In this document: positions 1 through 64,000 of the stretch, piece by piece | How positions within the stretch are numbered: position 1 is the first letter of the stretch | How the letters are laid out: the number at the start of each line of letters is the position of its first letter | Assembly: GCA_947490345.1 (NCBI GenBank) | Contig: CANLGL010000008.1 | Coordinates: forward strand, 1 to 64,000 | Length of the DNA: 64,000 nucleotides | Origin: Deltaproteobacteria bacterium | GTDB lineage: Bacteria; Myxococcota_A; UBA796; SXON01 | Direction of reading: 5' to 3' | Notes under the pieces: generated by a model | The model's input: the letters and a program-made list of their open reading frames with translations, nothing else | The model's database searches: none | Told to the model about the DNA's origin: nothing | Translations under genes and position numbers: made by a program

Positions 1-2412
1 AGCCTGTCCCAGTGCTGGTGCTCCACCACCGGCAGTTACGACGTCACCAACGACGACGACTGCGACGACAGCGACGCCACCACCTTCCCAGGCGTCGCCG
101 AGGAAGACAGCACCACCGCTTGCATGACCGACGCCGACGGTGACGGCTTTGGCGACACCACCGCCCCCTCGGGTGGCACGGCCGGAACGGACTGTGACGA
201 CGCTCGCTCCGGGGTCAGCCCGGACGGCACCGAGACCTGTGGCACCTCGTACGACGACAACTGCGACAGCTCCACCAACGACGTCGGCGCGCTCGGCTGC
301 ACCACCTACTACTACGACGGCGACAACGACACCTACGGCAAGTTGTCACTCACCCAGTGCACCTGCACCACCTCGGGCAGCTACGACGTGACCAACAGCA
401 CCGATTGCGACGACAGTGACGCCGACACCTTCCCTGGCGCCGCCAGCGTCGAGTCGGCCACTTCCTGTCGCAACGACGACGACAACGACGGGTACGGCGA
501 CACCACGGTGAGCACTGGCGTCACCGCTGGCACCGACTGCGACGACACCCGCAGCGCGGTAAACACCGCCGCGACCGAGACCTGCTCCACGACATACGAC
601 GACGACTGCGACAGCTCCACCAACGACGTCGGCGCCACCGGCTGTACGACCTACTACTACGACGGCGACAACGACGGTTACGCGATCACCACGTCGTCAC
701 AGTGCACATGCACGTCCAGCGGCAGCTACGACATCACCGGCACCACCTCCGCGAACGACGACTGCGACGACACCGACGACGACATCAGCCCGGGCGATCC
801 CGAGCTGTGTACGACCACGGCTGACGATGACTGCGATGGCAGCACCAACGATGTCGGTGCGACCGGGTGCACGACCTACTACTACGACGGCGACGCCGAT
901 GGCTACGGCATCACGACGTCGTCGCAGTGCACGTGCACGGGCTCCGGCCTGTACACCGTCACCGGGGTGACCACCGCCAACGACGACTGCGATGACACCC
1001 TCTCTGGGGTGAGTCCGGGCGATTCCGAGGTGTGCACGACCAGCTACGACGACGATTGCGACGGGTCCAGCAACGAAGTCGGCGCCTCCGACTGCACCAC
1101 CTACTACTACGACGCCGACAGCGACGGATACGGCCTCCTCACCACAACCCAGTGCGCCTGCGCCACGAGCGGCTTCTACACGGTGACCGGCACCACCTCC
1201 GCCAACGACGACTGCGACGACACGCGCGCCACGGTCAGCCCAGCCGATCTGGAGGTCTGCACCACCACGTACGATGATGATTGCGACGGCTCGAGCAACG
1301 AGGTCGGCGCGTCGGACTGCACGGCCTACTATTACGACGGCGACAGCGACGGCTACGGGCTGCTGGCCACGACCCAGTGCGCGTGCGCTACCAGCGGCTA
1401 CTACACCGTCACCGGGGTCACCGCGGCCAACGACGACTGCGACGACACCCGGGCCGCAGTCAGTCCGGCCGATCTGGAGGTCTGCTCCACGACCTACGAC
1501 GACGACTGCGACGGCTCCAGCAACGAGGCCGGCGCCTCGGACTGCACCACTTACTACTACGACGGCGACAACGACACCTACGGCGATCCGAGCTTGTCCA
1601 CGTGTACCTGCACCACCAGCGGCAGCTACGACACCACCGACAACACCGACTGTAACGACGCGGTTGCGACCACCTACCCGGGGGCGGCCGACACGTTCGC
1701 CACAAACGACGGCGTGGACAACGATTGTGACGACTTCATCGATGAAACGGGCGTGGCGTACGGGGACATCGTCATCACCGAGTTCTTCGGGGGTAACAAC
1801 ACCGAGACCTACGACTGGGTGGAGATCTACAACAACTCCGGCGACACCATCTCGCTCGCCAACTGGACCATGGAGCTGTGCGCCGATTCGGCCGCTACGG
1901 TCTCGGCGCCCTACGTCGAGGCCAACTGTCCGGCGTGGGTCACGGTCACCTTCCCGAGCTCGGCCACGGTGCCCGACAACAGCTACTTTGTCGTCTGTGG
2001 CGCGTCTGCCAGCTTCACCACGACCGCGGATTGCGACGTGGTGATCACCGCCTACGACTCGCCGGCCTACACCACTTCGACGGATATCAACAACCCGGTC
2101 GGTGGGGTGATGGTCGACCTTGACGGGACGCTCATCGACTCGGTCTTCTACTGGCAGGTGTCGGGAAGCACCGACTGGCCCGCAGATGCCAGCACGGCGG
2201 TCACCGCGCAGCTCACCTCGATCCAACTCGATCTGGACACCATCAACGCGGTGAGCCCGGATCCGGCCGACGCGAATGACGACTTCGAGACGTCGTCGAG
2301 CACCCCCGACGACACCTGGTGCACGGCGGAGGACGCCGGCGTCACCAACGACTGGGCCACCCTGTACACCATCGTCGGCAGTCCGGGCGCCGACAACGTC
2401 GTCTGCCCGTAA
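1..2412 (+). CDS. MopE-repeat surface protein with C-terminal lamin-tail domain (5' end missing)
   Basis: The frame is open from the first base, so the gene starts before the window; the first in-frame ATG at 124 lies inside a repeat and is not a convincing start. About 560 residues are Asp/Cys/Thr-rich repeats of the putative metal-binding MopE type, with DGDNDGYG-like and DDCDDT segments, C-T-T-T/S-Y-D-D-D-C-D-G/S cores and regularly spaced cysteines. They are followed at roughly residues 580-800 by a lamin-tail-like beta-sandwich, recognisable from GDIVITEF and YDWVEIYN motifs. Such proteins are secreted and presumably bind Ca2+ or other metals at the surface. The next gene starts 12 bp downstream and also carries MopE repeats, followed by a cytochrome c and a multicopper oxidase, which suggests a shared surface role. 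The family call is good; the metal is unknown. Confidence 0.85.
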   Translation, partial: SLSQCWCSTTGSYDVTNDDDCDDSDATTFPGVAEEDSTTACMTDADGDGFGDTTAPSGGTAGTDCDDARSGVSPDGTETCGTSYDDNCDSSTNDVGALGCTTYYYDGDNDTYGKLSLTQCTCTTSGSYDVTNSTDCDDSDADTFPGAASVESATSCRNDDDNDGYGDTTVSTGVTAGTDCDDTRSAVNTAATETCSTTYDDDCDSSTNDVGATGCTTYYYDGDNDGYAITTSSQCTCTSSGSYDITGTTSANDDCDDTDDDISPGDPELCTTTADDDCDGSTNDVGATGCTTYYYDGDADGYGITTSSQCTCTGSGLYTVTGVTTANDDCDDTLSGVSPGDSEVCTTSYDDDCDGSSNEVGASDCTTYYYDADSDGYGLLTTTQCACATSGFYTVTGTTSANDDCDDTRATVSPADLEVCTTTYDDDCDGSSNEVGASDCTAYYYDGDSDGYGLLATTQCACATSGYYTVTGVTAANDDCDDTRAAVSPADLEVCSTTYDDDCDGSSNEAGASDCTTYYYDGDNDTYGDPSLSTCTCTTSGSYDTTDNTDCNDAVATTYPGAADTFATNDGVDNDCDDFIDETGVAYGDIVITEFFGGNNTETYDWVEIYNNSGDTISLANWTMELCADSAATVSAPYVEANCPAWVTVTFPSSATVPDNSYFVVCGASASFTTTADCDVVITAYDSPAYTTSTDINNPVGGVMVDLDGTLIDSVFYWQVSGSTDWPADASTAVTAQLTSIQLDLDTINAVSPDPADANDDFETSSSTPDDTWCTAEDAGVTNDWATLYTIVGSPGADNVVCP
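646..1545 (+). repeat. Four in-frame 225-bp tandem repeats
   Basis: The codons for the TTYYYD segment recur at 646, 871, 1096, 1321 and 1546, exactly 225 bp (75 codons) apart. This gives four complete units and the start of a fifth. Each unit encodes a Y-Y-Y-D-x-D-x-D-G-Y segment, a Q-C-x-C segment, a D-D-C-D-D-T segment and a D-D-D-C-D core. The unit before 646 is longer (about 345 bp from 301) and diverged. The constant period suggests recent unit duplication under selection for the reading frame. Confidence 0.85.
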
Positions 2413-2424
2413 TAGCTGGATCGG

Positions 2425-5043
2425 ATGCGGCTGTTTTTTCCTCTTCTGCTTGTCGGTTGCGGCTCCTCCTGGCTTGCCCAGGATCTCGATGGTGACGGTT
2501 GGACCGCGGCCGATGGCGATTGTTTCGACAACCCCGACCAGGACGCCAACGGCATCGCGGCCGCCGACATCCATCCGGGCGCCTCCAACGAGACCTGGTA
2601 CGACGGCGTCGATCAGAACTGCGATGGCGCCAACGACTACGACAAGGACGCCGACGGGCACCCCGCGGCCGAGTTCGACGGTGGCGACGATTGCTGGGAC
2701 GATCCGGACGGCGCACCCGCGGCGTTCCTCGCCCTGAGCGGCTTCTACCAACCGCTGGCCCGCGAGGTGCATCCGGGCGCCGAGGAGACCTGGTACGACG
2801 GCGTCGATGAAAACTGCGACACCGGCTCGGATTTCGACCAGGATGGTGACAGGGTCGACACGCTGTGGCACGAGCAGAGCGGCGGCGTCGTCGGAGAGGA
2901 CTGCTTCGACGCTGAGGCGGATCCATTCGAAAACCCGGCGTTGGCGGAGCCGGAGAACGTAAACCCCGATGCGGTGGAGACCTGGTACGACGGCACCGAC
3001 GCCAACTGTGACGGGGCCGACGACTACGACCAGGACGCCGACGGCTGGGTGGTCGACGAGGAGTGCGACGACCTGGACCCGGAGATCTACCCCAACGATG
3101 CCGCCGAAACCTGGTACGACGGGATCGACAGCAACTGCGATGGCCACAGCGACTTCGACCAGGACGACGACGGGTACGACTCCGCCGACTACGACGGCGA
3201 CGACTGCAACGACGACCCGGCCGCCCCCGCTTCCGGCCGGGATGGCGCGAGTGTCGACGCGGAGGACATGCACCCCAACGCAGGGGACACGCCCTACGAC
3301 GAGATCGACGCCGACTGCGCGGGCGACAGCGACTTCGACGCCGATGGCGACGGACAGGACGCGGATGACGTCGCCGGTGAGTCTGGGCTCTTCGGCACTG
3401 ATTGCGATGATGACGATGGCACGGTGTACACCGGCGCCGCTGAGCTCTGGTACGACGCAGTGGACGCGGACTGCTCGGGTGGCAGCGACTTCGACCAGGA
3501 TGGGGACGGTTTCGACTCCTCGTCGTACGGCTACGGCACCTCGGACGACTGCGACGATGCCAGCGCCGCGGTGCACCCGAGCACCGGCGCCGACCCGGTC
3601 GACGAGGACTGCTCGACCGTGGCCGACGATGACTGCACCGGCACCGACAACGACGAGGACGCGGCGGGCTGCGTCGCCCACTTCCTCGATGGGGACGCCG
3701 ATGGCTACGGCAAGCTGGCGGATTCTGGTTGTTTCTGCGAGGAGTCGGGCTCCTACACGGTGACGGGGGTCACCGCCGCCAACGATGACTGCAACGACGC
3801 CAAGTCCACGGTGAATCCGGGCATCACCGTCGAGGACTGCGACACCGCTGACGACGATGATTGCGACGGCGACACCAACGAGCTGGGCGGTGACAACTGC
3901 GAAGATTGGTACGGTGATGCCGATGCGGACGGCTACGGCGTCGGCCCCGGAGCCTGCTACTGCTCCGCCACCAGCGCCTTCTCCTCCTCGTTCGACGACG
4001 ACTGTGACGACGCTGACGACACGGTCCATCCCGGCGCGGCCGAGACATGCGACCTCGCTGACGAAGACTGTGACGGCGCCGTCGACGAAGGGGTCACCCA
4101 CTACTACACCGATACCGACGGCGACCTCTACGGGGATGACGCTACCGAGACCTGCTCCTCCGGCGGCGGGCGCGTCGCGACAGGCGGCGACTGTGATGAT
4201 GGCGATGAGCGCGTGTTCCCCACCGCGCCGGAGCTCTGCGACGAACAGCAGAACGACTGCGACGCGGCGACCTGGAGTACCACCGACGAGGATGGGACCG
4301 CGTCCTACGCGACGACCGCCGACGTCTGGACCAGCGTTACGACGGCTTGGGCGGCCGGTACCAGCTCGACGGTCGCTTCGATCTCGCTTGCGTCGACCGG
4401 CAGCTACCACGTGTGCCCAGGGACCTGGTACGTGTCACTCGTTGCGGCGGGTGGCGATGACGTGGACGTCCTCGCGCCCTACGGGGCCGCCGACACCACC
4501 CTGGACCGCGCCGGAACCCTGGGCCCGCTTCTGTCGGTGACCGACAGCTCGGTTTCGATGGAGGGCCTCACGCTGACCGGGGGTACCGGTCAGCTGGGCG
4601 GTGCCGCGCGATACGGCGGTGCCGTCCTCTCGTACGCGACCACGTCGACGGCGGTCGCCAGCGTGGTGTTGATCGACTGCGAAGTGACCGGAAACACCGC
4701 GACCTATGGCGGGGGCCTCGCCGCCTACAACTATGGAGACATCACGCTGACCAGCACCGAGGTGTACGACAACACCGCCACCAACGGCGGGGGTCTCTTC
4801 ACCCAGCGCGGCGACATCGTGGCCACCGGCGGGGGCGTCCACGACAACACTTCCACAGGCGAGGGCGGCGGCGCCTACTTCTCGACGAACCAGGGTTCGC
4901 TGACGGTGACTGGCGGGGACTGGTCCGCCAACAGCGTTGATGACGCGGCGGGTGCCAGCGGTGGATTCGGCACCGAGCCCGATGCGTCGTACGGCAGCTC
5001 GGCCGACTTCTCCTGCGCCGGGAACACCGGGTGCACGCCGTAG
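2425..5043 (+). CDS. MopE-repeat lipoprotein with C-terminal beta-helix
   Basis: A short lipoprotein signal (MRLFFPLLLVGC, lipobox LVGC) gives a clear ATG start 12 bp after the previous stop. Residues about 20-650 consist of MopE-like repeats of variable length: ETWYDGVDxNCDG cores, DFDQDGDG calcium-loop-like segments and DCDD blocks. The last 200 residues change to a Gly/Asn/Thr-rich right-handed beta-helix with GGGLxxY and VYDNTATNGGG turns, like polymorphic outer-membrane proteins. The mature protein would be lipid-anchored and exported, with a Ca2+- or metal-binding Asp-rich stalk. Its last codons overlap the start of the cytochrome gene, so the two are probably co-translated. It is related to the first gene but has the lipobox and beta-helix instead of a lamin tail. 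Confidence 0.85.
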   Translation: MRLFFPLLLVGCGSSWLAQDLDGDGWTAADGDCFDNPDQDANGIAAADIHPGASNETWYDGVDQNCDGANDYDKDADGHPAAEFDGGDDCWDDPDGAPAAFLALSGFYQPLAREVHPGAEETWYDGVDENCDTGSDFDQDGDRVDTLWHEQSGGVVGEDCFDAEADPFENPALAEPENVNPDAVETWYDGTDANCDGADDYDQDADGWVVDEECDDLDPEIYPNDAAETWYDGIDSNCDGHSDFDQDDDGYDSADYDGDDCNDDPAAPASGRDGASVDAEDMHPNAGDTPYDEIDADCAGDSDFDADGDGQDADDVAGESGLFGTDCDDDDGTVYTGAAELWYDAVDADCSGGSDFDQDGDGFDSSSYGYGTSDDCDDASAAVHPSTGADPVDEDCSTVADDDCTGTDNDEDAAGCVAHFLDGDADGYGKLADSGCFCEESGSYTVTGVTAANDDCNDAKSTVNPGITVEDCDTADDDDCDGDTNELGGDNCEDWYGDADADGYGVGPGACYCSATSAFSSSFDDDCDDADDTVHPGAAETCDLADEDCDGAVDEGVTHYYTDTDGDLYGDDATETCSSGGGRVATGGDCDDGDERVFPTAPELCDEQQNDCDAATWSTTDEDGTASYATTADVWTSVTTAWAAGTSSTVASISLASTGSYHVCPGTWYVSLVAAGGDDVDVLAPYGAADTTLDRAGTLGPLLSVTDSSVSMEGLTLTGGTGQLGGAARYGGAVLSYATTSTAVASVVLIDCEVTGNTATYGGGLAAYNYGDITLTSTEVYDNTATNGGGLFTQRGDIVATGGGVHDNTSTGEGGGAYFSTNQGSLTVTGGDWSANSVDDAAGASGGFGTEPDASYGSSADFSCAGNTGCTP

Positions 5044-7049
5044 TCTTGGTGCTGGCCCTGGCCTGCGAGACGGCGGTGCCGCCCTCGCAGGACTCCGGGG
5101 AAACGAGAGCCGCCGACACCTACCACAGCGGTCTGAGCGCCCCGGCCAATGTGCGCGTCACGGTGACCCTCGACGGGGCGCCGATCGCCGGCGCTCTGGT
5201 GGTCCAGGCCGGGACCGAGACTCGCTACGAGACCGACGTCAGCGGGGTCGCAGAGGTACCGATCGATGCAACGATCGAGGGTGATCTCTGGCTGGCCGCC
5301 AGTTTTCCGACGGCCTGGAACGCGGGTGCGATCGTGGATGGAGGCTCGTCGGTGACCATCGAACTCTCGAGCTTCGACCCGACGGACAATCCGGACTACG
5401 CGTTCGCGGACCCGGGGATTGACGCCACCGCGGACTCCAACGCCACCCAGTGCAGCCATTGTCACCTGTCGATTCATCGCGGCTGGTCGGCGAGCCCCCA
5501 TGCGGCTTCGGCGCGCAACCCGGTGGTGCAGGCGGTGTACCAGGGCTTCGATCGGAACGTCCACGATCGAGTCGCGTGCGAAGCGCGGGGCGGAACCTGG
5601 TCGTCCGCGGTCGAGCCTGGGTCCTCCGTAACGATCGAGGCGTGCCACGTCGCGAGTGCGGTGACCGGCGGTGGGGGGTGCGCCGACTGCCACGCGCCCG
5701 GTATCGGCGGCGCCGATCTGGCGGGGCACGACCTGCTGGAAGCGACCGGGCTCGCGTACGAAAACGGTGTGCACTGCGATGTTTGCCACAAGATCGAGTC
5801 GGTCGACGTTGGCGCGGCCGCGGGCGTGGCGGGTTGGCTCAACGTCATGCGGCCGACCGACCCCTCGCCGTCGCGGCTCCTCGGGCCCTATCATCCGCTG
5901 CAATTCGGTCCCTACATCGATGTGCTCAACCCGCTGATGGGGGGTGTGCTGCGCGAGCATCTGCATGAGGCCGACTTCTGCGGCGGCTGCCATCAGCTCG
6001 ATCAGGGCGTGCTCGCCGAGGGTGCCGAGCTCGATCGGTTACGATGGCCGGAGGGCACGCTCCCCGTTCAGAGCACGTGGGCCGAGTGGACGGAAGGTCC
6101 GATGAATCCGGCTGCGCCCTGTCAGAGCTGTCACATGCCTCCGCTCCCGGCTGTGGGCAACTCCGCCGATCTCGGCAACGAGTTCGACCTGGTTCCCGGC
6201 GTCGCCACCGGCTGGTATCGGTCACCCGGTGCGGTTCGGGCCCACTCCTGGGTGGGGCCGCGCCAACCAGCCAGCGGAATGCTCGAGCTGGCGGCGTTGG
6301 TCGACGTCGAAACCGAGCTCAGCGGCGGGGAGCTGGCGGTGACCGTCACGGTCCAGAATTCAGGCCCCGGACACGCGCTGCCCACCGGCGAGCCCCTCCG
6401 TAATCTGGTCCTTCGGGTGGAGGCGGCTTGCGATGGGACACCGCTGGTCGCGACGGGCGGCGACGTGGTGCCGGTGTGGGGCGGGACGGACGGCGTGCTC
6501 ACGTTGCCCGCCGATCTGCTGGTCGTGGCCGGCGCTGCGCCAGGCGACCGACTGCGCCTGCTCCGGAACGAAGGTTGGGTGGACTACCGAGGTTTCGGTG
6601 CGTTCGGGGACGGTCGGTTCTCGGCGGCAGAGAAGGGGCTGCCGGACTACGCGCTCATCGGGGACGCCGAAGTGATGGCGGTTGATCCCGAGGGGCGCGT
6701 CACGCTCGACCATCCGGAGTGGGCGGCGGTCGCGGATACCGCCTTCTGGGTGCGGGACACCAGCGTTTCGGAGGTGGGGGCGGTGGGTGGTCTTCCGGGC
6801 TTCGGCTTTGCCCGAGTTCTCGTCGGCGACGATGGGGAGCGCATGGTGCCCCACCACTTGGCCGTGGACGTCGAGAGCGACAATCGCCTGCTGCCGACGG
6901 AGTCATTCACCACCGAGCACCTGTTCGCGTCGGACTGCGCGTCGCCCGTCGTCACCGCTACGCTGCGGTACAGGTCGGTTCCGTGGGGCCAGGCCCAGCG
7001 CTACGGGTGGGTGGTCGACGACCGGGTGATGGCGACGGTGACGCGGTGA
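5031..7049 (+). CDS. Pentahaem c-type cytochrome lipoprotein
   Basis: The GTG start at 5031 lies 13 bp inside the upstream gene and gives a compact lipoprotein signal, MHAVVLVLALAC (lipobox LALAC). Five CxxCH haem-attachment motifs are visible: CSHCH near residue 141, CADCH near 217, CDVCH near 249, CGGCH near 317 and CQSCH near 364. Extra His residues (HLSIH, SPHA, HLHE) could be distal ligands. The W-x-x-S-x-H-A pattern after the first motif resembles the cytochrome c554/multihaem electron-transfer family. Residues about 410-670 form a haem-free beta-rich domain with a PGHALPTGE motif. The product is expected on the outer face of a membrane, relaying electrons. It overlaps the multicopper oxidase gene by 4 bp (GTGA). 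The partner and direction of electron flow are unknown. Confidence 0.85.
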   Translation: MHAVVLVLALACETAVPPSQDSGETRAADTYHSGLSAPANVRVTVTLDGAPIAGALVVQAGTETRYETDVSGVAEVPIDATIEGDLWLAASFPTAWNAGAIVDGGSSVTIELSSFDPTDNPDYAFADPGIDATADSNATQCSHCHLSIHRGWSASPHAASARNPVVQAVYQGFDRNVHDRVACEARGGTWSSAVEPGSSVTIEACHVASAVTGGGGCADCHAPGIGGADLAGHDLLEATGLAYENGVHCDVCHKIESVDVGAAAGVAGWLNVMRPTDPSPSRLLGPYHPLQFGPYIDVLNPLMGGVLREHLHEADFCGGCHQLDQGVLAEGAELDRLRWPEGTLPVQSTWAEWTEGPMNPAAPCQSCHMPPLPAVGNSADLGNEFDLVPGVATGWYRSPGAVRAHSWVGPRQPASGMLELAALVDVETELSGGELAVTVTVQNSGPGHALPTGEPLRNLVLRVEAACDGTPLVATGGDVVPVWGGTDGVLTLPADLLVVAGAAPGDRLRLLRNEGWVDYRGFGAFGDGRFSAAEKGLPDYALIGDAEVMAVDPEGRVTLDHPEWAAVADTAFWVRDTSVSEVGAVGGLPGFGFARVLVGDDGERMVPHHLAVDVESDNRLLPTESFTTEHLFASDCASPVVTATLRYRSVPWGQAQRYGWVVDDRVMATVTR

Positions 7050-8407
7050 TCAGCGTGCTGCTGGGTTGCGTGGAGCTGGACGACAGCGTCGACAGCGAGT
7101 CGTTGCCGACGGACTCCGCCGCCGACATCGCCGAGCCCGGTCCGCCGGCCATGCCGTTCCCGCCCGACGCGGTGGACCTCGACGGCACTGCGGGGCACGT
7201 GCGGTTCGCGCTGTCCGCGCTACCGGCGACGCACGACGTCGGCGGCGCCAAGATCGCGGGGTACGGATACGACGGCGTGGCTCCGGGCCCGGTGCTCCGG
7301 GCCCAGGTGGGCGACGAGGTCACGGTTGAGTTCCACAACGGCCTCGACTCCCCGACGACTCTGCACTGGCACGGGATGAGCGTGCCCAACGAGATGGACG
7401 GCGTGGAGCACGTGCAGACGCCGATCCCCCCAGGGGCCGGCTTCACCTACACCTACACGGCGACGAGCTCCGGCACCTTTTGGATGCACCCTCACGTCGA
7501 CACGGACCGCCAGGTCGACCTCGGTCTGTACGCTGCTATCGTAGTGACAGAGCCTGCCGAACCCGTTGCCGATCAGGACATCGTCCTGGTTTTCGATGCC
7601 TGGGCGGAGGCCGAGTCGGGCCTGGGCGCCACCGACGATCACACGCCGCCCGACCCGCGGACCCAGGTGTGGACCGTCAACGGCGCGGTGGGCCCGATCT
7701 GGACGCTGCAGCCGGCGCAGACCGTGCGGGCCCGCCTGCTCAATGCGTCGAACACCAGCTACCTGTCGCTGAGCTGGCCGGGTGCACGGCTTTTGGCCTC
7801 CGACCAGGGACTCGCTGCGTCGTCTTCCGACGTGGAGGGGCTCGTGCTCGCGCCAGGGGATCGCGCCGAGGTGGAGGTGCTGGCAGGGGGAGGGACTGTT
7901 GAGGTGACCACCGCGATGTGGTCGCCCGCCGGCGGCGCCAGCTTCGGAGATCCCCGCAGCCTTTTCTCCGTCGTGGGCGGCGACGCCGAGCCGGGGCTGC
8001 CGCTCTCGTTCGCGTTTTCGGGGGCGGTGCCGTCGATCGATCCTGGTCGCACGGATCTGCTGTACACCCTCCAGGGCGGCGCGCCTGACGAGGACTGGCT
8101 CATCAACGGGGAGGCCTGGCCCGACGTGACCGTGGGGCACGTCGCGCTCGATGCCGACGTGATCATCGAGGTCCGCAATCTCAGCGCGACCAGCCATCCC
8201 TTCCATCTGCATGGCCACCCGTTCGAGGTGCTGTCGGTCGCGGGTGTCGCCCCCGCGGTGCGCCGCTACGAGGACACCCTCGACGTGCCGATCCGGGCGG
8301 CGGTGCGGCTTCGGCTCACGGCGGACAACCCAGGCGCCTGGCTGATTCACTGTCATCTGCTCGGACACGAGGAGGGTGGCATGATGACCGAGTTGGTGGT
8401 GGAGTAG
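7046..8407 (+). CDS. Multicopper oxidase lipoprotein
   Basis: The frame is open further upstream, but the GTG at 7046 overlaps the cytochrome stop (GTGA) and gives a minimal lipoprotein signal, MISVLLGC. The 453-residue product has all four copper-ligand motifs of multicopper oxidases: HWHG near residue 107, HPH near 148, HPFHLHGH near 384 and HCHLLGH...GM near 435. The Met after the last His cluster is the usual type 1 axial ligand. The family oxidises metals, phenols or cuprous ion and reduces O2 to water. Being lipid-anchored and translationally coupled to a multihaem cytochrome, it may exchange electrons with it (inference). No Met-rich CueO-type insert was seen. The substrate is not predictable. 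Confidence 0.88.
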   Translation: MISVLLGCVELDDSVDSESLPTDSAADIAEPGPPAMPFPPDAVDLDGTAGHVRFALSALPATHDVGGAKIAGYGYDGVAPGPVLRAQVGDEVTVEFHNGLDSPTTLHWHGMSVPNEMDGVEHVQTPIPPGAGFTYTYTATSSGTFWMHPHVDTDRQVDLGLYAAIVVTEPAEPVADQDIVLVFDAWAEAESGLGATDDHTPPDPRTQVWTVNGAVGPIWTLQPAQTVRARLLNASNTSYLSLSWPGARLLASDQGLAASSSDVEGLVLAPGDRAEVEVLAGGGTVEVTTAMWSPAGGASFGDPRSLFSVVGGDAEPGLPLSFAFSGAVPSIDPGRTDLLYTLQGGAPDEDWLINGEAWPDVTVGHVALDADVIIEVRNLSATSHPFHLHGHPFEVLSVAGVAPAVRRYEDTLDVPIRAAVRLRLTADNPGAWLIHCHLLGHEEGGMMTELVVE

Positions 8408-8440
8408 GCGGAGTCGTCCCAAGCGTGGCATGCTGGCGCT

Positions 8441-10537
8441 GTGGCCGAATGCGAGGAAATTACCGGCTCTGGGTGCGGGCTGTTGGTGTCTCCGCCCGAT
8501 GTCTCGTGCGAGGACGGCGCGGGAGTCAGCGACACCAGCGATGACACCGGCTCCGTGCGCCTACACGGGAGCGGCTGTGGGGCCCGGGGCGAAGCCCCTC
8601 CGGAGTGCGCGGTCGCAGCGGGGCCGGGCTGGGCCTCCGTGCTGCTGCTGCTTTGGTTGTGGGCGCGCCGTGTAGCCTTGTGTTTCGTGGCCGGGGTTCT
8701 CCCCTTCTCGGCCCGCGCGGACGGTCTCAACGCCGAACAGCTCGCGCCAGGCGATGGTGGCCCCTCCCTGGCCATCTACGAGGCTGACCTCGGCGAGCGA
8801 GGTTCGCTCAACGCTGGATTCACCTGGAGCTTTGCGCGCCGGCCGGTGGTGGCGCGATTCAAGGAAGGAACCAACCGGGTGCTGCTGGACGGCGTGGGCA
8901 GCGGGACGCTCGGTGTCTCCGCCCGCGTCTTGGAGGGACCGCGGATCGGCATGGCCCTGCGGTACATGCAGTGGAGCTTTGTCGATCGCGTCGAGGGGGG
9001 CTTCGGGGACACGATGCTCTGGGCGACGGTTCCAGTGCTTGAGTCGCGCGGCACCGGGTTCTTTGCCGCAGTGACCGTCGATCTCGTGCTGCCGACGGGG
9101 CCTTCGGATGTTTACCTGGAGGACGAGGCGGGCGCGCTCGACGGGCTGGCGTCAGGGCGGTGGAGTCGCGACAGTTTTGCTGCGGACGTCCAGTTGGGAG
9201 TGCGGCTACAGCGTGACCAGGTCATCAACAACGTCGTCTGGGGCCCGCGGTATCGGTGGGCGGTGGCGTTGAGCGCGCGCCCATGGGGGTGGGGACTGGT
9301 CACGGCCGAAGCGTTTGGCAGCGGAGCGTTGGCCGCCGTACCCGACGCCGAGGCGGTGACCCCGATCGAGGCCAACGCCTACGCCGGCGTGTGTTTTTTT
9401 GGAGCGCTCTGCGTCCGTGGTGGGCTGGGTTCCGGGCTCACCTACGGAGTCGGCGCGCCGGACTTTCGCGCCACGGCGGCGGTCGACTGGCGTCGGCCAC
9501 CCCGGACCGACGCCGATGGGGACGGGATCATCGACCTGAAGGACCGCTGCATGTGGGTCCCCGAAGACATGGACCTCGTCGCGGACGAGGACGGCTGCCC
9601 GGAGGCAGACGGAGACGGCGACGGGTTCGAGGACGCGGACGACCGCTGCCCGCTGATCGCGGAGACCGTGAATCAACTCCGGGATGACGACGGGTGCCCC
9701 GATCGCATCGCCACGCTCACGCTGCTCGTCACCGGAGTCGCCGATCTCGATGCCGAAACGGCCCTGGTCGATGGGCTGACGCCCACGGAGACCACCGTCT
9801 TCTTCGACGAGCCCACCGTGCTCAGGGTGGAGGACGGCTTTCATCGATACACGGTGGAGGCGGACGGGTACGCGGTCTGGCATGGCGCGGTCGATGTCTC
9901 TGGGCGGGACCCTTTGGCGCGTGTCGAGTTGGTCCCGATCCGCTACGGGAGGGTGCGCTTGCGCTTGGTGGACCCCGCCGCGGTCCCGCTGAGCGGGTTC
10001 GTACGGCGGCCCGACGCGGAAGGCGGGGCGGGCCCGGCCGAGGCGGTGCCCGCGGTTGGCATCGAGCTCAGGACGACCATCGGCCCGAGCTCCTGGGCGG
10101 TTCATGTTCCCGGCTACTCCGGCCGCAAGGTCGCCTTCGAGGTCCGCCGCGACGAGCTCCTGGAGGTGCTGCTGACGCTGGCCCCGGTCGATCTCCGGCT
10201 GGAAGGCGACCGCATCATCACGACGCGGGAGATCGCGTTCGATCTGGACCGGGCGGTCCTCCGCGCCGACGGCCAGCCGGTGCTCGAAGACATCGCCTCG
10301 CTTCTGGCCGCGCGCCCCGACATCGAGTTGCTCCGCATCGAGGGTCACGCTGACGAGTCGGGCACCAGTCGGCACAACCTCGACCTGAGCCGAGATCGGG
10401 CAGAGGCCGTACGTGACGCGCTGGTGGCTCGGGGTGTGGTCGCGACGCGGCTTGAGGCCATCGGGAGCGGCGAGGCGCGCCAACGGGACGACACCCGCAC
10501 CGTCGGCTTCACCGTGCTGGTCTGGTCCGACCAGTAA
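8441..10537 (+). CDS. OmpA-like outer-membrane protein with calcium-binding TSP3 repeats
   Basis: The C-terminal about 110 residues are an OmpA/MotB peptidoglycan-binding domain (IAFDLDRAVL, IEGHADESG, LSRDRAEAV). Before it are thrombospondin type 3-like calcium loops (DADGDGIIDLKDRC, DGDGDGFEDADDRC) and a 300-residue region likely to form a beta-barrel. It would tie the outer membrane to peptidoglycan. The start is ambiguous. The longest frame begins at GTG 8441, but its first 70 residues are Cys-rich and end in a hydrophobic, Arg-terminated stretch like a sorting tail. A normal signal peptide, M(L)WARRVALCFVAGVLPFSARA, would start at TTG 8657. Residues 1-72 may thus be the remnant of another protein. 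It follows the multicopper oxidase by 33 bp. Confidence 0.8.
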   Translation: MAECEEITGSGCGLLVSPPDVSCEDGAGVSDTSDDTGSVRLHGSGCGARGEAPPECAVAAGPGWASVLLLLWLWARRVALCFVAGVLPFSARADGLNAEQLAPGDGGPSLAIYEADLGERGSLNAGFTWSFARRPVVARFKEGTNRVLLDGVGSGTLGVSARVLEGPRIGMALRYMQWSFVDRVEGGFGDTMLWATVPVLESRGTGFFAAVTVDLVLPTGPSDVYLEDEAGALDGLASGRWSRDSFAADVQLGVRLQRDQVINNVVWGPRYRWAVALSARPWGWGLVTAEAFGSGALAAVPDAEAVTPIEANAYAGVCFFGALCVRGGLGSGLTYGVGAPDFRATAAVDWRRPPRTDADGDGIIDLKDRCMWVPEDMDLVADEDGCPEADGDGDGFEDADDRCPLIAETVNQLRDDDGCPDRIATLTLLVTGVADLDAETALVDGLTPTETTVFFDEPTVLRVEDGFHRYTVEADGYAVWHGAVDVSGRDPLARVELVPIRYGRVRLRLVDPAAVPLSGFVRRPDAEGGAGPAEAVPAVGIELRTTIGPSSWAVHVPGYSGRKVAFEVRRDELLEVLLTLAPVDLRLEGDRIITTREIAFDLDRAVLRADGQPVLEDIASLLAARPDIELLRIEGHADESGTSRHNLDLSRDRAEAVRDALVARGVVATRLEAIGSGEARQRDDTRTVGFTVLVWSDQ

Positions 10538-10543
10538 CGCAGG

Positions 10544-11398
10544 TCAGCGCGGGCCTTCCATCACGTAGGCCGCGACTTCCACGCAGAAATTCATCGGCCA
10601 ATGACCGAGGAAAGCCGGGAGAAAGCTGCGACAGCGCAGGCATATTACCGCCAGGAGCGCGCTCCCCACGAACGAAGAGAGCATCTCGATCTCGGGCTTT
10701 CCCCGGTGCAGTAGAAAGTAGCCGAGGCTGACGTACAGGATCGCGGCCCGGTTGCCGTGTGTTTTCGCGACGGCGAAGAGTCCCACGCCGTGCCAGAAGA
10801 ACTCTTCCCCGAACAGGCAGCCGCCCCGGAGGACTTGCACGCCGAGCAGTTGCACGAAGTCCGCGCGCGCGCCGACATCTTGCGGGTAGTACGCGCGCAA
10901 GCTGGGTAAAAGTGCCACGGCCAGAACGGAGGCGGGCACGATGAGCGCGGTGGCGACAGCCAGCTTCGGCGCCCACCAACGCCAATCGCCCAGGCCGACT
11001 CCGTAGTCATCGGCGCGCACATCGGAGGCGAGCCAGGCGCCCACGGCGACCACTGCGGCCAAGATCAACGGCGGCAAGAAGCGGGATGGATCGTCCTCAG
11101 CCCAGGTCTTCGGCTCGCCGGCCAACTTGGCCGCCCACCACGGGGCCGCGACCAGCGCTGTCACCATGATGGCGGCCGCCGTGAGCGCACCGCGCCGCCG
11201 TGTCGCGCCCCAAGCCGCGAGGAATGCCAGTGGGATGAACAGGTAGATACCGTCATAGGCGGCAACCAACATCCGCCCGGTGCGCGGCATCAGCTTCCAG
11301 TCGCAGAAGCAGCACCAGGCCATCATCGTGGCCGGGAGCGCGCCGGCGAGCAGGGTTCCAGCGTCGAACTCAGCGACAAACGCGCGCAGGCGGGACAT
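10544..11398 (-). CDS. CPBP-family (CAAX protease-like) membrane protein
   Basis: This is a polytopic membrane protein of 284 residues with about seven hydrophobic segments. The last third carries the three motifs of the CPBP/Abi (Rce1-like) family: GEEFFWH at motif 1, where the usual EExxxR arginine is replaced by His; FLLH at motif 2; and HWPMN at motif 3. Members are membrane-embedded glutamic-type peptidases or chaperone-like proteins; the missing Arg leaves activity uncertain. The start MSRLRAF at 11398 was preferred over an ATG 81 bp upstream, because that extension lies in a dispersed repeat and encodes a Gly/Pro-rich stretch. It is convergent with the OmpA gene, 6 bp from its stop. 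Confidence 0.7.
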   Translation of the reverse strand: MSRLRAFVAEFDAGTLLAGALPATMMAWCCFCDWKLMPRTGRMLVAAYDGIYLFIPLAFLAAWGATRRRGALTAAAIMVTALVAAPWWAAKLAGEPKTWAEDDPSRFLPPLILAAVVAVGAWLASDVRADDYGVGLGDWRWWAPKLAVATALIVPASVLAVALLPSLRAYYPQDVGARADFVQLLGVQVLRGGCLFGEEFFWHGVGLFAVAKTHGNRAAILYVSLGYFLLHRGKPEIEMLSSFVGSALLAVICLRCRSFLPAFLGHWPMNFCVEVAAYVMEGPR

Positions 11399-11423
11399 GC
11401 GCGCCCGCCTAACCCGAAATTGA

Positions 11424-11511
11424 GGGGGAAAGGGCTCGCCGCCCTCTCCCCCTACCGGGCCATTCCCTCCGGCCTCCAAGCTTCGCTTTCCGGCCTACGG
11501 CGCGCGCCGCG
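11424..11511. repeat. Dispersed 88-bp repeat, copy A, with strong hairpin
   Basis: The 88 bp match 21962-22049 at about 81 of 88 positions without gaps. The first 29 bp are identical and can fold into a hairpin: GGGGGAAAGGGC (11424-11435) pairs with GCCCTCTCCCCC (11441-11452), with one A-C mismatch around a five-base loop. There is no T-tract. It lies in the 254-bp gap between two divergently transcribed genes, the CPBP and HMG-CoA lyase genes. It resembles a REP-like intergenic element. The rest of the gap (11512-11652) holds another short CT-rich match and nothing recognisable. Confidence 0.75.
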
Positions 11512-11652
11512 TTCGTAACGCGTCGCGACGTGGCCCTCTCCCCCTCACCGCAGTCACCGATGGCGCGCAAGCGTTTCATGGGCCCGGGAGGCGACGCACG
11601 CGCCATGGGTGACTACCCTGCGGATCGCCATCGAGCCGTGTTAGGATAGCGC

Positions 11653-12576
11653 ATGGCTGCGATTTCGCTGTACGAGGTGTCGCCCCGCGACGGTCTGCAG
11701 AACGAAGCGGGCGTGGTCTCCACCGAGGCCAAGGCCCAGCTCATCGCGCAGCTCGTCGGGGCCGGAGTCACCGATATCGAGGTCACCAGCTTCGTTCGGC
11801 CGGGCTGGATTCCGCAGCTTTCGGACGCGGTCGAGCTGGTCCGGGTCCTGCCGCGTGTCGATGGCGTGCGGTATTGGGGGCTCGTGCCGAATCAGGTCGG
11901 CCTGGAACGGGCGCTTGAAGGGGGGATCCGGCATGTGGCCACCTTCCTCAGCGCCAGTGAAACGCACAACAAGAAGAACGTGAATCGGACGGTGCGGGAG
12001 AGCCTTGCCGGCATCGAAGAGGTCATAGCCGTGGCCCGAGACGAGGGCGTTTCCGTTCGTGGGTACATCTCCACGGTTTTCGGCTGCCCCTACGAGGGGC
12101 GCGTGCCTTTCGAGCAGACCCTGCGCATTGTCGAGCGCTGTCTGGCCGCCGGCGCCGGGACGATCGCGCTTGGTGACACCACCGGAATGGGGGATCCTCG
12201 CCTGGTCCGAGAGGTCCTGACGCGCCTGTTTGCTGCTGGAGTTTCGCCCGACCAGGTGGCGCTGCACCTGCACGACACCCGGGGCACGGCGCTGGCCAAC
12301 GCCTTGGCGGGCTGGGAAATGGGGGTCCGGCAGTTCGACGGGTCCGTTGGTGGCATGGGGGGCTGCCCCTACGCGCCGGGCGCCAGCGGGAACGCGGCAT
12401 CGGAGGACCTGGTCCACACCTTCCACGCCATGGGCGTGGACACCGGCGTCGACCTTGACCGGCTGGCCGCCGCGGGCTGTTTTGCCGAGTCGCTCGTTGG
12501 CCACGAGCTGCCGGGTCGCTACCACCTGTACTGGAAGGGCGCGCGTAGCCGCTCGGCGTCGGCGCGCACCGCCTGA
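11653..12576 (+). CDS. mvaB: Hydroxymethylglutaryl-CoA lyase
   Basis: HMG-CoA lyase cleaves 3-hydroxy-3-methylglutaryl-CoA to acetyl-CoA and acetoacetate, the last step of leucine catabolism, in the cytoplasm. The family signatures are complete. SPRDGLQNE near residue 9 carries the catalytic Arg and Asp. HLHDTRG near 212 holds the metal-binding His pair. GGMGGCPYAPGASGN near 237 contains the glycine-rich catalytic-cysteine loop. The 307-residue length is typical. The ATG is preceded by an AGGA-like site 5 bp upstream. No other leucine or mevalonate gene is nearby; the FHA gene follows after 4 bp, so the two are probably co-transcribed although functionally unrelated. It can be confused with isopropylmalate/homocitrate synthases, but the active-site loop is diagnostic. 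Confidence 0.93.
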   Translation: MAAISLYEVSPRDGLQNEAGVVSTEAKAQLIAQLVGAGVTDIEVTSFVRPGWIPQLSDAVELVRVLPRVDGVRYWGLVPNQVGLERALEGGIRHVATFLSASETHNKKNVNRTVRESLAGIEEVIAVARDEGVSVRGYISTVFGCPYEGRVPFEQTLRIVERCLAAGAGTIALGDTTGMGDPRLVREVLTRLFAAGVSPDQVALHLHDTRGTALANALAGWEMGVRQFDGSVGGMGGCPYAPGASGNAASEDLVHTFHAMGVDTGVDLDRLAAAGCFAESLVGHELPGRYHLYWKGARSRSASARTA

Positions 12577-12580
12577 CCGG

Positions 12581-13339
12581 ATGTCTCGCAGCTTCCTCAA
12601 GATCATCGCGGGTTCACGGCAAGGATTGAACGTTCCGCTTCCGGTGGTCGAGCCCCTCACCATCGGCCGCAAGTACGGCGAGTTGCTGCTTGACGACCCG
12701 CTCACCTCCGGTCGTCACTGCCAAGTGCAGGCACGAGGTTCCGATTGGGTTTTGACCGATCTGGGCAGCACCAACGGGACGATGGTCGACGGGCGGCTGG
12801 TCCACGAGGCGGTCCTCAAAGCGGGCAGCGAGATTCAGCTCGGCGGCACCCGGCTGGTGCTCTTCGTCGGTGCGGAGGACGAGGTTCCTGCGCCTGAGGA
12901 CAAAGCTGGGGCAGGCGAGACCAGCGCCAACCAGCCCGATCTTGCGTGGCTGCTCGACGAGGAGCTCATCGAGCTCGCAGGCGGCGGCGAACGGACGCGC
13001 TCGCCGGCCGATGTGATCGGTCAAGAGCTTCGCCTGCCGCCCGGCCTCAACGCGCTGGTAGAGGTGGTGGCGGGACAGGACACGGGCAAGATATTCCGGT
13101 TTACCAGGGGAAATATCAACATCGGCCGCCGCAGTGGCGAGGTGCCGCTGTCGGATGGCGAGGTCAGCCGTCGCCACAGCGTCATCGAGGTTTTCGGTCG
13201 CGACATGATCTTTCTGCGCGACCTGGGCAGCACCAACGGCACCTACCACAACGGGCGTCGGGCCATCGTTGCCCGGCTTCGTTCGGGGGACACCGTGGGA
13301 ATCGGCAAGACGGTGTTGAAGCTCCAGGTCACGCGTTAG
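12581..13339 (+). CDS. Double FHA-domain protein
   Basis: This 252-residue cytoplasmic protein is made of two forkhead-associated domains. The first (about residues 20-95) has IGRKYGE, SGRHC and LGSTNGTMVDG; the second (about 160-250) has IGRRSGE, SRRHS and LGSTNGTYHNG. Both keep the Arg, Ser and Asn residues that bind phosphothreonine. An acidic linker with a WLLDEELIEL segment joins them. FHA proteins recruit partners phosphorylated by Ser/Thr kinases, which are abundant in myxobacteria-like genomes; a kinase gene lies at the right edge of this window, but a link is not shown. The frame is open upstream; the ATG at 12581, 4 bp after the HMG-CoA lyase stop, begins the conserved region. Confidence 0.88.
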   Translation: MSRSFLKIIAGSRQGLNVPLPVVEPLTIGRKYGELLLDDPLTSGRHCQVQARGSDWVLTDLGSTNGTMVDGRLVHEAVLKAGSEIQLGGTRLVLFVGAEDEVPAPEDKAGAGETSANQPDLAWLLDEELIELAGGGERTRSPADVIGQELRLPPGLNALVEVVAGQDTGKIFRFTRGNINIGRRSGEVPLSDGEVSRRHSVIEVFGRDMIFLRDLGSTNGTYHNGRRAIVARLRSGDTVGIGKTVLKLQVTR

Positions 13340-13363
13340 GCCCCGCCCCCGTCGGGAGAACAC

Positions 13364-14623
13364 GTGCAGTTCAGTGAATTCGGCCTCGATGCCCGACTGC
13401 TTCGCGCGGTCGAGGAGCTCAGCTACACCACGCCGACGCCGATCCAGGCCGAGGCAATCCCTGCAGCATTATCCGGTCGCGACGTCATCGCGGCCGCGAT
13501 GACCGGTAGTGGCAAGACGGCGGCCTTCCTGTTGCCGGTACTGCACCGCATCCTCCAGGCGCCCAAGCTCGGCACGCGGCTCTTGGTGCTGACTCCGACG
13601 CGCGAGTTGTGCGTGCAGATCCACGAGGCGTGCACGGCGTTGGGCAGGCACGCGGGCATCTCCTGCGCACCGATCTACGGGGGCGTGGGCATGGGCCCCC
13701 AGGAGACGGCAATCCAACGTGGCGTGACGGTATTGGTCGCGACGCCCGGTCGCCTGTTGGACCACCTGTCGCGTCCGTACGGCCACCCTGATCGGATCGA
13801 CTTCCTGGTGGTCGACGAGGCCGATCGGATGCTCGACATGGGTTTTCTGCCCGATGTGCGGAAGGTGCTCGCGCGGCTCCCGAAAAAGCGCCAGACCCTG
13901 TTCTTTTCCGCCACCCTCCCTCCGGAGGTGCGCGGGCTGAGCAAGGAGATCCTGACCGACGCGGTTGCCATCAACGTAGAGCGCAAGGCGCTCCCCGCGA
14001 CGGGCGTTTCGCAGGCGGCATTTGCCGTGCACGGTGGGGCGAAGAACGCGCTGTTGGTCGCACTGCTCAATAGCAACGACGTCGGTAGCGTCATCGTGTT
14101 CACGCGCACCAAGGCGCGGTGCAATCGGCTGGCTGACTTTCTGGAAGCGCAGGGAATTCCGAACGTCCGCATCCACGGCAATCGAACGCAGGGGCAACGA
14201 TCGTCGGCGATGGCAGACTTCAAGGCTGCGAAGGTGCGGGTGCTGTGCGCCACCGACGTTGTCGCGCGTGGTATCGACATCTCGGCTCTGGATCACGTCG
14301 TGAACTACGATGTTCCCCATGTTCCAGGCGACTATATCCACCGTGTCGGCCGCACAGCCCGGGCGGAGGCGGTGGGTGAAGCGCTCACCTTCGTTTCGCC
14401 CGAGGAAGAGGCGGAGCTGCGGGCGATCGAAAAGGCCATCGGCAGAAAGATCGAACGCCGGCCGCTCCCGGCGTTCGACTTCACGCCAAAGCCCAAGCGC
14501 CCGGCAGAGCCGCGCAAGGTGGATGAGCGCGCCCTGGCCCAGCAGCGTGCTGCGCGCGCGGGGAAGAAGGGCTCGCCCGAGGTGACGACCTGGGGGCGCT
14601 CGGATGGCGGCCGTCACCGCTGA
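13364..14623 (+). CDS. rhlE: DEAD-box ATP-dependent RNA helicase, RhlE type
   Basis: A GTG start is preceded by a good ribosome-binding site (GGGAG, 13353-13357). All helicase motifs are present: the TPIQAEAIP Q motif, AMTGSGKT (Walker A, near residue 45), PTRELCVQ, TPGRLLD, VVDEADRMLDMG (DEAD box near 151), SATLPP, VFTRTK, ARGIDI and HRVGRTAR. The short basic C-terminal tail and the 419-residue length fit RhlE-like helicases, which unwind short RNA duplexes in ribosome assembly and RNA decay. The closely related DeaD, SrmB and RhlB differ mainly in their C-termini, so the subfamily is moderately certain. The stop lies 20 bp inside the next gene, which suggests co-expression. Confidence 0.9.
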   Translation: MQFSEFGLDARLLRAVEELSYTTPTPIQAEAIPAALSGRDVIAAAMTGSGKTAAFLLPVLHRILQAPKLGTRLLVLTPTRELCVQIHEACTALGRHAGISCAPIYGGVGMGPQETAIQRGVTVLVATPGRLLDHLSRPYGHPDRIDFLVVDEADRMLDMGFLPDVRKVLARLPKKRQTLFFSATLPPEVRGLSKEILTDAVAINVERKALPATGVSQAAFAVHGGAKNALLVALLNSNDVGSVIVFTRTKARCNRLADFLEAQGIPNVRIHGNRTQGQRSSAMADFKAAKVRVLCATDVVARGIDISALDHVVNYDVPHVPGDYIHRVGRTARAEAVGEALTFVSPEEEAELRAIEKAIGRKIERRPLPAFDFTPKPKRPAEPRKVDERALAQQRAARAGKKGSPEVTTWGRSDGGRHR

Positions 14624-16466
14624 GTCTTGGACCGCCGGAAGGGGGGCCCGAGCTCTCCCCTTTCTGTCGCTTTTGGCGTGCGCGCGACTCGAGGTACAGA
14701 GTCCGCCGGATGGGTCCGTGGTGCGCGTGCCTTGGGTGCCCCTGGTTGTTCACGCGCCCGCGCGCTTCGCCGGCGGCACTGCGACGGTTCTGCTCGACGG
14801 GGAGTCCTTCCCGGACCCGCTGCTGTTGATGCGCCTGGGCAAGGAAACCGGGGCGCACATCCTCGCTGAGCTCGACGCCACTGTGCTCACAGAGGGTGAA
14901 CATGAAATCGAGGTGACCTGGACCGCTCCCGACGGGGAACGCGGGACCGTCGACACCTCGTTCACGGTCGAGCGCCCGCCGGCCCGCGTCGAGTTCAGCG
15001 TGGTCGACGAACTTGGTCGCCCGGCATCCGCGAGGGTCCTGGTCCGTGATGCCTGGGGCCCGGTTTCGCTCGTGGGGCCCCTCCCCACGGTCGCCGAACC
15101 CCACGATCGGCTGGCGACCTGGTCATCGGTTTTCGTGACCGAGGGCATCGGTCGCCTCGACCTCGAGCCGGGAACCTACACCTTTGTGGCGGTCCGGGGC
15201 CTCCGCGACAGCGTGGATGTGCAGACGGTGGAGGTTTCGCGTGACATCGCGGTCACGATGGTCGTGTCACGCGTGATCGCGACGCCGGGCGATGTTCTGG
15301 CGGACCTCCATGTGCACACCGGCCGGAGCGGGGACAGTTTTCTGCCGGACGGACCCAGGCTCCGCTCGCTCCTGGCCGCGGGGATCGATGTGGCCGTGGT
15401 CACCGACCACAACGAGGCGACCGAGTTGCTGCCTCGCCTGACCCACGTCGTTTCGAGCGGCGGGCCGGCGCTCATCACCGGAAGCGAGGTCAGCATCAAG
15501 TCCGACGGTGAATCCCTCGGGCACTTCAACAGCTTCCCCCTGGACCCGGCGCTGATTCCCGCGCCGATTGACTCTGACGACGTTCCCACTCATCTCGACG
15601 CTTTCGCCGGCCTGCCCGGCGCTCCGATCTCTCAGTTGAACCATCCGCGGGGAATTCAGTTCGCGGTGGGCGAGGAGATCAACGTCGACGCCCATGCTCT
15701 TTTCAGCCACTTCGAGTTCGACCCTGCGGTCCCCTTGACCGATCCAAACAACGCCTGGCTCGTCACCCCCGGTGCGGAAAGCGGCACCCGAGGATTGGAC
15801 TTCGACGCGCTAGAGATTGCCAACCGGTTTTCCAGGACCGGCTACCTCGCGGTTCGTGCCGACTGGTTTGCGCTGATGAATCAGGGGTTTTTCCTCACCG
15901 GCACCGGGAACAGCGACTCCCACGCGTTGGAAGTGGAGCGCGCCGGATTCCCAGACAATCTGGTCCGGATGCCCCCTCCGGCGCCCGGTGAGTCGCTCGA
16001 TGCCGACGCGTTCGTGGCGGCGATTCGCGCGGGCCACGTCACCGTCTCGACGGGGCCGGTGCTCGACCTTGAGGTCGTAGCCGCTGACGGCCGTGCGGGC
16101 GGCCCGGGTGATCTTGTCGGCGGCGACAGGCTCATTGCGCGCATCCACGTCCGCGCCGCTGCCTGGGTGCCGTGCCCGGCGGTCCGCCTCGTCGTCAACG
16201 GCGAGCTGCTGTTCGAGACCCTTCTGCCGCGCAGGGACGACGTCATCCTTGATCACATCGTAGAGCTGCCGCTGTCATTGAAGGGCGACGCCTGGGTCCT
16301 CGCGGAAGCGGGCACGCCCATCGGGGTGATGCAGTCGGACGTGCAGGTGGACTGGCCCGCGCCGTGGGCGTGGATTCTCCCCGAATACGAGCCGCTCGCG
16401 TTCACCAATCCAGTGCGCGTCGATGTCGATGGCGACGGTGCTTTTTCCGCGCCGGGCCTTCCCTGA
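14604..16466 (+). CDS. PHP-domain metal-dependent hydrolase lipoprotein
   Basis: The 620-residue product starts within the helicase gene. It has an N-terminal hydrophobic stretch ending in a lipobox (LSLLAC near residue 26). Two beta-sandwich-like regions (about residues 35-230) precede a PHP metallohydrolase domain with DLHVHTGRSGDS near 236, VVTDHNEAT near 265 and a terminal GNSDSHA motif near 437; these His and Asp residues bind metal. A further beta domain closes the protein. Such CehA/McbA-like extracytoplasmic PHP proteins hydrolyse phospho- or carbamate esters, but the substrate here cannot be told. Overlap with the RNA helicase gene implies coupling without an obvious functional link. 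A later start is unlikely because the signal would be lost. Confidence 0.8.
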   Translation: MAAVTAESWTAGRGARALPFLSLLACARLEVQSPPDGSVVRVPWVPLVVHAPARFAGGTATVLLDGESFPDPLLLMRLGKETGAHILAELDATVLTEGEHEIEVTWTAPDGERGTVDTSFTVERPPARVEFSVVDELGRPASARVLVRDAWGPVSLVGPLPTVAEPHDRLATWSSVFVTEGIGRLDLEPGTYTFVAVRGLRDSVDVQTVEVSRDIAVTMVVSRVIATPGDVLADLHVHTGRSGDSFLPDGPRLRSLLAAGIDVAVVTDHNEATELLPRLTHVVSSGGPALITGSEVSIKSDGESLGHFNSFPLDPALIPAPIDSDDVPTHLDAFAGLPGAPISQLNHPRGIQFAVGEEINVDAHALFSHFEFDPAVPLTDPNNAWLVTPGAESGTRGLDFDALEIANRFSRTGYLAVRADWFALMNQGFFLTGTGNSDSHALEVERAGFPDNLVRMPPPAPGESLDADAFVAAIRAGHVTVSTGPVLDLEVVAADGRAGGPGDLVGGDRLIARIHVRAAAWVPCPAVRLVVNGELLFETLLPRRDDVILDHIVELPLSLKGDAWVLAEAGTPIGVMQSDVQVDWPAPWAWILPEYEPLAFTNPVRVDVDGDGAFSAPGLP

Positions 16467-16516
16467 GCGCCCACCTTCGGGCCCCCGGGAGGGGGCAGCG
16501 AGCGGGGTGAGGGCGC
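16467..16516. terminator. Candidate bidirectional terminator
   Basis: Between the convergent PHP and tadB genes, an outer stem GCGCCC/GGGCGC (16467-16472 with 16511-16516, extended by ACC/GGT across a 2-nt bulge) encloses an inner stem GCCCCC/GGGGGC (16481-16496, loop GGGA). No U-tract follows on either strand, so intrinsic termination is uncertain. Confidence 0.35.
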
Positions 16517-16527
16517 GGGCCCCTGCT

Positions 16528-17469
16528 TTAGACCTGCACCTTCACAATCTTGCTGATCAGCACCCCGCCGATCACCTGGAGGGTCAGCATCAGGAAGATG
16601 AAGGCCCAGCCGAGTGCAGTGGTCCAAAGCCGAGAAATCAGCACCGGATCGATCACCCAAAGCGCGCCGGCAAGGACGAAGGGCATGAACACGATGATCA
16701 CGCCCTGGGAAACGCCCTGAGCGGTCAAGGACTTGACCTTTCCCGAGACTTTCTTTCGCTCGCGGATGGTGTTGGCCACCGTGTCGAAGGTCTCAGCGAG
16801 ATTGCCGCCAGATTGCCGGAGGATGTTGATGCTGGTGACGATGATCTGCACGTCCTCGGTGCCGATGCGCTTTTCCAGGTTGATGAGCGCATCTTCCAAC
16901 GGCACGCCCAGGCGCTGTTGGTTCAAGGTCAGCGCGAACTCCTGGCTGATGGGGTTGGGCAGCTCTTCGCGCACCATGTCCATGCTCTGAAGCAGAGAGA
17001 GTCCGGACTTCAGTCCGTTTGACATGAAGGCGAGCGCGTCCAGCAGCTGATCCTCGAAGAGGTCGATCCGCCGCTGCCACATCCATTCGACCACGGCGCG
17101 GGGCAGGCGATAGCCGGTGGGGAGGCCGAACGGGCCGGCGACCAACACGCTGACGACCAGAGCACGAATCACGTGATAGCCGGGGTGATCCCAGGGTAAT
17201 CCGCTGGTCAGGAACATTCCGAACGCGCCAAAGACCAGCACGCTGCTGACGATGCTCAACAGACACAGCGGAACGGAAACCTCAAGGAACATCCGATCGA
17301 ACTCGGTCTGCATCCACCGGACGTACCCGTGGGTCATGTCGTCGAAGATCTCCCAGGCCTTGGGCGCCGAGAAGTAGCCGACCCCGGCCCAGGCCACGAG
17401 CCCCACCCCGAGGGCGAGCAGCCGACCCATCGTGAGGCCGTCCCAAAACTGAGGAAACAGGTGGAACAT
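16528..17469 (-). CDS. tadB: Tad pilus inner-membrane platform protein TadB
   Basis: This 313-residue protein has two N-terminal membrane segments and a type II secretion system F domain (T2SF, about residues 160-290) with DALAFMSNGLKSGLSL and LRQSGGNLAETFDT. Two C-terminal membrane helices follow. In Tad/Flp systems such proteins form the platform on which the TadA ATPase drives pilus assembly. The start MFHLFPQF at 17469 overlaps the tadA stop by one base (TGATG), so translation is coupled. Only one T2SF gene is present here, whereas canonical tad loci carry tadB and tadC; the partner may lie elsewhere. It is the last gene of the minus-strand tad operon. Confidence 0.87.
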   Translation of the reverse strand: MFHLFPQFWDGLTMGRLLALGVGLVAWAGVGYFSAPKAWEIFDDMTHGYVRWMQTEFDRMFLEVSVPLCLLSIVSSVLVFGAFGMFLTSGLPWDHPGYHVIRALVVSVLVAGPFGLPTGYRLPRAVVEWMWQRRIDLFEDQLLDALAFMSNGLKSGLSLLQSMDMVREELPNPISQEFALTLNQQRLGVPLEDALINLEKRIGTEDVQIIVTSINILRQSGGNLAETFDTVANTIRERKKVSGKVKSLTAQGVSQGVIIVFMPFVLAGALWVIDPVLISRLWTTALGWAFIFLMLTLQVIGGVLISKIVKVQV

Positions 17470-19667
17470 CAGGCCCGACCGCGCGGGGTGGTCGCCTGCC
17501 CTGGCGCGGCGAAGATGCCCCGCGGGACCTCGATGCCAAGCTCGCCCAGCTTGGACACGAACTTGGGCACAAAGCCGGTGGGTCCGAAGGTCCCAATCAC
17601 CTTTCTTTGCGCGTCTACGCCGGTCTGCTTGAACGCGAAGCACTCCTGCATCGTGATGGTCTGCGCCTCCATCCCCGAGACCTCGCACACCGAAAGGATG
17701 CGCCTGCTACCGTCGCTGAGTCGCGACACCTGAACGATGATGTTGATGGCGCTCGCGATCTGCTCGCGAATGGCGCGCGACGGGAGATCGAGACCGGCAA
17801 ACATCACCAACGTCTCCAAGCGTGACAGCGCGTCGCGCGGAGTGTTCGCGTGCACCGTGGTCAGCGATCCGTCGTGACCAGTGTTCATTGCCTGAAGCAT
17901 GTCCACCGCTTCGGCGCCTCGACATTCGCCGACGACGATGCGGTCGGGCCGCATGCGGAGGGAGTTTTTGACCAGGTCCCGGATCTTGACCTCGCCGACT
18001 CCCTCGATGTTTGCAGGTCGCGACTCAAGACGTACGACATGCGGCTGGCGGAGCTGGAGTTCGGCGGCGTCCTCGATGGTGACGATACGGTCATCCTCAG
18101 GAATGAAGCTTGAGAGTACGTTGAGCAGCGTCGTCTTGCCCGAGCCAGTGCCGCCGGAGATCACGATGTTGAGCCGCGCCTGGACACAAGCGCGCAGGAG
18201 ATCGGCGAGGTCATGGGTGAGGCTGCCGAAGCGGACCAGGTCGTCCACCTTCATTGGCTCTCGGGCGAACTTTCGAATGGTGATGCTGGGACCGTCGATC
18301 GCCAGCGGCGGAATGATCGCGTTGACACGACTCCCGTCGGCGAGTCGGGCGTCCACCATCGGCGACTTTTCATCGATGCGGCGACCTAGCGGGGTCACGA
18401 TGCGCTCGATCACCGCCATGAGCTGGGCGTCATCGGTGAAGCTGTACTCGGTCTTACGGAGCTTCCCGTTGATTTCCGCGAAGACATTGTCGCGACCGTT
18501 GACCATGATCTCGGTGACGCGTTCGTCGGCGAGCAGATCTTCCAGCGCGCCGAGTCCCAACGCTTCATCGCAGACTTCCTTGACGATGCGGCGACGCTCG
18601 TTGCGGTCGGTGACGCTGGCGCCCTCCTCGTCCAGCACCTTGGCCACCGCAGCCTCGGCGCGCTCCCGCAAGAGCTTGTCCCGATCCGGCCGGCCGCCCA
18701 CCTCGCGATCCAGCCGCTTGAGGTCCAAGACCTCCGGAAGGCGCTTGTGGATCAGCATTTTCAGCCGCGTGCGGTTGTCCATCTCCTTGGCCGAGCGGCC
18801 GGTCTTGCCGCCGCCGCGGGACTTGAGGAAGCCCTCGATGGCCTTGTCCTGCTCCTGGGTCACCTCGACGCCGCGATGTTGGTCCACCGACTGGCCGCGC
18901 CCGCGCTCGACGGCGGCCAATTGGTCGAGGATGCCCTTCTCGACGAGCTGACGGACGAGCTCGTCGTAGGTGCGCGAGAGCGCGGCGCGGGGGGCGTCCA
19001 TCACAAACGGCGCGGCTTTGAGCGCGGCGTCGAGGGTGAGCGTGTCGTCCCTGGGGAGCACGACGAGCGCGGCGCGGCCCAGTCGGACGGCGACCGCCTC
19101 CCGGGGAAGGGGGCCGGCGGCGTCGTGAGCGTTGACCACGAACTTCACCAGCGCCTGCGGGAAGTGGAGACTCTGCAAGTGATCGGCGAACTGCCGCGTC
19201 GCCGCCAACGAGGTGGGGGTGGCCGAGGCGAGCAGGAAGATGCCAGAGGCCCGCTCCATCGCCACGATGTTCGCCGGGTCCACGCCCGCGCCGGCGTCGA
19301 TGACGATGTAGTCGCACAGCGGGCCGGCCAGGTCCAGCACCTTGCGGATGCCCTCCGGGGCGACCTTCCTGGCCGCCTGGGGGTTTGCCGCCAGCGGCAG
19401 GACGCCTACCCCCGTGCCGTGCGCCTGAATGTACGGGCCGAAGGTCTGGGGCGTCAGCTGGTCGACGTACGGGAGGAACTCCGCGATCGTGCGCGCCTCG
19501 GTGATTCCGAGGAGCGCCGCGACATCGCCCACGCCGCTGACGTCCAGGTCGACGATCATCACCCGTTTGCGTGTCTCCTTGAGGAGAGACAGCGCAAAGT
19601 TTACCGCGAAGCTTGTTTTTCCGACGCCGTCGCGGGCGCCACCGACGACGACGAAACGGCAGGCCAT
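17469..19667 (-). CDS. tadA: TadZ-TadA fusion: localisation ATPase joined to pilus assembly ATPase
   Basis: Two proteins normally encoded separately are fused. Residues 1 to about 265 are a MinD/ParA-like TadZ (CpaE) domain with a deviant Walker A, GGARDGVGKTSF, and VMIVDLDVSGVGD. Residues about 300-732 are the TadA/CpaF secretion ATPase, with GGTGSGKTTLL near 500, a VTIEDAAELQ Walker B region, MRPDRIVVGECRGAEA and HDGSLTTVHANTPRDA. TadZ places the Tad machine in the cell, and TadA powers pilus assembly at the inner membrane. The 732-residue length and continuous frame make a true fusion likely. It starts 1 bp after the secretin stop and overlaps tadB by one base. Confidence 0.92.
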   Translation of the reverse strand: MACRFVVVGGARDGVGKTSFAVNFALSLLKETRKRVMIVDLDVSGVGDVAALLGITEARTIAEFLPYVDQLTPQTFGPYIQAHGTGVGVLPLAANPQAARKVAPEGIRKVLDLAGPLCDYIVIDAGAGVDPANIVAMERASGIFLLASATPTSLAATRQFADHLQSLHFPQALVKFVVNAHDAAGPLPREAVAVRLGRAALVVLPRDDTLTLDAALKAAPFVMDAPRAALSRTYDELVRQLVEKGILDQLAAVERGRGQSVDQHRGVEVTQEQDKAIEGFLKSRGGGKTGRSAKEMDNRTRLKMLIHKRLPEVLDLKRLDREVGGRPDRDKLLRERAEAAVAKVLDEEGASVTDRNERRRIVKEVCDEALGLGALEDLLADERVTEIMVNGRDNVFAEINGKLRKTEYSFTDDAQLMAVIERIVTPLGRRIDEKSPMVDARLADGSRVNAIIPPLAIDGPSITIRKFAREPMKVDDLVRFGSLTHDLADLLRACVQARLNIVISGGTGSGKTTLLNVLSSFIPEDDRIVTIEDAAELQLRQPHVVRLESRPANIEGVGEVKIRDLVKNSLRMRPDRIVVGECRGAEAVDMLQAMNTGHDGSLTTVHANTPRDALSRLETLVMFAGLDLPSRAIREQIASAINIIVQVSRLSDGSRRILSVCEVSGMEAQTITMQECFAFKQTGVDAQRKVIGTFGPTGFVPKFVSKLGELGIEVPRGIFAAPGQATTPRGRA

Positions 19668-19668
19668 C

Positions 19669-21105
19669 TTACTGCCGGACCTCTGAGAGATTGAACTTCT
19701 CCTGGATCTCCTTGTTGGCCGTCGTGCTCGACTCGTGGATCTGCGGCGTCACGAAAACCAGGAACTGCGACTTGGACTTCTTGTAGTCCTTGGACCGGTA
19801 CAGGGTGAACACGGAGTCCGGCAAGCTGGCGCCGTCGGGAAGCTTGTTGTAGTTGACCCGGTCGCTGACCCGTTCCAGGCCACCAATCACGATACTTTCC
19901 CCACCACGACAGAACTGAGCGGTGGTGATCTCGGACTGGTCGACGCTCTGGAAACCGCTGGGCGCAACTTCACCCAAGGAGCTGACCTCGACCTTGATCT
20001 GCATGTCCACGTTGCTGCCGGCGGCGTAGGGCGTCACGTCCATCTTGATGCCGACGTCGATGAACTCGATGACCTTCTGGCCGTTGTCGTTGAAGACGAA
20101 GGGGACCTTGCTTCCGGAGAAGATGTGGGCAGTGTCGCCGCTCTTCACCGAGATGGTGGGGTTCTCGAGCACGCGGACGTAGCCGGTGCTCCGGGCCTGT
20201 TGGAGCTTGGGCAACAGCCCGGTGATCTCAGCGGTGGCGGCGCCGGTGATGTCGCTCCAGCCGCTGCCATCGTTGGTAGCGCCCAACTCGAACACCACTC
20301 CGGGGGAGCTCAGCGGCGTCCACTCGATGTTCCACTGGTCCTCCATCGACTTGGTCAGCTCCACGAAGTGAACGACCAACACGATCGTGGGCGCGTCTCC
20401 GGGCACACGCTCCACCGCGCGCACCTCCAGGACGTTGATCACATCGGGGTAATAGGCGCGCGCGATCGCTTCCGCCCGCTTGCTGGCGGCGTCGCTGTGC
20501 ACGACCCCCTCCAGCATGATTTTGCGGCTGACCAGGCGTACGTTGACGCCGGGGGTCGCAATCTCCTTCTGGATCATCGCCGCCAGCAGTCGCTGCGAAA
20601 CGGGCGAGAGCGTGACCATCGACTCCACCAGTTGCTCTTTGTCGTCGAGCTCCTGAACGCGCCGAATCTCCTCGTCCAGGCTCACTTCGCCTTGGATGTA
20701 GATGCGGTCGCTGATGATCTTGAAGGAGAGTCCCTCGATGTCATCGAGGAGCACCTTGACGTTCTTCATGACTTTGGCGAGGTTGGCGGGGATGACCGTC
20801 ACCTCGAATTCATCGCGCCGAATGCCCTTGGTATCGTAGATGATGATGTTGGTGGTGCCAACCTCGCGACCGGCAAGCAGAAGCTGACGCTCATCGCGCA
20901 GCGGGACCACCTTGAGCACCTCGCTGCTCCCGACGCTGACGTCGCCGAAGGTGTAGGGCACGTCGACTGCGGCTTGGTTGTTGAGCACGACCACCTGGTC
21001 CGGGATGGCCTCCTCGGCGTGGGCGATGGTCGGGGCCAGCGCAAGGGCACCAGCGGCCACACCGAGCGACCGGGCGAACACGAGGGCGCTGAGGCGGCTG
21101 CGCAT
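19669..21105 (-). CDS. cpaC: Tad pilus outer-membrane secretin CpaC/RcpA
   Basis: The 478-residue protein has a cleavable signal peptide (about 30 residues ending AHA-EE), then an N-terminal pilus/secretin domain (about 35-110) and a BON-like middle region (about 110-215). The C-terminal secretin channel domain (about 240-445) includes VRVLENPTISVKSGDTA, GSKVPF and a VGIKMDVTP segment. Secretins form the outer-membrane pore through which the Flp pilus exits. The start overlaps the cpaB stop by one base (TGATG). The 25 or so residues after the secretin domain are Lys/Ser-rich. It sits between cpaB and the TadZ-TadA gene, as in other tad loci. Confidence 0.92.
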   Translation of the reverse strand: MRSRLSALVFARSLGVAAGALALAPTIAHAEEAIPDQVVVLNNQAAVDVPYTFGDVSVGSSEVLKVVPLRDERQLLLAGREVGTTNIIIYDTKGIRRDEFEVTVIPANLAKVMKNVKVLLDDIEGLSFKIISDRIYIQGEVSLDEEIRRVQELDDKEQLVESMVTLSPVSQRLLAAMIQKEIATPGVNVRLVSRKIMLEGVVHSDAASKRAEAIARAYYPDVINVLEVRAVERVPGDAPTIVLVVHFVELTKSMEDQWNIEWTPLSSPGVVFELGATNDGSGWSDITGAATAEITGLLPKLQQARSTGYVRVLENPTISVKSGDTAHIFSGSKVPFVFNDNGQKVIEFIDVGIKMDVTPYAAGSNVDMQIKVEVSSLGEVAPSGFQSVDQSEITTAQFCRGGESIVIGGLERVSDRVNYNKLPDGASLPDSVFTLYRSKDYKKSKSQFLVFVTPQIHESSTTANKEIQEKFNLSEVRQ

Positions 21106-21938
21106 CAGTTGCCCCCTTCGATAAGGCGGTAGCTGGGTCGCGGCTTGTACCGGACCTGCTCCGGGATGCCGAGCGTCGACTGCACGGTCGCTGGGACGAG
21201 CTCGGTCGTGCCTTCAGATTCGTAGAGCGAGCGCAGGACCAGCGTGAGGTTGCCGAGCTCCTGCGCCATCGCCAACCGTTGGGCCTCCACCGGGATCACC
21301 GCGACGGTGATCGTGGCGCGGCTCATCAGGCTTTCCGACGGGCCGGGGGGCGCGTCCTCGGCGATCGCGTCGACCCCCTCGGGCGGCAGCGTGCGCACCT
21401 GCCGCGCCGTGATGGTGCCAATGTCGTCGACCACGCTGAGAACCTGGATGTCCTGCATGATGGTGACGGTGCGGAGATCGCTTTTCTCGCCGGTGCCGAA
21501 ATCGAAACTACCGAGGATATCTACGTGATTTCCGGCCTTGACGTGGCCGCCGACGGCGTTGAACACATCGACCGCCAGGGCCAGTGCCCGTGTGCCCTTG
21601 GGGATGTAGAAGGCGAGTCCCGCATCGTCGGCAGTGACGAGTTTTGTAGCTACAACCTGTTCTCCCGCGAAGATCGGCACCGAGGTGATCTGCCCGATCA
21701 CGTCGTCAACCTTGGTCAGCGCCTTCGGCTGCTGCCACTTTCGGGGTACCTCGACCGCCTGGACCATCGTCTCGTCGAGACGGATGTTCGGCGGGATATC
21801 CCTTGTAGCAACCAGAGTTGTCAGGGGCTCCGAGTCGTAGAGCAGCGACGCTTCTCGCGACGCAACGTACTGGCACTGGGCAAATGTAGCCACGATGGCG
21901 ACCACAAGCGAGATGACGAGACCGCGGACGTTCTTCAT
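21105..21938 (-). CDS. cpaB: Tad pilus assembly protein CpaB/RcpC
   Basis: This 277-residue protein has a single N-terminal membrane segment (MKNVRGLVISLVVAIVATF), followed by an SAF domain (about residues 40-110; TLVATRDIPPN, GQITSVPIFAGEQV). The CpaB-type beta domain then contains ALAVDVFNAVGGHVKAGNHVDILGS-like residues near 120-145 (positions 21495-21580). CpaB/RcpC works in the periplasm, stabilising the secretin or modifying pilin. The gene is first in the block cpaB-cpaC-tadZA-tadB. A dispersed repeat with a hairpin lies just upstream (21962-22049), between it and the pilin-like gene, and may separate transcripts or reduce read-through. Confidence 0.88.
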   Translation of the reverse strand: MKNVRGLVISLVVAIVATFAQCQYVASREASLLYDSEPLTTLVATRDIPPNIRLDETMVQAVEVPRKWQQPKALTKVDDVIGQITSVPIFAGEQVVATKLVTADDAGLAFYIPKGTRALALAVDVFNAVGGHVKAGNHVDILGSFDFGTGEKSDLRTVTIMQDIQVLSVVDDIGTITARQVRTLPPEGVDAIAEDAPPGPSESLMSRATITVAVIPVEAQRLAMAQELGNLTLVLRSLYESEGTTELVPATVQSTLGIPEQVRYKPRPSYRLIEGGN

Positions 21939-21961
21939 GGCCGCGGAAGTCTACCACGTAA

Positions 21962-22049
21962 GGGGGAAAGGGCTCGCCGCCCTCTCCCCCTACCGCGCCG
22001 TCCCCTCCGGCCTCCAACCTGCGGTTTCCGGCCTACGGCGCCCGCCGCG
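21962..22049. repeat. Dispersed 88-bp repeat, copy B, with strong hairpin
   Basis: This is the second copy of the element at 11424-11511, in the same orientation and without gaps. The first 29 bp (21962-21990) are identical in both and form the GGGGGAAAGGGC/GCCCTCTCCCCC hairpin. It sits between the small pilin-like gene and cpaB within the tad locus. The following CT-rich stretch (22070-22120) has no other recognisable content. Confidence 0.75.
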
Positions 22050-22122
22050 CGGATAGCGCGCCGTGCGCGGCGCTTTCCCCCTCTCCGCGCTCGCTGTGCC
22101 GCCCGAGCGGCAGCACGGCGAG

Positions 22123-22302
22123 CTACCTCATGTCGCCGCTGCCGTTGGTCTCGGCCTGCCGGTATAGGCTCCCCAGGTCGTCATCCAGGCCGTCGATGCC
22201 CTGGCGGAATCCGGGAATGAAGGCGTACGCGGCAAGCGCGAGTCCCACGCTGAGGACGGACACCAGCAACATCCATTCGACGGTCGACTGGCCACGGCGC
22301 AT
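22123..22302 (-). CDS. Small Flp/TadE-like pilin, copy 1
   Basis: This 59-residue protein begins MRRGQSTVEWMLLVSVLSVG. The basic leader, glycine, then Q-S-T-V-E followed by a 20-residue hydrophobic helix is the class III (Flp/TadE-like) prepilin pattern: cleavage after Gly and Glu at position +5. The tail is short, polar and acidic (GIDGLDDDLGSLYRQ). A ribosome-binding-like AAGGGG precedes the ATG. It is the last of three similar tiny genes interleaved with the prepilin peptidase gene that could process them. Whether it is the major Flp pilin or a minor TadE-type pseudopilin cannot be decided; it is shorter than typical TadE. Confidence 0.8.
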   Translation of the reverse strand: MRRGQSTVEWMLLVSVLSVGLALAAYAFIPGFRQGIDGLDDDLGSLYRQAETNGSGDMR

Positions 22303-22320
22303 GGCCCCTTTCTACCATGT

Positions 22321-22848
22321 CTACCAGAGCTCCGGCCACTCGTGGAGGCGCGCCGCCACGATTCCGGCGGCGATCACGGGTCCGAAGGGGACGACCGTCG
22401 TCTTGCCATCCCACTCAGCCATGAAGGACTTCATCGGCTGCCGCCTCGCCACCGCCTTGACCAACGCCACGCAGAAACGAAGGAAGTGACCGAGGCGTCC
22501 CTTGGCGGCCAAAACCGCCAACGCGAACGGAAAGTTGAGCAAGAAGCCAATCAACATCCCACGGAGGATCAGCTCGGGTCCGGCGACCGCGCCGGCCGCC
22601 ATCACCAGCTTGACGTCCCCGGGGCGGTAGGCGCCACCGAACTTCCACAGGCCCACGCCCACTCCGAACGCGGCGAGCAGGCCCGCCGCCCCGTCCCACC
22701 AGTGCGGCGCCGCGATCGGCGCCAGGAGCACGCCGACAGCCATCACCGGGAAGGTGAGCCAGTTTTTGATCTTTCCGGTGGTGATGTCGGTGTAGCAGGC
22801 GATGGCAAGCAAGCCCGCCATCACGACGTCGCGCGCGTCCCAGACCAT
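22321..22848 (-). CDS. cpaA: A24-family prepilin peptidase (TadV/CpaA)
   Basis: This polytopic 175-residue protein carries the two aspartate motifs of A24 aspartic prepilin peptidases: CYTDITTGKIKN near residue 18 and YRPGDVKLV near 75 (the GD motif). It lacks the N-terminal methylase domain of PilD, as is normal for TadV/CpaA. It cleaves the leaders of Flp and TadE-like prepilins on the cytoplasmic face of the inner membrane. It lies between small pilin-like genes, 6 bp after one and 18 bp before the next, which strongly supports that substrate assignment. Confidence 0.9.
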   Translation of the reverse strand: MVWDARDVVMAGLLAIACYTDITTGKIKNWLTFPVMAVGVLLAPIAAPHWWDGAAGLLAAFGVGVGLWKFGGAYRPGDVKLVMAAGAVAGPELILRGMLIGFLLNFPFALAVLAAKGRLGHFLRFCVALVKAVARRQPMKSFMAEWDGKTTVVPFGPVIAAGIVAARLHEWPELW

Positions 22849-22854
22849 CGGGGG

Positions 22855-23010
22855 CTACGGGTACGGCATCTGAACGGTGCGGCGGACAGTGTCGAAGCCG
22901 CCCGACACGCCTTCGGTGAGCAGCGTCCACACGGCGGCAAGCCCCACCACCAGCACGCTGACCGTCAGCATGTACTCGACCAGCGATTGACCACGGCGAA
23001 GCCTTCTCAT
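22855..23010 (-). CDS. Small Flp/TadE-like pilin, copy 2
   Basis: A 51-residue protein starts MRRLRRGQSLVEYMLTVSVL: a basic leader, cleavable Gly, then Q-S-L-V-E-Y and a hydrophobic helix, the classic Flp-type signal with Glu at +5 and Tyr at +6. The tail (LLTEGVSGGFDTVRRTVQMPYP) is short. The frame is open 96 bp further upstream, but the ATG at 23010 overlaps the stop of the next small gene (ATGA) and begins the leader. The Glu-Tyr pair makes this the best candidate for the major Flp pilin of the locus. Its neighbours encode two similar proteins and the prepilin peptidase. Confidence 0.82.
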   Translation of the reverse strand: MRRLRRGQSLVEYMLTVSVLVVGLAAVWTLLTEGVSGGFDTVRRTVQMPYP

Positions 23011-23183
23011 TCCGATACCCACTCGACGATCTGATCGAACATCGCGGTCTCCTGGAGGCGGATGGACACGTCGTTGACGAGAGACAGTAACCGATCGAAC
23101 TGCCACCAGCAGAGTCCGAGAAGCACCAACATGATCGCGGTGAAGCGGAGCATTCCTTCGACGCTGCTCTGGCCGCTCTGCAT
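23007..23183 (-). CDS. Small Flp/TadE-like pilin, copy 3
   Basis: This 58-residue protein begins MQSGQSSVEGMLRFTAIMLV. The leader is only three residues before the predicted cleavage Gly, then Q-S-S-V-E and a hydrophobic helix (IMLVLLGLCWWQF), and an amphipathic tail (LVNDVSIRLQETAMFDQI). The G-Q-S-x-V-E signature is shared with the two sister genes, but this copy is more diverged and has a Trp pair in the helix. It may be a minor pseudopilin. The stop overlaps the start of copy 2 by 4 bp, and thiS ends 4 bp upstream. Confidence 0.75.
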   Translation of the reverse strand: MQSGQSSVEGMLRFTAIMLVLLGLCWWQFDRLLSLVNDVSIRLQETAMFDQIVEWVSE

Positions 23184-23186
23184 GGA

Positions 23187-23384
23187 TCAGCCGCCCCCGA
23201 CCGCGCGGATGATCTCAACCGTGTCGCCACCGCTGACGACGCGATCATGCTGTGAGCGAGGCACCACCTCGCCGTTATGGGCGATCGCCACCGCGTCAGG
23301 GCGTGCGCCGGTAAGCTGTACCAGCGCCAACAGCGTGAGCCCATCGGGCAGCTCGCGGTCCACGCCGTTGACCCGGAGACGCAT
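23187..23384 (-). CDS. thiS: ThiS-like sulfur carrier protein
   Basis: This 65-residue ubiquitin-fold protein ends in VGGG and has the ThiS-type sequence (MRLRVNGVDRELPDG, VAIAHNGEVVPRS, GDTVEIIRAVGGG). ThiS is adenylated at its C-terminal Gly-Gly and converted to a thiocarboxylate that donates sulfur for the thiazole of thiamine. The three terminal glycines leave an extra residue after the usual GG, so processing may be needed, or the true terminus is the last GG. Its position is unusual: it overlaps the pilT-like stop by one base (TGATG) and precedes pilin genes, with no thiamine gene nearby. MoaD is an alternative, but the sequence fits ThiS better. Confidence 0.85.
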   Translation of the reverse strand: MRLRVNGVDRELPDGLTLLALVQLTGARPDAVAIAHNGEVVPRSQHDRVVSGGDTVEIIRAVGGG

Positions 23385-24475
23385 CAGCGCGCTGGGAAGC
23401 CCGGGCGCGCCGGGGTGGTGGCAGGAACGTCGTCGAAGAGCTTGGGATCATTGGCGAGCTGCATCGCCGCCTCCCGGGTGATCTGCTTCTTCATTGCCAG
23501 GTCCTTCAGCGCCATGCCCATCGTCTGTTGACCATCCCCGCGTCCGGCCTGCATCATACTCGGAATCTGAAAGAGCTTGTTCTCCCGGATCAAGTTTCGA
23601 ATCGCCGCGGTGACAATCATGATCTCCTGGGCAGCGACACGCCCGGGCTCGAAGGCCTTACGGACCAGCGCCTGGGTCACCACGGCCATCAACGAGCTCG
23701 CGAGCATCGTGCGGATCTGCTGCTGCGCTTCATGGGGAAAAGCGTCGATGAGTCGATCGACCGTCTCGGGAGCAGAGTTGGTGTGCAGCGTCCCGAAGAC
23801 GAGATGCCCGGTTTCTGCCGCACTGATCGCGAGGCTGATCGTCTCGAGGTCGCGCAGTTCGCCCACGAGGATGACGTCCGGGTCCTCGCGCAGGGCGCTG
23901 CGCAGGGCGGCGGAGAAGGACTTGGTGTCGGTACCCACCTCGCGCTGGTTGACCAGCGACTTCTGCGGCGGGTGCACGAACTCGACGGGGTCCTCGATGG
24001 TGAGGATGTGCTCCGCGCGCGTGCGATTGATGTGATCGATGAGCGCCGCCAACGTGGTGGACTTTCCCGAGCCGGTTGGCCCGGTGAGCAACACCAGTCC
24101 GCGCTTGAAGCTGACGATTCGCTGGAAGACCGGCGGCAGCCCCAGCTCCTCCATGCTCAGGATGCGCGACGGGATCTGGCGCATCGCGACGCCGATGCCG
24201 CGCGATTGCGTGAAGACGTTTACCCGGAAGCGCGCAAGGCCTTTGAATGCCACCGCGAAGTCCGTCTCAAGGTTGTTCTCGAACGCGATGCGTTGTTTCT
24301 CGGGCATCATCGAGTAGGCCAGCCGCTTGGCGTCGTCGGGCGTCAGCGGCGGCACGTCCAGGCGGATCACTTCGCCGTCTCTGCGCACCGCCGGACGCTC
24401 GCCAGCGCCGAAGTGAACGTCGCTCGCTTTGGTTTCGATGGCTGCCTTGAGCAGCTCGTGAATCCGGATGGCCAT
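23384..24475 (-). CDS. pilT: PilT/PilU-family pilus retraction ATPase
   Basis: The 363-residue hexameric secretion-type ATPase carries GPTGSGKSTTLAALI (Walker A near residue 125), an ILTIEDPVEF Asp box, DVILVGELRDLETI (Walker B) and GTLHTNSAPETVDR (His box). The N-terminal ELLKAAIETKASDVHF is the standard PilT opening, so MAIRIHELL at 24475 was chosen over an ATG 48 bp upstream that adds only Arg/Pro residues. PilT powers type IV pilus retraction. No type IV pilus gene is adjacent; here it heads the tad operon, which might give this Tad pilus a dedicated retraction motor (inference). PilU is the main alternative. Confidence 0.88.
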   Translation of the reverse strand: MAIRIHELLKAAIETKASDVHFGAGERPAVRRDGEVIRLDVPPLTPDDAKRLAYSMMPEKQRIAFENNLETDFAVAFKGLARFRVNVFTQSRGIGVAMRQIPSRILSMEELGLPPVFQRIVSFKRGLVLLTGPTGSGKSTTLAALIDHINRTRAEHILTIEDPVEFVHPPQKSLVNQREVGTDTKSFSAALRSALREDPDVILVGELRDLETISLAISAAETGHLVFGTLHTNSAPETVDRLIDAFPHEAQQQIRTMLASSLMAVVTQALVRKAFEPGRVAAQEIMIVTAAIRNLIRENKLFQIPSMMQAGRGDGQQTMGMALKDLAMKKQITREAAMQLANDPKLFDDVPATTPARPGFPAR

Positions 24476-24561
24476 CGGGTGCCGGGGAGGCCGGCGAGTA
24501 TCGCACGACCGGCGCCTTCGCATCGCCCCCGCGCCGCGCGGCGCGATAAAGGTGCCGCGAC

Positions 24562-26322
24562 ATGGGCGGCATCAGCGGAATTCTTCGAGCGGACGGAGCG
24601 CTCGACCCCGACGAGGCAGCGGCGCTGGGACCCGGACATCGCTTCGGGGCAGGCGGCATCGGCCTCGTAGCGCGGCCCCGCAGCACCTTTGCGATGGATG
24701 AGGGCGCGGTCGTCCTGGTTGCGGGGCACTTCGATCGGGCGCCCACGACCGGGCAGAGCGCGGCCGACATCGTCTTGGAGGGCTGGCGGAGCCAGGGAAT
24801 GGGCGTCTTCGATCGGGTCGAGGGTGCCTGGGTGGCGGTGATCTGGGACCGGCGCGCCAAGACGCTCGACATCGTCCGCGACCCCTTTGGGGTGCGCCGG
24901 TGTTTCTGGACCCTTCAACAGGGCCGATTCGCGTTCGCATCGTCGCTACGTCGGCTGTTGGATGTGCCTGGCGTCAGCCGCGAGTTGGCCCGCGAGAACC
25001 TCGCCGAGTTTCTGTCGTTCCGGTACGTTCACGCGCCGCGAACGCTCTTGCGCGACGTCTCGGCCCTGCCCCCCGGGCATCGCCTCTCCTGGGCGCCAGG
25101 GCAGAGTCCGGTCGTCGATCCCTGGTTCCGTGTCAAACATGCTTTGCCGTACAGTCCAGCTCCGGACGACGCCCAAACGCTCGCCGAGCTCGAGCGGCGA
25201 ATGTTCCGGGCGGTCGCGGCCCGGGCGAGCGGTCGGGAGCGCGTGGGGGTGTTTCTTAGCGGTGGGCTGGACAGCAGCGCCATCACCTGGGTCGCCTCTC
25301 GGCTCGGTCCCGTCAATACCTTCACCGTCGGCGTGCAGGATGGCGAAGACGATGAGACGCCCTATGCCGGTCGGGTCGCGACCATCCTACGGACCGACCA
25401 CGAGGTGGTTCGCGTGGGTCCGGACGACATGCTTGGCGCGTTTGACGCGATGGTGGCGGCCTCGGACGCCCCGGTCACCGACCCGGCGGCCATCCCCCAG
25501 TTCATCCTCGCGCGGCGCGCTCGGGAAACGGTGGATGTGGTCCTGTGCGGCGACGGCGGCGACGAGATTTTTGGGGGCCGCAGCGTGGGCCTGCTCGCCT
25601 CGCAGATGCGACTGAGCGCCTGGGTGCGCCGTTTTCCGGGAGCGGGACGCCGCCTTGCTTCCATGGCCTTCGGCGACAAGCGGCCGGAGATCGAAGACGA
25701 GAACGTTCCGTTCGGACTCGCCCGCGTCGTGGGCGGGGTCGTGGCCTTCGACGCCACGGCGCGCGCGGGCCTGATGCGCGATCCGGGCTGGGTGCGCGGC
25801 GGCATCCGACGGGCGTGCCTGGAGCCCTTCTACCGCGAGATCGTCAGCGACCCGGTCAACGAGATGCTCCACGCCTACTTACGCGGGCGGATGCCGGAAG
25901 ACGCGCTCTCCCGCACTGGCGCGGTGGCGCAGCTCGCTGACATTGGGGTACGCCCGCCTCTGCTCGATCGGGACCTTGTCGCCTTCTGTGCCAGCCTCCC
26001 GGGGCCATGGAAGGTGCGCCCCGGGCTGGCCGGCTCGGTGACGAAGTGGCCCCTGAGGCAGCTTCTCCTGCCCGTGCTGACGCGCTCGCTGGTTCAGCGT
26101 CCCAAGCGAGTGCTGCCGGGCCCGTGGCGGCGTTGGTTCGAGGGCCCGCTGGCTCCGTTTCTGGCGGAGCGCGTCGAGCGTCTCGTGGACGATCCGCTTC
26201 GGTTGTTCATGCCCAACGCGGTCCGCGGGTTGGTGCCCCGCATCCACGAGCCCGGGGTCGCCGAGCGGCTGTGGACGCTGATCTTTCTGGACGCGTGGAT
26301 CCAGGATGTGGGTGCTCACTAG
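24562..26322 (+). CDS. Asparagine-synthetase-like amidotransferase lacking the glutaminase cysteine
   Basis: The 586-residue protein has the AsnB layout: an N-terminal Ntn/GATase-II-like domain (about 1-190, with DPFGVRRCFW and EFLSFRY) and a C-terminal Asn-synthase ATP-pyrophosphatase domain with the PP-loop FLSGGLDSSA near residue 233 and GDGGDEIFGG near 330. The usual start is Met-Cys-Gly-Ile, with the Cys as glutamine-hydrolysing nucleophile; here it reads MGGISGI, so the nucleophile is Gly (GGC rather than TGC). The enzyme may use free ammonia or another amine, as the lactam- and lasso-cyclising relatives do. No lasso precursor or protease gene is adjacent. The start codon is well placed after AAGG. 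The family is certain, the reaction not. Confidence 0.85.
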   Translation: MGGISGILRADGALDPDEAAALGPGHRFGAGGIGLVARPRSTFAMDEGAVVLVAGHFDRAPTTGQSAADIVLEGWRSQGMGVFDRVEGAWVAVIWDRRAKTLDIVRDPFGVRRCFWTLQQGRFAFASSLRRLLDVPGVSRELARENLAEFLSFRYVHAPRTLLRDVSALPPGHRLSWAPGQSPVVDPWFRVKHALPYSPAPDDAQTLAELERRMFRAVAARASGRERVGVFLSGGLDSSAITWVASRLGPVNTFTVGVQDGEDDETPYAGRVATILRTDHEVVRVGPDDMLGAFDAMVAASDAPVTDPAAIPQFILARRARETVDVVLCGDGGDEIFGGRSVGLLASQMRLSAWVRRFPGAGRRLASMAFGDKRPEIEDENVPFGLARVVGGVVAFDATARAGLMRDPGWVRGGIRRACLEPFYREIVSDPVNEMLHAYLRGRMPEDALSRTGAVAQLADIGVRPPLLDRDLVAFCASLPGPWKVRPGLAGSVTKWPLRQLLLPVLTRSLVQRPKRVLPGPWRRWFEGPLAPFLAERVERLVDDPLRLFMPNAVRGLVPRIHEPGVAERLWTLIFLDAWIQDVGAH

Positions 26323-26371
26323 GCCAGCCTGGCGCCAACGTGATAGCTCTACCGACGGTCATGGAGGCCAC

Positions 26372-26827
26372 GTGCTGCTTCTCGTTCTCGCCGCTTGCAC
26401 CGTCTTTCAGCCCGTCGATGGCACGTGGCTCTTTTCGTTCGAGCCCGAGTCGGTGGCGTCGGGTGACTGTGCCGACGACTCCGGCGGTGGGGGTGGAGCG
26501 GTAGCGACCGGTGACACCCACATGTGGGTCGACGGGTACACGCTCAGCGGCAGCGAAGTCGCCTTCCAGATCGGCGGCACCTTCCTTGTCGGGACGCTGA
26601 CCGGGGGCGATCTCGAGGTCAGCTACGAGCGCGGGTACCACCGCGGAGACGTCTCCGAGAACTACAACACGGTCTTGGAGGGGACCCTTGCCGGCGGCAC
26701 GATGGAGGGCTCCTACTCCAGCACCAACACGTCCAAGAACGACGGGGACACCTACACTTGCACCGATACGCTGGGCTTTACCGCCGCCCGGTCGGTCTCC
26801 GATCCCAACACGTACGCCACACACTGA
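26372..26827 (+). CDS. Small secreted lipoprotein of unknown function
   Basis: The GTG at 26372 follows GGAGG (26363-26367) and gives a compact lipoprotein signal, MLLLVLAAC. The frame is open further back to 26306, but that would bury the signal. The 151-residue mature protein is Gly/Ser/Thr-rich and mostly beta, with alternating segments such as GTFLVGTLTGGDLEV and TLAGGTMEGSY that look like a small barrel or sandwich. No family is recognised. It lies 49 bp after the asparagine-synthetase-like gene on the same strand and could share its transcript. Confidence 0.7.
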   Translation: MLLLVLAACTVFQPVDGTWLFSFEPESVASGDCADDSGGGGGAVATGDTHMWVDGYTLSGSEVAFQIGGTFLVGTLTGGDLEVSYERGYHRGDVSENYNTVLEGTLAGGTMEGSYSSTNTSKNDGDTYTCTDTLGFTAARSVSDPNTYATH

Positions 26828-26957
26828 TTTGCACGAAGGGCGAGTGCGGGGGAGAGCGGTGGGTTGTGGCACGCCGGAACGGTGGGCACGGTCGGGAGTG
26901 TGGCCAAGGGTCCGCGGCAAATCGTGACAGAGCCTGCCCGTGCGTTAACTTCTAGCA

Positions 26958-27200
26958 ATGACCACTCTCGTGTCGGCGTTGTCCTCGCTCGTCCTTCCGG
27001 CGCTTGGCTGCTTTTGCTGCTGCATCTTCTGGGTGTTCGTGATCATCCTGATCATCGGGCTCTTGCGCATGCGCAAGAAGGGCAAAAAGGCGACCCCGGT
27101 CGAGGTCTTCCAGGAGGGCTTCGAGGCCAGTCGCGCCTTCGTGCGCGGGCAGAAGACGCGTGAGCAGCTCCTGGCCGAAGAGGACGACGAGGCGAGGTAG
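26958..27200 (+). CDS. Small single-pass membrane protein
   Basis: The 80-residue protein starts MTTLVSALSSLVLPALGC and continues with a Cys-rich hydrophobic helix (CFCCCIFWVFVIILIIGLL). A basic stop-transfer (RMRKKGKK) and a charged amphipathic tail (VEVFQEGFEASRAF, EQLLAEEDDEAR) follow. It is probably anchored in the inner membrane with a cytoplasmic C-terminus. No family is recognised. The 130-bp upstream gap holds no clear promoter. Confidence 0.65.
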   Translation: MTTLVSALSSLVLPALGCFCCCIFWVFVIILIIGLLRMRKKGKKATPVEVFQEGFEASRAFVRGQKTREQLLAEEDDEAR

Positions 27201-27230
27201 AGCCGCCGGGGCCGCGCGGGCGGCGCCCCT

Positions 27231-28532
27231 CTACCAACCGCCCTTCGGCCCGCCGAATCGGCCGATGTCGCTGCGGGAGCCGTCGGTGTCGTCCAACGCG
27301 CGGCTGCCGGCATCGATGAGCGGCGACCCGGTGCCCAGGGTCAGGTCGTCCGGCCAGCTCGCGAAGAGCGGGTCGGTCGAGACCTCGGGGCTGGCGGTGA
27401 GCCCGCAGCCGTCGGCCGTGTTGTCCCAGAACGCGGAATAGCTGTCGCTGAAGGCCTGGTCGCCCGTGATGCCGCAGGCGGAATCGGCGTACACGTTGTT
27501 GACGCCCGAGCTCGAGCTGCCGCAGGCGGTCATCGAAAGCCCACTGTCCCCGCCGTAAAAGACGGAGTTGCTCAGCGCGAGGGTCATGTAGCGAATGTCA
27601 GCCCCTACGCTGCCCCCACCGAATACGCTATTCTCGGCGTAGAACCGCTCGTTCGGGCTATCCGGCTCTTCGGCGGTGCTCTCGTTGTCGTAGGCGTAGT
27701 AGCCGGCAATCCCGCCATAGATCGTCGAGCGGACGATGTAGTCCTCGCCGTGGTAGTCGTGGACGCCGTAGCCGGTGTCGCAGGTGATCTCGCTGTCGGC
27801 GATGATCAACTGCACATGATGCCAGATGGCCTGCGTGCCGGTGTCGCAGTCGATCCTCGTGCGGTCCATCGAGAGGCCACCGCCGTCGACGTAGAGGGCT
27901 TGCCCTTCGGAGGCGATGTCGTTGTTCAGGATGGTGACGTCGATGAGGTCGATGCTGCCCCAGCTGCCGCGGAGGATGCTGAGCCCCTCGTTGCCCTCGA
28001 AGACCACGTCTTCAAGCTCGACCGACGCCTTGGTCACTTCCATGCCAGCCCCGTCGCCGGGGTCGTAGCCGCCGGTGACCGTGAAGCCAGCAAAGCGGGA
28101 CCATCCCGCCTCCATCATCTCGAAGTCGACCACGGTGCCGCCCCCGTCGCCGTCCAGCACGGTGTCGGCGCTGCCGTCGACGCCGTACATGTCGATGATC
28201 TTGCCGAGGAAGTCGAGGCGCTCGTGGTACTCGCACTTCTTGACGGCGATGCGCGACGGCGACACGGCGGCGTCGATGGCCTCCTGGATCGTCTCGTAGT
28301 CGCCACTGCCTTCGCAGTCTACGACGATGTCCGCTACGGGCTCGTCGACGTCGTCCGGGGGATCGGTGTCGGTGTCCGTGTCGGTGTCGGTGTCGGTGTC
28401 GGTGTCCGTGTCGGAGTCCGTGTCGGTGTCGGCATCGCCATCGCCGGCGGTGTCCACGCCCTTGATGTCGATGCTACTGACCGGGTTGCAGGCGAGCAGA
28501 AGAGCGGGGGCCGCGAAGAGGAACAGACGCAT
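27231..28532 (-). CDS. Beta-helix lipoprotein with Asp-Thr linker
   Basis: A lipoprotein signal (MRLFLFAAPALLLAC) starts at ATG 28532, which shares a base with the upstream stop (TAATG). A low-complexity Asp/Thr linker (about residues 30-58) is encoded by hexanucleotide repeats. Residues about 70-420 form a pectate-lyase-like right-handed beta-helix opened by DYETIQEAIDAAV, the usual cap motif of these surface proteins. The end, GSRSDIGRFGGPKGGW, is shared in outline with the neighbouring paralogue. The product should be lipid-anchored, with the linker projecting the helix. Its ligand or enzymatic activity is unknown; no catalytic Asp triad was confirmed. Last gene of a five-gene minus-strand series. 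Confidence 0.82.
   Translation of the reverse strand: MRLFLFAAPALLLACNPVSSIDIKGVDTAGDGDADTDTDSDTDTDTDTDTDTDTDTDPPDDVDEPVADIVVDCEGSGDYETIQEAIDAAVSPSRIAVKKCEYHERLDFLGKIIDMYGVDGSADTVLDGDGGGTVVDFEMMEAGWSRFAGFTVTGGYDPGDGAGMEVTKASVELEDVVFEGNEGLSILRGSWGSIDLIDVTILNNDIASEGQALYVDGGGLSMDRTRIDCDTGTQAIWHHVQLIIADSEITCDTGYGVHDYHGEDYIVRSTIYGGIAGYYAYDNESTAEEPDSPNERFYAENSVFGGGSVGADIRYMTLALSNSVFYGGDSGLSMTACGSSSSGVNNVYADSACGITGDQAFSDSYSAFWDNTADGCGLTASPEVSTDPLFASWPDDLTLGTGSPLIDAGSRALDDTDGSRSDIGRFGGPKGGW
28365..28430 (-). repeat. Hexanucleotide tandem repeat encoding Asp-Thr
   Basis: Eleven six-base units of the GGTGTC type (some CGTGTC, one GGAGTC) run without interruption; on the coding strand each encodes Asp-Thr or a close variant. 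Because the unit is a multiple of three, copy-number change would lengthen or shorten the surface linker without a frameshift. Confidence 0.85.
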
Positions 28533-29731
28533 TACCAACCCCCGTCCATCGAGAAGTGGCCACCGAAGGCGCCGATGTCGTTTCTACTGCCGTCGACGTC
28601 CTCGTACTCCCACTCGTCCACGCCGGCGTCCTCTAGCGGCGAGCCGCCGTTGAGGTGGTAGTCGCCGCCCGCGGCATCCACCATGTCGGCATCGCCATCG
28701 ATGTTTCCGTCGACGCCGACGAGGATGGCGCCGGTGCAGCTCGCGGTGGTGTCGACAAACGAATTGTTGCGGATGGTCGCCGTGGTCGCGTCGTGGTTGA
28801 TCGCGCATGTCGTGTTCATGAACACGCTATTTTCGACCACCGGGGTGCCCGGCGTCTCTGCGAACGCGGTGAAGCTGAAACTACCGCCGTCGATCACCGA
28901 GTTTCGGATGAGCGCGCCCCCGTAGGTTGCGGCGTAGCTGCCCTCGAGAACGGTGTTGACCAGCGCGATGAGGTCTTCGGGGTGGTCGTCTTCGTTGACC
29001 ACGGACACGTTGCCGCGCAGCGAGGAGCGGGTGATCGTGCCCGTCGTGTGTTCTCCCGCGAGCGCGTACCCGCCGCGCCCACAGGTGATGGTGGACTGGT
29101 CGATCTGCGCGTACCCGTGGCCCGTGTAGACGGCGTAGCTGCCATTGTCGCAGTCCAGGCTGATGTTGTTGGCCTGGAGCGACCCGCGAGACATGTAGAT
29201 GCCGGCGGTCGACTGGGTGTTGTTTTCGAAGACGACGTCTTGCAGTTCCATGTCCGCCGCGCTGCCGAAGACGGAGTACGCGCCGCTGGTATCGGTGATG
29301 GTCACGTCTTCGATGTGCAGCGAGGCGAACACGACCCAGAAGGCCGCGTCGCTGGCGTTCTGGACGGTGAACCCGACAAAGCCGGTCTCGGCGGTCTCGG
29401 CCGAGGTGGCGCTTACCGCATAGCCGCGCCGCCCGGCGTCGAGCGTGGTCGCGCCCTTCCCGTCCCGGCTGGAGATCCACAGGGACTTTCCGCCGTAGTC
29501 GATCGTCTCTTGGTAGGTACCCGCCCCGACGAGGATCCAGTCGCCGTCGGAGGCGCCACGAATCGCGTCGCTGATCGAGGTGAAGTCACCGCTTCCGTCG
29601 GTCTCGACGGTCCAGTCGGCGACTCCCCAGGGCGACACTGCGTCGTCACCGGTAAACGGCGGCTCGGTCGCGTCGTCGAAGGGGATGGAGACATCGGCGC
29701 AGCCGACGAGGAGGAGGAGGAGGGAGTTCAC
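28532..29731 (-). CDS. Beta-helix lipoprotein, paralogue of the next gene
   Basis: The open frame reaches 29866, but the GTG at 29731 follows a good site (GAGAGGAAAGCC) and gives a short lipoprotein signal, MNSLLLLLVGC. The 399-residue protein has a cap motif (DFTSISDAIRGAS near residue 55) and a right-handed beta-helix with repeated short turns. Its end, GSRNDIGAFGG...GGW, matches the downstream gene. The two are tandem paralogues, translationally joined by TAATG. It lacks the Asp-Thr linker, so it would sit closer to the membrane. Function unknown; the family includes adhesins and polysaccharide-acting enzymes. Confidence 0.8.
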   Translation of the reverse strand: MNSLLLLLVGCADVSIPFDDATEPPFTGDDAVSPWGVADWTVETDGSGDFTSISDAIRGASDGDWILVGAGTYQETIDYGGKSLWISSRDGKGATTLDAGRRGYAVSATSAETAETGFVGFTVQNASDAAFWVVFASLHIEDVTITDTSGAYSVFGSAADMELQDVVFENNTQSTAGIYMSRGSLQANNISLDCDNGSYAVYTGHGYAQIDQSTITCGRGGYALAGEHTTGTITRSSLRGNVSVVNEDDHPEDLIALVNTVLEGSYAATYGGALIRNSVIDGGSFSFTAFAETPGTPVVENSVFMNTTCAINHDATTATIRNNSFVDTTASCTGAILVGVDGNIDGDADMVDAAGGDYHLNGGSPLEDAGVDEWEYEDVDGSRNDIGAFGGHFSMDGGW

Positions 29732-29838
29732 GGCTTTCCTCTCACGAAGAGATGCATAGTGTACGTGGTTGCGAGACGATCCGGAAGCGAGATCGGAACG
29801 AAGGAAACCGAAGTTCACCGGTCCGACACAAGAGAACG

Positions 29839-30048
29839 CTAGTCGCCGGTATCGGTCGCTTCGCACACATAGTTGAGCAAGGCCGCCTCACATTCGTCTT
29901 GCAGGTCGGCGTCGGCCTCGGCGTAGACCGCGTCGCAATCCTCGCACGCGCTTGCGTCCTCGCAGTCACAAACCGCGCTGCAGTAGTCGGCGCACGGGTC
30001 CTCCGAAGAGCCAAATCCGAAACAGCCGGCCAGCAGGAGGGCGAACAT
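29839..30048 (-). CDS. Small cysteine-rich lipoprotein
   Basis: The 69-residue product starts MFALLLAGCFGFGSSED: a minimal lipoprotein signal, then eight cysteines in about 50 residues (DPCADYCSAVCDCEDASAC, CDAV, DEC, YVC) among many acidic residues. The spacing suggests a disulfide-knotted small domain. The longer frame back to 30192 would bury the signal. It lies 32 bp after the FHA gene in the same series. No family is recognised. Confidence 0.7.
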   Translation of the reverse strand: MFALLLAGCFGFGSSEDPCADYCSAVCDCEDASACEDCDAVYAEADADLQDECEAALLNYVCEATDTGD

Positions 30049-30080
30049 GGCGGCAGTGTACGGCGGCGCGCGCCGGCCCG

Positions 30081-30794
30081 CTACTTCTCGCCCTCGTAGC
30101 GGAAGGCGCTCTCGCCGATGTGGATGCGGTCTTTGTGGCGCAGGCGTGCGCGCGTCGTCGGGCTTTCGTTGACCTTCAGCGGCACCCACCACGCCGTCTT
30201 TCGGATGCTGTGTCCCGTCCCGTCCCAGGTGATCTCGGCGGCGGTGCCCCAGATAAACCAGCCGTTGATCCCCACCATAGCCGAGCTGTCGCCGAAGCTG
30301 AGCAAGCGATCCTCAGGGTGCCAGAAGCGGGAGGGCTCGCGCACGAGGACCACTCGCGCCTGCTCGACCAGTCGGCTCTGGTTCGCCATCGCTTTGAGCG
30401 CGTCCTTGCTGAGCACGAAGGTGTCGTCGTGCGTGACCTCGGCGAGCCGGGGTTCGTACTTGACCATGTACCGGACGTTGCGCCCCTTGTAGAACTCTTC
30501 CCCGCGGGAGTCGCCGAGCAGGATCAGCGTGAATTTTCCGACCTTGAGCTCGTCTTTCGAGTTGAGCAGCGCCTGGAGCACCACCTTGCCGTTGACGGTG
30601 GTGCCGTTCCCTGAGCCGAGATCCTCCAGGGTCACGACCTGCCCCTTCACCGAGACCTTCGCGTGCTGTCGGCTGACAGAGACGTTTGGGAGGCTGATCT
30701 GGGCGTCGTTGTCGCGCCCGATGACGTAGTCGCCGTCCTTGAGCTCGAAGACCTGGCCGCTGACCGCGGCACCGGAGATGAGGAATCGTGGCAT
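30081..30794 (-). CDS. FHA-domain protein with degenerate second FHA-like half
   Basis: Residues 1-90 are a clear FHA domain (IGRDNDAQISLPNVSVSRQH, LEDLGSGNGTTVNG) with the phosphothreonine-binding Arg, Ser and Asn. Residues about 110-237 have a weakly FHA-like plan (VLSFGD-type strands, INGWFIWG, LRHKDRIHIGESAFRYEG) but lack the SxxH and NG signatures, so this half probably binds no phosphopeptide. The protein is cytoplasmic. It starts directly after the stop of the DUF2779 gene, and a phosphorylation-dependent link between the two products is possible but inferred. Confidence 0.8.
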   Translation of the reverse strand: MPRFLISGAAVSGQVFELKDGDYVIGRDNDAQISLPNVSVSRQHAKVSVKGQVVTLEDLGSGNGTTVNGKVVLQALLNSKDELKVGKFTLILLGDSRGEEFYKGRNVRYMVKYEPRLAEVTHDDTFVLSKDALKAMANQSRLVEQARVVLVREPSRFWHPEDRLLSFGDSSAMVGINGWFIWGTAAEITWDGTGHSIRKTAWWVPLKVNESPTTRARLRHKDRIHIGESAFRYEGEK

Positions 30795-32234
30795 CTACGC
30801 TCCGGCGCGGGCGACCAGAGTGTCGCGGATCCGCATCATCGCGAACGTATCCCGTGCGCAGTACGCGAGGAGGGCCGAACGAATGCCGAGACGTTCCTCC
30901 AGGGGCAGCTCGGGGCGGATCATCCGCAGCCACGCTCGTGCCGCGCCTGCCCCGTCCGAAATGGCGAGATCGCCGTAGCCGAGCTCGGGGCAGATGGCAG
31001 GCAAGGCGGCTTTGAGCGAGAAGCTGCCGTCCAGATCAGGGTGGTAGTAATGGTCGCGGACAATGGGGAGCAGGTCCACGATGCGGTTGACCAGCCCCTC
31101 GAGGTCCGACCACCACTCCGGGAGCCGATCGCGCAACGCACGGAGGGTGGTGGCTTCGTAGTTGCTGTAGACGATGATGCTGCCTTCGGTGCCCGCGGCG
31201 CCGACGAGGCTGCGGACGAATGCGGCGCGTGAGTCGCTGTCATCGCCGTGCAGGAACTCCAAGTGTTCGATCTTCCCGTCGCGGTGCTGGACGTGCATCG
31301 ACCACTGGGTGGGAATCTGCTGAAACGGCGCCGCGCCGTCCCAGCGGGGGACCGCGGGTTGGCAGGCCTCGAAGTCTAGAAAGCGGAGCGGCCAGCCCAC
31401 GTTCGCGAGTGCGGGGGCGAGGCCTTGCCCGAAGTATTCCCGGCCGTGTACGAGGGACCAGACTGCGTGGCGCTGGCTCGGATTCATGCGCACATCGGGC
31501 GGGATGTGGCGGACGTCCTTGACCCCGAGGTCGCGAAGCTCCTGATGCAGCCGCCCCGCCTTCGGCAGACGCGACACTGAGTACGCGCCGTCCCCGCCGG
31601 GAAGGCAGTGGCCGCGGAATGGGCATTCGCGCGGACGCGTGCACTGCGCCCCCGGCACGATGGCTGGCTCCGCCGGGCTGGTGCGGCCCGCGAGGGCCAC
31701 CTCGGCCTCGGCAAACGATCGTGCCGGGACGTTGACCGCGACGAAGAGCGCGCTTTCGTCGAGCTCGCCAACGCGAACATAGTCGCTATCGAGGTGGAGG
31801 AGCACGCGACCCACGATCGGTACGCCAGACCGTTCTGCCACCCACGCGACGGCGGCAACGTCAAGCTCGTGGGCCTCCCCGACGCTGTTGGCGCTTCGCG
31901 CCTCGACCACCACGAACCCGCCGGCTGTCCGGGCGAGGATCGCCGCGCGGACGACCACCCCAGCGGCCTCGAAGGTGGCGTCGTAGATGCTCACGACGTT
32001 GGCATCGTTGAGGAGCCCCCACGTCAGGGCGACGCGCTCGACGACCGGCAAGTCGACGCGCACGCGAGTCCCGCCTGGGTAACGGCGGCGGGCCGCGTCT
32101 CGAAGCGCGTCACGATCATCGGCCCGGGGGTAGTTTCCGGGCGCGGGCGCGGATTCCGGTGGATGGAAGTGGAGCCACGCGCGCCGTTCACATTGATGTG
32201 CCGCCAGGAGATCGGCGCGGCCGAGCACATCCAT
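30795..32234 (-). CDS. DUF2779-domain protein, putative nuclease-like with Fe-S-type cysteines
   Basis: The 479-residue protein carries a DUF2779 domain at about residues 280-430, with FLDFEACQPAVPRWDG, FQQIPTQWSMH, IIVYSNYEA and GSFSLKAALPA. LDFE resembles the start of an exonuclease-like fold with acidic metal ligands. The N-terminal half resembles Cas4/RecB-type nucleases: an early QCERRAWLHF and a later CTRPRECPFRGHC could together bind an iron-sulfur cluster, and FVVVEARSA may be the D/E-x-K region, although the Lys is absent. It may act on DNA or RNA in the cytoplasm; this is inference. It heads a minus-strand series with an FHA gene immediately after it. Confidence 0.75.
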   Translation of the reverse strand: MDVLGRADLLAAHQCERRAWLHFHPPESAPAPGNYPRADDRDALRDAARRRYPGGTRVRVDLPVVERVALTWGLLNDANVVSIYDATFEAAGVVVRAAILARTAGGFVVVEARSANSVGEAHELDVAAVAWVAERSGVPIVGRVLLHLDSDYVRVGELDESALFVAVNVPARSFAEAEVALAGRTSPAEPAIVPGAQCTRPRECPFRGHCLPGGDGAYSVSRLPKAGRLHQELRDLGVKDVRHIPPDVRMNPSQRHAVWSLVHGREYFGQGLAPALANVGWPLRFLDFEACQPAVPRWDGAAPFQQIPTQWSMHVQHRDGKIEHLEFLHGDDSDSRAAFVRSLVGAAGTEGSIIVYSNYEATTLRALRDRLPEWWSDLEGLVNRIVDLLPIVRDHYYHPDLDGSFSLKAALPAICPELGYGDLAISDGAGAARAWLRMIRPELPLEERLGIRSALLAYCARDTFAMMRIRDTLVARAGA

Positions 32235-32280
32235 GCCGCGGCCTAACCGACGGCGGGCCTCGCGGTGCTACGCTCCTATT

Positions 32281-34191
32281 ATGCCTGCCCCGCTCTTCGT
32301 CCTCGGTGCCCCCCGCAGCGGCACCACCCTGTTGCGTGTGATGCTCGCCGGCCACCCGGACTGTTTCTCCCCGCCTGAGATGGTGCTGGCCCCGTTCGCC
32401 ACGATGGCCGAGCGTCGGAAGAAGCTCGATGAGCGCTTCTGGGAGAAAGGCGGTCTGCGGCGGGCGCTGATGGAGCTGCACGACGTAGGCGTGGACGAGG
32501 CCAAGTTGTTGGAGGCCGGCCTCATCACCCGGACGGTGCCCGAGGTCTATGCATGGCTTCAGGCCCAGCTCGGCGCGCGGATCCTGGTCGACAAATGTCC
32601 ACACCTCAGCGCCGACCTCCCGGCTTTGGAGCGGCTTGGCCGATGGTTTCCCGAGGCCCGTTGGGTGTGGATCGTCCGTCACCCCGGCAGCGTGACCCGG
32701 AGCATCGAGAACATGCCGATGGCCGAGGTGATGCTTCAGGGCTACGCGCCGGACGCTCGCGACATCTGGATGTTTGCAAATCGAAATATCCGTGAGTTCT
32801 TCGATGGGCTGCCGGAGGGACGGAAGGCACGTATCCACTACGAGGAGATGGTCCAAAGCCCGCGGACCGCGATGGAGTCGCTGTGTCGCGACATCGGCCT
32901 CCCCTTCCACGAGGCGCTGCTGACCCCCTACGAGGGCGAACGGATGCGCGAGGGGCCCAGCGGTGCACGTGCGGTCGGGGACCCGAACCTGGCCAGTCGG
33001 GGACGCATTCAGAGCGAGTTGGCCACCTCATGGCTGGAAGGTTTCGATCCCGCCAGCGTCTCCCCCGAGACGCACACCCTGGCTCGCGAGCTCGGCTACG
33101 ATCTTGGTGCGCTTGAGGCCCCCCCGATCACCCTGGTCTCAGCGGCGATGAGCGCCTTGTGGGACACCGCCCGACGGCTGGAGGGAAACATGCGGATGCC
33201 GGCCGATCTCGACAACATCGAGGGCCGCCGGTTCTTGTTGCGGATGCTCAGCGCGAGCATCGACCTGTTCGTCGAGGAGGGCGACGTCGACCACCCGCGC
33301 TTCCACCACGCGGAGGGGCCGACGCGCAAGATGTTCGCCGACAATCCGGATGCTGACTACTGGCGGGCACCGATTCGCCTCGGCGAGGGGCGGCGCTATC
33401 GGCTGCATGGCAAGGTCCCGATCGGCACTACCTATGTCGGGGTGCTTCTGTACCGGAAAGGCGGTCAGGTTGGCGCTCACCGCCACGACACCGACTTCGT
33501 GTCGACCGACGGCAGCTTCTCGCTCACCATCGGCAGCGAGCCCGACGCTGACATCCAGGGGCACGGGGATGAAATCGCGGTGATGGTCCGGCAGTATTTC
33601 ACCGGCCGCCTCCGCCAGGAGCCGGTGGAGCTCTCAATCGAGCTGCTCGGGGCCGCTGCTGCCCCCACCGTCGAGCCGCGGGCACTTGCTCGCTCGCTCG
33701 ACCGCGCGAAACGGAACCTGGAAGTGGTCTTCGAGCGCACGCTTCAAACGTGGAAGATGGCCAGTCAGGGGCTCCTGAATCGGTTCGTCCTCATGGAGGG
33801 CGCCGCCCTGTTTCCTACACCTGACAACACGTACCTCGCGTGCTGGTACCGCTTCGGTGGCGATCAAGTGATGTTCGTCCGTGGACGGGTTCCCAAGGCC
33901 CGGTACTGGAGCTTTTGCCTTTACAACGTCTGGATGGAGAGCCTGGAGTACCGGCACCACCGGGTGTCGTTGAACCATGCCGAAGTCCGGGTGGAGTCGG
34001 ACGGCAGCTACGAGATCTGCCTGGCGCACCGGAATCCGGGGCATCCGAACTGGGTCGACACCACCGGACACCACGCCGGATACGCGCTCATCCGGGTCCT
34101 GCTCACCGAGGAGCCGGTCGAAGTCCCCACGATCGAGGTGATCTACGAGAGCGAATGGCGGGCCCGGCGGGGCGCGATCATCCAGGCCTAG
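32281..34191 (+). CDS. Sulfotransferase-DUF1214 fusion protein
   Basis: Residues 1 to about 290 are a sulfotransferase-type domain: LGAPRSGTTLL (PAPS 5'-phosphosulfate loop), ILVDKCPHL and VWIVRHPGSVTRS (3'-phosphate binding). Residues about 440-637 resemble DUF1214/DUF1254 proteins, with YWSFCLYNVWMESLEY, ICLAHRNPGHPNW and TTGHHAGYALIRVLL. The fusion is unusual; the C-terminal half is normally a separate membrane- or periplasm-associated protein, yet no signal peptide is visible here. The ATG at 32281 begins at the P-loop; an upstream ATG at 32233 adds only basic residues. Sulfated substrate unknown. It is divergent from the DUF2779 gene (46 bp) and overlaps the convergent TPR gene by 4 bp. 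Confidence 0.82.
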   Translation: MPAPLFVLGAPRSGTTLLRVMLAGHPDCFSPPEMVLAPFATMAERRKKLDERFWEKGGLRRALMELHDVGVDEAKLLEAGLITRTVPEVYAWLQAQLGARILVDKCPHLSADLPALERLGRWFPEARWVWIVRHPGSVTRSIENMPMAEVMLQGYAPDARDIWMFANRNIREFFDGLPEGRKARIHYEEMVQSPRTAMESLCRDIGLPFHEALLTPYEGERMREGPSGARAVGDPNLASRGRIQSELATSWLEGFDPASVSPETHTLARELGYDLGALEAPPITLVSAAMSALWDTARRLEGNMRMPADLDNIEGRRFLLRMLSASIDLFVEEGDVDHPRFHHAEGPTRKMFADNPDADYWRAPIRLGEGRRYRLHGKVPIGTTYVGVLLYRKGGQVGAHRHDTDFVSTDGSFSLTIGSEPDADIQGHGDEIAVMVRQYFTGRLRQEPVELSIELLGAAAAPTVEPRALARSLDRAKRNLEVVFERTLQTWKMASQGLLNRFVLMEGAALFPTPDNTYLACWYRFGGDQVMFVRGRVPKARYWSFCLYNVWMESLEYRHHRVSLNHAEVRVESDGSYEICLAHRNPGHPNWVDTTGHHAGYALIRVLLTEEPVEVPTIEVIYESEWRARRGAIIQA

Positions 34192-35354
34192 GGCAGATAT
34201 CCACGGCCGACCAGCAACATTTTCAGTGGATGGACGCTGTGGAAGCCCACCAACCGGCGCAGCAGATCGTCGAGCGCTTCGACGCGCGCGCGCCCGAGGT
34301 CGACGTTGTAGGTGACGCCTTTGCCGCCGCGTTTGGGGTCCGGGTCGCTGACGTAATGAAAACGCTGGGCGTCAAGGGTGCCGAAGCTGCCGTCGTAGCC
34401 GGCCCGGTACCAGTCCCCGATGAGCCCGTCTACCTCCTGCGCACTTTCGGGCCGCTCGAAGAGCATCGAGATGGGGAGCTGATCCCAGGGACATTGGCTC
34501 GAAATGCGCAGCTCGAACGGGAGGCCCCCGACAGCGAAGCAAACCGGCGCACGCGCCAGCGCCTCGTAGTCGGCGACGGCGACGACCATGGGCTGGTCCC
34601 CGACCTGCCCGACCTCCGAGGTCGCGGGGTTCACGAGGTCCACGCGAACGGCCGCATAGGGGCGCGCGCCGTCGGGAATGATCGGCACCACCCGTCCATC
34701 GGGAGCGCGCTTCATACGTGCCGCCTCCGCGACCCAGCCGGCAGCCTCCTGTTCGGCAGCGTAGTGGTCAAACATCTCGACGTAGGACTCACGATGCGCG
34801 ACGAGGAACTCCCGCGGCATGATGTTCTTGGTCGTGAAGCGATCGACCGCCTCGATGTAGGCCGCGGCCCCCTCGATGAACGCGTCCTCGTCGAGGTTCT
34901 CGTTGACGTAGGCGCGCAGCTCGTGGAGTCCGTCCGACAGGCGGCCGCTCGCAAGGAGCAAATGCCCGAGGCCTTGGCGCGCGCGCGGCTGGCCGGCTGA
35001 ATCCGCCATGACGCGGCGGTACTGAGCTTCGGCCTGGTCCGGAGAGTCCAAGTCCTCGTAGGCTGCCGCCAAAGACAGGCGGAAGCCATCGCGCATCGTC
35101 GTGAGTTGGTCACGATCGGCCGGCCGCTGGAGCACGAGCGCATCGACGCGGGAGACCGCCTCTTCCAACAGCCGGCAAGCCAGCTCCGGCTCGCCGAGTT
35201 GGAGGTGGACCACGCCGAGGGCCTGGAGCAGGTCGACGCGGTCGGGCGCGGCTTCCACAGCCCGGAGCAGGAGCTCGCGGGCGGCGCGGGGGTCGTCACT
35301 CCGGAGCTTGGCGAGGGCTTCGTCGGCGAGGGCTTCGGGGGTCGGCTCGGACAT
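34188..35354 (-). CDS. TPR-repeat protein
   Basis: Residues 1 to about 160 contain TPR helices (ALAKLRSDDPRAARELLLRA, ALGVVHLQLGEPELACRLLE, SLAAAYEDLDSPDQAEAQYR). The remaining 220 residues form a mixed alpha/beta domain (RPYAAVRVDLVNPATSEVG, GGLPFELRISSQCPWDQL) that is not recognised. No signal peptide is present, so it should be cytoplasmic and act as a protein-interaction adaptor. It is convergent with the sulfotransferase fusion, with a 4-bp overlap of the two stops, and divergent from thyX (46 bp). Confidence 0.75.
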   Translation of the reverse strand: MSEPTPEALADEALAKLRSDDPRAARELLLRAVEAAPDRVDLLQALGVVHLQLGEPELACRLLEEAVSRVDALVLQRPADRDQLTTMRDGFRLSLAAAYEDLDSPDQAEAQYRRVMADSAGQPRARQGLGHLLLASGRLSDGLHELRAYVNENLDEDAFIEGAAAYIEAVDRFTTKNIMPREFLVAHRESYVEMFDHYAAEQEAAGWVAEAARMKRAPDGRVVPIIPDGARPYAAVRVDLVNPATSEVGQVGDQPMVVAVADYEALARAPVCFAVGGLPFELRISSQCPWDQLPISMLFERPESAQEVDGLIGDWYRAGYDGSFGTLDAQRFHYVSDPDPKRGGKGVTYNVDLGRARVEALDDLLRRLVGFHSVHPLKMLLVGRGYLP

Positions 35355-35400
35355 CGGCCGAAGCTAACCGCGCCCCCCCGAAGTTTGATAGCCGGCGCCG

Positions 35401-36285
35401 ATGTCGACCGACGAACGTCCCAGCCAGCCCACCCGCCGCTCGGTGGTCCCCGCGCTCGAAGCGCGCCTCGACACCCACGTGGCCTGCCTCGACCACGGCT
35501 TTGTCCGGGTAGTCGACTACTTTGGAGACGACGCCGCCATTGTGCAAGCGGCGCGGGTGTCCTACGGGGCGGGAACGCGAAAGACCTCTGAAGATCGCCA
35601 GCTCATCCGCTACCTCATCCGGCATCGGCACACGACGCCGCTGGAGATGTGCGAGATCAAGTTTCACGTCAAGCTGCCCATCTTCGTCGCGAGGCAGTGG
35701 ATCCGACACCGCACCGCCAACGTCAACGAGATCAGCGGCCGCTATTCGGTTTTCACGGACGAGTTCTACCTGCCGGAGCCGAGGGAGCTGGCGAAGCAGT
35801 CGACGAACAACAAACAAGGTCGCGGGGACCCGCTCACTGATGGCGAGGCGGCCGACGTGCGAGCCTGCATCGAACGCGTCAGCCGGGGGGCCTACGCCGA
35901 CTACGAGTCGCTGGTCCATGACAAGGGCCTGGCGCGCGAATTGGGCAGGGCCGTCCTGCCGGTCAACTACTACACCGAGTGGTATTGGAAGATTGATCTA
36001 CATAATCTGCTGCACTTCTTGTCCCTTCGGCTGGACGCGCACGCCCAGTACGAGATCCGCGTTTTCGCGGAGGCGATGGCCGGCTTCGTGCGCGACTGGG
36101 TCCCGATGGCGTGGGAGGCCTTCGAGGACTACCGCCTCGGCTCGTTCAACCTGTCCAAGCAGATGATCGTGGTGATCGGTCGGCGGATGGCCGGGGAGCC
36201 GGTCACGCAGAAGGACAGCGGCCTGAGCAAGCGTGAGTGGGATGAGCTGTGGGCCGCATTCGGCGGGGAACCGACCTCAGGCTGA
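35401..36285 (+). CDS. thyX: Flavin-dependent thymidylate synthase ThyX
   Basis: ThyX methylates dUMP to dTMP using methylene-tetrahydrofolate, FAD and NADPH. The diagnostic RHRTANVNEISGRYS (ThyX signature RHRxxSxxxxSxR/xSxR, near residue 102), RHRHTTPLE and the nucleotide-binding LRLDAHAQYEIR near 225 are present. The 294-residue length is within range. It is a tetrameric cytoplasmic enzyme and replaces ThyA in many bacteria. The first 20 residues, before VPALEARLD, are poorly conserved, so the start could be slightly further in. The C-terminus overlaps a small remnant on the other strand by 9 bp. Confidence 0.95.
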   Translation: MSTDERPSQPTRRSVVPALEARLDTHVACLDHGFVRVVDYFGDDAAIVQAARVSYGAGTRKTSEDRQLIRYLIRHRHTTPLEMCEIKFHVKLPIFVARQWIRHRTANVNEISGRYSVFTDEFYLPEPRELAKQSTNNKQGRGDPLTDGEAADVRACIERVSRGAYADYESLVHDKGLARELGRAVLPVNYYTEWYWKIDLHNLLHFLSLRLDAHAQYEIRVFAEAMAGFVRDWVPMAWEAFEDYRLGSFNLSKQMIVVIGRRMAGEPVTQKDSGLSKREWDELWAAFGGEPTSG

Positions 36286-36474
36286 GGAGGTCGCCAGCGG
36301 GCGGTAGAACTGCAGCACGAGGTCGGCCTTGGAGAGCTTGACCATGAAGGAGGGCTTGGCGTCGATGAAGTGGGGGTCGAGGTCGCCGCGCGCGATGTAG
36401 TCGACGGTCACCGTTGAGCCGCCGACGGCCTCGGTCAGGGCCTGCCCGACCAGCGACCTGAGCCGCCGACCCCG
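36277..36474 (-). pseudogene. Remnant of a ZnuA/TroA-like metal-binding protein
   Basis: Directly after the GST stop, the same frame stays open to a TGA at 36277-36279 and reads LVGQALTEAVGGSTVTVDYI, then ARGDLDPHFIDAKPSFMVKL and SKADLVLQ. This matches the N-terminal metal-binding half of zinc/manganese ABC-transporter solute-binding proteins, where the DPH motif supplies a metal-ligand His. The match stops after ADLVLQ, where the full protein continues for about 200 residues, and there is no start codon or signal peptide. It therefore looks like a decayed internal fragment. No permease or ATPase gene is nearby. Confidence 0.6.
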
Positions 36475-37092
36475 TCAGTGCGGCAGTGTCGCCGCGAAAG
36501 AGGGTCGCGCCGTCATCCGCACCATCCACGCGTCGAGCGCGGGCAGGCCGTCGGTGTACCGGTCGGCGCCGGTCAAGCCTCCGCCCGACGCCATCACCGG
36601 GAGCAGCATCCAGTCGGCCAGGCTCGGCTCGGCACCGGCCAGATAGGGCGATGATGACAGCGTCGCATCGAAGTGGCGAAGGGAGCCATGGGCCTCCGCC
36701 GCGCGGACTGCGACCTTTGCCTCGTCAAAGGGAATGCCGCGGGGCGCCAGCACGTAGCGGGGGATCAGCACCCCACGAACGGCGGGGATCGCGACGTTGT
36801 CGGCGAAGGCGCTGAGCCACTGGGTCATGCGCGCCCGTCCGGCGGGGTCGGCGGGTTGCAGGGCGGGCCCTGGGAACGCCTCGTCGACGTAGCGCATCAC
36901 CGCGGCGGATTCGAAAACCCGGAAGCCGTCGTGGTCCAGGACCGGCATCCGTCGCCACGGGTGCATCTTGCCGTAGTCATCCGACCGCAAGTCCACGCCT
37001 TGGATCGTGTATTCCACGCCCTTTTCGGCGAGCGCCAACCGTGCCGACCAGGTGAACGTGGAGAAGGGCGAGCCGTGGAGGATGACAGGCAT
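36475..37092 (-). CDS. Glutathione S-transferase family protein
   Basis: The 205-residue protein has the thioredoxin-like N-terminal GST domain (MPVILHGSPFSTFTWSARLA, then RMPVLDHDGFRVFESAAVMR, the glutathione-binding P and ES motif) and an all-alpha C-terminal domain (YLAGAEPSLADWMLLPV, with the conserved N-capping motif region). GSTs conjugate glutathione to electrophiles or act as peroxidases in the cytoplasm. The start MPVILHG at 37092 was chosen because the 12-residue upstream extension is not part of the fold. The catalytic residue could be a Ser of the SPFSTFTW loop. The subclass is unclear. It is divergent from the next gene (58 bp). Confidence 0.85.
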   Translation of the reverse strand: MPVILHGSPFSTFTWSARLALAEKGVEYTIQGVDLRSDDYGKMHPWRRMPVLDHDGFRVFESAAVMRYVDEAFPGPALQPADPAGRARMTQWLSAFADNVAIPAVRGVLIPRYVLAPRGIPFDEAKVAVRAAEAHGSLRHFDATLSSSPYLAGAEPSLADWMLLPVMASGGGLTGADRYTDGLPALDAWMVRMTARPSFAATLPH

Positions 37093-37150
37093 TCGCGGAA
37101 GGTAAGCGTGATCGGGTGTCGCCGCCACCGGCGGGTGCTACCCTCAGCAC

Positions 37151-38260
37151 ATGCTCATTACGCTCCTGATCGCGCACGCCCTCGCCCTCCCCCTGCTCGT
37201 CGAGCGCTTCGATGGCGCACCGGTGGGCTGGAAGGAGCGGGTGGCTTCCCAGAACGGCGGCGGCCCATCCAGTAAGTATGCCGTTGCCAACGGAGTGATC
37301 ACCTTCACGGCCACGCCGGCGACCAAGAAATTCTTGTCCTTCGGCAAGCGCGTGGACCTCCGGGGTGTGGAGTGGCTCGAGGTTACCGCGAAGCTCACCG
37401 CCACCGGAGTCGAGGGCGCAGCCCCCGGCGTCGTGTGTGGCGTGTTTTTGCGCTTCGACACCGGCCAGGTGGTCGCGACGCGGGAGTGCGCGCCGCGCCA
37501 GGACGAAGCGCCCCACCGCCGTCACATCGCCGTTCCCGCCGGCGCTCGCGACATGGAGGTCGGCGTTTGGCTCGGCGCCGCGGGCGCGATCACGGTGGAT
37601 GACATCGTGGTTGAGAGTGCAGTGCCGGACTTGAAGTCCCTCGGGCGTGGCCGCTTCCAGTACCATTGGGTTGGCAACGACGGCTTCCGCGAAGAGCAAC
37701 TCGAGGCCAATGACGTGCGCTTTGGCGAACTGGCGGCGTTCTTCGGCGCGCCGGCCACGCTGAAGTTGGACTACTGGAAATACGCCGACGCGCCCACGCT
37801 GGAGGCGTTCACCGGCGACATGCGGTCCTACGTCGCGACTGACACTGCGGTACACACCCTCCTTCGCAGTGACGTGCGCGCGATGATGGCGGCGCTGTCG
37901 CGAGGCTGGGGCAACCCCGGGCCACTTTTCTTCGAAGGTCTCGCCGTCCATCTCGCTGGCGACTGGGACGGGCGCGACCCCCGGCTCTCCACGCGGCAGG
38001 CGGTGAACGCCGGGACTGCATCGTCGCTCGCCGCGCTGCTCGAACCGGCGAAGTTCGCCGCGGAGCCGCCCGAGCGCGCCTACACCTATGCGGGGGCCTT
38101 CGTCTCCTGGCTGGTGGCGAACAAGGGGGCCGAGACGGTCAAGGCGTGCTTCGGGGCGGTGTCCGCGACCGCCACCCCCGCGGCCAACCTCGCGGGGCTG
38201 GAAAAGGCTCTCGGTGCACCGCTCAGCAAGATCGAGGCGGATTTTCGCGAGTCACTGTGA
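37151..38260 (+). CDS. Secreted protein resembling an inactive MA-clan peptidase
   Basis: A short hydrophobic start (MLITLLIAHALALPLLVERF) suggests a signal peptide. Residues about 20-155 form a beta-sandwich (ERFDGAPVGW, VDLRGVEWLEVTAKLTATG, ITVDDIVVES) like a carbohydrate-binding module. The second half has the plan of gluzincin (peptidase MA-like) domains with GPLFFEGLAVHLAGDWDG, similar to the EGLA(V/E)Y segment of that clan. The place of the HExxH zinc motif reads VHTLLRSDVR, without Glu or second His, so the protein is probably not a zinc peptidase. Role unknown. It overlaps fdhD by 9 bp, convergently. Confidence 0.65.
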   Translation: MLITLLIAHALALPLLVERFDGAPVGWKERVASQNGGGPSSKYAVANGVITFTATPATKKFLSFGKRVDLRGVEWLEVTAKLTATGVEGAAPGVVCGVFLRFDTGQVVATRECAPRQDEAPHRRHIAVPAGARDMEVGVWLGAAGAITVDDIVVESAVPDLKSLGRGRFQYHWVGNDGFREEQLEANDVRFGELAAFFGAPATLKLDYWKYADAPTLEAFTGDMRSYVATDTAVHTLLRSDVRAMMAALSRGWGNPGPLFFEGLAVHLAGDWDGRDPRLSTRQAVNAGTASSLAALLEPAKFAAEPPERAYTYAGAFVSWLVANKGAETVKACFGAVSATATPAANLAGLEKALGAPLSKIEADFRESL

Positions 38261-39019
38261 GTCGGGGGCACCGTACCTGACGAGGCCCCTGGCGGCCCAT
38301 CCGAAAAGCGGCAAGCCGGCGTGCGCCGCGGCGTCTGCGGCGAGTGAGGTCGCGGCGCCCAGGCAGACTACCGCCCCAACGCCCGCCGCGGCAGCCTTCT
38401 GCACGATCTCGAAGCCCGCGCGGCTCGAGACGACCAGGGCCAGCCCCTCAAACTCGCCGTCGGCGCGGAGCACGCTCCCGAGCACTTTGTCCACCGCGTT
38501 GTGTCGGCCCACATCTTCCCGCGCATTGACGATGGCGCCACCGCGATCGAAGAGCGCCGCCCCGTGACATCCGCCCGTCGCCGAAAACCAGGGCATGTGC
38601 GTCGGTAGTGCCGCGAGCACGACCGCCAGCGCCGACTCTTCTGGAACCCAGGCGCCGCCGACCTTGCGGGGCCGCGGCATCCGGTCGAGCGAGGCCGTCC
38701 CGCAAATGCCGCAGCTCGACGTGGCGTACATCGCACGGTCGGCGATGCGCGCGCGGGCCGCGGGGACGCCCTCGCGCAGGCGCACGTCCACCACGTTGGC
38801 GCTGACCTGCGCCAGCGCGCGCACGTCGTCCCAGCCGTCGATGACGCCTTCGGTGAGCAGGAAACCCGCCGCAAGGTCGAGATCTGCCCCCGGCGTACGC
38901 ATCGTCACCGCCGCGGCGATGCCCTCGATGCGGAGCTCTAGCGGCTCCTCGACGATGACGTCGTCGTGGCCGGCAACGCCGGCGCGGTGGACAGGCAGCT
39001 CTCGTAGGCCGGGGGTCAC
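38252..39019 (-). CDS. fdhD: FdhD sulfurtransferase for formate dehydrogenase
   Basis: FdhD takes sulfur from IscS and passes it to the molybdenum cofactor of formate dehydrogenase. The 255-residue protein has the catalytic SSCGICG motif near residue 101 and the conserved REDVGRHNAVDKVLG and SSRAGFEIVQK near 167 and 200. Both cysteines of the C-x-x-C are present. The GTG start at 39019 overlaps the upstream lipoprotein stop (GTGA). No formate dehydrogenase gene is in the window, so the target enzyme must be encoded elsewhere. Neighbours on this strand are a lipoprotein and an unknown secreted protein. Confidence 0.93.
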   Translation of the reverse strand: MTPGLRELPVHRAGVAGHDDVIVEEPLELRIEGIAAAVTMRTPGADLDLAAGFLLTEGVIDGWDDVRALAQVSANVVDVRLREGVPAARARIADRAMYATSSCGICGTASLDRMPRPRKVGGAWVPEESALAVVLAALPTHMPWFSATGGCHGAALFDRGGAIVNAREDVGRHNAVDKVLGSVLRADGEFEGLALVVSSRAGFEIVQKAAAAGVGAVVCLGAATSLAADAAAHAGLPLFGWAARGLVRYGAPDSQ

Positions 39020-39510
39020 GGTCGGGCGGCGGTGTCGCCGGTGTCCGCGGTGTCGCTCGCGTCGGCGGTGTCGGCGGGGAGAAGGACGTGTGCGCAGACA
39101 GGGCCGGCTTCTCCGCCGGCGCTAGTGTCGCCGGTATCCAAGCCCGACTCAGGACAGACGGGCGTGCCCCGATTGTTACAGGCGTCCACGGCGACCGCGC
39201 TGATCCACAGCGCGCCGTCCGTGGCGTGGGTCGTCAGCGTAGCAGCGGGAATGGTCGCCTGCCAGGCGGTGAAGTCGATGCCTGTGCGCGTGGCGGACGT
39301 GCCGAGGACATACACGGCCGTGATGTTCGGTCCCGATGTCTCGCCGCGCACCACGAGGTCCGCGCCTGCCTCGGCGGTGAAGTTGGCGATGAAGAAGGTC
39401 GCCGTGGGCGCGGTACCGTCGACGCAGTCGGGCAGCGTGTCCGGACCGCCGCCGCAAGCGAGCCACATCGGCGCCAGCAGCGCGACAGCCGTGCGCGCGG
39501 GGTGCCTCAT
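39016..39510 (-). CDS. Lipoprotein with Asp-Thr-rich tail
   Basis: The start MRHPARTAVALLAPMWLAC gives a lipobox (WLAC near residue 19). The mature part (about residues 22-120) is a beta-sandwich-like domain (TATFFIANFTAEAGADLVVR, ITAVYVLG). The C-terminal 40 residues are rich in Asp, Thr and Ala (GLDTGDTSAGG, DTADASDTADTGDTAARP), probably a flexible or cell-wall-spanning tail. It overlaps both neighbours (ATGA and GTGA), so the three minus-strand genes are translationally coupled. No family is recognised. Confidence 0.7.
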   Translation of the reverse strand: MRHPARTAVALLAPMWLACGGGPDTLPDCVDGTAPTATFFIANFTAEAGADLVVRGETSGPNITAVYVLGTSATRTGIDFTAWQATIPAATLTTHATDGALWISAVAVDACNNRGTPVCPESGLDTGDTSAGGEAGPVCAHVLLPADTADASDTADTGDTAARP

Positions 39511-40853
39511 GGCGCCTTCCGTGGCGAGAAATTGGTCTTCCACAGCTCCGGAGTGGGGAAGATCACCAGCGAGATCCCGACGCCGGGCCGCTCGACCGTG
39601 ATCTTCGAGTCGACAGACCGTACCGGATCGCCGACCTCGAGGCCGTTCCCAAGGACCGTCACGTTGCGAACACTGAGCGCCACGCCGGCGCTGAGGCCTG
39701 GCCAGCCGAACTCGACGCCGGCGTGGATGCTCTGAAGGGCCGTCACCTTGGCGTCCGTCAGCTCGGCGATGCCAAGGGCAGCGAAAAATCCCAGTCTAGG
39801 GCGGGTGCTGGACTCGGGCCGTCGTCTGAGGAATTGGGTGTACCCCACGACCAGCTCCATGTCGGGTAGCGCGCTGCCCTCATCGACCACGACCAGCTGG
39901 TCTGCGTCGCTGGCGTTGGCTGGCGCGCCGACCCCGTATTTTCCTCCCGCTGCGCCGCCGAAGACCACCGCCGCGCCGAGTCGGAGGGACCCGACGTAGG
40001 TGGCCTCGACGGTCATCGCGTAGCTGGTGAGCGGCGGTGCGGCCGGATCGGGAAGCTGCACGGTGAGTGCGTCGACTGCTGCTGTCTGCGCCGCGAGCGC
40101 GCCGGCAAGGGTCGCGACCGCTCCCGTGTCCAGGGGTGCCGAGACGGTGGCGGATTGCGGACGCTGAAGCGCGGCGGCAAGCGCGGCGAGCACCTGCGTC
40201 GCCGCGCCCGGAACGCCGCTGACCGCGGCGAGCTTGGTCGCGGAGACCCGCGCCGGCGCGAGGCGACGTTCGAGCCGGGCGAGGCTGGCCATGAGGGCTT
40301 CGCCCGCTGCGTCCAACTCCGCGGTGCTGACGCCCGCGCTCTTGTTCGTGCGGGCATTGGCGATGGCGGCGGCCACGTCGGTTCGGTGTTCCACGAGCTG
40401 CCCCGCCACGTCGGCTGCGCCGGGAAGCTCGGCGGTCGGACCCGTCGTGCCATACCGAAGCGTCACGGCGCCGGGGGTGGAGGGCGGAAACACGAAGCGG
40501 GCGTAGCGCTCCGCCGCTGACGGCGTCGCGGGCATCAGGCTGGTCTCGAGGCTTGTGGGCGGCTGCGCCGGCGTGTCCAGCGCTGGCTTGTAGACGCCGT
40601 TGAGCCCGTCGAACTCCACCACGGCGGTCTGACCGGCCGCCGCGCGCGTCAACACCACGATCTTCTGGTGGGGCATGGGATGGTCGGCGCTGCCGTCTTG
40701 GAGCCGGACCACCGCGCCCTGCTCGAGGTCCACGCACACGATGTAGTCGCGGGCGTTCCCCTTGGGGTCGTGGGCCTGCGTGCATCGCTCCGCCCATTCG
40801 GCCCCCGGCTGTGGGTCCGCCGCCAACGCCGCTGCCAGCCACACCGTCCACAT
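39507..40853 (-). CDS. Large secreted or outer-membrane protein, unknown
   Basis: MWTVWLAAALAADPQ at 40853 is a short signal peptide with an ALA-AD cleavage site; the frame is open 114 bp upstream but without a signal. The 448-residue product has a beta-rich N-terminal part (VLTRAAAGQTAVVEFDG), an Ala-rich helical middle (ANARTNKSAGVSTAELDAAG, about residues 165-270) and a C-terminal half with alternating amphipathic strands (YAMTVEATYVGSLRLGAAVVF, VVGYTQFLRR, GFFAALGIAEL) that may form a barrel. No family is recognised. It is upstream of the lipoprotein and fdhD genes and divergent from the DUF1592 gene. Confidence 0.65.
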   Translation of the reverse strand: MWTVWLAAALAADPQPGAEWAERCTQAHDPKGNARDYIVCVDLEQGAVVRLQDGSADHPMPHQKIVVLTRAAAGQTAVVEFDGLNGVYKPALDTPAQPPTSLETSLMPATPSAAERYARFVFPPSTPGAVTLRYGTTGPTAELPGAADVAGQLVEHRTDVAAAIANARTNKSAGVSTAELDAAGEALMASLARLERRLAPARVSATKLAAVSGVPGAATQVLAALAAALQRPQSATVSAPLDTGAVATLAGALAAQTAAVDALTVQLPDPAAPPLTSYAMTVEATYVGSLRLGAAVVFGGAAGGKYGVGAPANASDADQLVVVDEGSALPDMELVVGYTQFLRRRPESSTRPRLGFFAALGIAELTDAKVTALQSIHAGVEFGWPGLSAGVALSVRNVTVLGNGLEVGDPVRSVDSKITVERPGVGISLVIFPTPELWKTNFSPRKAP

Positions 40854-40903
40854 GCCCGCTCCCGCCGTGGCAAGCCTATCGCAGCCAGCGCCGGCGCTGC
40901 CGT

Positions 40904-40909
40904 TATAAT
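40904..40909 (+). promoter_or_regulatory. Candidate -10 box TATAAT
   Basis: A perfect TATAAT lies 8 bp before the GTG start of the DUF1592 gene in the 64-bp divergent gap. No TTGACA-like -35 is at 16-18 bp (the 17-bp position reads GCAGCC), and the distance to the start would give an almost leaderless transcript. Weak evidence. Confidence 0.3.
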
Positions 40910-40917
40910 CCCCTCCC

Positions 40918-42531
40918 GTGCCCCGCTCCCCCCTCGCGCTCTTCGTCCTCCTCGCCGGCTGCGACACGCCGACTGCGTCGGAGGAGCCGCCGTTCCTCCG
41001 CGGAGCGCAGCCCGATTATTCAGCGCCGGCGCCGGTTCTGCGCCGGCTCACCTACAGCCAGTATGTGCATAGCATCGACGATCTCTTCGGGACCGGGCTG
41101 GTGCTTCCGGACGAGCTGGAGCCCGACACGCGCGCGGCCGGGCTCTACGCGGTGGGCGCGTCACTCACGTCGATTTCGGCGCTTGGCGTCGATCGCTACG
41201 AGTCCGTGGCCTACACGATCGCGGAGCAGGTGCTCACCGATCCAACCCGGCGCGCCGCGATCGTCGGGTGCGTCCCGGTCTCCCCCGCCGACGCGGACTG
41301 CGCTCGGGAGGTGCTCAACGCCCTGGGGGAGCGGGTGTGGCGTCGGCCGCTCAGCGACGGCGAGCTCGACGTCCTCGTCAGCGTCACCACGACGGCCGGC
41401 ATGACCCTCGGGGATTTCGACCTGGGACTCAGCTATGGGCTCGCGGCGCTCCTGCAGTCGCCCTACTTCCTCTTTCGGGTCGAGCTTGGCGAGGTGGATC
41501 CGGCGGGTGGGCACCGCTATTCCGGTTGGGAGATGGCCTCGCGACTGTCCTATTTCTTGTGGGACGGCCCGCCGGACGATGCGCTCTTGCTGGCCGCGGA
41601 GTCGGGAGCGCTGCTCACCGACGCCGGCCTGGAAGCCGAGGTCGATCGTATGTTGCAAGACGAACGCACCCGCCGCGGCCTGCGGGCGTTCTTCGGCGAC
41701 ATGCTGCACTTGGACGAGCTGGACGCGCTCACCAAGGACCCGAGCCTCTTTGTGAACATGAGCTCCGAGCTGGGTCCTGCGGCGCGGGAGCAGACCCTCC
41801 AGGACCTCGACGCCATCGTGTTGGAAGACGATGTCGACTTCCGCACCTTCCTCACCTCGACCGACACGCACATCGACCGGACGTTGGCGGCGCTCTACGA
41901 CGTCCCCGCCCCGGTTCGCGAGGGCTTCGGGCTCACGACCCTGCCCATCTCCGGTGGTCGCCGCGGCTTTCTCGGGCAGGCCAGCTTCCTGGCGTTGCAG
42001 GCGCACGCCACCTCGACCAGCGTCACTCTCCGCGGCCTCTACCTCCGCGAGGTCCTGCTCTGTCAGGAGTTGCCTTCGCCCCCGGCTGGGCTGAACACGT
42101 CGATTCCCGAGGCGAACGCCGAGCGTCCGACGATGCGCGATCGGGTCGCCCAGCACCTCGAGGACCCCAGTTGTGCGGGTTGCCACCAGTTGATGGACCC
42201 CATCGGCCTCGGATTTGAGCACTTCGACGGGGTGGGCCGTTGGCGCGATACCGAGAACGGCCACCCGATTGATCCCGCCGGAAGCTTCGACGGCGACGAG
42301 TTCGTGGATGCCTGGGGGCTGGGCCAGGTGGTGGCCGATCACGGGTCCTTCGCCCCCTGTGTCAGTGACACCCTGCTGCGGTCGGCGCTCGGTCGCACGC
42401 TTGCCGACGAGGAGTTGGAGTTGGCCGAGTGGCATGCCGACGGGCTCCACCAGGAGGGCTACCGGTTGCGCTGGTTGTTCCGGGACATCGTCATGGGTCC
42501 CGCATTCCGGACTACGGCGGTGGCGCCATGA
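40918..42531 (+). CDS. DUF1592 family lipoprotein with C-type haem-like motif
   Basis: The GTG start at 40918 gives a lipoprotein signal, MPRSPLALFVLLAGC. The 537-residue protein follows the known DUF1587-DUF1595-DUF1592-DUF1588-DUF1585 order: RRLTYSQYVHSIDDLFG near residue 40 (DUF1587), ERVWRRPLSDGELDVL near 137 (DUF1595), ASRLSYFLWDGPPDD near 210 (DUF1592), RRGFLGQASFLALQAHATST near 340 (DUF1588), then a CAGCHQLMDPIGLGFE segment with one CxxCH motif near 420 (DUF1588/1585). These proteins pair with DUF1552 proteins in myxobacteria and planctomycetes; their function is undetermined. The stop overlaps the DUF1552 start (ATGA). Confidence 0.88.
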   Translation: MPRSPLALFVLLAGCDTPTASEEPPFLRGAQPDYSAPAPVLRRLTYSQYVHSIDDLFGTGLVLPDELEPDTRAAGLYAVGASLTSISALGVDRYESVAYTIAEQVLTDPTRRAAIVGCVPVSPADADCAREVLNALGERVWRRPLSDGELDVLVSVTTTAGMTLGDFDLGLSYGLAALLQSPYFLFRVELGEVDPAGGHRYSGWEMASRLSYFLWDGPPDDALLLAAESGALLTDAGLEAEVDRMLQDERTRRGLRAFFGDMLHLDELDALTKDPSLFVNMSSELGPAAREQTLQDLDAIVLEDDVDFRTFLTSTDTHIDRTLAALYDVPAPVREGFGLTTLPISGGRRGFLGQASFLALQAHATSTSVTLRGLYLREVLLCQELPSPPAGLNTSIPEANAERPTMRDRVAQHLEDPSCAGCHQLMDPIGLGFEHFDGVGRWRDTENGHPIDPAGSFDGDEFVDAWGLGQVVADHGSFAPCVSDTLLRSALGRTLADEELELAEWHADGLHQEGYRLRWLFRDIVMGPAFRTTAVAP

Positions 42532-43892
42532 GTAGGCGCGGGGTGGGGCCCCGTCGTCCGCTGGCCGCGGCGGTGGTGCCATCGCGACGTGGGTTCATGC
42601 GGGGCATGCTCCAGGGCAGCGCGATCTTTGTGGGGCTGCCGCTGTTTCAGCGGGCTCTCAACGGAAACGGGACGGCCCTGGCGTGCGGCGGGGTCATCCC
42701 CAAGCGCTTCGGCGTCTTCTTCTGGGGCAACGGCAATCGGCCCGAGCGATGGATTCCGGCCACGGACGGCGACTCTTGGGAGCTGTCCGAGGAGCTCGCG
42801 CCGCTGGTCAACGTCAAGTCCAAGGTCTCGGTGGTCACCGGGCTTTCGGTGAAGGTCCCGAACCTCCTGCCCCACACCTCGGGCGCAGCCGGGCTGCTCT
42901 CAGGCATGACGCCGCTCTCTGCGGATGGGGTGGAGAGTTTCGCCGGTCCGACCATCGATCAGATCATCGCGGCTCAGGTCGGTGGCGACACGCTTTTCCC
43001 CTCGTTGCAGACGGCCGCGAGCGACTGCTCGGGCGAATCGTGGAACGGGGTGAACAGCCGCAACCCGCCCGAGACCGATCCCTATGCGCTCTACGAACGG
43101 CTTTTCGGCCCCACCTTTCGCCTTCCCGGCGAAGAGGGCCTGGTCGACCCGACCCTCGGCCTTCGACGCAGCGTTCTCGACAGCGTGATGGGGGACATCG
43201 CCACCCTGCAGGGGCGGCTCGGCGCCACGGACAAGGCGCGTCTGGACCAACACCTCACCGGCGTCCGCGAGCTCGAGGAGCGTCTGGCCCGACTCGAGGA
43301 AGACCCGCCGTCGTTGGAGAGCTGCGCGCGTCCCCCCGCCGAGCCCGAGGCCAGCTACCCCGACATCGAGGGGCGGCCGCAGATTTCCGCGCGCAGCCGG
43401 ATCGTCAGCGACATGTTGGCGATGGCGCTGGCGTGCGACCAGACCCGGGTGTTCGGGCACTACGTCACCGACCCGGTCGCCAATCCGCTGTTTCCGGGCG
43501 CGACGGCGGGCCACCACAACCTCACCCACGACGAGGGCGGCGATCAGCCCGAGGTACACGCCATCACCGTGCAGATCGTGGCTGAGCTCGCCTACCTTTT
43601 GGAGCGCCTTGACGCCGTGCCCGAGGCGGACGGCACCCTGCTCGACAACTGTTGCGTGCTCGGCTGTAGCGAGGTCGGACTCGGGCAGATCCACAGCATC
43701 GACGATGTGCCGATCGTGGTCGCAGGCGGCCTCTGCGGTACCTTGCGCACCGGCATCCACCATCGCAGCTACACCGGCGACAACTCTGCGATGCTGATGC
43801 TCAGCATCTTGCGCGGCATGGACATACTCGCGCCGAGTTTCGGCGCCGACGACGCCTACACGGAGGATGGGCTTTCGGAGATTGAGGTATAG
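42528..43892 (+). CDS. DUF1552 (sulfatase-like) protein with Tat-type leader
   Basis: The ATG at 42528 overlaps the DUF1592 stop (ATGA). The N-terminus has SRRGFMRGMLQGSAIFVGLPLF, a twin-Arg leader followed by a hydrophobic stretch, suggesting Tat export. The 454-residue body has the DUF1552 motifs: PKRFGVFFWGNGNRPERW near residue 60, PHTSGAAGLLSGMTPL near 115, GPTIDQIIA near 143, and DMLAMALACDQTRVFG near 295. The family is related to DUF1501/sulfatase-type folds and always travels with a DUF1592 partner. Function is unknown, but the pair is thought to act outside the cytoplasm. Confidence 0.87.
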   Translation: MSRRGVGPRRPLAAAVVPSRRGFMRGMLQGSAIFVGLPLFQRALNGNGTALACGGVIPKRFGVFFWGNGNRPERWIPATDGDSWELSEELAPLVNVKSKVSVVTGLSVKVPNLLPHTSGAAGLLSGMTPLSADGVESFAGPTIDQIIAAQVGGDTLFPSLQTAASDCSGESWNGVNSRNPPETDPYALYERLFGPTFRLPGEEGLVDPTLGLRRSVLDSVMGDIATLQGRLGATDKARLDQHLTGVRELEERLARLEEDPPSLESCARPPAEPEASYPDIEGRPQISARSRIVSDMLAMALACDQTRVFGHYVTDPVANPLFPGATAGHHNLTHDEGGDQPEVHAITVQIVAELAYLLERLDAVPEADGTLLDNCCVLGCSEVGLGQIHSIDDVPIVVAGGLCGTLRTGIHHRSYTGDNSAMLMLSILRGMDILAPSFGADDAYTEDGLSEIEV

Positions 43893-43954
43893 CCACCGCA
43901 GCCCGCTCACTGGGGCTCGTGGTGCTCGTGGTGTGAGCGCGCTACTCTCCGGGC

Positions 43955-44824
43955 GTGCCCCTCCGGTCCCTCGCCCGCTTCATCGCGCTCGCCTCGGTGA
44001 CGCTCATCGCCTGCGCGCCTGAGCCCCAGGAGGCGGGCACCTGCACGCTCACCGACATGCCAGAGGTGCTTGTCCTCCGTACGCTTTCCTTTGCCCTGGC
44101 CGATGCCAACGGGGTTTCGGAGGGCTTCGACCTCGATGGGGTGACCTCCACGGAGGATGGTGAGACCGGTTGTGGGGTGGCCGACTACACCAGCCCCGAC
44201 GGCGCCCCGGGCATCGACAATGCGTTTTCTCGCCTCGAGCCGGCGCTGAACTCGACCGAGGCCAAGATCAGCGTGATCGAGGGTCTGGTCCAGTCTGCGA
44301 TCGACTCGGGCGAGCTGCTGCTGACGGTCGAATTGGGCGGAGTCGACGATTGGCAGACCGACCAGTGTGTCGCCGGACAGGTAGGTCAGGCCCTCGGTAT
44401 CCCGATGCTCGGCACCGACGGCCTGCTCTTGGACGGGCAGACCTTTGATCGGGATGAGGACATCGGCGTCGTCGGCCTTTCGGCGGGATCGATCTCTTCT
44501 GGTGTGTTCGTGGCGGGCGGGTTGAGCCTCGATCTGCCGGTGCAGATCCTCAATGCCAGCCTGGTCTTTCCGCTGCGCGACGGTCAACTGCGGGTGGAGC
44601 TTGGAGAGGACGATGTCTACCGTGGCGTTCTCGCCGGGCGGGTCAGCGCCGCGTACGTGCTCGCGGTCGCCAAGACGCAGGCGGTGGACCCGGCGGTGGC
44701 CGAGCTTCTGGGGGTGGTTTTGACGGCGAACGGCGACTTCGACGACGAGGACGGCACGTGGTGTGGCGCGGTCTCGGTGGTCCTGAAGTTCGAGGCGGTG
44801 GGTGCGTACTTCTACGGGGATTGA
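43955..44824 (+). CDS. Lipoprotein of unknown function
   Basis: A GTG start gives MPLRSLARFIALASVTLIAC, a clear lipoprotein signal. The 289-residue mature protein is rich in Leu, Val, Asp and Gly, with beta strands (SGELLLTVELGGVDD, LSLDLPVQILNASLVFPLRDG, LTANGDFDDEDGTWCGAVSVV) and three further cysteines. It resembles other myxobacterial lipoproteins of unknown function that follow DUF1552 loci; no family is recognised. It lies 62 bp after the DUF1552 gene, and the next lipoprotein follows after 3 bp, so it leads an operon that includes the protease at 45490. Confidence 0.7.
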   Translation: MPLRSLARFIALASVTLIACAPEPQEAGTCTLTDMPEVLVLRTLSFALADANGVSEGFDLDGVTSTEDGETGCGVADYTSPDGAPGIDNAFSRLEPALNSTEAKISVIEGLVQSAIDSGELLLTVELGGVDDWQTDQCVAGQVGQALGIPMLGTDGLLLDGQTFDRDEDIGVVGLSAGSISSGVFVAGGLSLDLPVQILNASLVFPLRDGQLRVELGEDDVYRGVLAGRVSAAYVLAVAKTQAVDPAVAELLGVVLTANGDFDDEDGTWCGAVSVVLKFEAVGAYFYGD

Positions 44825-44827
44825 GCC

Positions 44828-45490
44828 ATGCGTCGTCTGGTCGTCTATTTGCCCGTGCTCGGGCTCGTGTTCGCCTGCGCGGGCTCGCCGTCCGAGGCGT
44901 TGCCGCCGCCCCCGCCCCCACCAGAGGGGCTGGTTCCCGTCGTTCCGGAGGTCGTTGTTCCGCCGCCGGTCGTGGATGCGCACCTCCTGCCGCCGCCGTG
45001 GGGTGAGCTAGGTCTTGGCTACGGCAGCGCGACCGTGCTTCTGGTCGATCCGGTGCAGGTGATCCTCACCTTCCCGACCGCACAGAAGCTGGACTGGGAG
45101 GCACGTTATACCGAGTGGCAAGCGAAACTCGCCGGGGTGGGGTTTTTGGCGGGGACCGCTGTCTACGCAGAAGGCGACCACGCGGGAACGCGGTGGACGC
45201 GGGGCTTGGAAACGCTCAGCCTGGCCCGCGGCTCGGCGGGCGATATCGTGTACCTGACGGTGTCCAAAGGAGCGGCTCCGGGGGATGCCGAATTCGCCCG
45301 GGCGTCGGTCGATGTCCTTGTCGCCAAGGCCCTGGGGCTCGAACTCCCCAAGGTCGCACCGGTGCCCAAGGCGGGGAAGCCGGGTAGCAAGGGGCTGCGT
45401 CCCGGTGGCCGGTTGGCCGGACCGAAGCTCGGCGGCGACGGCAAGCTGAAGGGGAAGGGCAAGGTCAAGCCTGGCGGCAAGGCAGACTGA
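44828..45490 (+). CDS. Pro-rich lipoprotein with basic C-terminus
   Basis: The signal MRRLVVYLPVLGLVFAC ends in a lipobox. A Pro-rich linker (residues about 25-58, PPPPPPPEGLVPVVPEVV) follows, then a 120-residue alpha/beta domain (TVLLVDPVQVILTFPTAQKL, LETLSLARGSAGDIVYLTVS), then a Gly/Lys-rich tail (KGLRPGGRLAGPKLGGDGKL). The layout (lipid anchor, Pro spacer, globular domain) fits a protein reaching across the periplasm. No family is recognised. It overlaps the next gene by one base (TGATG). Confidence 0.7.
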   Translation: MRRLVVYLPVLGLVFACAGSPSEALPPPPPPPEGLVPVVPEVVVPPPVVDAHLLPPPWGELGLGYGSATVLLVDPVQVILTFPTAQKLDWEARYTEWQAKLAGVGFLAGTAVYAEGDHAGTRWTRGLETLSLARGSAGDIVYLTVSKGAAPGDAEFARASVDVLVAKALGLELPKVAPVPKAGKPGSKGLRPGGRLAGPKLGGDGKLKGKGKVKPGGKAD

Positions 45491-47499
45491 TGCTCGAGCT
45501 CCTGGTCTCATTGTCCCAGCCCCTCGGAAGCCCTACCGACCTTGATCGGTGGCGGGCGAGCATCGCGGCTGACCAGGCCGCGGCGATCGCGTGCATCCGG
45601 CCTCAGGCGGTGCTCAGGCGGTACGAAGCGACGCCGATCCTGCACTTGCGGATGGACGATGCGGCGGTCCGGCGGGCCCGTCAGTGCGATGGCGTCGAGG
45701 CGATCGCGCCCAACCGGCTTTTCCAGCGCGCGCTCACCGAGAGCCTCGGCGTGGTCGGCGCCGACACCATCCATGCCAGCTATGGTTTCGGTGGCGCGGG
45801 TACCGCGGTCGCGATCATCGATACCGGCGTCGATTGGACCCAGAGCGACCTTGGCGGGTGCTTCGGCACCGGCTGCAAGGTGGTCGGCGGCTACGACTTC
45901 GCCGATGCCGACGCTGATCCCAGCGATTGCCACGGTCACGGCAGCAACGTCGCTGCGATCGCCGCCGGCACAGCAGGGGTTGCGCCGGACGCAGACATCG
46001 TCGCGTACAAGGTGTTCGGCGGGGCCTGCGACAGCGCCACCGACGCCGACATCGCGGCTGCCCTCGACGACGTGGTCCTCAACGTCGCGACCTACAACAT
46101 CGTCTCGGTCAACCTTTCGCTGGGCACGGACGACTACCGTACCGACACCTACTGCGACGGGACCGGCACGGCGACCGAAACCGCGGTCACGACGGTCTAT
46201 CGGACCAACGTGGTCGTCGTCGGCGCCGCGGGGAACGACGGGGACCCGGACAACGTCTCGTTTCCAGCGTGCCTGCAGCGGGTCTTCGCCGTGGCCAACA
46301 CCTACGACGCCGCGGCGGGGAGTACGAGCTGGTGCACCAACGCCGGCTGTTCGTCCTCCTGCACCGACAGTGGGCCCGCGGTCGATTCGCTGAACTGCTC
46401 GAGCAACGGCGGCGGGCTCATCGACCTCGCGGCGCCAGGCACGACGATCACCGCCGGCGGCCAGTCGATGGGCGGCACCAGCCAGGCCAGCCCCCACGTG
46501 GCCGGAGCGGTTGCTCTGTTGAAGGAGGCGGTGCCGGACGCGCGGCCCCGGAACACCGAGGCGTGGTTGATTCGCTCGGGAACGACCATCGCGGACGCCC
46601 GGGGGAGTACGGCCTACAGCTACCCTCGCCTGGATCTGGAGACGATTTTCCTCGGTGATGGCAGCGATCTGAGCATCGGTAGCGTCACCCTGGACGCCGC
46701 CGGCGTCTTGACGCCGGGCTCCATCGCGTCGTTGGTGGTGGTCGTCGCCAACGGCGGGCCGGGGGACGTCGAGGCGGCGGAGCTGGTGCTGGTGGCCGAG
46801 AACGATGAGCTGCTCGTGGATGGGGTCGCCGTCGCCGTGGGCGGGGTGCTCTCCAACGCCGAGAGTGCGGCGGTGGCGCTGCCCTTCTCCGTGTCGGAGG
46901 CCTGCGCGTTGGACCAGTCCGGCTCGTTCGCAGTCAACTTGCGGGTTGAGGGTGAGGACGTGGACCTGGCCAGCGCCACCGTCGTGCTGAGCTGTGTGCT
47001 CGACGCGGACGGCGACGGGGTGGACGTTCGCGACGGCGACTGCAACGACAGCGCTCCCGGCGTTTTCCCTGGGGCCGTGGAGCGCTGCAACGGGATCGAC
47101 GACGATTGTGACGAAACGGTCGACGGCGCCGCCGCGGTCGACGTGCTCCCGTTCCACGCTGATGCCGATGGTGACGGCTTTGGCAACCCGTTGGTGGTCC
47201 TCGCGGACTGTGCCGCGCCGCCCGGGTACGTGGCGGACCTCACCGACTGTGACGACGTCGCCGCGGGCGTTCACCCGGGAGCGCCCGAGTCCTGCGCGTC
47301 GTCGGTGGACGCCGACTGCGATGGGATCGCGGGCGAAGCCGATCCCGATGCGGATGCGACGCCCTGTGCCGAACCGGACCCCGATTCTGGTGGCGAGGAC
47401 GGGGGCGGATGCGCCTGTGAGCACGGCGGCGCCTCGTCGCGCGCGCTCATGACGCTGGTCGGCGGGGCGGTGATTTTCGCCGGACGGCGTCGCCGGTGA
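45490..47499 (+). CDS. Subtilisin-like serine protease with MopE repeats and sorting tail
   Basis: The S8 catalytic triad is intact: Asp in AIIDTGVDW near residue 111, His in CHGHGSNVA near 150 and Ser in GGTSQASPHVAG near 331. A CARDB-like beta domain (about 400-490) follows, then two MopE-type repeats (DADGDGVDVRDGDC, AVERCNGIDDDCDETVDG, HADADGDGFGNP) and a C-terminal CACEHGG, hydrophobic helix and RRRR: a MYXO-CTERM-like tail for surface anchoring and cleavage. An N-terminal signal peptide is weak (MLELLVSLSQPLG), so a slightly different start may exist. The protein would act as a surface protease. It overlaps the next gene by 4 bp (GTGA). Confidence 0.88.
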   Translation: MLELLVSLSQPLGSPTDLDRWRASIAADQAAAIACIRPQAVLRRYEATPILHLRMDDAAVRRARQCDGVEAIAPNRLFQRALTESLGVVGADTIHASYGFGGAGTAVAIIDTGVDWTQSDLGGCFGTGCKVVGGYDFADADADPSDCHGHGSNVAAIAAGTAGVAPDADIVAYKVFGGACDSATDADIAAALDDVVLNVATYNIVSVNLSLGTDDYRTDTYCDGTGTATETAVTTVYRTNVVVVGAAGNDGDPDNVSFPACLQRVFAVANTYDAAAGSTSWCTNAGCSSSCTDSGPAVDSLNCSSNGGGLIDLAAPGTTITAGGQSMGGTSQASPHVAGAVALLKEAVPDARPRNTEAWLIRSGTTIADARGSTAYSYPRLDLETIFLGDGSDLSIGSVTLDAAGVLTPGSIASLVVVVANGGPGDVEAAELVLVAENDELLVDGVAVAVGGVLSNAESAAVALPFSVSEACALDQSGSFAVNLRVEGEDVDLASATVVLSCVLDADGDGVDVRDGDCNDSAPGVFPGAVERCNGIDDDCDETVDGAAAVDVLPFHADADGDGFGNPLVVLADCAAPPGYVADLTDCDDVAAGVHPGAPESCASSVDADCDGIAGEADPDADATPCAEPDPDSGGEDGGGCACEHGGASSRALMTLVGGAVIFAGRRRR

Positions 47500-48194
47500 A
47501 GAAATCGACGCAGGCGATCGTTGTCGCCGGCATGGTCACGCTCCTCTTGGTGGTTGCCGTCTCGCTCGCCCGGTCGCCGCTCCCTGCTCCACCCGTCGCG
47601 GAGCTCACTCCGGACGCACCCTCAGCCAAGGCCAAGCCGCCGGTCGAGTACGCGGTCTTGGATTCGGTATGGTCGCCGGAGCGGATCCGCGCCTGCGGAC
47701 TGATCGAGGTCGCGCTGGCCCCGCAGCGGGCGGGCATCAACGTCGACGTGCGCATCACCACGGGGCACAGCGGCGGCCGCGGCACCGCCTGGTACTTCTT
47801 CGACGATGCCGGGCAGCTCACCATGGGTGGCGTCGGCAGCGCTTGCCTCAGCTCGATCAAGCTCAAGGAGCGCGGCGGCCACTACCGGACGTCGTTCACG
47901 CTACCCGGGGACACCGTCGCCCGGGACGCGGCCGTCGACGCGGCCTCGATGACCGACCCCCGCTGGGCGGCGTGTCACGTGCAATACCCCGACCGCATCA
48001 CCGCGCCGGTCTCGGTGGCGACGGTCGTCGACATCGATGGTAGCGTCTACACTTCGAATGGCACGCGGCAGAAGGACACCCTCCAGGACTGCCTCGGAAA
48101 GGCCCAGAACGCGTGGGTCACCGAGCAGTTGGCCGCTGGGACGCTGACGTTGGCGGCGCCGGCGGTGGTGATGGGGGTGTTGCCGAGGGAGTGA
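47496..48194 (+). CDS. Membrane-anchored periplasmic protein, unknown
   Basis: A GTG start overlaps the protease stop. The N-terminus is a signal anchor (MKKSTQAIVVAGMVTLLLVV), then a Pro/Ala-rich linker and a 170-residue extracytoplasmic domain with four cysteines (IRACGLIEV, GSACLSSI, WAACHVQY, LQDCLGKA). The last part, VVDIDGSVYTSNG...LQDCLGKAQNAW, resembles the C-terminal region of AgmX/PglI-like myxobacterial proteins but is not a confident match. Role unknown. Its coupling to the protease suggests a partner or regulator of it (inference). Confidence 0.65.
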   Translation: MKKSTQAIVVAGMVTLLLVVAVSLARSPLPAPPVAELTPDAPSAKAKPPVEYAVLDSVWSPERIRACGLIEVALAPQRAGINVDVRITTGHSGGRGTAWYFFDDAGQLTMGGVGSACLSSIKLKERGGHYRTSFTLPGDTVARDAAVDAASMTDPRWAACHVQYPDRITAPVSVATVVDIDGSVYTSNGTRQKDTLQDCLGKAQNAWVTEQLAAGTLTLAAPAVVMGVLPRE

Positions 48195-48275
48195 GTGTGC
48201 GGGCACGATTCGGATTACGCTGCCCTCGGTGTGCCGTGGTGCTTTCCGCGTGGGTCACCGTCGCCTAAGGACTCC

Positions 48276-48704
48276 ATGCCTGTCTTCGCCTCCGTCGACC
48301 TCACCCAGCCGCGCGCCCGCCGCAAGGGCCTTCGCTGCGGCGCAAGTCATGGAACGTTCGATGTCGATCATCGCGTGTTCGGCGCCTGGGATCCGCTGTG
48401 CCTCTACTTCAAGCTCAGCGAAACCCAGATGAAGGGGCGACTGTTCCTCACCGTCGACGGCCTGTGTGCCGCCACCTCGTTGGAGGGATTCTTGCCGATC
48501 TACATCGACTGCTGCGGCGCCGATGTCGTGAGGCCACACGCTCTTGCGGGCGCGGCGAACGTTCGGCAATCCGTCATCATCGAGATCCCGATGTCGACGC
48601 TGGAAGGGCCGGCGGGGTGGGAGAACAATCTGCGGGTCACCACCGCTCCCGGCGCGAACGAGTTCTGGATCTATGGTGCCACACTCTCGGTGGAGTCGCC
48701 GTAG
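48276..48704 (+). CDS. Small cysteine-containing protein, unknown
   Basis: The frame is open from 48195, but the ATG at 48276 has an AAGGA site 4-8 bp upstream. The 142-residue product lacks a signal peptide and contains cysteines at about residues 23, 44, 64, 79 and 80 (adjacent CC) and beta segments (LCLYFKLSETQMKGRLFLTV, QSVIIEIPMSTL, ANEFWIYGATLSV). No family is recognised. It is followed by the 49-bp gap holding the palindrome in front of metH. Confidence 0.6.
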   Translation: MPVFASVDLTQPRARRKGLRCGASHGTFDVDHRVFGAWDPLCLYFKLSETQMKGRLFLTVDGLCAATSLEGFLPIYIDCCGADVVRPHALAGAANVRQSVIIEIPMSTLEGPAGWENNLRVTTAPGANEFWIYGATLSVESP

Positions 48705-48728
48705 GGTCGCCCGACGCTTGCCACCCAT

Positions 48729-48748
48729 CGGTATATCGCGATATACCG
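48729..48748. promoter_or_regulatory. Perfect 20-bp palindrome upstream of metH
   Basis: CGGTATATCGCGATATACCG is a perfect inverted repeat ending 5 bp before the metH ATG, and an AT-rich island in GC-rich DNA. A dimeric repressor bound here would block transcription or the ribosome-binding region. ArsR-family methyl-cycle regulators (the SahR/SamR type) are known to bind AT-rich palindromes before metH in other proteobacteria; assigning this site to one is inference. Confidence 0.6.
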
Positions 48749-48753
48749 TAGAC

Positions 48754-51700
48754 ATGTCCACCTTCCTGCATGCGCTCGACGACCGGGTCCTCATCTTCGA
48801 CGGCGGCATGGGCACGCAGCTCCAGGGTTTCGACCTGCCTTTGTCGGACTACAACGGCTTGGAGAACTGCTCTGAGATCCTGAACCTGACGCGGCCCGAC
48901 GTCGTGGGGGCGATCCACCAGCGCTACTTCGAAGCCGGCGCCGACATCGTCGAGACCAACAGTTTTGGCGGGGCACCGTGGGTGCTCGCCGAGTTCGGGC
49001 TCGAGGCGGAGACCATCGCGATCAACCGGCAGTCGGCGCAGATCGCGCGGGCGGCAGCGGATGCCGCTTCGAGCGAGGCGCGGCCACGCTTTGTGGCGGG
49101 GAGCATCGGCCCCGGAACCCGCCTCCCCACGCTCGGCCACATCGCCTGGGACGAGATGTTCGCCGGCTACCGCCTTCAGGTGCGCGGACTCGTCGAGGGC
49201 GGCTGCGACGTGCTCCTCGTCGAGACTTGTCAGGACCTCCTCCAGACCAAGTGCGCGGTCGCGGCCGTCGTCGAAGAGCTGGCCTTCTTGGGCAAGAAGA
49301 TTCCGATCATGGCCCAGGTCACCATGGAGACCACGGGCACCATGCTCCTCGGCAGCGACATCGCCGCCGCCGTGACCGTGCTGGAGCAGTACCCCATCGA
49401 TCTGCTCGGTCTCAACTGCGCCACCGGGCCGCAGGAGATGGCCTCGCACATCAGCTTCCTCGGACGCCACAGCCGCCGCCGGCTTTCGGTGCTCCCCAAC
49501 GCCGGGCTTCCCCTGCTCATCGACGGCAAGACCTGCTACCCGCTCGGCCCCGACGAGCTTGCGGAATGGCACGTCCGCTTCATCCAACAGGACGGCGTCA
49601 ACGCCGTTGGTGGTTGCTGTGGCACCACGCCGGACCACATCCGCGCGGTCGCGGCGCGGGTGCTGGGGATGAAGCCCAAGCACCGCGTGCCCGACTTCGT
49701 TCCCAGCGCGTCCAGCCTGTATTCGCCGGTGTCATTGCGGCAGCAGGCCGACATCTTCGCCATCGGCGAGCGCACCAACGCCAACGGCTCGCGCCAGTTC
49801 AAGCGCCTGCTCGACAACCGCGACTGGGACGGCATGGTGGGGATGGGCAAAGAGCAGGTAAAAGGCGGAAGTCACGCCATCGACGTGTGCGTGGCCTTCG
49901 TCGGCAAGGACGAGGTCGGCGACATGGACGAGCTGGTGAAGCGGCTGGTGCAGAGCGTGCAGGCGCCGCTGGTCATCGACTCCACCGAGCTGCCGGTGCT
50001 CGAGGCCGCGCTCAAGCGCATCGGCGGCAAGCCGCTGGTCAACAGCATCAATCTCGAGGACGGCGAGGACCGGCTGGACAAGGTCTGCCGCCTCTGCAAG
50101 CGGCACGGGGCCGCGGTGATCGCGCTGACCATCGACGAAGCGGGCATGGCCAAGTCGGCCGAGCGCAAGCTGGCAGTGGCGGAGCGGCTCTACGACCTGG
50201 CGGTGAACCGGCATGGGATGGAGCCCGATGACATCCTGTTCGACCCGCTCACGTTCACCATCGCGACGGGTATGGAGGACGATCGCAAGCTCGGCGCCTG
50301 GACCCTTGACGGCATTCGGCTCATCTCCGAGCGTTTCCCCCGCTGCGGCATCGTGCTGGGCCTCAGCAACATCAGCTTCGGGCTCAATCCCGCCGCCCGC
50401 CACGCGCTCAACTCGGTCTTCCTCCACCACGCCCGCGAGGCCGGGATGACCGCCGCGATTGTGCACGCCGAGAAGATCGTACCGCTCTACAAGCTCGAGC
50501 CCGAGGTGCGCGAGGTCTGCGAGGACCTGATCTGGGACCGTCGCCGCGAGGGCTACGACCCGCTCAAGGAGTTGCTCAGGATCTTCGCCGACCGCAAGCT
50601 GGAAAAGACCGAGAAGAAGCGGCTCGAAACCGTCGAGGAGCGGCTGAAGGAGCGCATCGTCGAGGGTGACCGTACCGGCCTCGAAGCTGAGCTGGACGAC
50701 GCGCTCAAGACGCACCCGGCGCTGACGATCATCAACGAGATCCTCCTCGACGGCATGCGAGTTGTCGGGGAACTCTTCGGCTCCGGACAGATGCAGTTGC
50801 CCTTCGTGCTGCAGAGCGCGGAGACGATGAAAGCGTCCGTGGCGTACCTGCAGCCGTTCATGGAGAAGGTCCAGGGGCCGCCGAAGGGCACGATGGTGCT
50901 GGCGACGGTCCGCGGCGACGTGCACGACATCGGCAAGAACCTCGTGGACATCATCCTCAGCAACAACGGCTACAACGTGGTGAACATCGGCATCAAACAG
51001 CCGATCGACAACATCCTGAAGGCCGCAGCCGAGCACCAGGCCGACGTCATCGGCATGAGCGGCCTCTTGGTCAAGAGCACGGTCATCATGAGGGAGAACC
51101 TGGAGGAGATGCGCCGGCAGGGTCTGACTACGCCGGTGGTGCTCGGGGGTGCCGCGTTGACCCGCGCCTATGTCGAAGAGGACTGTTCACGGACGTACGG
51201 CCGGAAGGTGGCGTACGCAAAGGATGCGTTCGCCGGGCTCTATTTCATGAACGACCTCCATGAGTGGGACGATACCCTCGTTGTGGAGCCGGGTGGCGAG
51301 GCGGCGGCGCACCCCATCCCGACGCGCGGGGAACGCCCGCTGCCCTACGATCCGCGCGAGAACGTGCAGATCGAGGTGGTAGCTCCGCCGGTGATGCCGG
51401 TTCTCGGGGCACGCCAGATGGATGTCTCGGTCAAGGCGCTCTTGCCTTGGATCAACGAGGATGTACTGTTCAAGTTCCAGTGGGGCTTCTTGAGGAAGAA
51501 CCTTTCGATCGAGGAGCATGCGGCGCAGCTCCGGACGGTCGCCAAGCCCATCTTGGTCGAGTTGGCAGACCGCGTCGCGCGGGAAGCGATCCTGAAGCCG
51601 CAGGCGTTGTACGGATTCTTCCGCGCGCGCCGCGACGGCGACGGAATCCGTTTCCTCGACCACGACTTGCGTCTGGCGTTCCCCCGCCAGCGCCGGGCCG

Positions 51701-52155
51701 ACGGATCATCGGGCTTGTGCCTCGCGGACTTCGTGCACCCCGACGAGGATGTCGTCGGCCTGCAGGTGGTGACGGTTGGGCAGCGCGCCAGCGACGTTGC
51801 CCGCGAGTGGTTCGAGGCCAACCGCTACGCCGACTACCTGTACCTTCACGGACTCGGCGTCGAAACCACCGAAGCCCTGGCCGAGTACGTCCACAAGCAG
51901 ATGCGCGCCGAGCTAGGCATCACCGCCGATGACTCTCGTGAGTTGCCGGACTTGTTCCACAAGAAGTACCGTGGCTGCCGCTATGCATACGGCTACCCTG
52001 CATGCCCCGAGATGGCGGACCAGCAGAAGTTGCTGGACCTGCTGGGCGCCGAGCGCATCGGCATCAAAATGGACGCCGACGAGCAGCTCCATCCCGAAGT
52101 GTCCACCGCCGCGATTGTGCTGCATCATCCGCAGGCGAGGTACTTCAAGGTTTGA
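48754..52155 (+). CDS. metH: Cobalamin-dependent methionine synthase MetH
   Basis: The 1133-residue enzyme transfers a methyl group from methyl-tetrahydrofolate through cobalamin to homocysteine. All modules are visible in order: homocysteine-binding (residues 1 to about 320; FDGGMGTQLQ and zinc ligands in NAVGGCCGTTPDH), pterin-binding (about 340-610; GERTNANGSRQF, NSINLEDGE), cobalamin cap and Rossmann domain (about 640-870; GDVHDIGKNLVD near 723 with the cobalt-ligand His), and the AdoMet reactivation domain (about 900-1133; YGYPACPEMADQ). The ATG at 48754 begins the conserved MSTFLHALDDRVLIFDGG; the frame is open 210 bp further back. A palindrome just upstream suggests regulation by methyl-cycle status. 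Length is slightly below the 1227 residues of E. coli MetH. Confidence 0.96.
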   Translation: MSTFLHALDDRVLIFDGGMGTQLQGFDLPLSDYNGLENCSEILNLTRPDVVGAIHQRYFEAGADIVETNSFGGAPWVLAEFGLEAETIAINRQSAQIARAAADAASSEARPRFVAGSIGPGTRLPTLGHIAWDEMFAGYRLQVRGLVEGGCDVLLVETCQDLLQTKCAVAAVVEELAFLGKKIPIMAQVTMETTGTMLLGSDIAAAVTVLEQYPIDLLGLNCATGPQEMASHISFLGRHSRRRLSVLPNAGLPLLIDGKTCYPLGPDELAEWHVRFIQQDGVNAVGGCCGTTPDHIRAVAARVLGMKPKHRVPDFVPSASSLYSPVSLRQQADIFAIGERTNANGSRQFKRLLDNRDWDGMVGMGKEQVKGGSHAIDVCVAFVGKDEVGDMDELVKRLVQSVQAPLVIDSTELPVLEAALKRIGGKPLVNSINLEDGEDRLDKVCRLCKRHGAAVIALTIDEAGMAKSAERKLAVAERLYDLAVNRHGMEPDDILFDPLTFTIATGMEDDRKLGAWTLDGIRLISERFPRCGIVLGLSNISFGLNPAARHALNSVFLHHAREAGMTAAIVHAEKIVPLYKLEPEVREVCEDLIWDRRREGYDPLKELLRIFADRKLEKTEKKRLETVEERLKERIVEGDRTGLEAELDDALKTHPALTIINEILLDGMRVVGELFGSGQMQLPFVLQSAETMKASVAYLQPFMEKVQGPPKGTMVLATVRGDVHDIGKNLVDIILSNNGYNVVNIGIKQPIDNILKAAAEHQADVIGMSGLLVKSTVIMRENLEEMRRQGLTTPVVLGGAALTRAYVEEDCSRTYGRKVAYAKDAFAGLYFMNDLHEWDDTLVVEPGGEAAAHPIPTRGERPLPYDPRENVQIEVVAPPVMPVLGARQMDVSVKALLPWINEDVLFKFQWGFLRKNLSIEEHAAQLRTVAKPILVELADRVAREAILKPQALYGFFRARRDGDGIRFLDHDLRLAFPRQRRADGSSGLCLADFVHPDEDVVGLQVVTVGQRASDVAREWFEANRYADYLYLHGLGVETTEALAEYVHKQMRAELGITADDSRELPDLFHKKYRGCRYAYGYPACPEMADQQKLLDLLGAERIGIKMDADEQLHPEVSTAAIVLHHPQARYFKV

Positions 52156-52188
52156 CCCGTGGGAGCGTTGGCCGGCGCCCGAGCATGA

Positions 52189-52224
52189 GAAGCCCCGCCT
52201 GGCGTACTCGGCCAAGCGGGCTTC
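52189..52224. terminator. Hairpin between convergent genes
   Basis: GAAGCCCCGCCTGGC (52189-52203) pairs with GCCAAGCGGGCTTC (52211-52224) around a 7-base loop, with one extra C and one mismatch. It lies midway in the 87-bp gap between metH and the convergent beta-helix gene and could terminate both. There is no T-run, which lowers confidence in intrinsic termination. Confidence 0.55.
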
Positions 52225-52242
52225 GAGTAGGCTCAGAGTCGG

Positions 52243-53604
52243 TCAGAACACGTCTTGGGGGGTGTTTGCCCAGAACGCCGACCCGGAGTAGGTCACCACG
52301 CCCCCGTTCCGATACAGCCCGCCGCCGTCGAGCCCGGCCGTGTTTTCTTCGAAGTTGTCCTCGAAGCTTGCGGTGCAGTCCATCACGGCCGCCGCGCCCC
52401 CGTTCCCCGCGGAGGAGTTGTTCAACCAGGAGTTGGCGACACCCTGAACCTCACCGGCCCAGAAGAGCGCGCCGCCGCCCCAGGCACCCAGAGCCCCCGC
52501 GCTCACCCGATTGTCGGAGATGGTGCTGAGCAGAACGTAGACCGAGCTGTTGTAGGCGAACAATCCGCCGCCAGCGAAGGCGGTGGCTTCGTTGTCGAGC
52601 AGCCGGACAGAGTTCAACTCGACGTCGGTGACGGTGAGCAGGGCGATTGCGCCCCCAGACCTGGCGCTGTTGCCTTCGAAGGTGCTGTTGAAAACGTAGA
52701 CCCCAGCCGAATTCTCCGCGTAAATCGCAGCGCCGAGCTCGGCGCGATTGTCGGAGAACTCCGAGCTGAGGACCTCGACGTCGCGAGAGCCGAGCATGGA
52801 CAGCGCGCCGGCCTCATTCCCCTCGAACGACAGGGCCTCGCCGCTTACATCCTCGGCGTCGGTGAGCTGGAGCGCCGGCGTGCCCCCGGTCGCTGACGCC
52901 CGCTGGAAGCTCACGTCGCGCAGCGTCACCTCCTGGACCGTGGTCATCTCGATGCCGCCGTCGGTGTCGGCGATGGTCGTGTCGAGGATGCTGACGCGGC
53001 GGGACGTCTGGATCTCCATCGCCTGCACCGCGCCGCTGATGCGGAGGTTGGAGAGCTCCACGCCGTCGCTGCCGGTCATGGTCACGCCTACGGCTCCCCC
53101 CTCGATCGAGAAGCCAGTCAGGGTGCCGCCGGTCATCGTCACCCCAGTTGCGCTGCGCCTGACGGAGATGATCGTTTCGTCGCGGCCCGCGATGGCGATC
53201 ACGTCCTGACCGGAGACCCGGACTTCGTCGTAATCGCCGGCGGGGACGCAGACGGTCCCGCCCACCCCCACCCGGTCGATCGCGGACTGAAGGGCTCGGC
53301 CCTCGGCGTACACCTCGCTTTCGGCTTCGATCGAGCAGTTGTCGACTTGCCCGTTGCACAGGATCTCCTCCGCGCCGGGAAAGCGGGTCTCGTCGCCGTC
53401 GTCGCAGTCGTCCGCGAAGGGGGTGAGGCCCGCGGCTTCACAGCGTTGGGCTCCGCTTGCGGGGTCACCGAAGCCGTCGCCGTCGGCGTCGGCGTAGAGA
53501 AGCTGCGCGTCGCACGCCGGCTCCTCGGGTGTGGCTTCGTCATTGGCGACGGTCTTGCAGGCGGCCAGGAGCAGTATGGGAGAGAGAAGCAAGGAACGGT
53601 ACAT
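52243..53604 (-). CDS. Beta-helix lipoprotein with MopE-type repeat, sigma54-promoted
   Basis: The signal MYRSLLLSPILLLAAC gives a lipobox. Residues about 30-95 hold one MopE-like unit (YADADGDGFGDP, DDCDDGDETRFPGAEEILC). Residues about 100-453 form a right-handed beta-helix (LQSAIDRVGVGGTVCVPAGDY cap, then repeated SxxxxxNxA turns) ending TYSGSAFWANTPQDVF. The product should be exposed on the outer membrane. A canonical -24/-12 sigma54 promoter lies 28-43 bp upstream (53632-53647), followed by a GAGGG site. It combines the two surface motifs that recur in this window, so a surface-binding role is likely; the ligand is unknown. Confidence 0.85.
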   Translation of the reverse strand: MYRSLLLSPILLLAACKTVANDEATPEEPACDAQLLYADADGDGFGDPASGAQRCEAAGLTPFADDCDDGDETRFPGAEEILCNGQVDNCSIEAESEVYAEGRALQSAIDRVGVGGTVCVPAGDYDEVRVSGQDVIAIAGRDETIISVRRSATGVTMTGGTLTGFSIEGGAVGVTMTGSDGVELSNLRISGAVQAMEIQTSRRVSILDTTIADTDGGIEMTTVQEVTLRDVSFQRASATGGTPALQLTDAEDVSGEALSFEGNEAGALSMLGSRDVEVLSSEFSDNRAELGAAIYAENSAGVYVFNSTFEGNSARSGGAIALLTVTDVELNSVRLLDNEATAFAGGGLFAYNSSVYVLLSTISDNRVSAGALGAWGGGALFWAGEVQGVANSWLNNSSAGNGGAAAVMDCTASFEDNFEENTAGLDGGGLYRNGGVVTYSGSAFWANTPQDVF

Positions 53605-53631
53605 GGCACCCTCTTGTGCGGTGGGGTCCAG

Positions 53632-53647
53632 TGCAAGCGTCGTGCCA
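53632..53647 (-). promoter_or_regulatory. Sigma54 (-24/-12) promoter for the beta-helix lipoprotein
   Basis: On the minus strand the sequence reads TGGCACGACGCTTGCA, matching the consensus TGGCAC-N5-TTGCA exactly. A start about 12 bp downstream (near 53621) leaves a leader of about 17 nt with a ribosome-binding site before the ATG at 53604. Sigma54 promoters need an AAA+ activator; one degenerate candidate is encoded just upstream. Confidence 0.8.
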
Positions 53648-53727
53648 GGGTTGGGTGGCCGATTCCCGGCCGATCGAGCGCGTTGGCGGCCGCCGCTCCC
53701 CGGGGTGGCTGAACCGCCCTGAACAGT

Positions 53728-55458
53728 TCAGCTTGCGGCGGCCGGCGCGGCGATCACCTCGCGGATGCCCTTTGGCAAGCGGCTCCACGCGCTTTCTGGA
53801 TCGGGCAGCGCCGCCAAGGCCGCGCCCAACTCGGCGCGCAGGACGGCGTTGGCTTCGTGGCGATAAAGGCGCACGCACGACTGGCTGGGGTGGCCGCTGT
53901 CCAAGTAGCGGGAAAGCGTGTCCAGACGGGACTCGAAGAGCTCGCCGATCCCGGAGCGCAGCGCCTGGGCAAACGCCCCGCCTCGGCGCAGGAAGCCACA
54001 CACCAATCGGTTAAGGGCCGCGCGCTCCTGGGCGTCCAGGATCCATGCCCGTGCGGCAACATCGGCGGCCGGCAACTGCCGAGGAAGGCCCGGCGCGGGG
54101 CCGGCCTGGCGTACGGTGGCGGCCGGGTTTGTCTTGCCGAGGACCACTTCCGCGTGGTCCGCTAGCGCCACCTCGCCCGCGAAGAAGAGCACGCGCACCA
54201 GCGCCGCGCCGTTCAGGTCCGCGCGGACTTCGATCACCCCCGCCGCCCCGAGGCTCACGCTGCGCTCCTCGGTCACGCAGTCGAGCGGCTGTCCCAGGGC
54301 CCCCGCCCACGTCGTAAGCGCATTCCCGGGGAGGCCGTGGGCAACCACCTCATCCCCTTCGAGCACGATGACGGCCTGGGCGCGACCGAGCTCCGGGATC
54401 TGTTCGAGGCAGAGCAGGCCCACGTCATCGCTGTTCAAGTGACGCTTTATCGCGGACCAACGGTCGACCACCCGCTGAGGGGCGCCCGGCTCCGGTGTCA
54501 ATTGCGACAGGCGACTCGCCCGCCCCAGAATGAGTCGGCCCTGGGGAAAGACCTGGCGGAAGCCCCCGAGGCCCCCGCCGGGCAGTGCGGTCGGAAAAAG
54601 GAGAGCCACGATGGGCGCGCCGGAATTCTCCTTACCCAAAGATGGTAACAACTGGAGCAGGGTGGCCCGGTCGATCGGTCCGTCTGCCGCCTCGGCGAGG
54701 CTGCGCAACATTTGATCGAGTTCGATGCCCTGTCCGCGCCACGGATGCCGGACCAACGCTTCGAGCGCTTCCGGCGCGATCGGGCGACCGGCAAGCCCGG
54801 TGAGGACGCAGTTCACCACCGAGGCGGGTCCGCGCTCTCCCACGCCGGGGACGCGCAACGTCAAGGCGATCAGCCGTTGGCGCACCGACGAGCGGAGTCG
54901 CCATTCGCGAGCATCGGCCTCATCGAGCTCTGAAGTGGTGACGAGCACGGGCCGGGGCGCAGAACGCTCCGGGGCGACCACGCCGAGGTGGGAGGGGAGG
55001 ACCCGCCCGCCGTCGCACTCCACCGCCGCCGCTTCCATCACATGCCGCAGCTCGCGAATGTTGCCCGGCCAGGGCCACTTCAGGAGCGCCTCCAGCGCGT
55101 GGGGATCGAGCCACGACGACGGTGGCGATCGCCCGCGCGCTTCGGTAAAGAAGCGCTCGGCCAATGCTGGAATGTCCTCGGGCCGCTCGTGGCAAGCGTC
55201 GTGCCAGCCGTCTTCCTGCGCGTGAGCCGCCCCGAGGGCGGCCGAGCCGGGCAGCAGAGCGCTTTCTGTGTGCTTCGCTTGCAGTTCTGTGCAGGACAGT
55301 TCAACGAGTTGGCCGGCCGGGACGGCTGGGTCCTTGCTGGGGGGCACCGGGGCAGCGGCCAGCGTTGGCACGCTCCTTGCAGCGGAGGGTGTGGAGGTTC
55401 CCATGACCGTGATCCTGCTTGTTCTTGCCTGCTCCCCCGTCACCCTCACTGACGACAC
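53728..55458 (-). CDS. Degenerate sigma54-activator-like protein
   Basis: Residues about 90-150 match the end of the AAA+ domain of NtrC-type activators (ERPEDIPALAERFFTEA, WPWPGNIRELRHVMEAA). Upstream, GQLVELSCTELQ resembles the post-Walker A strand, but the P-loop GESGTGKE is replaced by GTSTPSAA-like residues and GAFTGA is missing, so ATPase and sigma54 contact are lost. A second, more decayed copy of the lid (ALEALVRHPWRGQGIELDQML) follows near 245, then a weak FHA-like stretch and a C-terminal helical part. No helix-turn-helix was confirmed. It may be a pseudo-activator or inhibitor, or a decaying gene. The N-terminus overlaps the next gene's start on the other strand; ATG 55404 is an alternative start. 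Confidence 0.55.
   Translation of the reverse strand: MSSVRVTGEQARTSRITVMGTSTPSAARSVPTLAAAPVPPSKDPAVPAGQLVELSCTELQAKHTESALLPGSAALGAAHAQEDGWHDACHERPEDIPALAERFFTEARGRSPPSSWLDPHALEALLKWPWPGNIRELRHVMEAAAVECDGGRVLPSHLGVVAPERSAPRPVLVTTSELDEADAREWRLRSSVRQRLIALTLRVPGVGERGPASVVNCVLTGLAGRPIAPEALEALVRHPWRGQGIELDQMLRSLAEAADGPIDRATLLQLLPSLGKENSGAPIVALLFPTALPGGGLGGFRQVFPQGRLILGRASRLSQLTPEPGAPQRVVDRWSAIKRHLNSDDVGLLCLEQIPELGRAQAVIVLEGDEVVAHGLPGNALTTWAGALGQPLDCVTEERSVSLGAAGVIEVRADLNGAALVRVLFFAGEVALADHAEVVLGKTNPAATVRQAGPAPGLPRQLPAADVAARAWILDAQERAALNRLVCGFLRRGGAFAQALRSGIGELFESRLDTLSRYLDSGHPSQSCVRLYRHEANAVLRAELGAALAALPDPESAWSRLPKGIREVIAAPAAAS
55192..55206 (-). promoter_or_regulatory. Sigma54-type motif inside the degenerate activator gene
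   Basis: The minus strand reads TGGCACGACGCTTGC, the same 15 bases as the promoter at 53632-53647, and the match extends one base further upstream (CTGGCAC). It lies within the coding frame, just before the part encoding ERPEDIP. It may be a functional internal promoter, a decoy, or the trace of a recombination event. Confidence 0.5.
55365..55381 (+). promoter_or_regulatory. Sigma54 (-24/-12) promoter upstream of 55403
   Basis: TTGGCACGCTCCTTGCA is a perfect -24/-12 element. The expected start (about 55392) is 11 bp before the ATG at 55403, just before or within the GGAGG site at 55393-55397, so the leader is very short. It overlaps the antisense start of the degenerate activator, so the two genes may interfere. 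Confidence 0.8.
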
Positions 55459-56440
55459 CCGCCTGTCCCTCGACCCGATCGCGGGTGCGTCGCTGGCGTC
55501 CCCCTACACCCTCGGCGCGCAGTTCGATCTGCAACTCCGGGGCCCGGAGGCTGTGGTTGAGGAATACACCCTGGTCAGCACCGACGAAGACGTGCTCGAG
55601 CTCGGCGCTGGGGTGTCCGATGACGACGGGCAGCTGGCGTTTGCCGCCATCGCCACCGGTGAGGGGACGACCCAGCTGGTGGTGCTCGACGCGGATGGGA
55701 ACGAAGCGTTTCGCGGCATGGCCGAAGTGCTGCGGCCGTCTCGGGCGGAGCTGCGTGCCGCCACCGATCTTTCGGCCGAGGAAGAGGCCGGCGCGTTGGA
55801 CGCTGCGTCGGTGTGTGTGGGTGGCGAGGCGCTGTTCCGCGTCGACCTGTTCCGCGGCGAGGAAGCCTTGGCCGGAGCCGGTGGCCTCGCGGCGGACACG
55901 ACCTCGTCCGCGGCGGTGGGCGTCGAGGTGTCCTCGTTCATCACGGACCACGATTGGCTCCGCATTGCTCCCGACGCCGCTGGCGCCGTCGACGTCCGAC
56001 TACTCGTCGCCGGCGCCGAACTACAGGTCGTCTCGATGACCGCAGTGGCCGAAACCGATGTTCAAGAGCTGGAGCTCGGTTCCCAGAGCGAAGCCGGCGC
56101 TCAGGTCGGCGACGACCTCGAGGTCGTGGCGTGGGGGACCACGGGGGGCGGAGAGCGCGTGTACGGCGTTCCGGTCGCCTGGGAGAGCGGCGCGGAGCAG
56201 CTGGGCCAGGGCGACACGCTTCGTTACAGCTTCGACCCCGCCGTCACGAGCGTCGTCTCGGCGTTGGGTGCGTCGCAGGAGGCGCAAGTGGTGGTGCACG
56301 GGGTCGCGACGGTCAGCGACTCGGACACTGCCGCGTGCGCGGTAGCGAACGTGGGTCCGGTCGGAGCGGCCATTGTGCTCGCGATGTTGGGGGCGCTGCG
56401 TCGTCGTGGGTCGCGCGGCCGCGGTGCCCGTCGGCAGTGA
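55403..56440 (+). CDS. Surface lipoprotein with C-terminal membrane tail, sigma54-promoted
   Basis: The ATG at 55403 follows GGAGG and starts MTVILLVLACSPVTLTDD, a lipoprotein signal. The 345-residue protein is mostly beta (QFDLQLRGPEAVVEEYTLVS, TTQLVVLDADGNEAF, ADLNG-free Ig-like strands) with Glu/Asp-rich loops. It ends in ACAVANVGPVGAAIVLAML followed by Arg-rich GALRRRGSRGRG, a MYXO-CTERM-like sorting tail. A lipobox plus a C-terminal tail in one protein is unusual. A perfect sigma54 promoter lies 22-38 bp upstream. The domain resembles Ig-like/invasin repeats but no family was confirmed. Confidence 0.75.
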   Translation: MTVILLVLACSPVTLTDDTRLSLDPIAGASLASPYTLGAQFDLQLRGPEAVVEEYTLVSTDEDVLELGAGVSDDDGQLAFAAIATGEGTTQLVVLDADGNEAFRGMAEVLRPSRAELRAATDLSAEEEAGALDAASVCVGGEALFRVDLFRGEEALAGAGGLAADTTSSAAVGVEVSSFITDHDWLRIAPDAAGAVDVRLLVAGAELQVVSMTAVAETDVQELELGSQSEAGAQVGDDLEVVAWGTTGGGERVYGVPVAWESGAEQLGQGDTLRYSFDPAVTSVVSALGASQEAQVVVHGVATVSDSDTAACAVANVGPVGAAIVLAMLGALRRRGSRGRGARRQ

Positions 56441-56538
56441 GGCGCGAGCCGCGCGGGGGCAGGGGCGGAGCGAAGCGGGGTGGCGCCCACAATTTCAACG
56501 TTTGATGCGTAGCCGCTGCCGCAACGATACCCCCCCCC

Positions 56539-57726
56539 ATGCTCTCCGCACTCTTGCTGATCGCCTGCGTCGAGCCGACACCAACTTCGCTAGACAGCGG
56601 GGCGCCGAGCGCCGACGATGGTGATCCCGTCGTCCTCGACGACGTGCTCGGCGCCCTCCGCGCCGATCCGACGGCGGCCATGCTCGACCGTTCGCGCGCG
56701 AACGGCTGGCCCGCGCCGGTAGAGGGCGGCTGGCTGTTCGTTCACGCGATGGGCCCCAACTTCGAGCTCGCCGGAGAGCACTCGGAGTGGGCACCGGAGG
56801 CCATGAACCAGGAGGCTGGGTTCGCCTGGCTGGTGCGCGCCGGCGACTCGGGCGGCGGGTACAAGTTCACCGACGGCGACGAGTGGATCGCGGATCCGTG
56901 GGCGCGGGCCTACGGCTACGACGAGTTCGGTGAGCTCAGCGTCATCCCTGGTGCGCCCGGGGCTCACCTGGAGCGCCAGTTCGAGGTGCAAGGCCAGGGC
57001 CTGGAGGCGCGGACGTTGCGCCTTTGGGTTCCCGACGGCGAGCACACGCACACCCTGTACATGATGGACGGTCAGAACCTGTTCGATCCTGCGGCCCCCC
57101 ACGGCGGTTGGCAACTCCAGGACGCTATCCCTGCCGGAGTGCTCGTGGTCGGGATCGACAACACTGGCGCGCGGATGGAGGAGTACACCCCGGTCGAGGA
57201 CGTGATCTCGGGCGAGCGCTACGGCGGGGCCGGCGCGGCCTATGGCACCTTCGTTCAACAAGACATTCGGCCTTTGATCAATGGGATCTACGGCGCCGAG
57301 GGCCGAGTGGGCCTCCTCGGCAGCTCCCTGGGCGGGCTCATCAGCTACGCCATCGCCGCTCAATACCCGGACGAATACGCCTTTTCCGGGTCGATGTCGG
57401 GCACGATGGGCTGGGGTTCGATCGGGGCCAGCAACCCGACGATGATCGACGTGTACGCGGCGATGGCGCACCGGAGCACCGCGTTGTTTCTCGATTCGGG
57501 CGGCGAGGGCAGTTGCGCGGACACCGACGGCGACGGCATCGAGGACGACGCGCCCGATGGCGCCGACAACTACTGCGAGAACCTTCAGCTGCGCGATGTC
57601 CTCGCTGGCGCCGGGTTCCGCTACGACGTGGACCTCTGGCATTGGTGGGAGCCGGGGGCCGAGCACAACGAAGCGGCCTGGGCCGACCGCGTGCATCGCC
57701 CGCTCAGCATCTTCGCCGCTTTGTAG
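56539..57726 (+). CDS. Secreted esterase (enterochelin esterase-like alpha/beta hydrolase)
   Basis: The lipoprotein signal is MLSALLLIAC. Residues about 60-140 form an N-terminal CBM48/Ig-like domain (WLVRAGDSGGGYKFTDGDEW). The C-terminal half is an esterase D-type alpha/beta hydrolase: TLYMMDGQNLFDPAAPHGGW, then the nucleophile elbow GLLGSSLGGLISY (GxSxG near residue 258) and a late His in WWEPGAEHNEAAW. The Asp of the triad may lie near LFLDSGGEGSC. Relatives hydrolyse enterochelin, feruloyl or acetyl esters. A DTDGDGIEDDAPDG loop near 330 looks calcium-binding. The 98-bp gap upstream is GC-rich without an obvious promoter. Confidence 0.83.
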   Translation: MLSALLLIACVEPTPTSLDSGAPSADDGDPVVLDDVLGALRADPTAAMLDRSRANGWPAPVEGGWLFVHAMGPNFELAGEHSEWAPEAMNQEAGFAWLVRAGDSGGGYKFTDGDEWIADPWARAYGYDEFGELSVIPGAPGAHLERQFEVQGQGLEARTLRLWVPDGEHTHTLYMMDGQNLFDPAAPHGGWQLQDAIPAGVLVVGIDNTGARMEEYTPVEDVISGERYGGAGAAYGTFVQQDIRPLINGIYGAEGRVGLLGSSLGGLISYAIAAQYPDEYAFSGSMSGTMGWGSIGASNPTMIDVYAAMAHRSTALFLDSGGEGSCADTDGDGIEDDAPDGADNYCENLQLRDVLAGAGFRYDVDLWHWWEPGAEHNEAAWADRVHRPLSIFAAL

Positions 57727-57770
57727 CACTCGCGCCGGGCGAGGGGCGGCCCGCGGCGATACCCCCGCTG

Positions 57771-57977
57771 ATGCTTGTTGCGTTCCTCTTCGTCGCCTGC
57801 GCTTCGGAAACGCCGGCGGCCCCCGAGGACGGTGCCCCGCCCGCCGGCAAGATCTCCGGGGAGCCGATCCTCGAACGCCCGATCGTGCTCGGGTCCGTTG
57901 ACACGCCGACGGTCGAGCGCGTCGTCGGTGCGGCGCACGGGCCTGCGGTAACTCGGCCATGTGGCTATGATGTTGGC
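57771..57977 (+). pseudogene. Truncated AgmX-like lipoprotein
   Basis: The frame opens with MLVAFLFVACASETPA, a lipoprotein signal, and continues to EPILERPIVLGSVDT and HGPAVTRPC. This resembles the start of the AgmX/TonB-like C-terminal domain (PxxLGxxDxxxIxxVxxxH...C), which normally continues for about 80 residues. Here the sequence changes after the Cys to that of the small gene at 57978, which shares the frame, so one uninterrupted ORF reaches 58205. The lipoprotein looks cut short or fused. It could instead be a single chimeric gene of 144 residues. Confidence 0.5.
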
Positions 57978-58205
57978 GTGGCCATCGTTCTCCCCCCCTC
58001 GCTACGCCGGGAACTTCATTCGGTCGAAGACGAGGTGCGTTGGGCGCGGGAGCTGACGCCGGAACAGCGGCTCGCGGTTGTGGCCGCGGTCTGCCGGGAC
58101 GCGGTCACCGTTCTCAACATGAACGCCAACGCGGCGCGCGTTCTGGAGCTCCGCGACCCGGTGCCCGCCTCGACGGTTGCGGCCCTCCTCCGCCTCCGTC
58201 TATGA
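57978..58205 (+). CDS. Small protein, partner of a nucleotidyltransferase
   Basis: A GTG at 57978 starts MAIVLPPSLRRELHSVEDE, a 75-residue helical, charged protein (VRWARELTPEQRLAVVAAVC). Its stop overlaps the next ATG by 4 bp (ATGA), and the size and order (small gene first, nucleotidyltransferase second) fit a toxin-antitoxin-like or two-subunit nucleotidyltransferase pair. No DNA-binding motif is clear. The frame continues upstream into the truncated lipoprotein, so it may be translated as part of that longer ORF. Confidence 0.6.
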   Translation: MAIVLPPSLRRELHSVEDEVRWARELTPEQRLAVVAAVCRDAVTVLNMNANAARVLELRDPVPASTVAALLRLRL

Positions 58206-58768
58206 CTCTCGACACGACCGCCTTCGAGATCGCCGCACACCTGGCCGGTGCGCTTGACGCGGCGGGCTTGCCCTACGCCATCGGCGGTGCGATCGCCTGG
58301 GGCATTTGGGCCGACCCGCGCGGTACCCACGACGTGGACCTCAATCTGTTCGTCACGCCTGAGGCGCTGGACGGCGCCCTCGACATTCTGGTTGCCTCTG
58401 GGCTCGAAATCAACCGCGACCTCGCGCGGAGAGCGGAGGCTGAAGGTGCAGTCCTCGTCGGGCGCTGCCGAGGGATGCGGGTGGACCTGTTCACGCCGAG
58501 CATCCCGTTTTCGTGGGAGGCGCTCGCGACGCGCAAGCTGGTCGCGGGACCCGGCGGCGCGGCTTGGTACCTTTCGGCTGAGGCTATCACGGTGTTCAAG
58601 TTACTTTTCTTTCGGCCGAAGGACATCCTCGACGTCGAGAAGCTCCTCCTGGTCCAGGGCTCCGCGCTGGACCGGGCCTACGTCCGGCGTTGGATGGTCG
58701 AAATGATGGGCGAGTCCGACGAACGCGTCCTCGCTTGGGACGCGCTCATCCACGCCCACCCCCGGTAG
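58202..58768 (+). CDS. Nucleotidyltransferase-fold protein (AbiEii-like)
   Basis: The 188-residue protein has the nucleotidyltransferase core: YAIGGAIAWGIW near residue 25 and GTHDVDLNLF near 42, whose two Asp residues bind metal, then a third acidic residue in GMRVDLFTP near 96. It resembles AbiEii/AbiGii toxin-type or DUF6036-like nucleotidyltransferases. Such enzymes transfer NMP to tRNA or protein; the target is unknown. It overlaps the small upstream gene by 4 bp. The longer frame back to 58040 lies within that gene and was rejected. Confidence 0.75.
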   Translation: MTLDTTAFEIAAHLAGALDAAGLPYAIGGAIAWGIWADPRGTHDVDLNLFVTPEALDGALDILVASGLEINRDLARRAEAEGAVLVGRCRGMRVDLFTPSIPFSWEALATRKLVAGPGGAAWYLSAEAITVFKLLFFRPKDILDVEKLLLVQGSALDRAYVRRWMVEMMGESDERVLAWDALIHAHPR

Positions 58769-58839
58769 CGCCCCCCCAATGTCGCGTTCCCGTGGGATCA
58801 GCACGCCCCGACGGACCCGGATAATGTAGCTTCCACCAA

Positions 58840-58854
58840 TGGCACGGCGCTTGC
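58840..58854 (+). promoter_or_regulatory. Sigma54 (-24/-12) promoter for the C39-like protein gene
   Basis: TGGCACGGCGCTTGC matches TGGCAC-N5-TTGC exactly. The predicted start, about 12 bp downstream, is at 58866, only 2 bp before the ATG at 58868, so the transcript would be nearly leaderless unless the true start codon lies further in. No GGAGG-like site precedes the ATG. Confidence 0.75.
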
Positions 58855-58867
58855 ACTCCAACGCACG

Positions 58868-60727
58868 ATGCTCACCCTGCTGATTGCTGCCGCCCTCGCT
58901 GGTCCAGGCACCAACTTTCTCCCCGGCGTCGAGGGCCAGGCGGGCTTCGGCGCGCCGGTCCCCTCTGCCGATGGTCGCTTCGTGGCGCTCACCCGCGCCG
59001 ATCGGGTGGGACTCTGGGTCTTGGATCTCACCGATTCCACCGTGACCGAAGTGACCACGTCCCGCGGCGCCGGGTTCGCCCCGATCTGGGCAGGCGGGCG
59101 TCTTCTGTACAAGGCGGTCACCGCGGACGGGCAGCAGGCGTGGGCCTGGGAGGGGGGCGTCACCCGCCTGCTCGACCAGGGCGACCGTGTCGGGCAGCCG
59201 GCTCCCGCTGGCCAGGGTGTGCTCTGGACACACGGCGACCACCTCTATCAGCTCGATGGCAGCGGGCTTTCGGAGCTGCCCGGCCTCGGGGACGTCGACT
59301 TGCTGGCCACGGCCGGGGAGGCGCTCGCCTGGGCCGACGGATCGACAGGCCAGCTGTGGCTGGCGGCGGGGGGCCCACCGCGCCCGTTGGCGATCACCGG
59401 CTATCGCCCAAGCTTCAGTGCGGATGGTGCCTTCCTCGCGGTTGAGACCTACGACGGCCGAGTGGTCGTCCTGCGCGCCGCCGACGGCGAGGTCGTGGCT
59501 CAGGCGTGGGGCGACCATGCCCGCTGGGCGCCTGCCGGCCACACTCTGCTGTACGACCGTGTCCTCACCGCCGCCGACGTGGGCCCGGAGGCTGGGGAGA
59601 GCCCTTACGCCGTCGTGGAGTCCACGCTCTACCGGCTCGATGTCGACCTCGGCCGCACTGCAGCCGTCGCTACGCCCGGCACCCTTCACCCTCGGTATCC
59701 AGCCTCGCTCCCCGACGGCCGCGTGCTGTTTGTCGACAGCACTGACGGCGCCTTGTGGGTCAGCGACCGGGGAAGGGTCTTCCGGCTGTTGTCCGCACCA
59801 CCTGAAGCGAGCGCTCCCGCGGCGCCTCCTCCCGCCTACGAGACCCACGCCGTCGATCTACCGTACATGCACCAACTGTGGGACACTCCCGACAACTTCG
59901 ACGGCGGCTGGTCGTGTGGTGCGACCTCGTGCGTGCAGACCGTGGCCCGGTACCAGGCGCTGCCGCGGGCCGACATCGGTGTCTCCTGGCCCTACGCCCA
60001 CACCAGCACCCACGGCTGGTACATCCCCAACGCCTACAGCTTCAATGGGTACACCTACGATACGTGGGGGGTCGCCAAAAGCGCCGACTGCCAGGGGTCG
60101 CACGGCTTCATCTGCCTCAGCTACGGCGGCGCGTTGTGGGCGCAGATGGTCAGCTTCCTCAACCAGCATGGGGTGGGCAGCGCCTACGCGAGCACGTCAC
60201 TGGAGGCCGTCGTCAACGAGACCAACGCCGGCTACACGATGATCGCCTCGACGTCGGTCTTGGGCTACGGTCACATCATCGCGGTTCGCGGCTATCTTTC
60301 CTCGGGTGGGAGTCCCATTCACACCCTCGTGGTCAACGATCCCTACGGCAACGCCGGCTCGGGGGATTGGGGCAATTTCGACGGCGCTGGCATCGGCTAC
60401 GACTGGCCCGGGTACAACAACGGGTACCTCGAGATCGGCATCTCCCAGCTCTTCAGCGCCCACGGCACGATGCCCGTGGTCGAGGAGCCGCCAGTGGAGG
60501 AGGAGCCGGTAGAGGAGGAGCCGGTCGAGGAAGAGCCCGTGGTGGAAGAGGAGCCGGCCGATCGTGGGCCCGGGCCCGCGCCCTATGACGAAGGTACCCG
60601 CACTCCCCGTCCCGGCGCCGCGGTGCCCTGGGATGACGTCGCCGCCTGCTCCGCTGGCGCCCCGTCCAGCGCGATAGCCGCGCTTACGGCGGCCTTTGCC
60701 GTAGTCCGCCGCCGCCGTCAGAAGTGA
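58868..60727 (+). CDS. Secreted C39-like peptidase with beta-propeller and sorting tail
   Basis: The signal peptide is MLTLLIAAALAGPG. Residues about 20-310 form a TolB-like beta-propeller (PVPSADGRFVALTRADR, YRPSFSADGAFLAVETYDG). Residues about 335-535 are a papain-like C39-family domain with GGWSCGATSCVQT (Cys near 350), YGHIIAVRGY (His near 469) and VVNDPYGN (Asp). A Glu/Pro/Val-rich spacer (VEEEPVEEEPVEEEP) follows, then a C-terminal ACSAGAPSSAI, hydrophobic helix and RRRR: a MYXO-CTERM-like tail. It should be displayed on the surface as a Cys protease. A sigma54 promoter sits directly upstream. It overlaps the convergent porin-like gene by 10 bp. Confidence 0.87.
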   Translation: MLTLLIAAALAGPGTNFLPGVEGQAGFGAPVPSADGRFVALTRADRVGLWVLDLTDSTVTEVTTSRGAGFAPIWAGGRLLYKAVTADGQQAWAWEGGVTRLLDQGDRVGQPAPAGQGVLWTHGDHLYQLDGSGLSELPGLGDVDLLATAGEALAWADGSTGQLWLAAGGPPRPLAITGYRPSFSADGAFLAVETYDGRVVVLRAADGEVVAQAWGDHARWAPAGHTLLYDRVLTAADVGPEAGESPYAVVESTLYRLDVDLGRTAAVATPGTLHPRYPASLPDGRVLFVDSTDGALWVSDRGRVFRLLSAPPEASAPAAPPPAYETHAVDLPYMHQLWDTPDNFDGGWSCGATSCVQTVARYQALPRADIGVSWPYAHTSTHGWYIPNAYSFNGYTYDTWGVAKSADCQGSHGFICLSYGGALWAQMVSFLNQHGVGSAYASTSLEAVVNETNAGYTMIASTSVLGYGHIIAVRGYLSSGGSPIHTLVVNDPYGNAGSGDWGNFDGAGIGYDWPGYNNGYLEIGISQLFSAHGTMPVVEEPPVEEEPVEEEPVEEEPVVEEEPADRGPGPAPYDEGTRTPRPGAAVPWDDVAACSAGAPSSAIAALTAAFAVVRRRRQK

Positions 60728-61605
60728 ACGCGCAGGTCCAGGCCGTGCCACAGCCGCGCGGGTGAACTGTCCACTTCGCCCACGACGCTGTAGTCCAGCT
60801 CCGCCTTCTCGCTGACCAGCGAAAGCCCGCCGCCGACCCGGTGCATGCCGTCTTCGTGTGACCACCCGGCCCCGAGGCGCAGCCACTCGGTCACGCCGAC
60901 GTCAGCACCGAAGTGTTCGGCCAGGGATTCTTCCAAGGGATTCCCCATCCACTCCGTCCGCAGTTGACCCTCGAGCGCCAGATAGGTGCCGATGTCATAG
61001 CGGACGGCCAGGTCGACGAGGCGGCGCGTGTCGGCGTAGCCGAGATCGAGCACGTTCTGCACGGAGAGCGCGAGGGTGAGCGGCTCGTAGGGCCGCGCGG
61101 CCATGCTGGCGCTGAAGTTGAACCCGTCCGAATCCCCCTCCTGCTCCGACGCCCGCCAATCGAAGCGGCCGGTGACGCCCACGGAAATCCGGCGGTCCAT
61201 GAACGGGTAGGCGAGGCCCAGGGAGACACCCTGGTGCAGCGTCGTGTTGGTGAGCGCTTCATCGAGCAGTGCCCAGCCCGGCAGGGCTGCAGAGGGCGGT
61301 GGCACATCGTCGCTGAGGTAGTTGTAGCTGGCGCCCAGGGTGACGACGCTGGTCCGCGAGTCGACTGCGGCGATCCGCCCGAGCCACGTGCTGTCCGGGC
61401 CGGCCACGCCGCCGGCGGTCATGTCGTATTGTTCGGTGAGGGCAGCCGTCGCGACGTTCGTGGAGATTGCTCCAACATCGTTGGAGTTTGCAAGCCCCGT
61501 ACCGCCGCGTGCGTCGCCGCGCGCGCCTGTCCAATCGTCGGCAATTGCTGCTCGCGGCGTCGCGCATACGAGGAAGACCGCGGCGGTGAGCTTGCGAAAT
61601 TGCAT
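60718..61605 (-). CDS. Outer-membrane beta-barrel protein (porin-like)
   Basis: The signal peptide is MQFRKLTAAVFLVCATPRAAIADD; the ATG at 61605 was chosen over one 27 bp upstream. The 295-residue protein has alternating hydrophobic strands (VVTLGASYNYLSDD, GVSLGLAYPFMDRRISVG, NFSASMAARPYEPLTLAL, EWLRLGAGWSHED) and ends in Phe (LDLRVHF), typical of outer-membrane barrels. The TGLANSNDVGAISTN start resembles PorV/FadL-like transporters. Substrate unknown. It is convergent with the C39-like gene and divergent from dksA; a sigma70-like promoter lies upstream. Confidence 0.78.
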   Translation of the reverse strand: MQFRKLTAAVFLVCATPRAAIADDWTGARGDARGGTGLANSNDVGAISTNVATAALTEQYDMTAGGVAGPDSTWLGRIAAVDSRTSVVTLGASYNYLSDDVPPPSAALPGWALLDEALTNTTLHQGVSLGLAYPFMDRRISVGVTGRFDWRASEQEGDSDGFNFSASMAARPYEPLTLALSVQNVLDLGYADTRRLVDLAVRYDIGTYLALEGQLRTEWMGNPLEESLAEHFGADVGVTEWLRLGAGWSHEDGMHRVGGGLSLVSEKAELDYSVVGEVDSSPARLWHGLDLRVHF

Positions 61606-61613
61606 GGGTGACA

Positions 61614-61642
61614 GTAGTAAAGAACCCGTCACGGGCGGTCAA
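61614..61642 (-). promoter_or_regulatory. Candidate sigma70 promoter of the porin-like gene
   Basis: On the minus strand TTGACC (61637-61642) and TACTAC (61614-61619) are separated by 17 bp. The -10 is imperfect, and transcription would start about 2 nt before the ATG at 61605, so confidence is moderate to low. Confidence 0.4.
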
Positions 61643-61692
61643 CCTCCGCCCTGCAACAGTTTTTCACGCTGTCCCCAGTTTGTGGAGTCGTC

Positions 61693-62054
61693 ATGGAGCC
61701 CGAACGCATCGACTTCTTCCGGAATCTGCTCAACGAGCGGCTCCGTGCGCTTCTCAGCGAAGCAGGCGCCACCCTCGGGGATCTCACCGTCGAGAAGGAG
61801 AACCTCGCCGACGCCATCGACCTTGCGTCGATGGAGTCCAACCGAGACTTTCAGCTTCGCATCCGCGACCGCGAGCGTGTCTTGATCCACAAGATCAAGG
61901 AGGGTCTCGCCCGCATCGATGCCGGCGACTACGGCATCTGCGTCAGTTGTGGGGAAGAGATCGCCGAGAAGCGGCTGATGGCCCGCCCCGTGGCCACCCA
62001 CTGCATCGACTGCAAGACCGAGATCGAACAGCTCGAGCGGTCCAGCCGCGACCT

Positions 62055-62058
<4 letters not shown>
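61693..62058 (+). CDS. dksA: DksA/TraR-family zinc-finger transcription regulator
   Basis: The 121-residue protein has the DksA architecture: an N-terminal coiled coil (FFRNLLNERLRALLSEAG through LRIRDRERVLIHKIKEGLA) with the acidic tip (NLADAIDLAS) that enters the RNA polymerase secondary channel. A C-terminal four-Cys zinc finger follows (CVSCGEEI...CIDC, GDYGIC signature). DksA with ppGpp adjusts rRNA and amino-acid promoters. The ATG follows a TGTGGAG site. The two tip Asp/Ala residues are conserved in order (DAID), so activity is plausible. It overlaps the kinase gene stop by 4 bp, convergently. Confidence 0.9.

Positions 62059-64000
<1,942 letters not shown>

Follow-up and report, generated by a model that had tools for sequence, protein, structure and literature searches.

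The locus at the start of the window (the whole stretch of DNA analysed, 64,000 nucleotides) has a conserved two-gene core, which encodes a pentahaem c-type cytochrome (CYT) and a laccase-like multicopper oxidase (MCO). The two proteins probably work together, since many relatives carry the pair, in some cases as one fused protein. An earlier note on this DNA had proposed that five genes form an exported, undescribed redox unit. That proposal holds for the CYT-MCO pair, which is conserved and probably exported, but not for the five genes as a unit.

The window covers bases 1-64000 of contig C8 (115,386 bases), in a genome of 5.5 Mb and 129 contigs. The five co-directional frames of the earlier note, with overlaps or gaps of at most 33 bp and a GTGA between cytochrome and oxidase, are all present on the + strand (Table 1). 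The spacing is +12 bases for MopE1/MopE2, -13 for MopE2/CYT, -4 (GTGA) for CYT/MCO and +33 for MCO/OmpA, and third-position GC is 0.83-0.90 in each of the frames. Two MopE-type proteins, a five-haem cytochrome and a multicopper oxidase had been named there, and these identities are confirmed by eight PF11617 stretches in each MopE protein, five CxxCH motifs and three Cu-oxidase domains. The last gene had been called OmpA/TSP3; Pfam finds the OmpA domain, but TSP_3 stays under its cut-off. MopE1 is truncated at its 5' end because the first base of the window is also the first base of the contig. For CYT and MCO the start codon is uncertain, since further in-frame starts lie upstream. Rfam and tRNA scans gave no matches.

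Table 1. Positions of the five genes, the gene overlap and the cofactor motifs; gene positions are bases of the window and motif positions are residues of the protein.
Feature	Position	Strand	Description
MopE1	1-2412	+	PF11617 repeats (8 stretches) and LTD domain (Pfam); 5' end cut at contig end
MopE2	2425-5043	+	Lipobox-like start, 8 PF11617 stretches (Pfam), conserved C-terminal domain; accessory
CYT, pentahaem c-type cytochrome	5031-7049	+	Five CxxCH; lipobox-like LALAC
CYT stop/MCO start overlap GTGA	7046-7049	+	Start codon at same position in 38/38 adjacent pairs
MCO, three-domain laccase-like multicopper oxidase	7046-8407	+	Three Cu-oxidase domains (Pfam); lipobox-like LLGC
OmpA/TSP3 protein	8441-10537	+	OmpA (Pfam); TSP_3 below its cut-off
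CYT haem motifs CxxCH	residues 141-145, 217-221, 249-253, 317-321, 364-368
MCO copper motifs	residues 107-110, 148-150, 384-390, 435-446

A search for CYT over 58 genomes, its own included, gave matches at E<=0.001 in 46, many of them weak. The best matches provide a first set of 35 distinct CYT loci, counting the window and L067 (an NCBI Myxococcota record). Three of these loci end within 240 bases past CYT. MCO is the next gene in 28 of the 32 others, each time with an in-frame start at a 4-base overlap, and the loci without an adjacent MCO are L046, L057, L059 and L067. The phylum is taken as Myxococcota on the strength of the earlier note and of record L067. When the CYT profile (A2) was run against 377 of its genomes, 80 matched at E<=1e-20; among 40 further stretches, chosen from the longer and stronger matches, an adjacent MCO is present in 10, again always with the 4-base overlap. 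A tree of 72 CYT rows divides into clade A (57 rows) and its sister clade B (15 rows), a split with SH-aLRT 100 in a quick search. L065 and L066 were dropped as repeats of L032 and L036, and L134-L136, which are distant and have no MCO, stand outside the tree. Clade A contains 38 paired rows, two fused rows, two with a doubtful C-terminal extension, eight without MCO and seven left uncounted because no more than 245 bases of contig follow CYT. MCO is carried by 40 of the 50 testable clade A loci. The other 10 have no recognisable adjacent MCO and neither does any of the 15 clade B loci (L119-L133); therefore, CYT can act alone. Scored on this tree as paired against everything else, the rows require 11 changes, where shuffled labels average 24; if the cut rows are omitted and the four fused-type rows scored as paired, six are enough. 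MCO has been lost or gained repeatedly on the CYT tree.

The overlap is ATGA in 30 of the 38 adjacent pairs, GTGA in seven and TTGA in one, and its constancy suggests translational coupling. A single -4 overlap is weak evidence, since a TGA stop after A, G or T makes a start codon whenever the frames fit. The 38 of 38 mean more than one would, although the loci are related and not independent. Four of the MCOs (L041, L099, L104 and L113) have no clear signal peptide directly after the -4 start. The pairwise distances of CYT and MCO in the 38 pairs correlate with r=0.78, a value reached in 0 of 2000 permutations, although common descent alone could give this. Clustering of the neighbouring genes, done with a crude gene caller that missed many MCOs, gave groups of 33 CYT, 22 MopE-type and 14 MCO members and no other group larger than eight; the smaller groups inspected are either flanking genes of the genus or shadows of MCO on the reverse strand. 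Outside the phylum, the search covered plasmids and one scan of genome contigs for short exact patterns, which gave 31 matches, three of them confirmed. A match on a Sulfurovum plasmid, with 24% identity and 49% coverage, is surrounded by nine annotated features, none of them an MCO.

In two loci, L108 (1159 aa) and L117 (1157 aa), a single open frame encodes both CYT and MCO, with complete copper motifs and without the inner signal peptide. Since the signal peptide of MCO is missing, these fusions are unlikely to be mere frameshifts. The MCO profile scores them at 601 and 585 bits, respectively, and L108 is also confirmed by Pfam. The fusion genomes belong to families f45 and f36, in which L099, L104 and L112 keep separate genes. 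In two more loci, L116 (oriented 4615-7968) and L118 (4593-7985), CYT has a C-terminal extension of ~330 residues. It is weakly similar to the third MCO domain, without the copper ligands (hhalign 66%), and is possibly a decayed fusion. This assignment was not adopted and both loci were scored as lacking MCO, because the MCO profile misses them at E<=1e-3 and hhalign gave only 66%, for the third domain.

The five CxxCH motifs of CYT are present in all 72 rows. Outside of these motifs, the alignment has invariant His157, His405 and His448, with His248 and His630 nearly so, and invariant Cys183 and Cys205, which may form a disulphide. The CYT of the window has no Pfam family above cut-off, the best being PF14522 at 19.5 of 24.8 bits; among 35 members searched at E<=0.01, PF14522 appears in 29 and PF22113 in 13. 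Profile A2 matches the pentahaem cytochrome c552 of PDB 5ze8 (E=1e-12). The match is made up of four collinear segments, and two of them reach E<=1 by themselves; with the single CYT sequence as query the match has E=2e-6. The aligned segments cover the C-terminal region as well as haem motifs 1, 2, 3 and 5, and leave out motif 4. CYT thus resembles cytochrome c552 at the level of sequence. An AlphaFold model made from four sequences has a mean pLDDT of 40 and is too poor for use.

MCO scores above the Pfam cut-offs of Cu-oxidase_3, Cu-oxidase and Cu-oxidase_2, and its best PDB relatives are 6vow, 9cpm, 6w2k and 2xu9. The ligands of the T1, T2 and T3 copper sites, axial Met included, are invariant in all 28 aligned MCOs. 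All 38 MCOs contain HWHG and HCHxxxHxxxxM, and 36 of them contain HPxHxHG in its strict form. A regular expression for the lipobox finds it in 34 of the 38, and some MCO starts yield signal peptides of just 6-8 residues. Very short lipoprotein-like signal peptides were also seen at window position 56539 (+), at 8596 of L037 and at 966 of L039, where only 8-9 residues precede the lipobox Cys even if translation is taken to begin at the first ATG, GTG, TTG or CTG in the frame. The genome has a second MCO (296 bits) on another contig, C11. Locus L053 contains two more MCO-like matches (~36% identity) at 7880-10539, downstream of its CYT-MCO pair.

The order of the five genes was sought in the relatives and did not recur. 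OmpA has no match in the 34 other first-set loci, some of which extend little beyond MCO, and MopE2 was seen in same-genus loci only. Of the 11 same-genus loci, 8 (the window, L032-L035 and L038-L040) have MopE2, as recognised by its non-repeat C-terminal domain, upstream of CYT. The exceptions are L036, which has just ~0.6 kb of upstream sequence, L042 and L057. No MopE2 C-terminal domain was found in the first-set loci outside the genus. MopE2 is a genus-level addition to the CYT-MCO pair, and it is doubtful that MopE1 belongs to the unit. In the closest relative (85% identity in CYT), MCO extends to 11887 and is followed from 11973 by a gene on the opposite strand; this leaves no space for OmpA, which is absent from the locus. 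Genomes G003, G005 and G006 have full-length relatives of the OmpA protein (50-52% identity) on contigs that do not carry CYT, and in G003 the search for CYT gave no match. With its absence from the closest relative and its orthologues on separate contigs, OmpA was rejected as a member of the unit. The five-gene operon was likewise rejected as a conserved unit, OmpA being local and MopE2 confined to the genus in the first set. The OmpA protein of the window begins with ~75 residues that contain Cys, a hydrophobic run and Arg ahead of a second hydrophobic stretch. A similar N-terminal stretch is found in the orthologues L139-L141 and L143, and we take it to resemble a MYXO-CTERM tail.

These results bear on the reading of the locus as a MopE-centred surface module of five genes for copper or another metal. 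The genes are co-directional with short gaps, and other loci of the genus share the order MopE2-CYT-MCO, but the distribution of OmpA and MopE2 speaks against it and the reading is very improbable. The MopE repeats had also been offered as evidence for copper, which they do not provide. Against the solved structures, MopE2 (the only MopE query) matches MopE* (2VOV) significantly only at residues 1-45, and the Cu(I) site of MopE, at positions 130-203, is outside of this match. The site consists of kynurenine-130 (Trp130), His132 and His203 according to an excerpt of PMC3423442. MopE motifs occur in at least ~70 open frames of the genome on many contigs; this minimum was counted by hand from 150 listed matches, for which 150 of the 712 candidates had been scored. 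A "copper module" is unsupported because the MopE match misses the copper site and the motifs are in so many frames. MopE2 could possibly have a role in calcium binding or adhesion. MopE1 and MopE2 are like the MopE of Methylococcus in their Asp/Cys-rich PF11617-type repeats. They are unlike that protein and its surface cytochrome c peroxidase in that the copper-site region is unmatched and the Pfam matches of CYT include no peroxidase family.

MCOs pass electrons from type 1 copper to O2. Since the genes overlap and are twice fused, CYT is best explained as the putative electron donor of MCO, and the two would form a redox unit outside the inner membrane in which CYT feeds MCO and MCO reduces O2. 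We give this proposal about an even chance. Both proteins would be lipid-anchored, probably at the outer membrane. The pentahaem CYT, of c552/PHC type, would gather electrons from an upstream donor for the type 1 copper of MCO, and MCO would reduce O2 to water at its trinuclear copper site. A stricter form of the proposal is more tentative, namely that the pair is a terminal oxidase in which a lipid-tethered, nanowire-related PHC directly feeds a laccase-like MCO, with reduction of O2 at the cell surface, the two forming one polypeptide in some lineages.

MCO may instead oxidise external Mn(II), Fe(II) or Cu(I), with CYT as an accessory or electron carrier; the arrangement would be comparable to the OmpB/MofA clusters, where the partner of the MCO is MofC, a protein with a cytochrome domain. 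Surface MCOs with cytochrome-domain neighbours have been proposed as metal oxidoreductases in an excerpt of PMC5566968, and the copper ligands of MCO are complete. This function is nevertheless unlikely: MCO scores far under the cut-offs of the CueO and CopA models, and the coupling and the double fusion to a pentahaem protein would be left unexplained. MCOs of the CueO kind carry a Met-rich insert, and the seven Met among the 453 residues of MCO indicate that it has none. CYT could also be an enzyme itself: a small compound of N, S or O would react at one five-coordinate haem, and MCO would protect CYT or remove O2 or a product. Related PHCs are classed as potentially catalytic, with a five-coordinate haem, in an excerpt of PMC11976967, and CYT is found without MCO in clade B; however, all of its haem motifs are CxxCH and the conserved His residues outside of them could be distal ligands. 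An enzymatic CYT is quite unlikely.

If the pair is such a terminal oxidase, these bacteria could discharge electrons to oxygen, or lower the local O2, outside the inner membrane and without proton pumping. The electron donors in most studies of MCOs are small molecules or metals; a conserved, gene-overlapping and at times fused partner would be a defined protein donor, and the CYT-MCO pair would make protein-fed extracytoplasmic O2 reduction directly testable. Extracellular electron transfer is known mostly from metal reducers, and the phylum taken as Myxococcota is best known for predation and secondary metabolism. The pair would, if the proposal is true, extend extracellular electron transfer to this phylum.

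MCO is like the CueO, CopA and Thermus laccase-type MCOs in having three cupredoxin domains and four copper motifs. It differs from CueO, CopA and laccases in falling under their curated NCBIfam cut-offs (151 of 525, 139.5 of 479 and 91.6 of 559 bits, respectively), in its lipobox and in being encoded behind CYT. The ncgABC-nirK genes of Nitrosomonas also encode an MCO together with c-type cytochromes, but these are mono- and dihaem cytochromes and are accompanied by a nitrite reductase. MofA and OmpB are much larger than the MCO described here. The OmpB/MofA-MofC clusters of Geobacter and Leptothrix are like the pair in that an extracytoplasmic MCO lies beside a protein with a c-type cytochrome domain, and some of these clusters have SCO1/SenC neighbours (PMC5566968, in part). 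The comparison of MCO with OmpB/MofA is one of gene neighbourhoods. MCO-cytochrome gene neighbourhoods are an already known kind, since excerpts of PMC5566968 describe them. The CYT-MCO pair was not described in the titles or abstract openings found by a literature search, mostly outside subscription journals, and what appears to be new is the pairing of a pentahaem cytochrome with an MCO. Excerpts of PMC11976967 group c552-like proteins with ExtKL and GSU2801 and report that a kinship to an archaeal cytochrome nanowire has been suggested. This PHC family (c552, ExtKL, GSU2801 and the PHCs of cable bacteria) shares five CxxCH motifs with CYT; the kinship of CYT to ExtKL and GSU2801 rests on the same source, which ties them to c552, and not on a sequence comparison here. 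The contexts described there for PHCs are the extI porin cluster of Geobacter or truncated haemoglobin domains, whereas CYT is a lipoprotein-like protein of 672 aa with an MCO as its partner.
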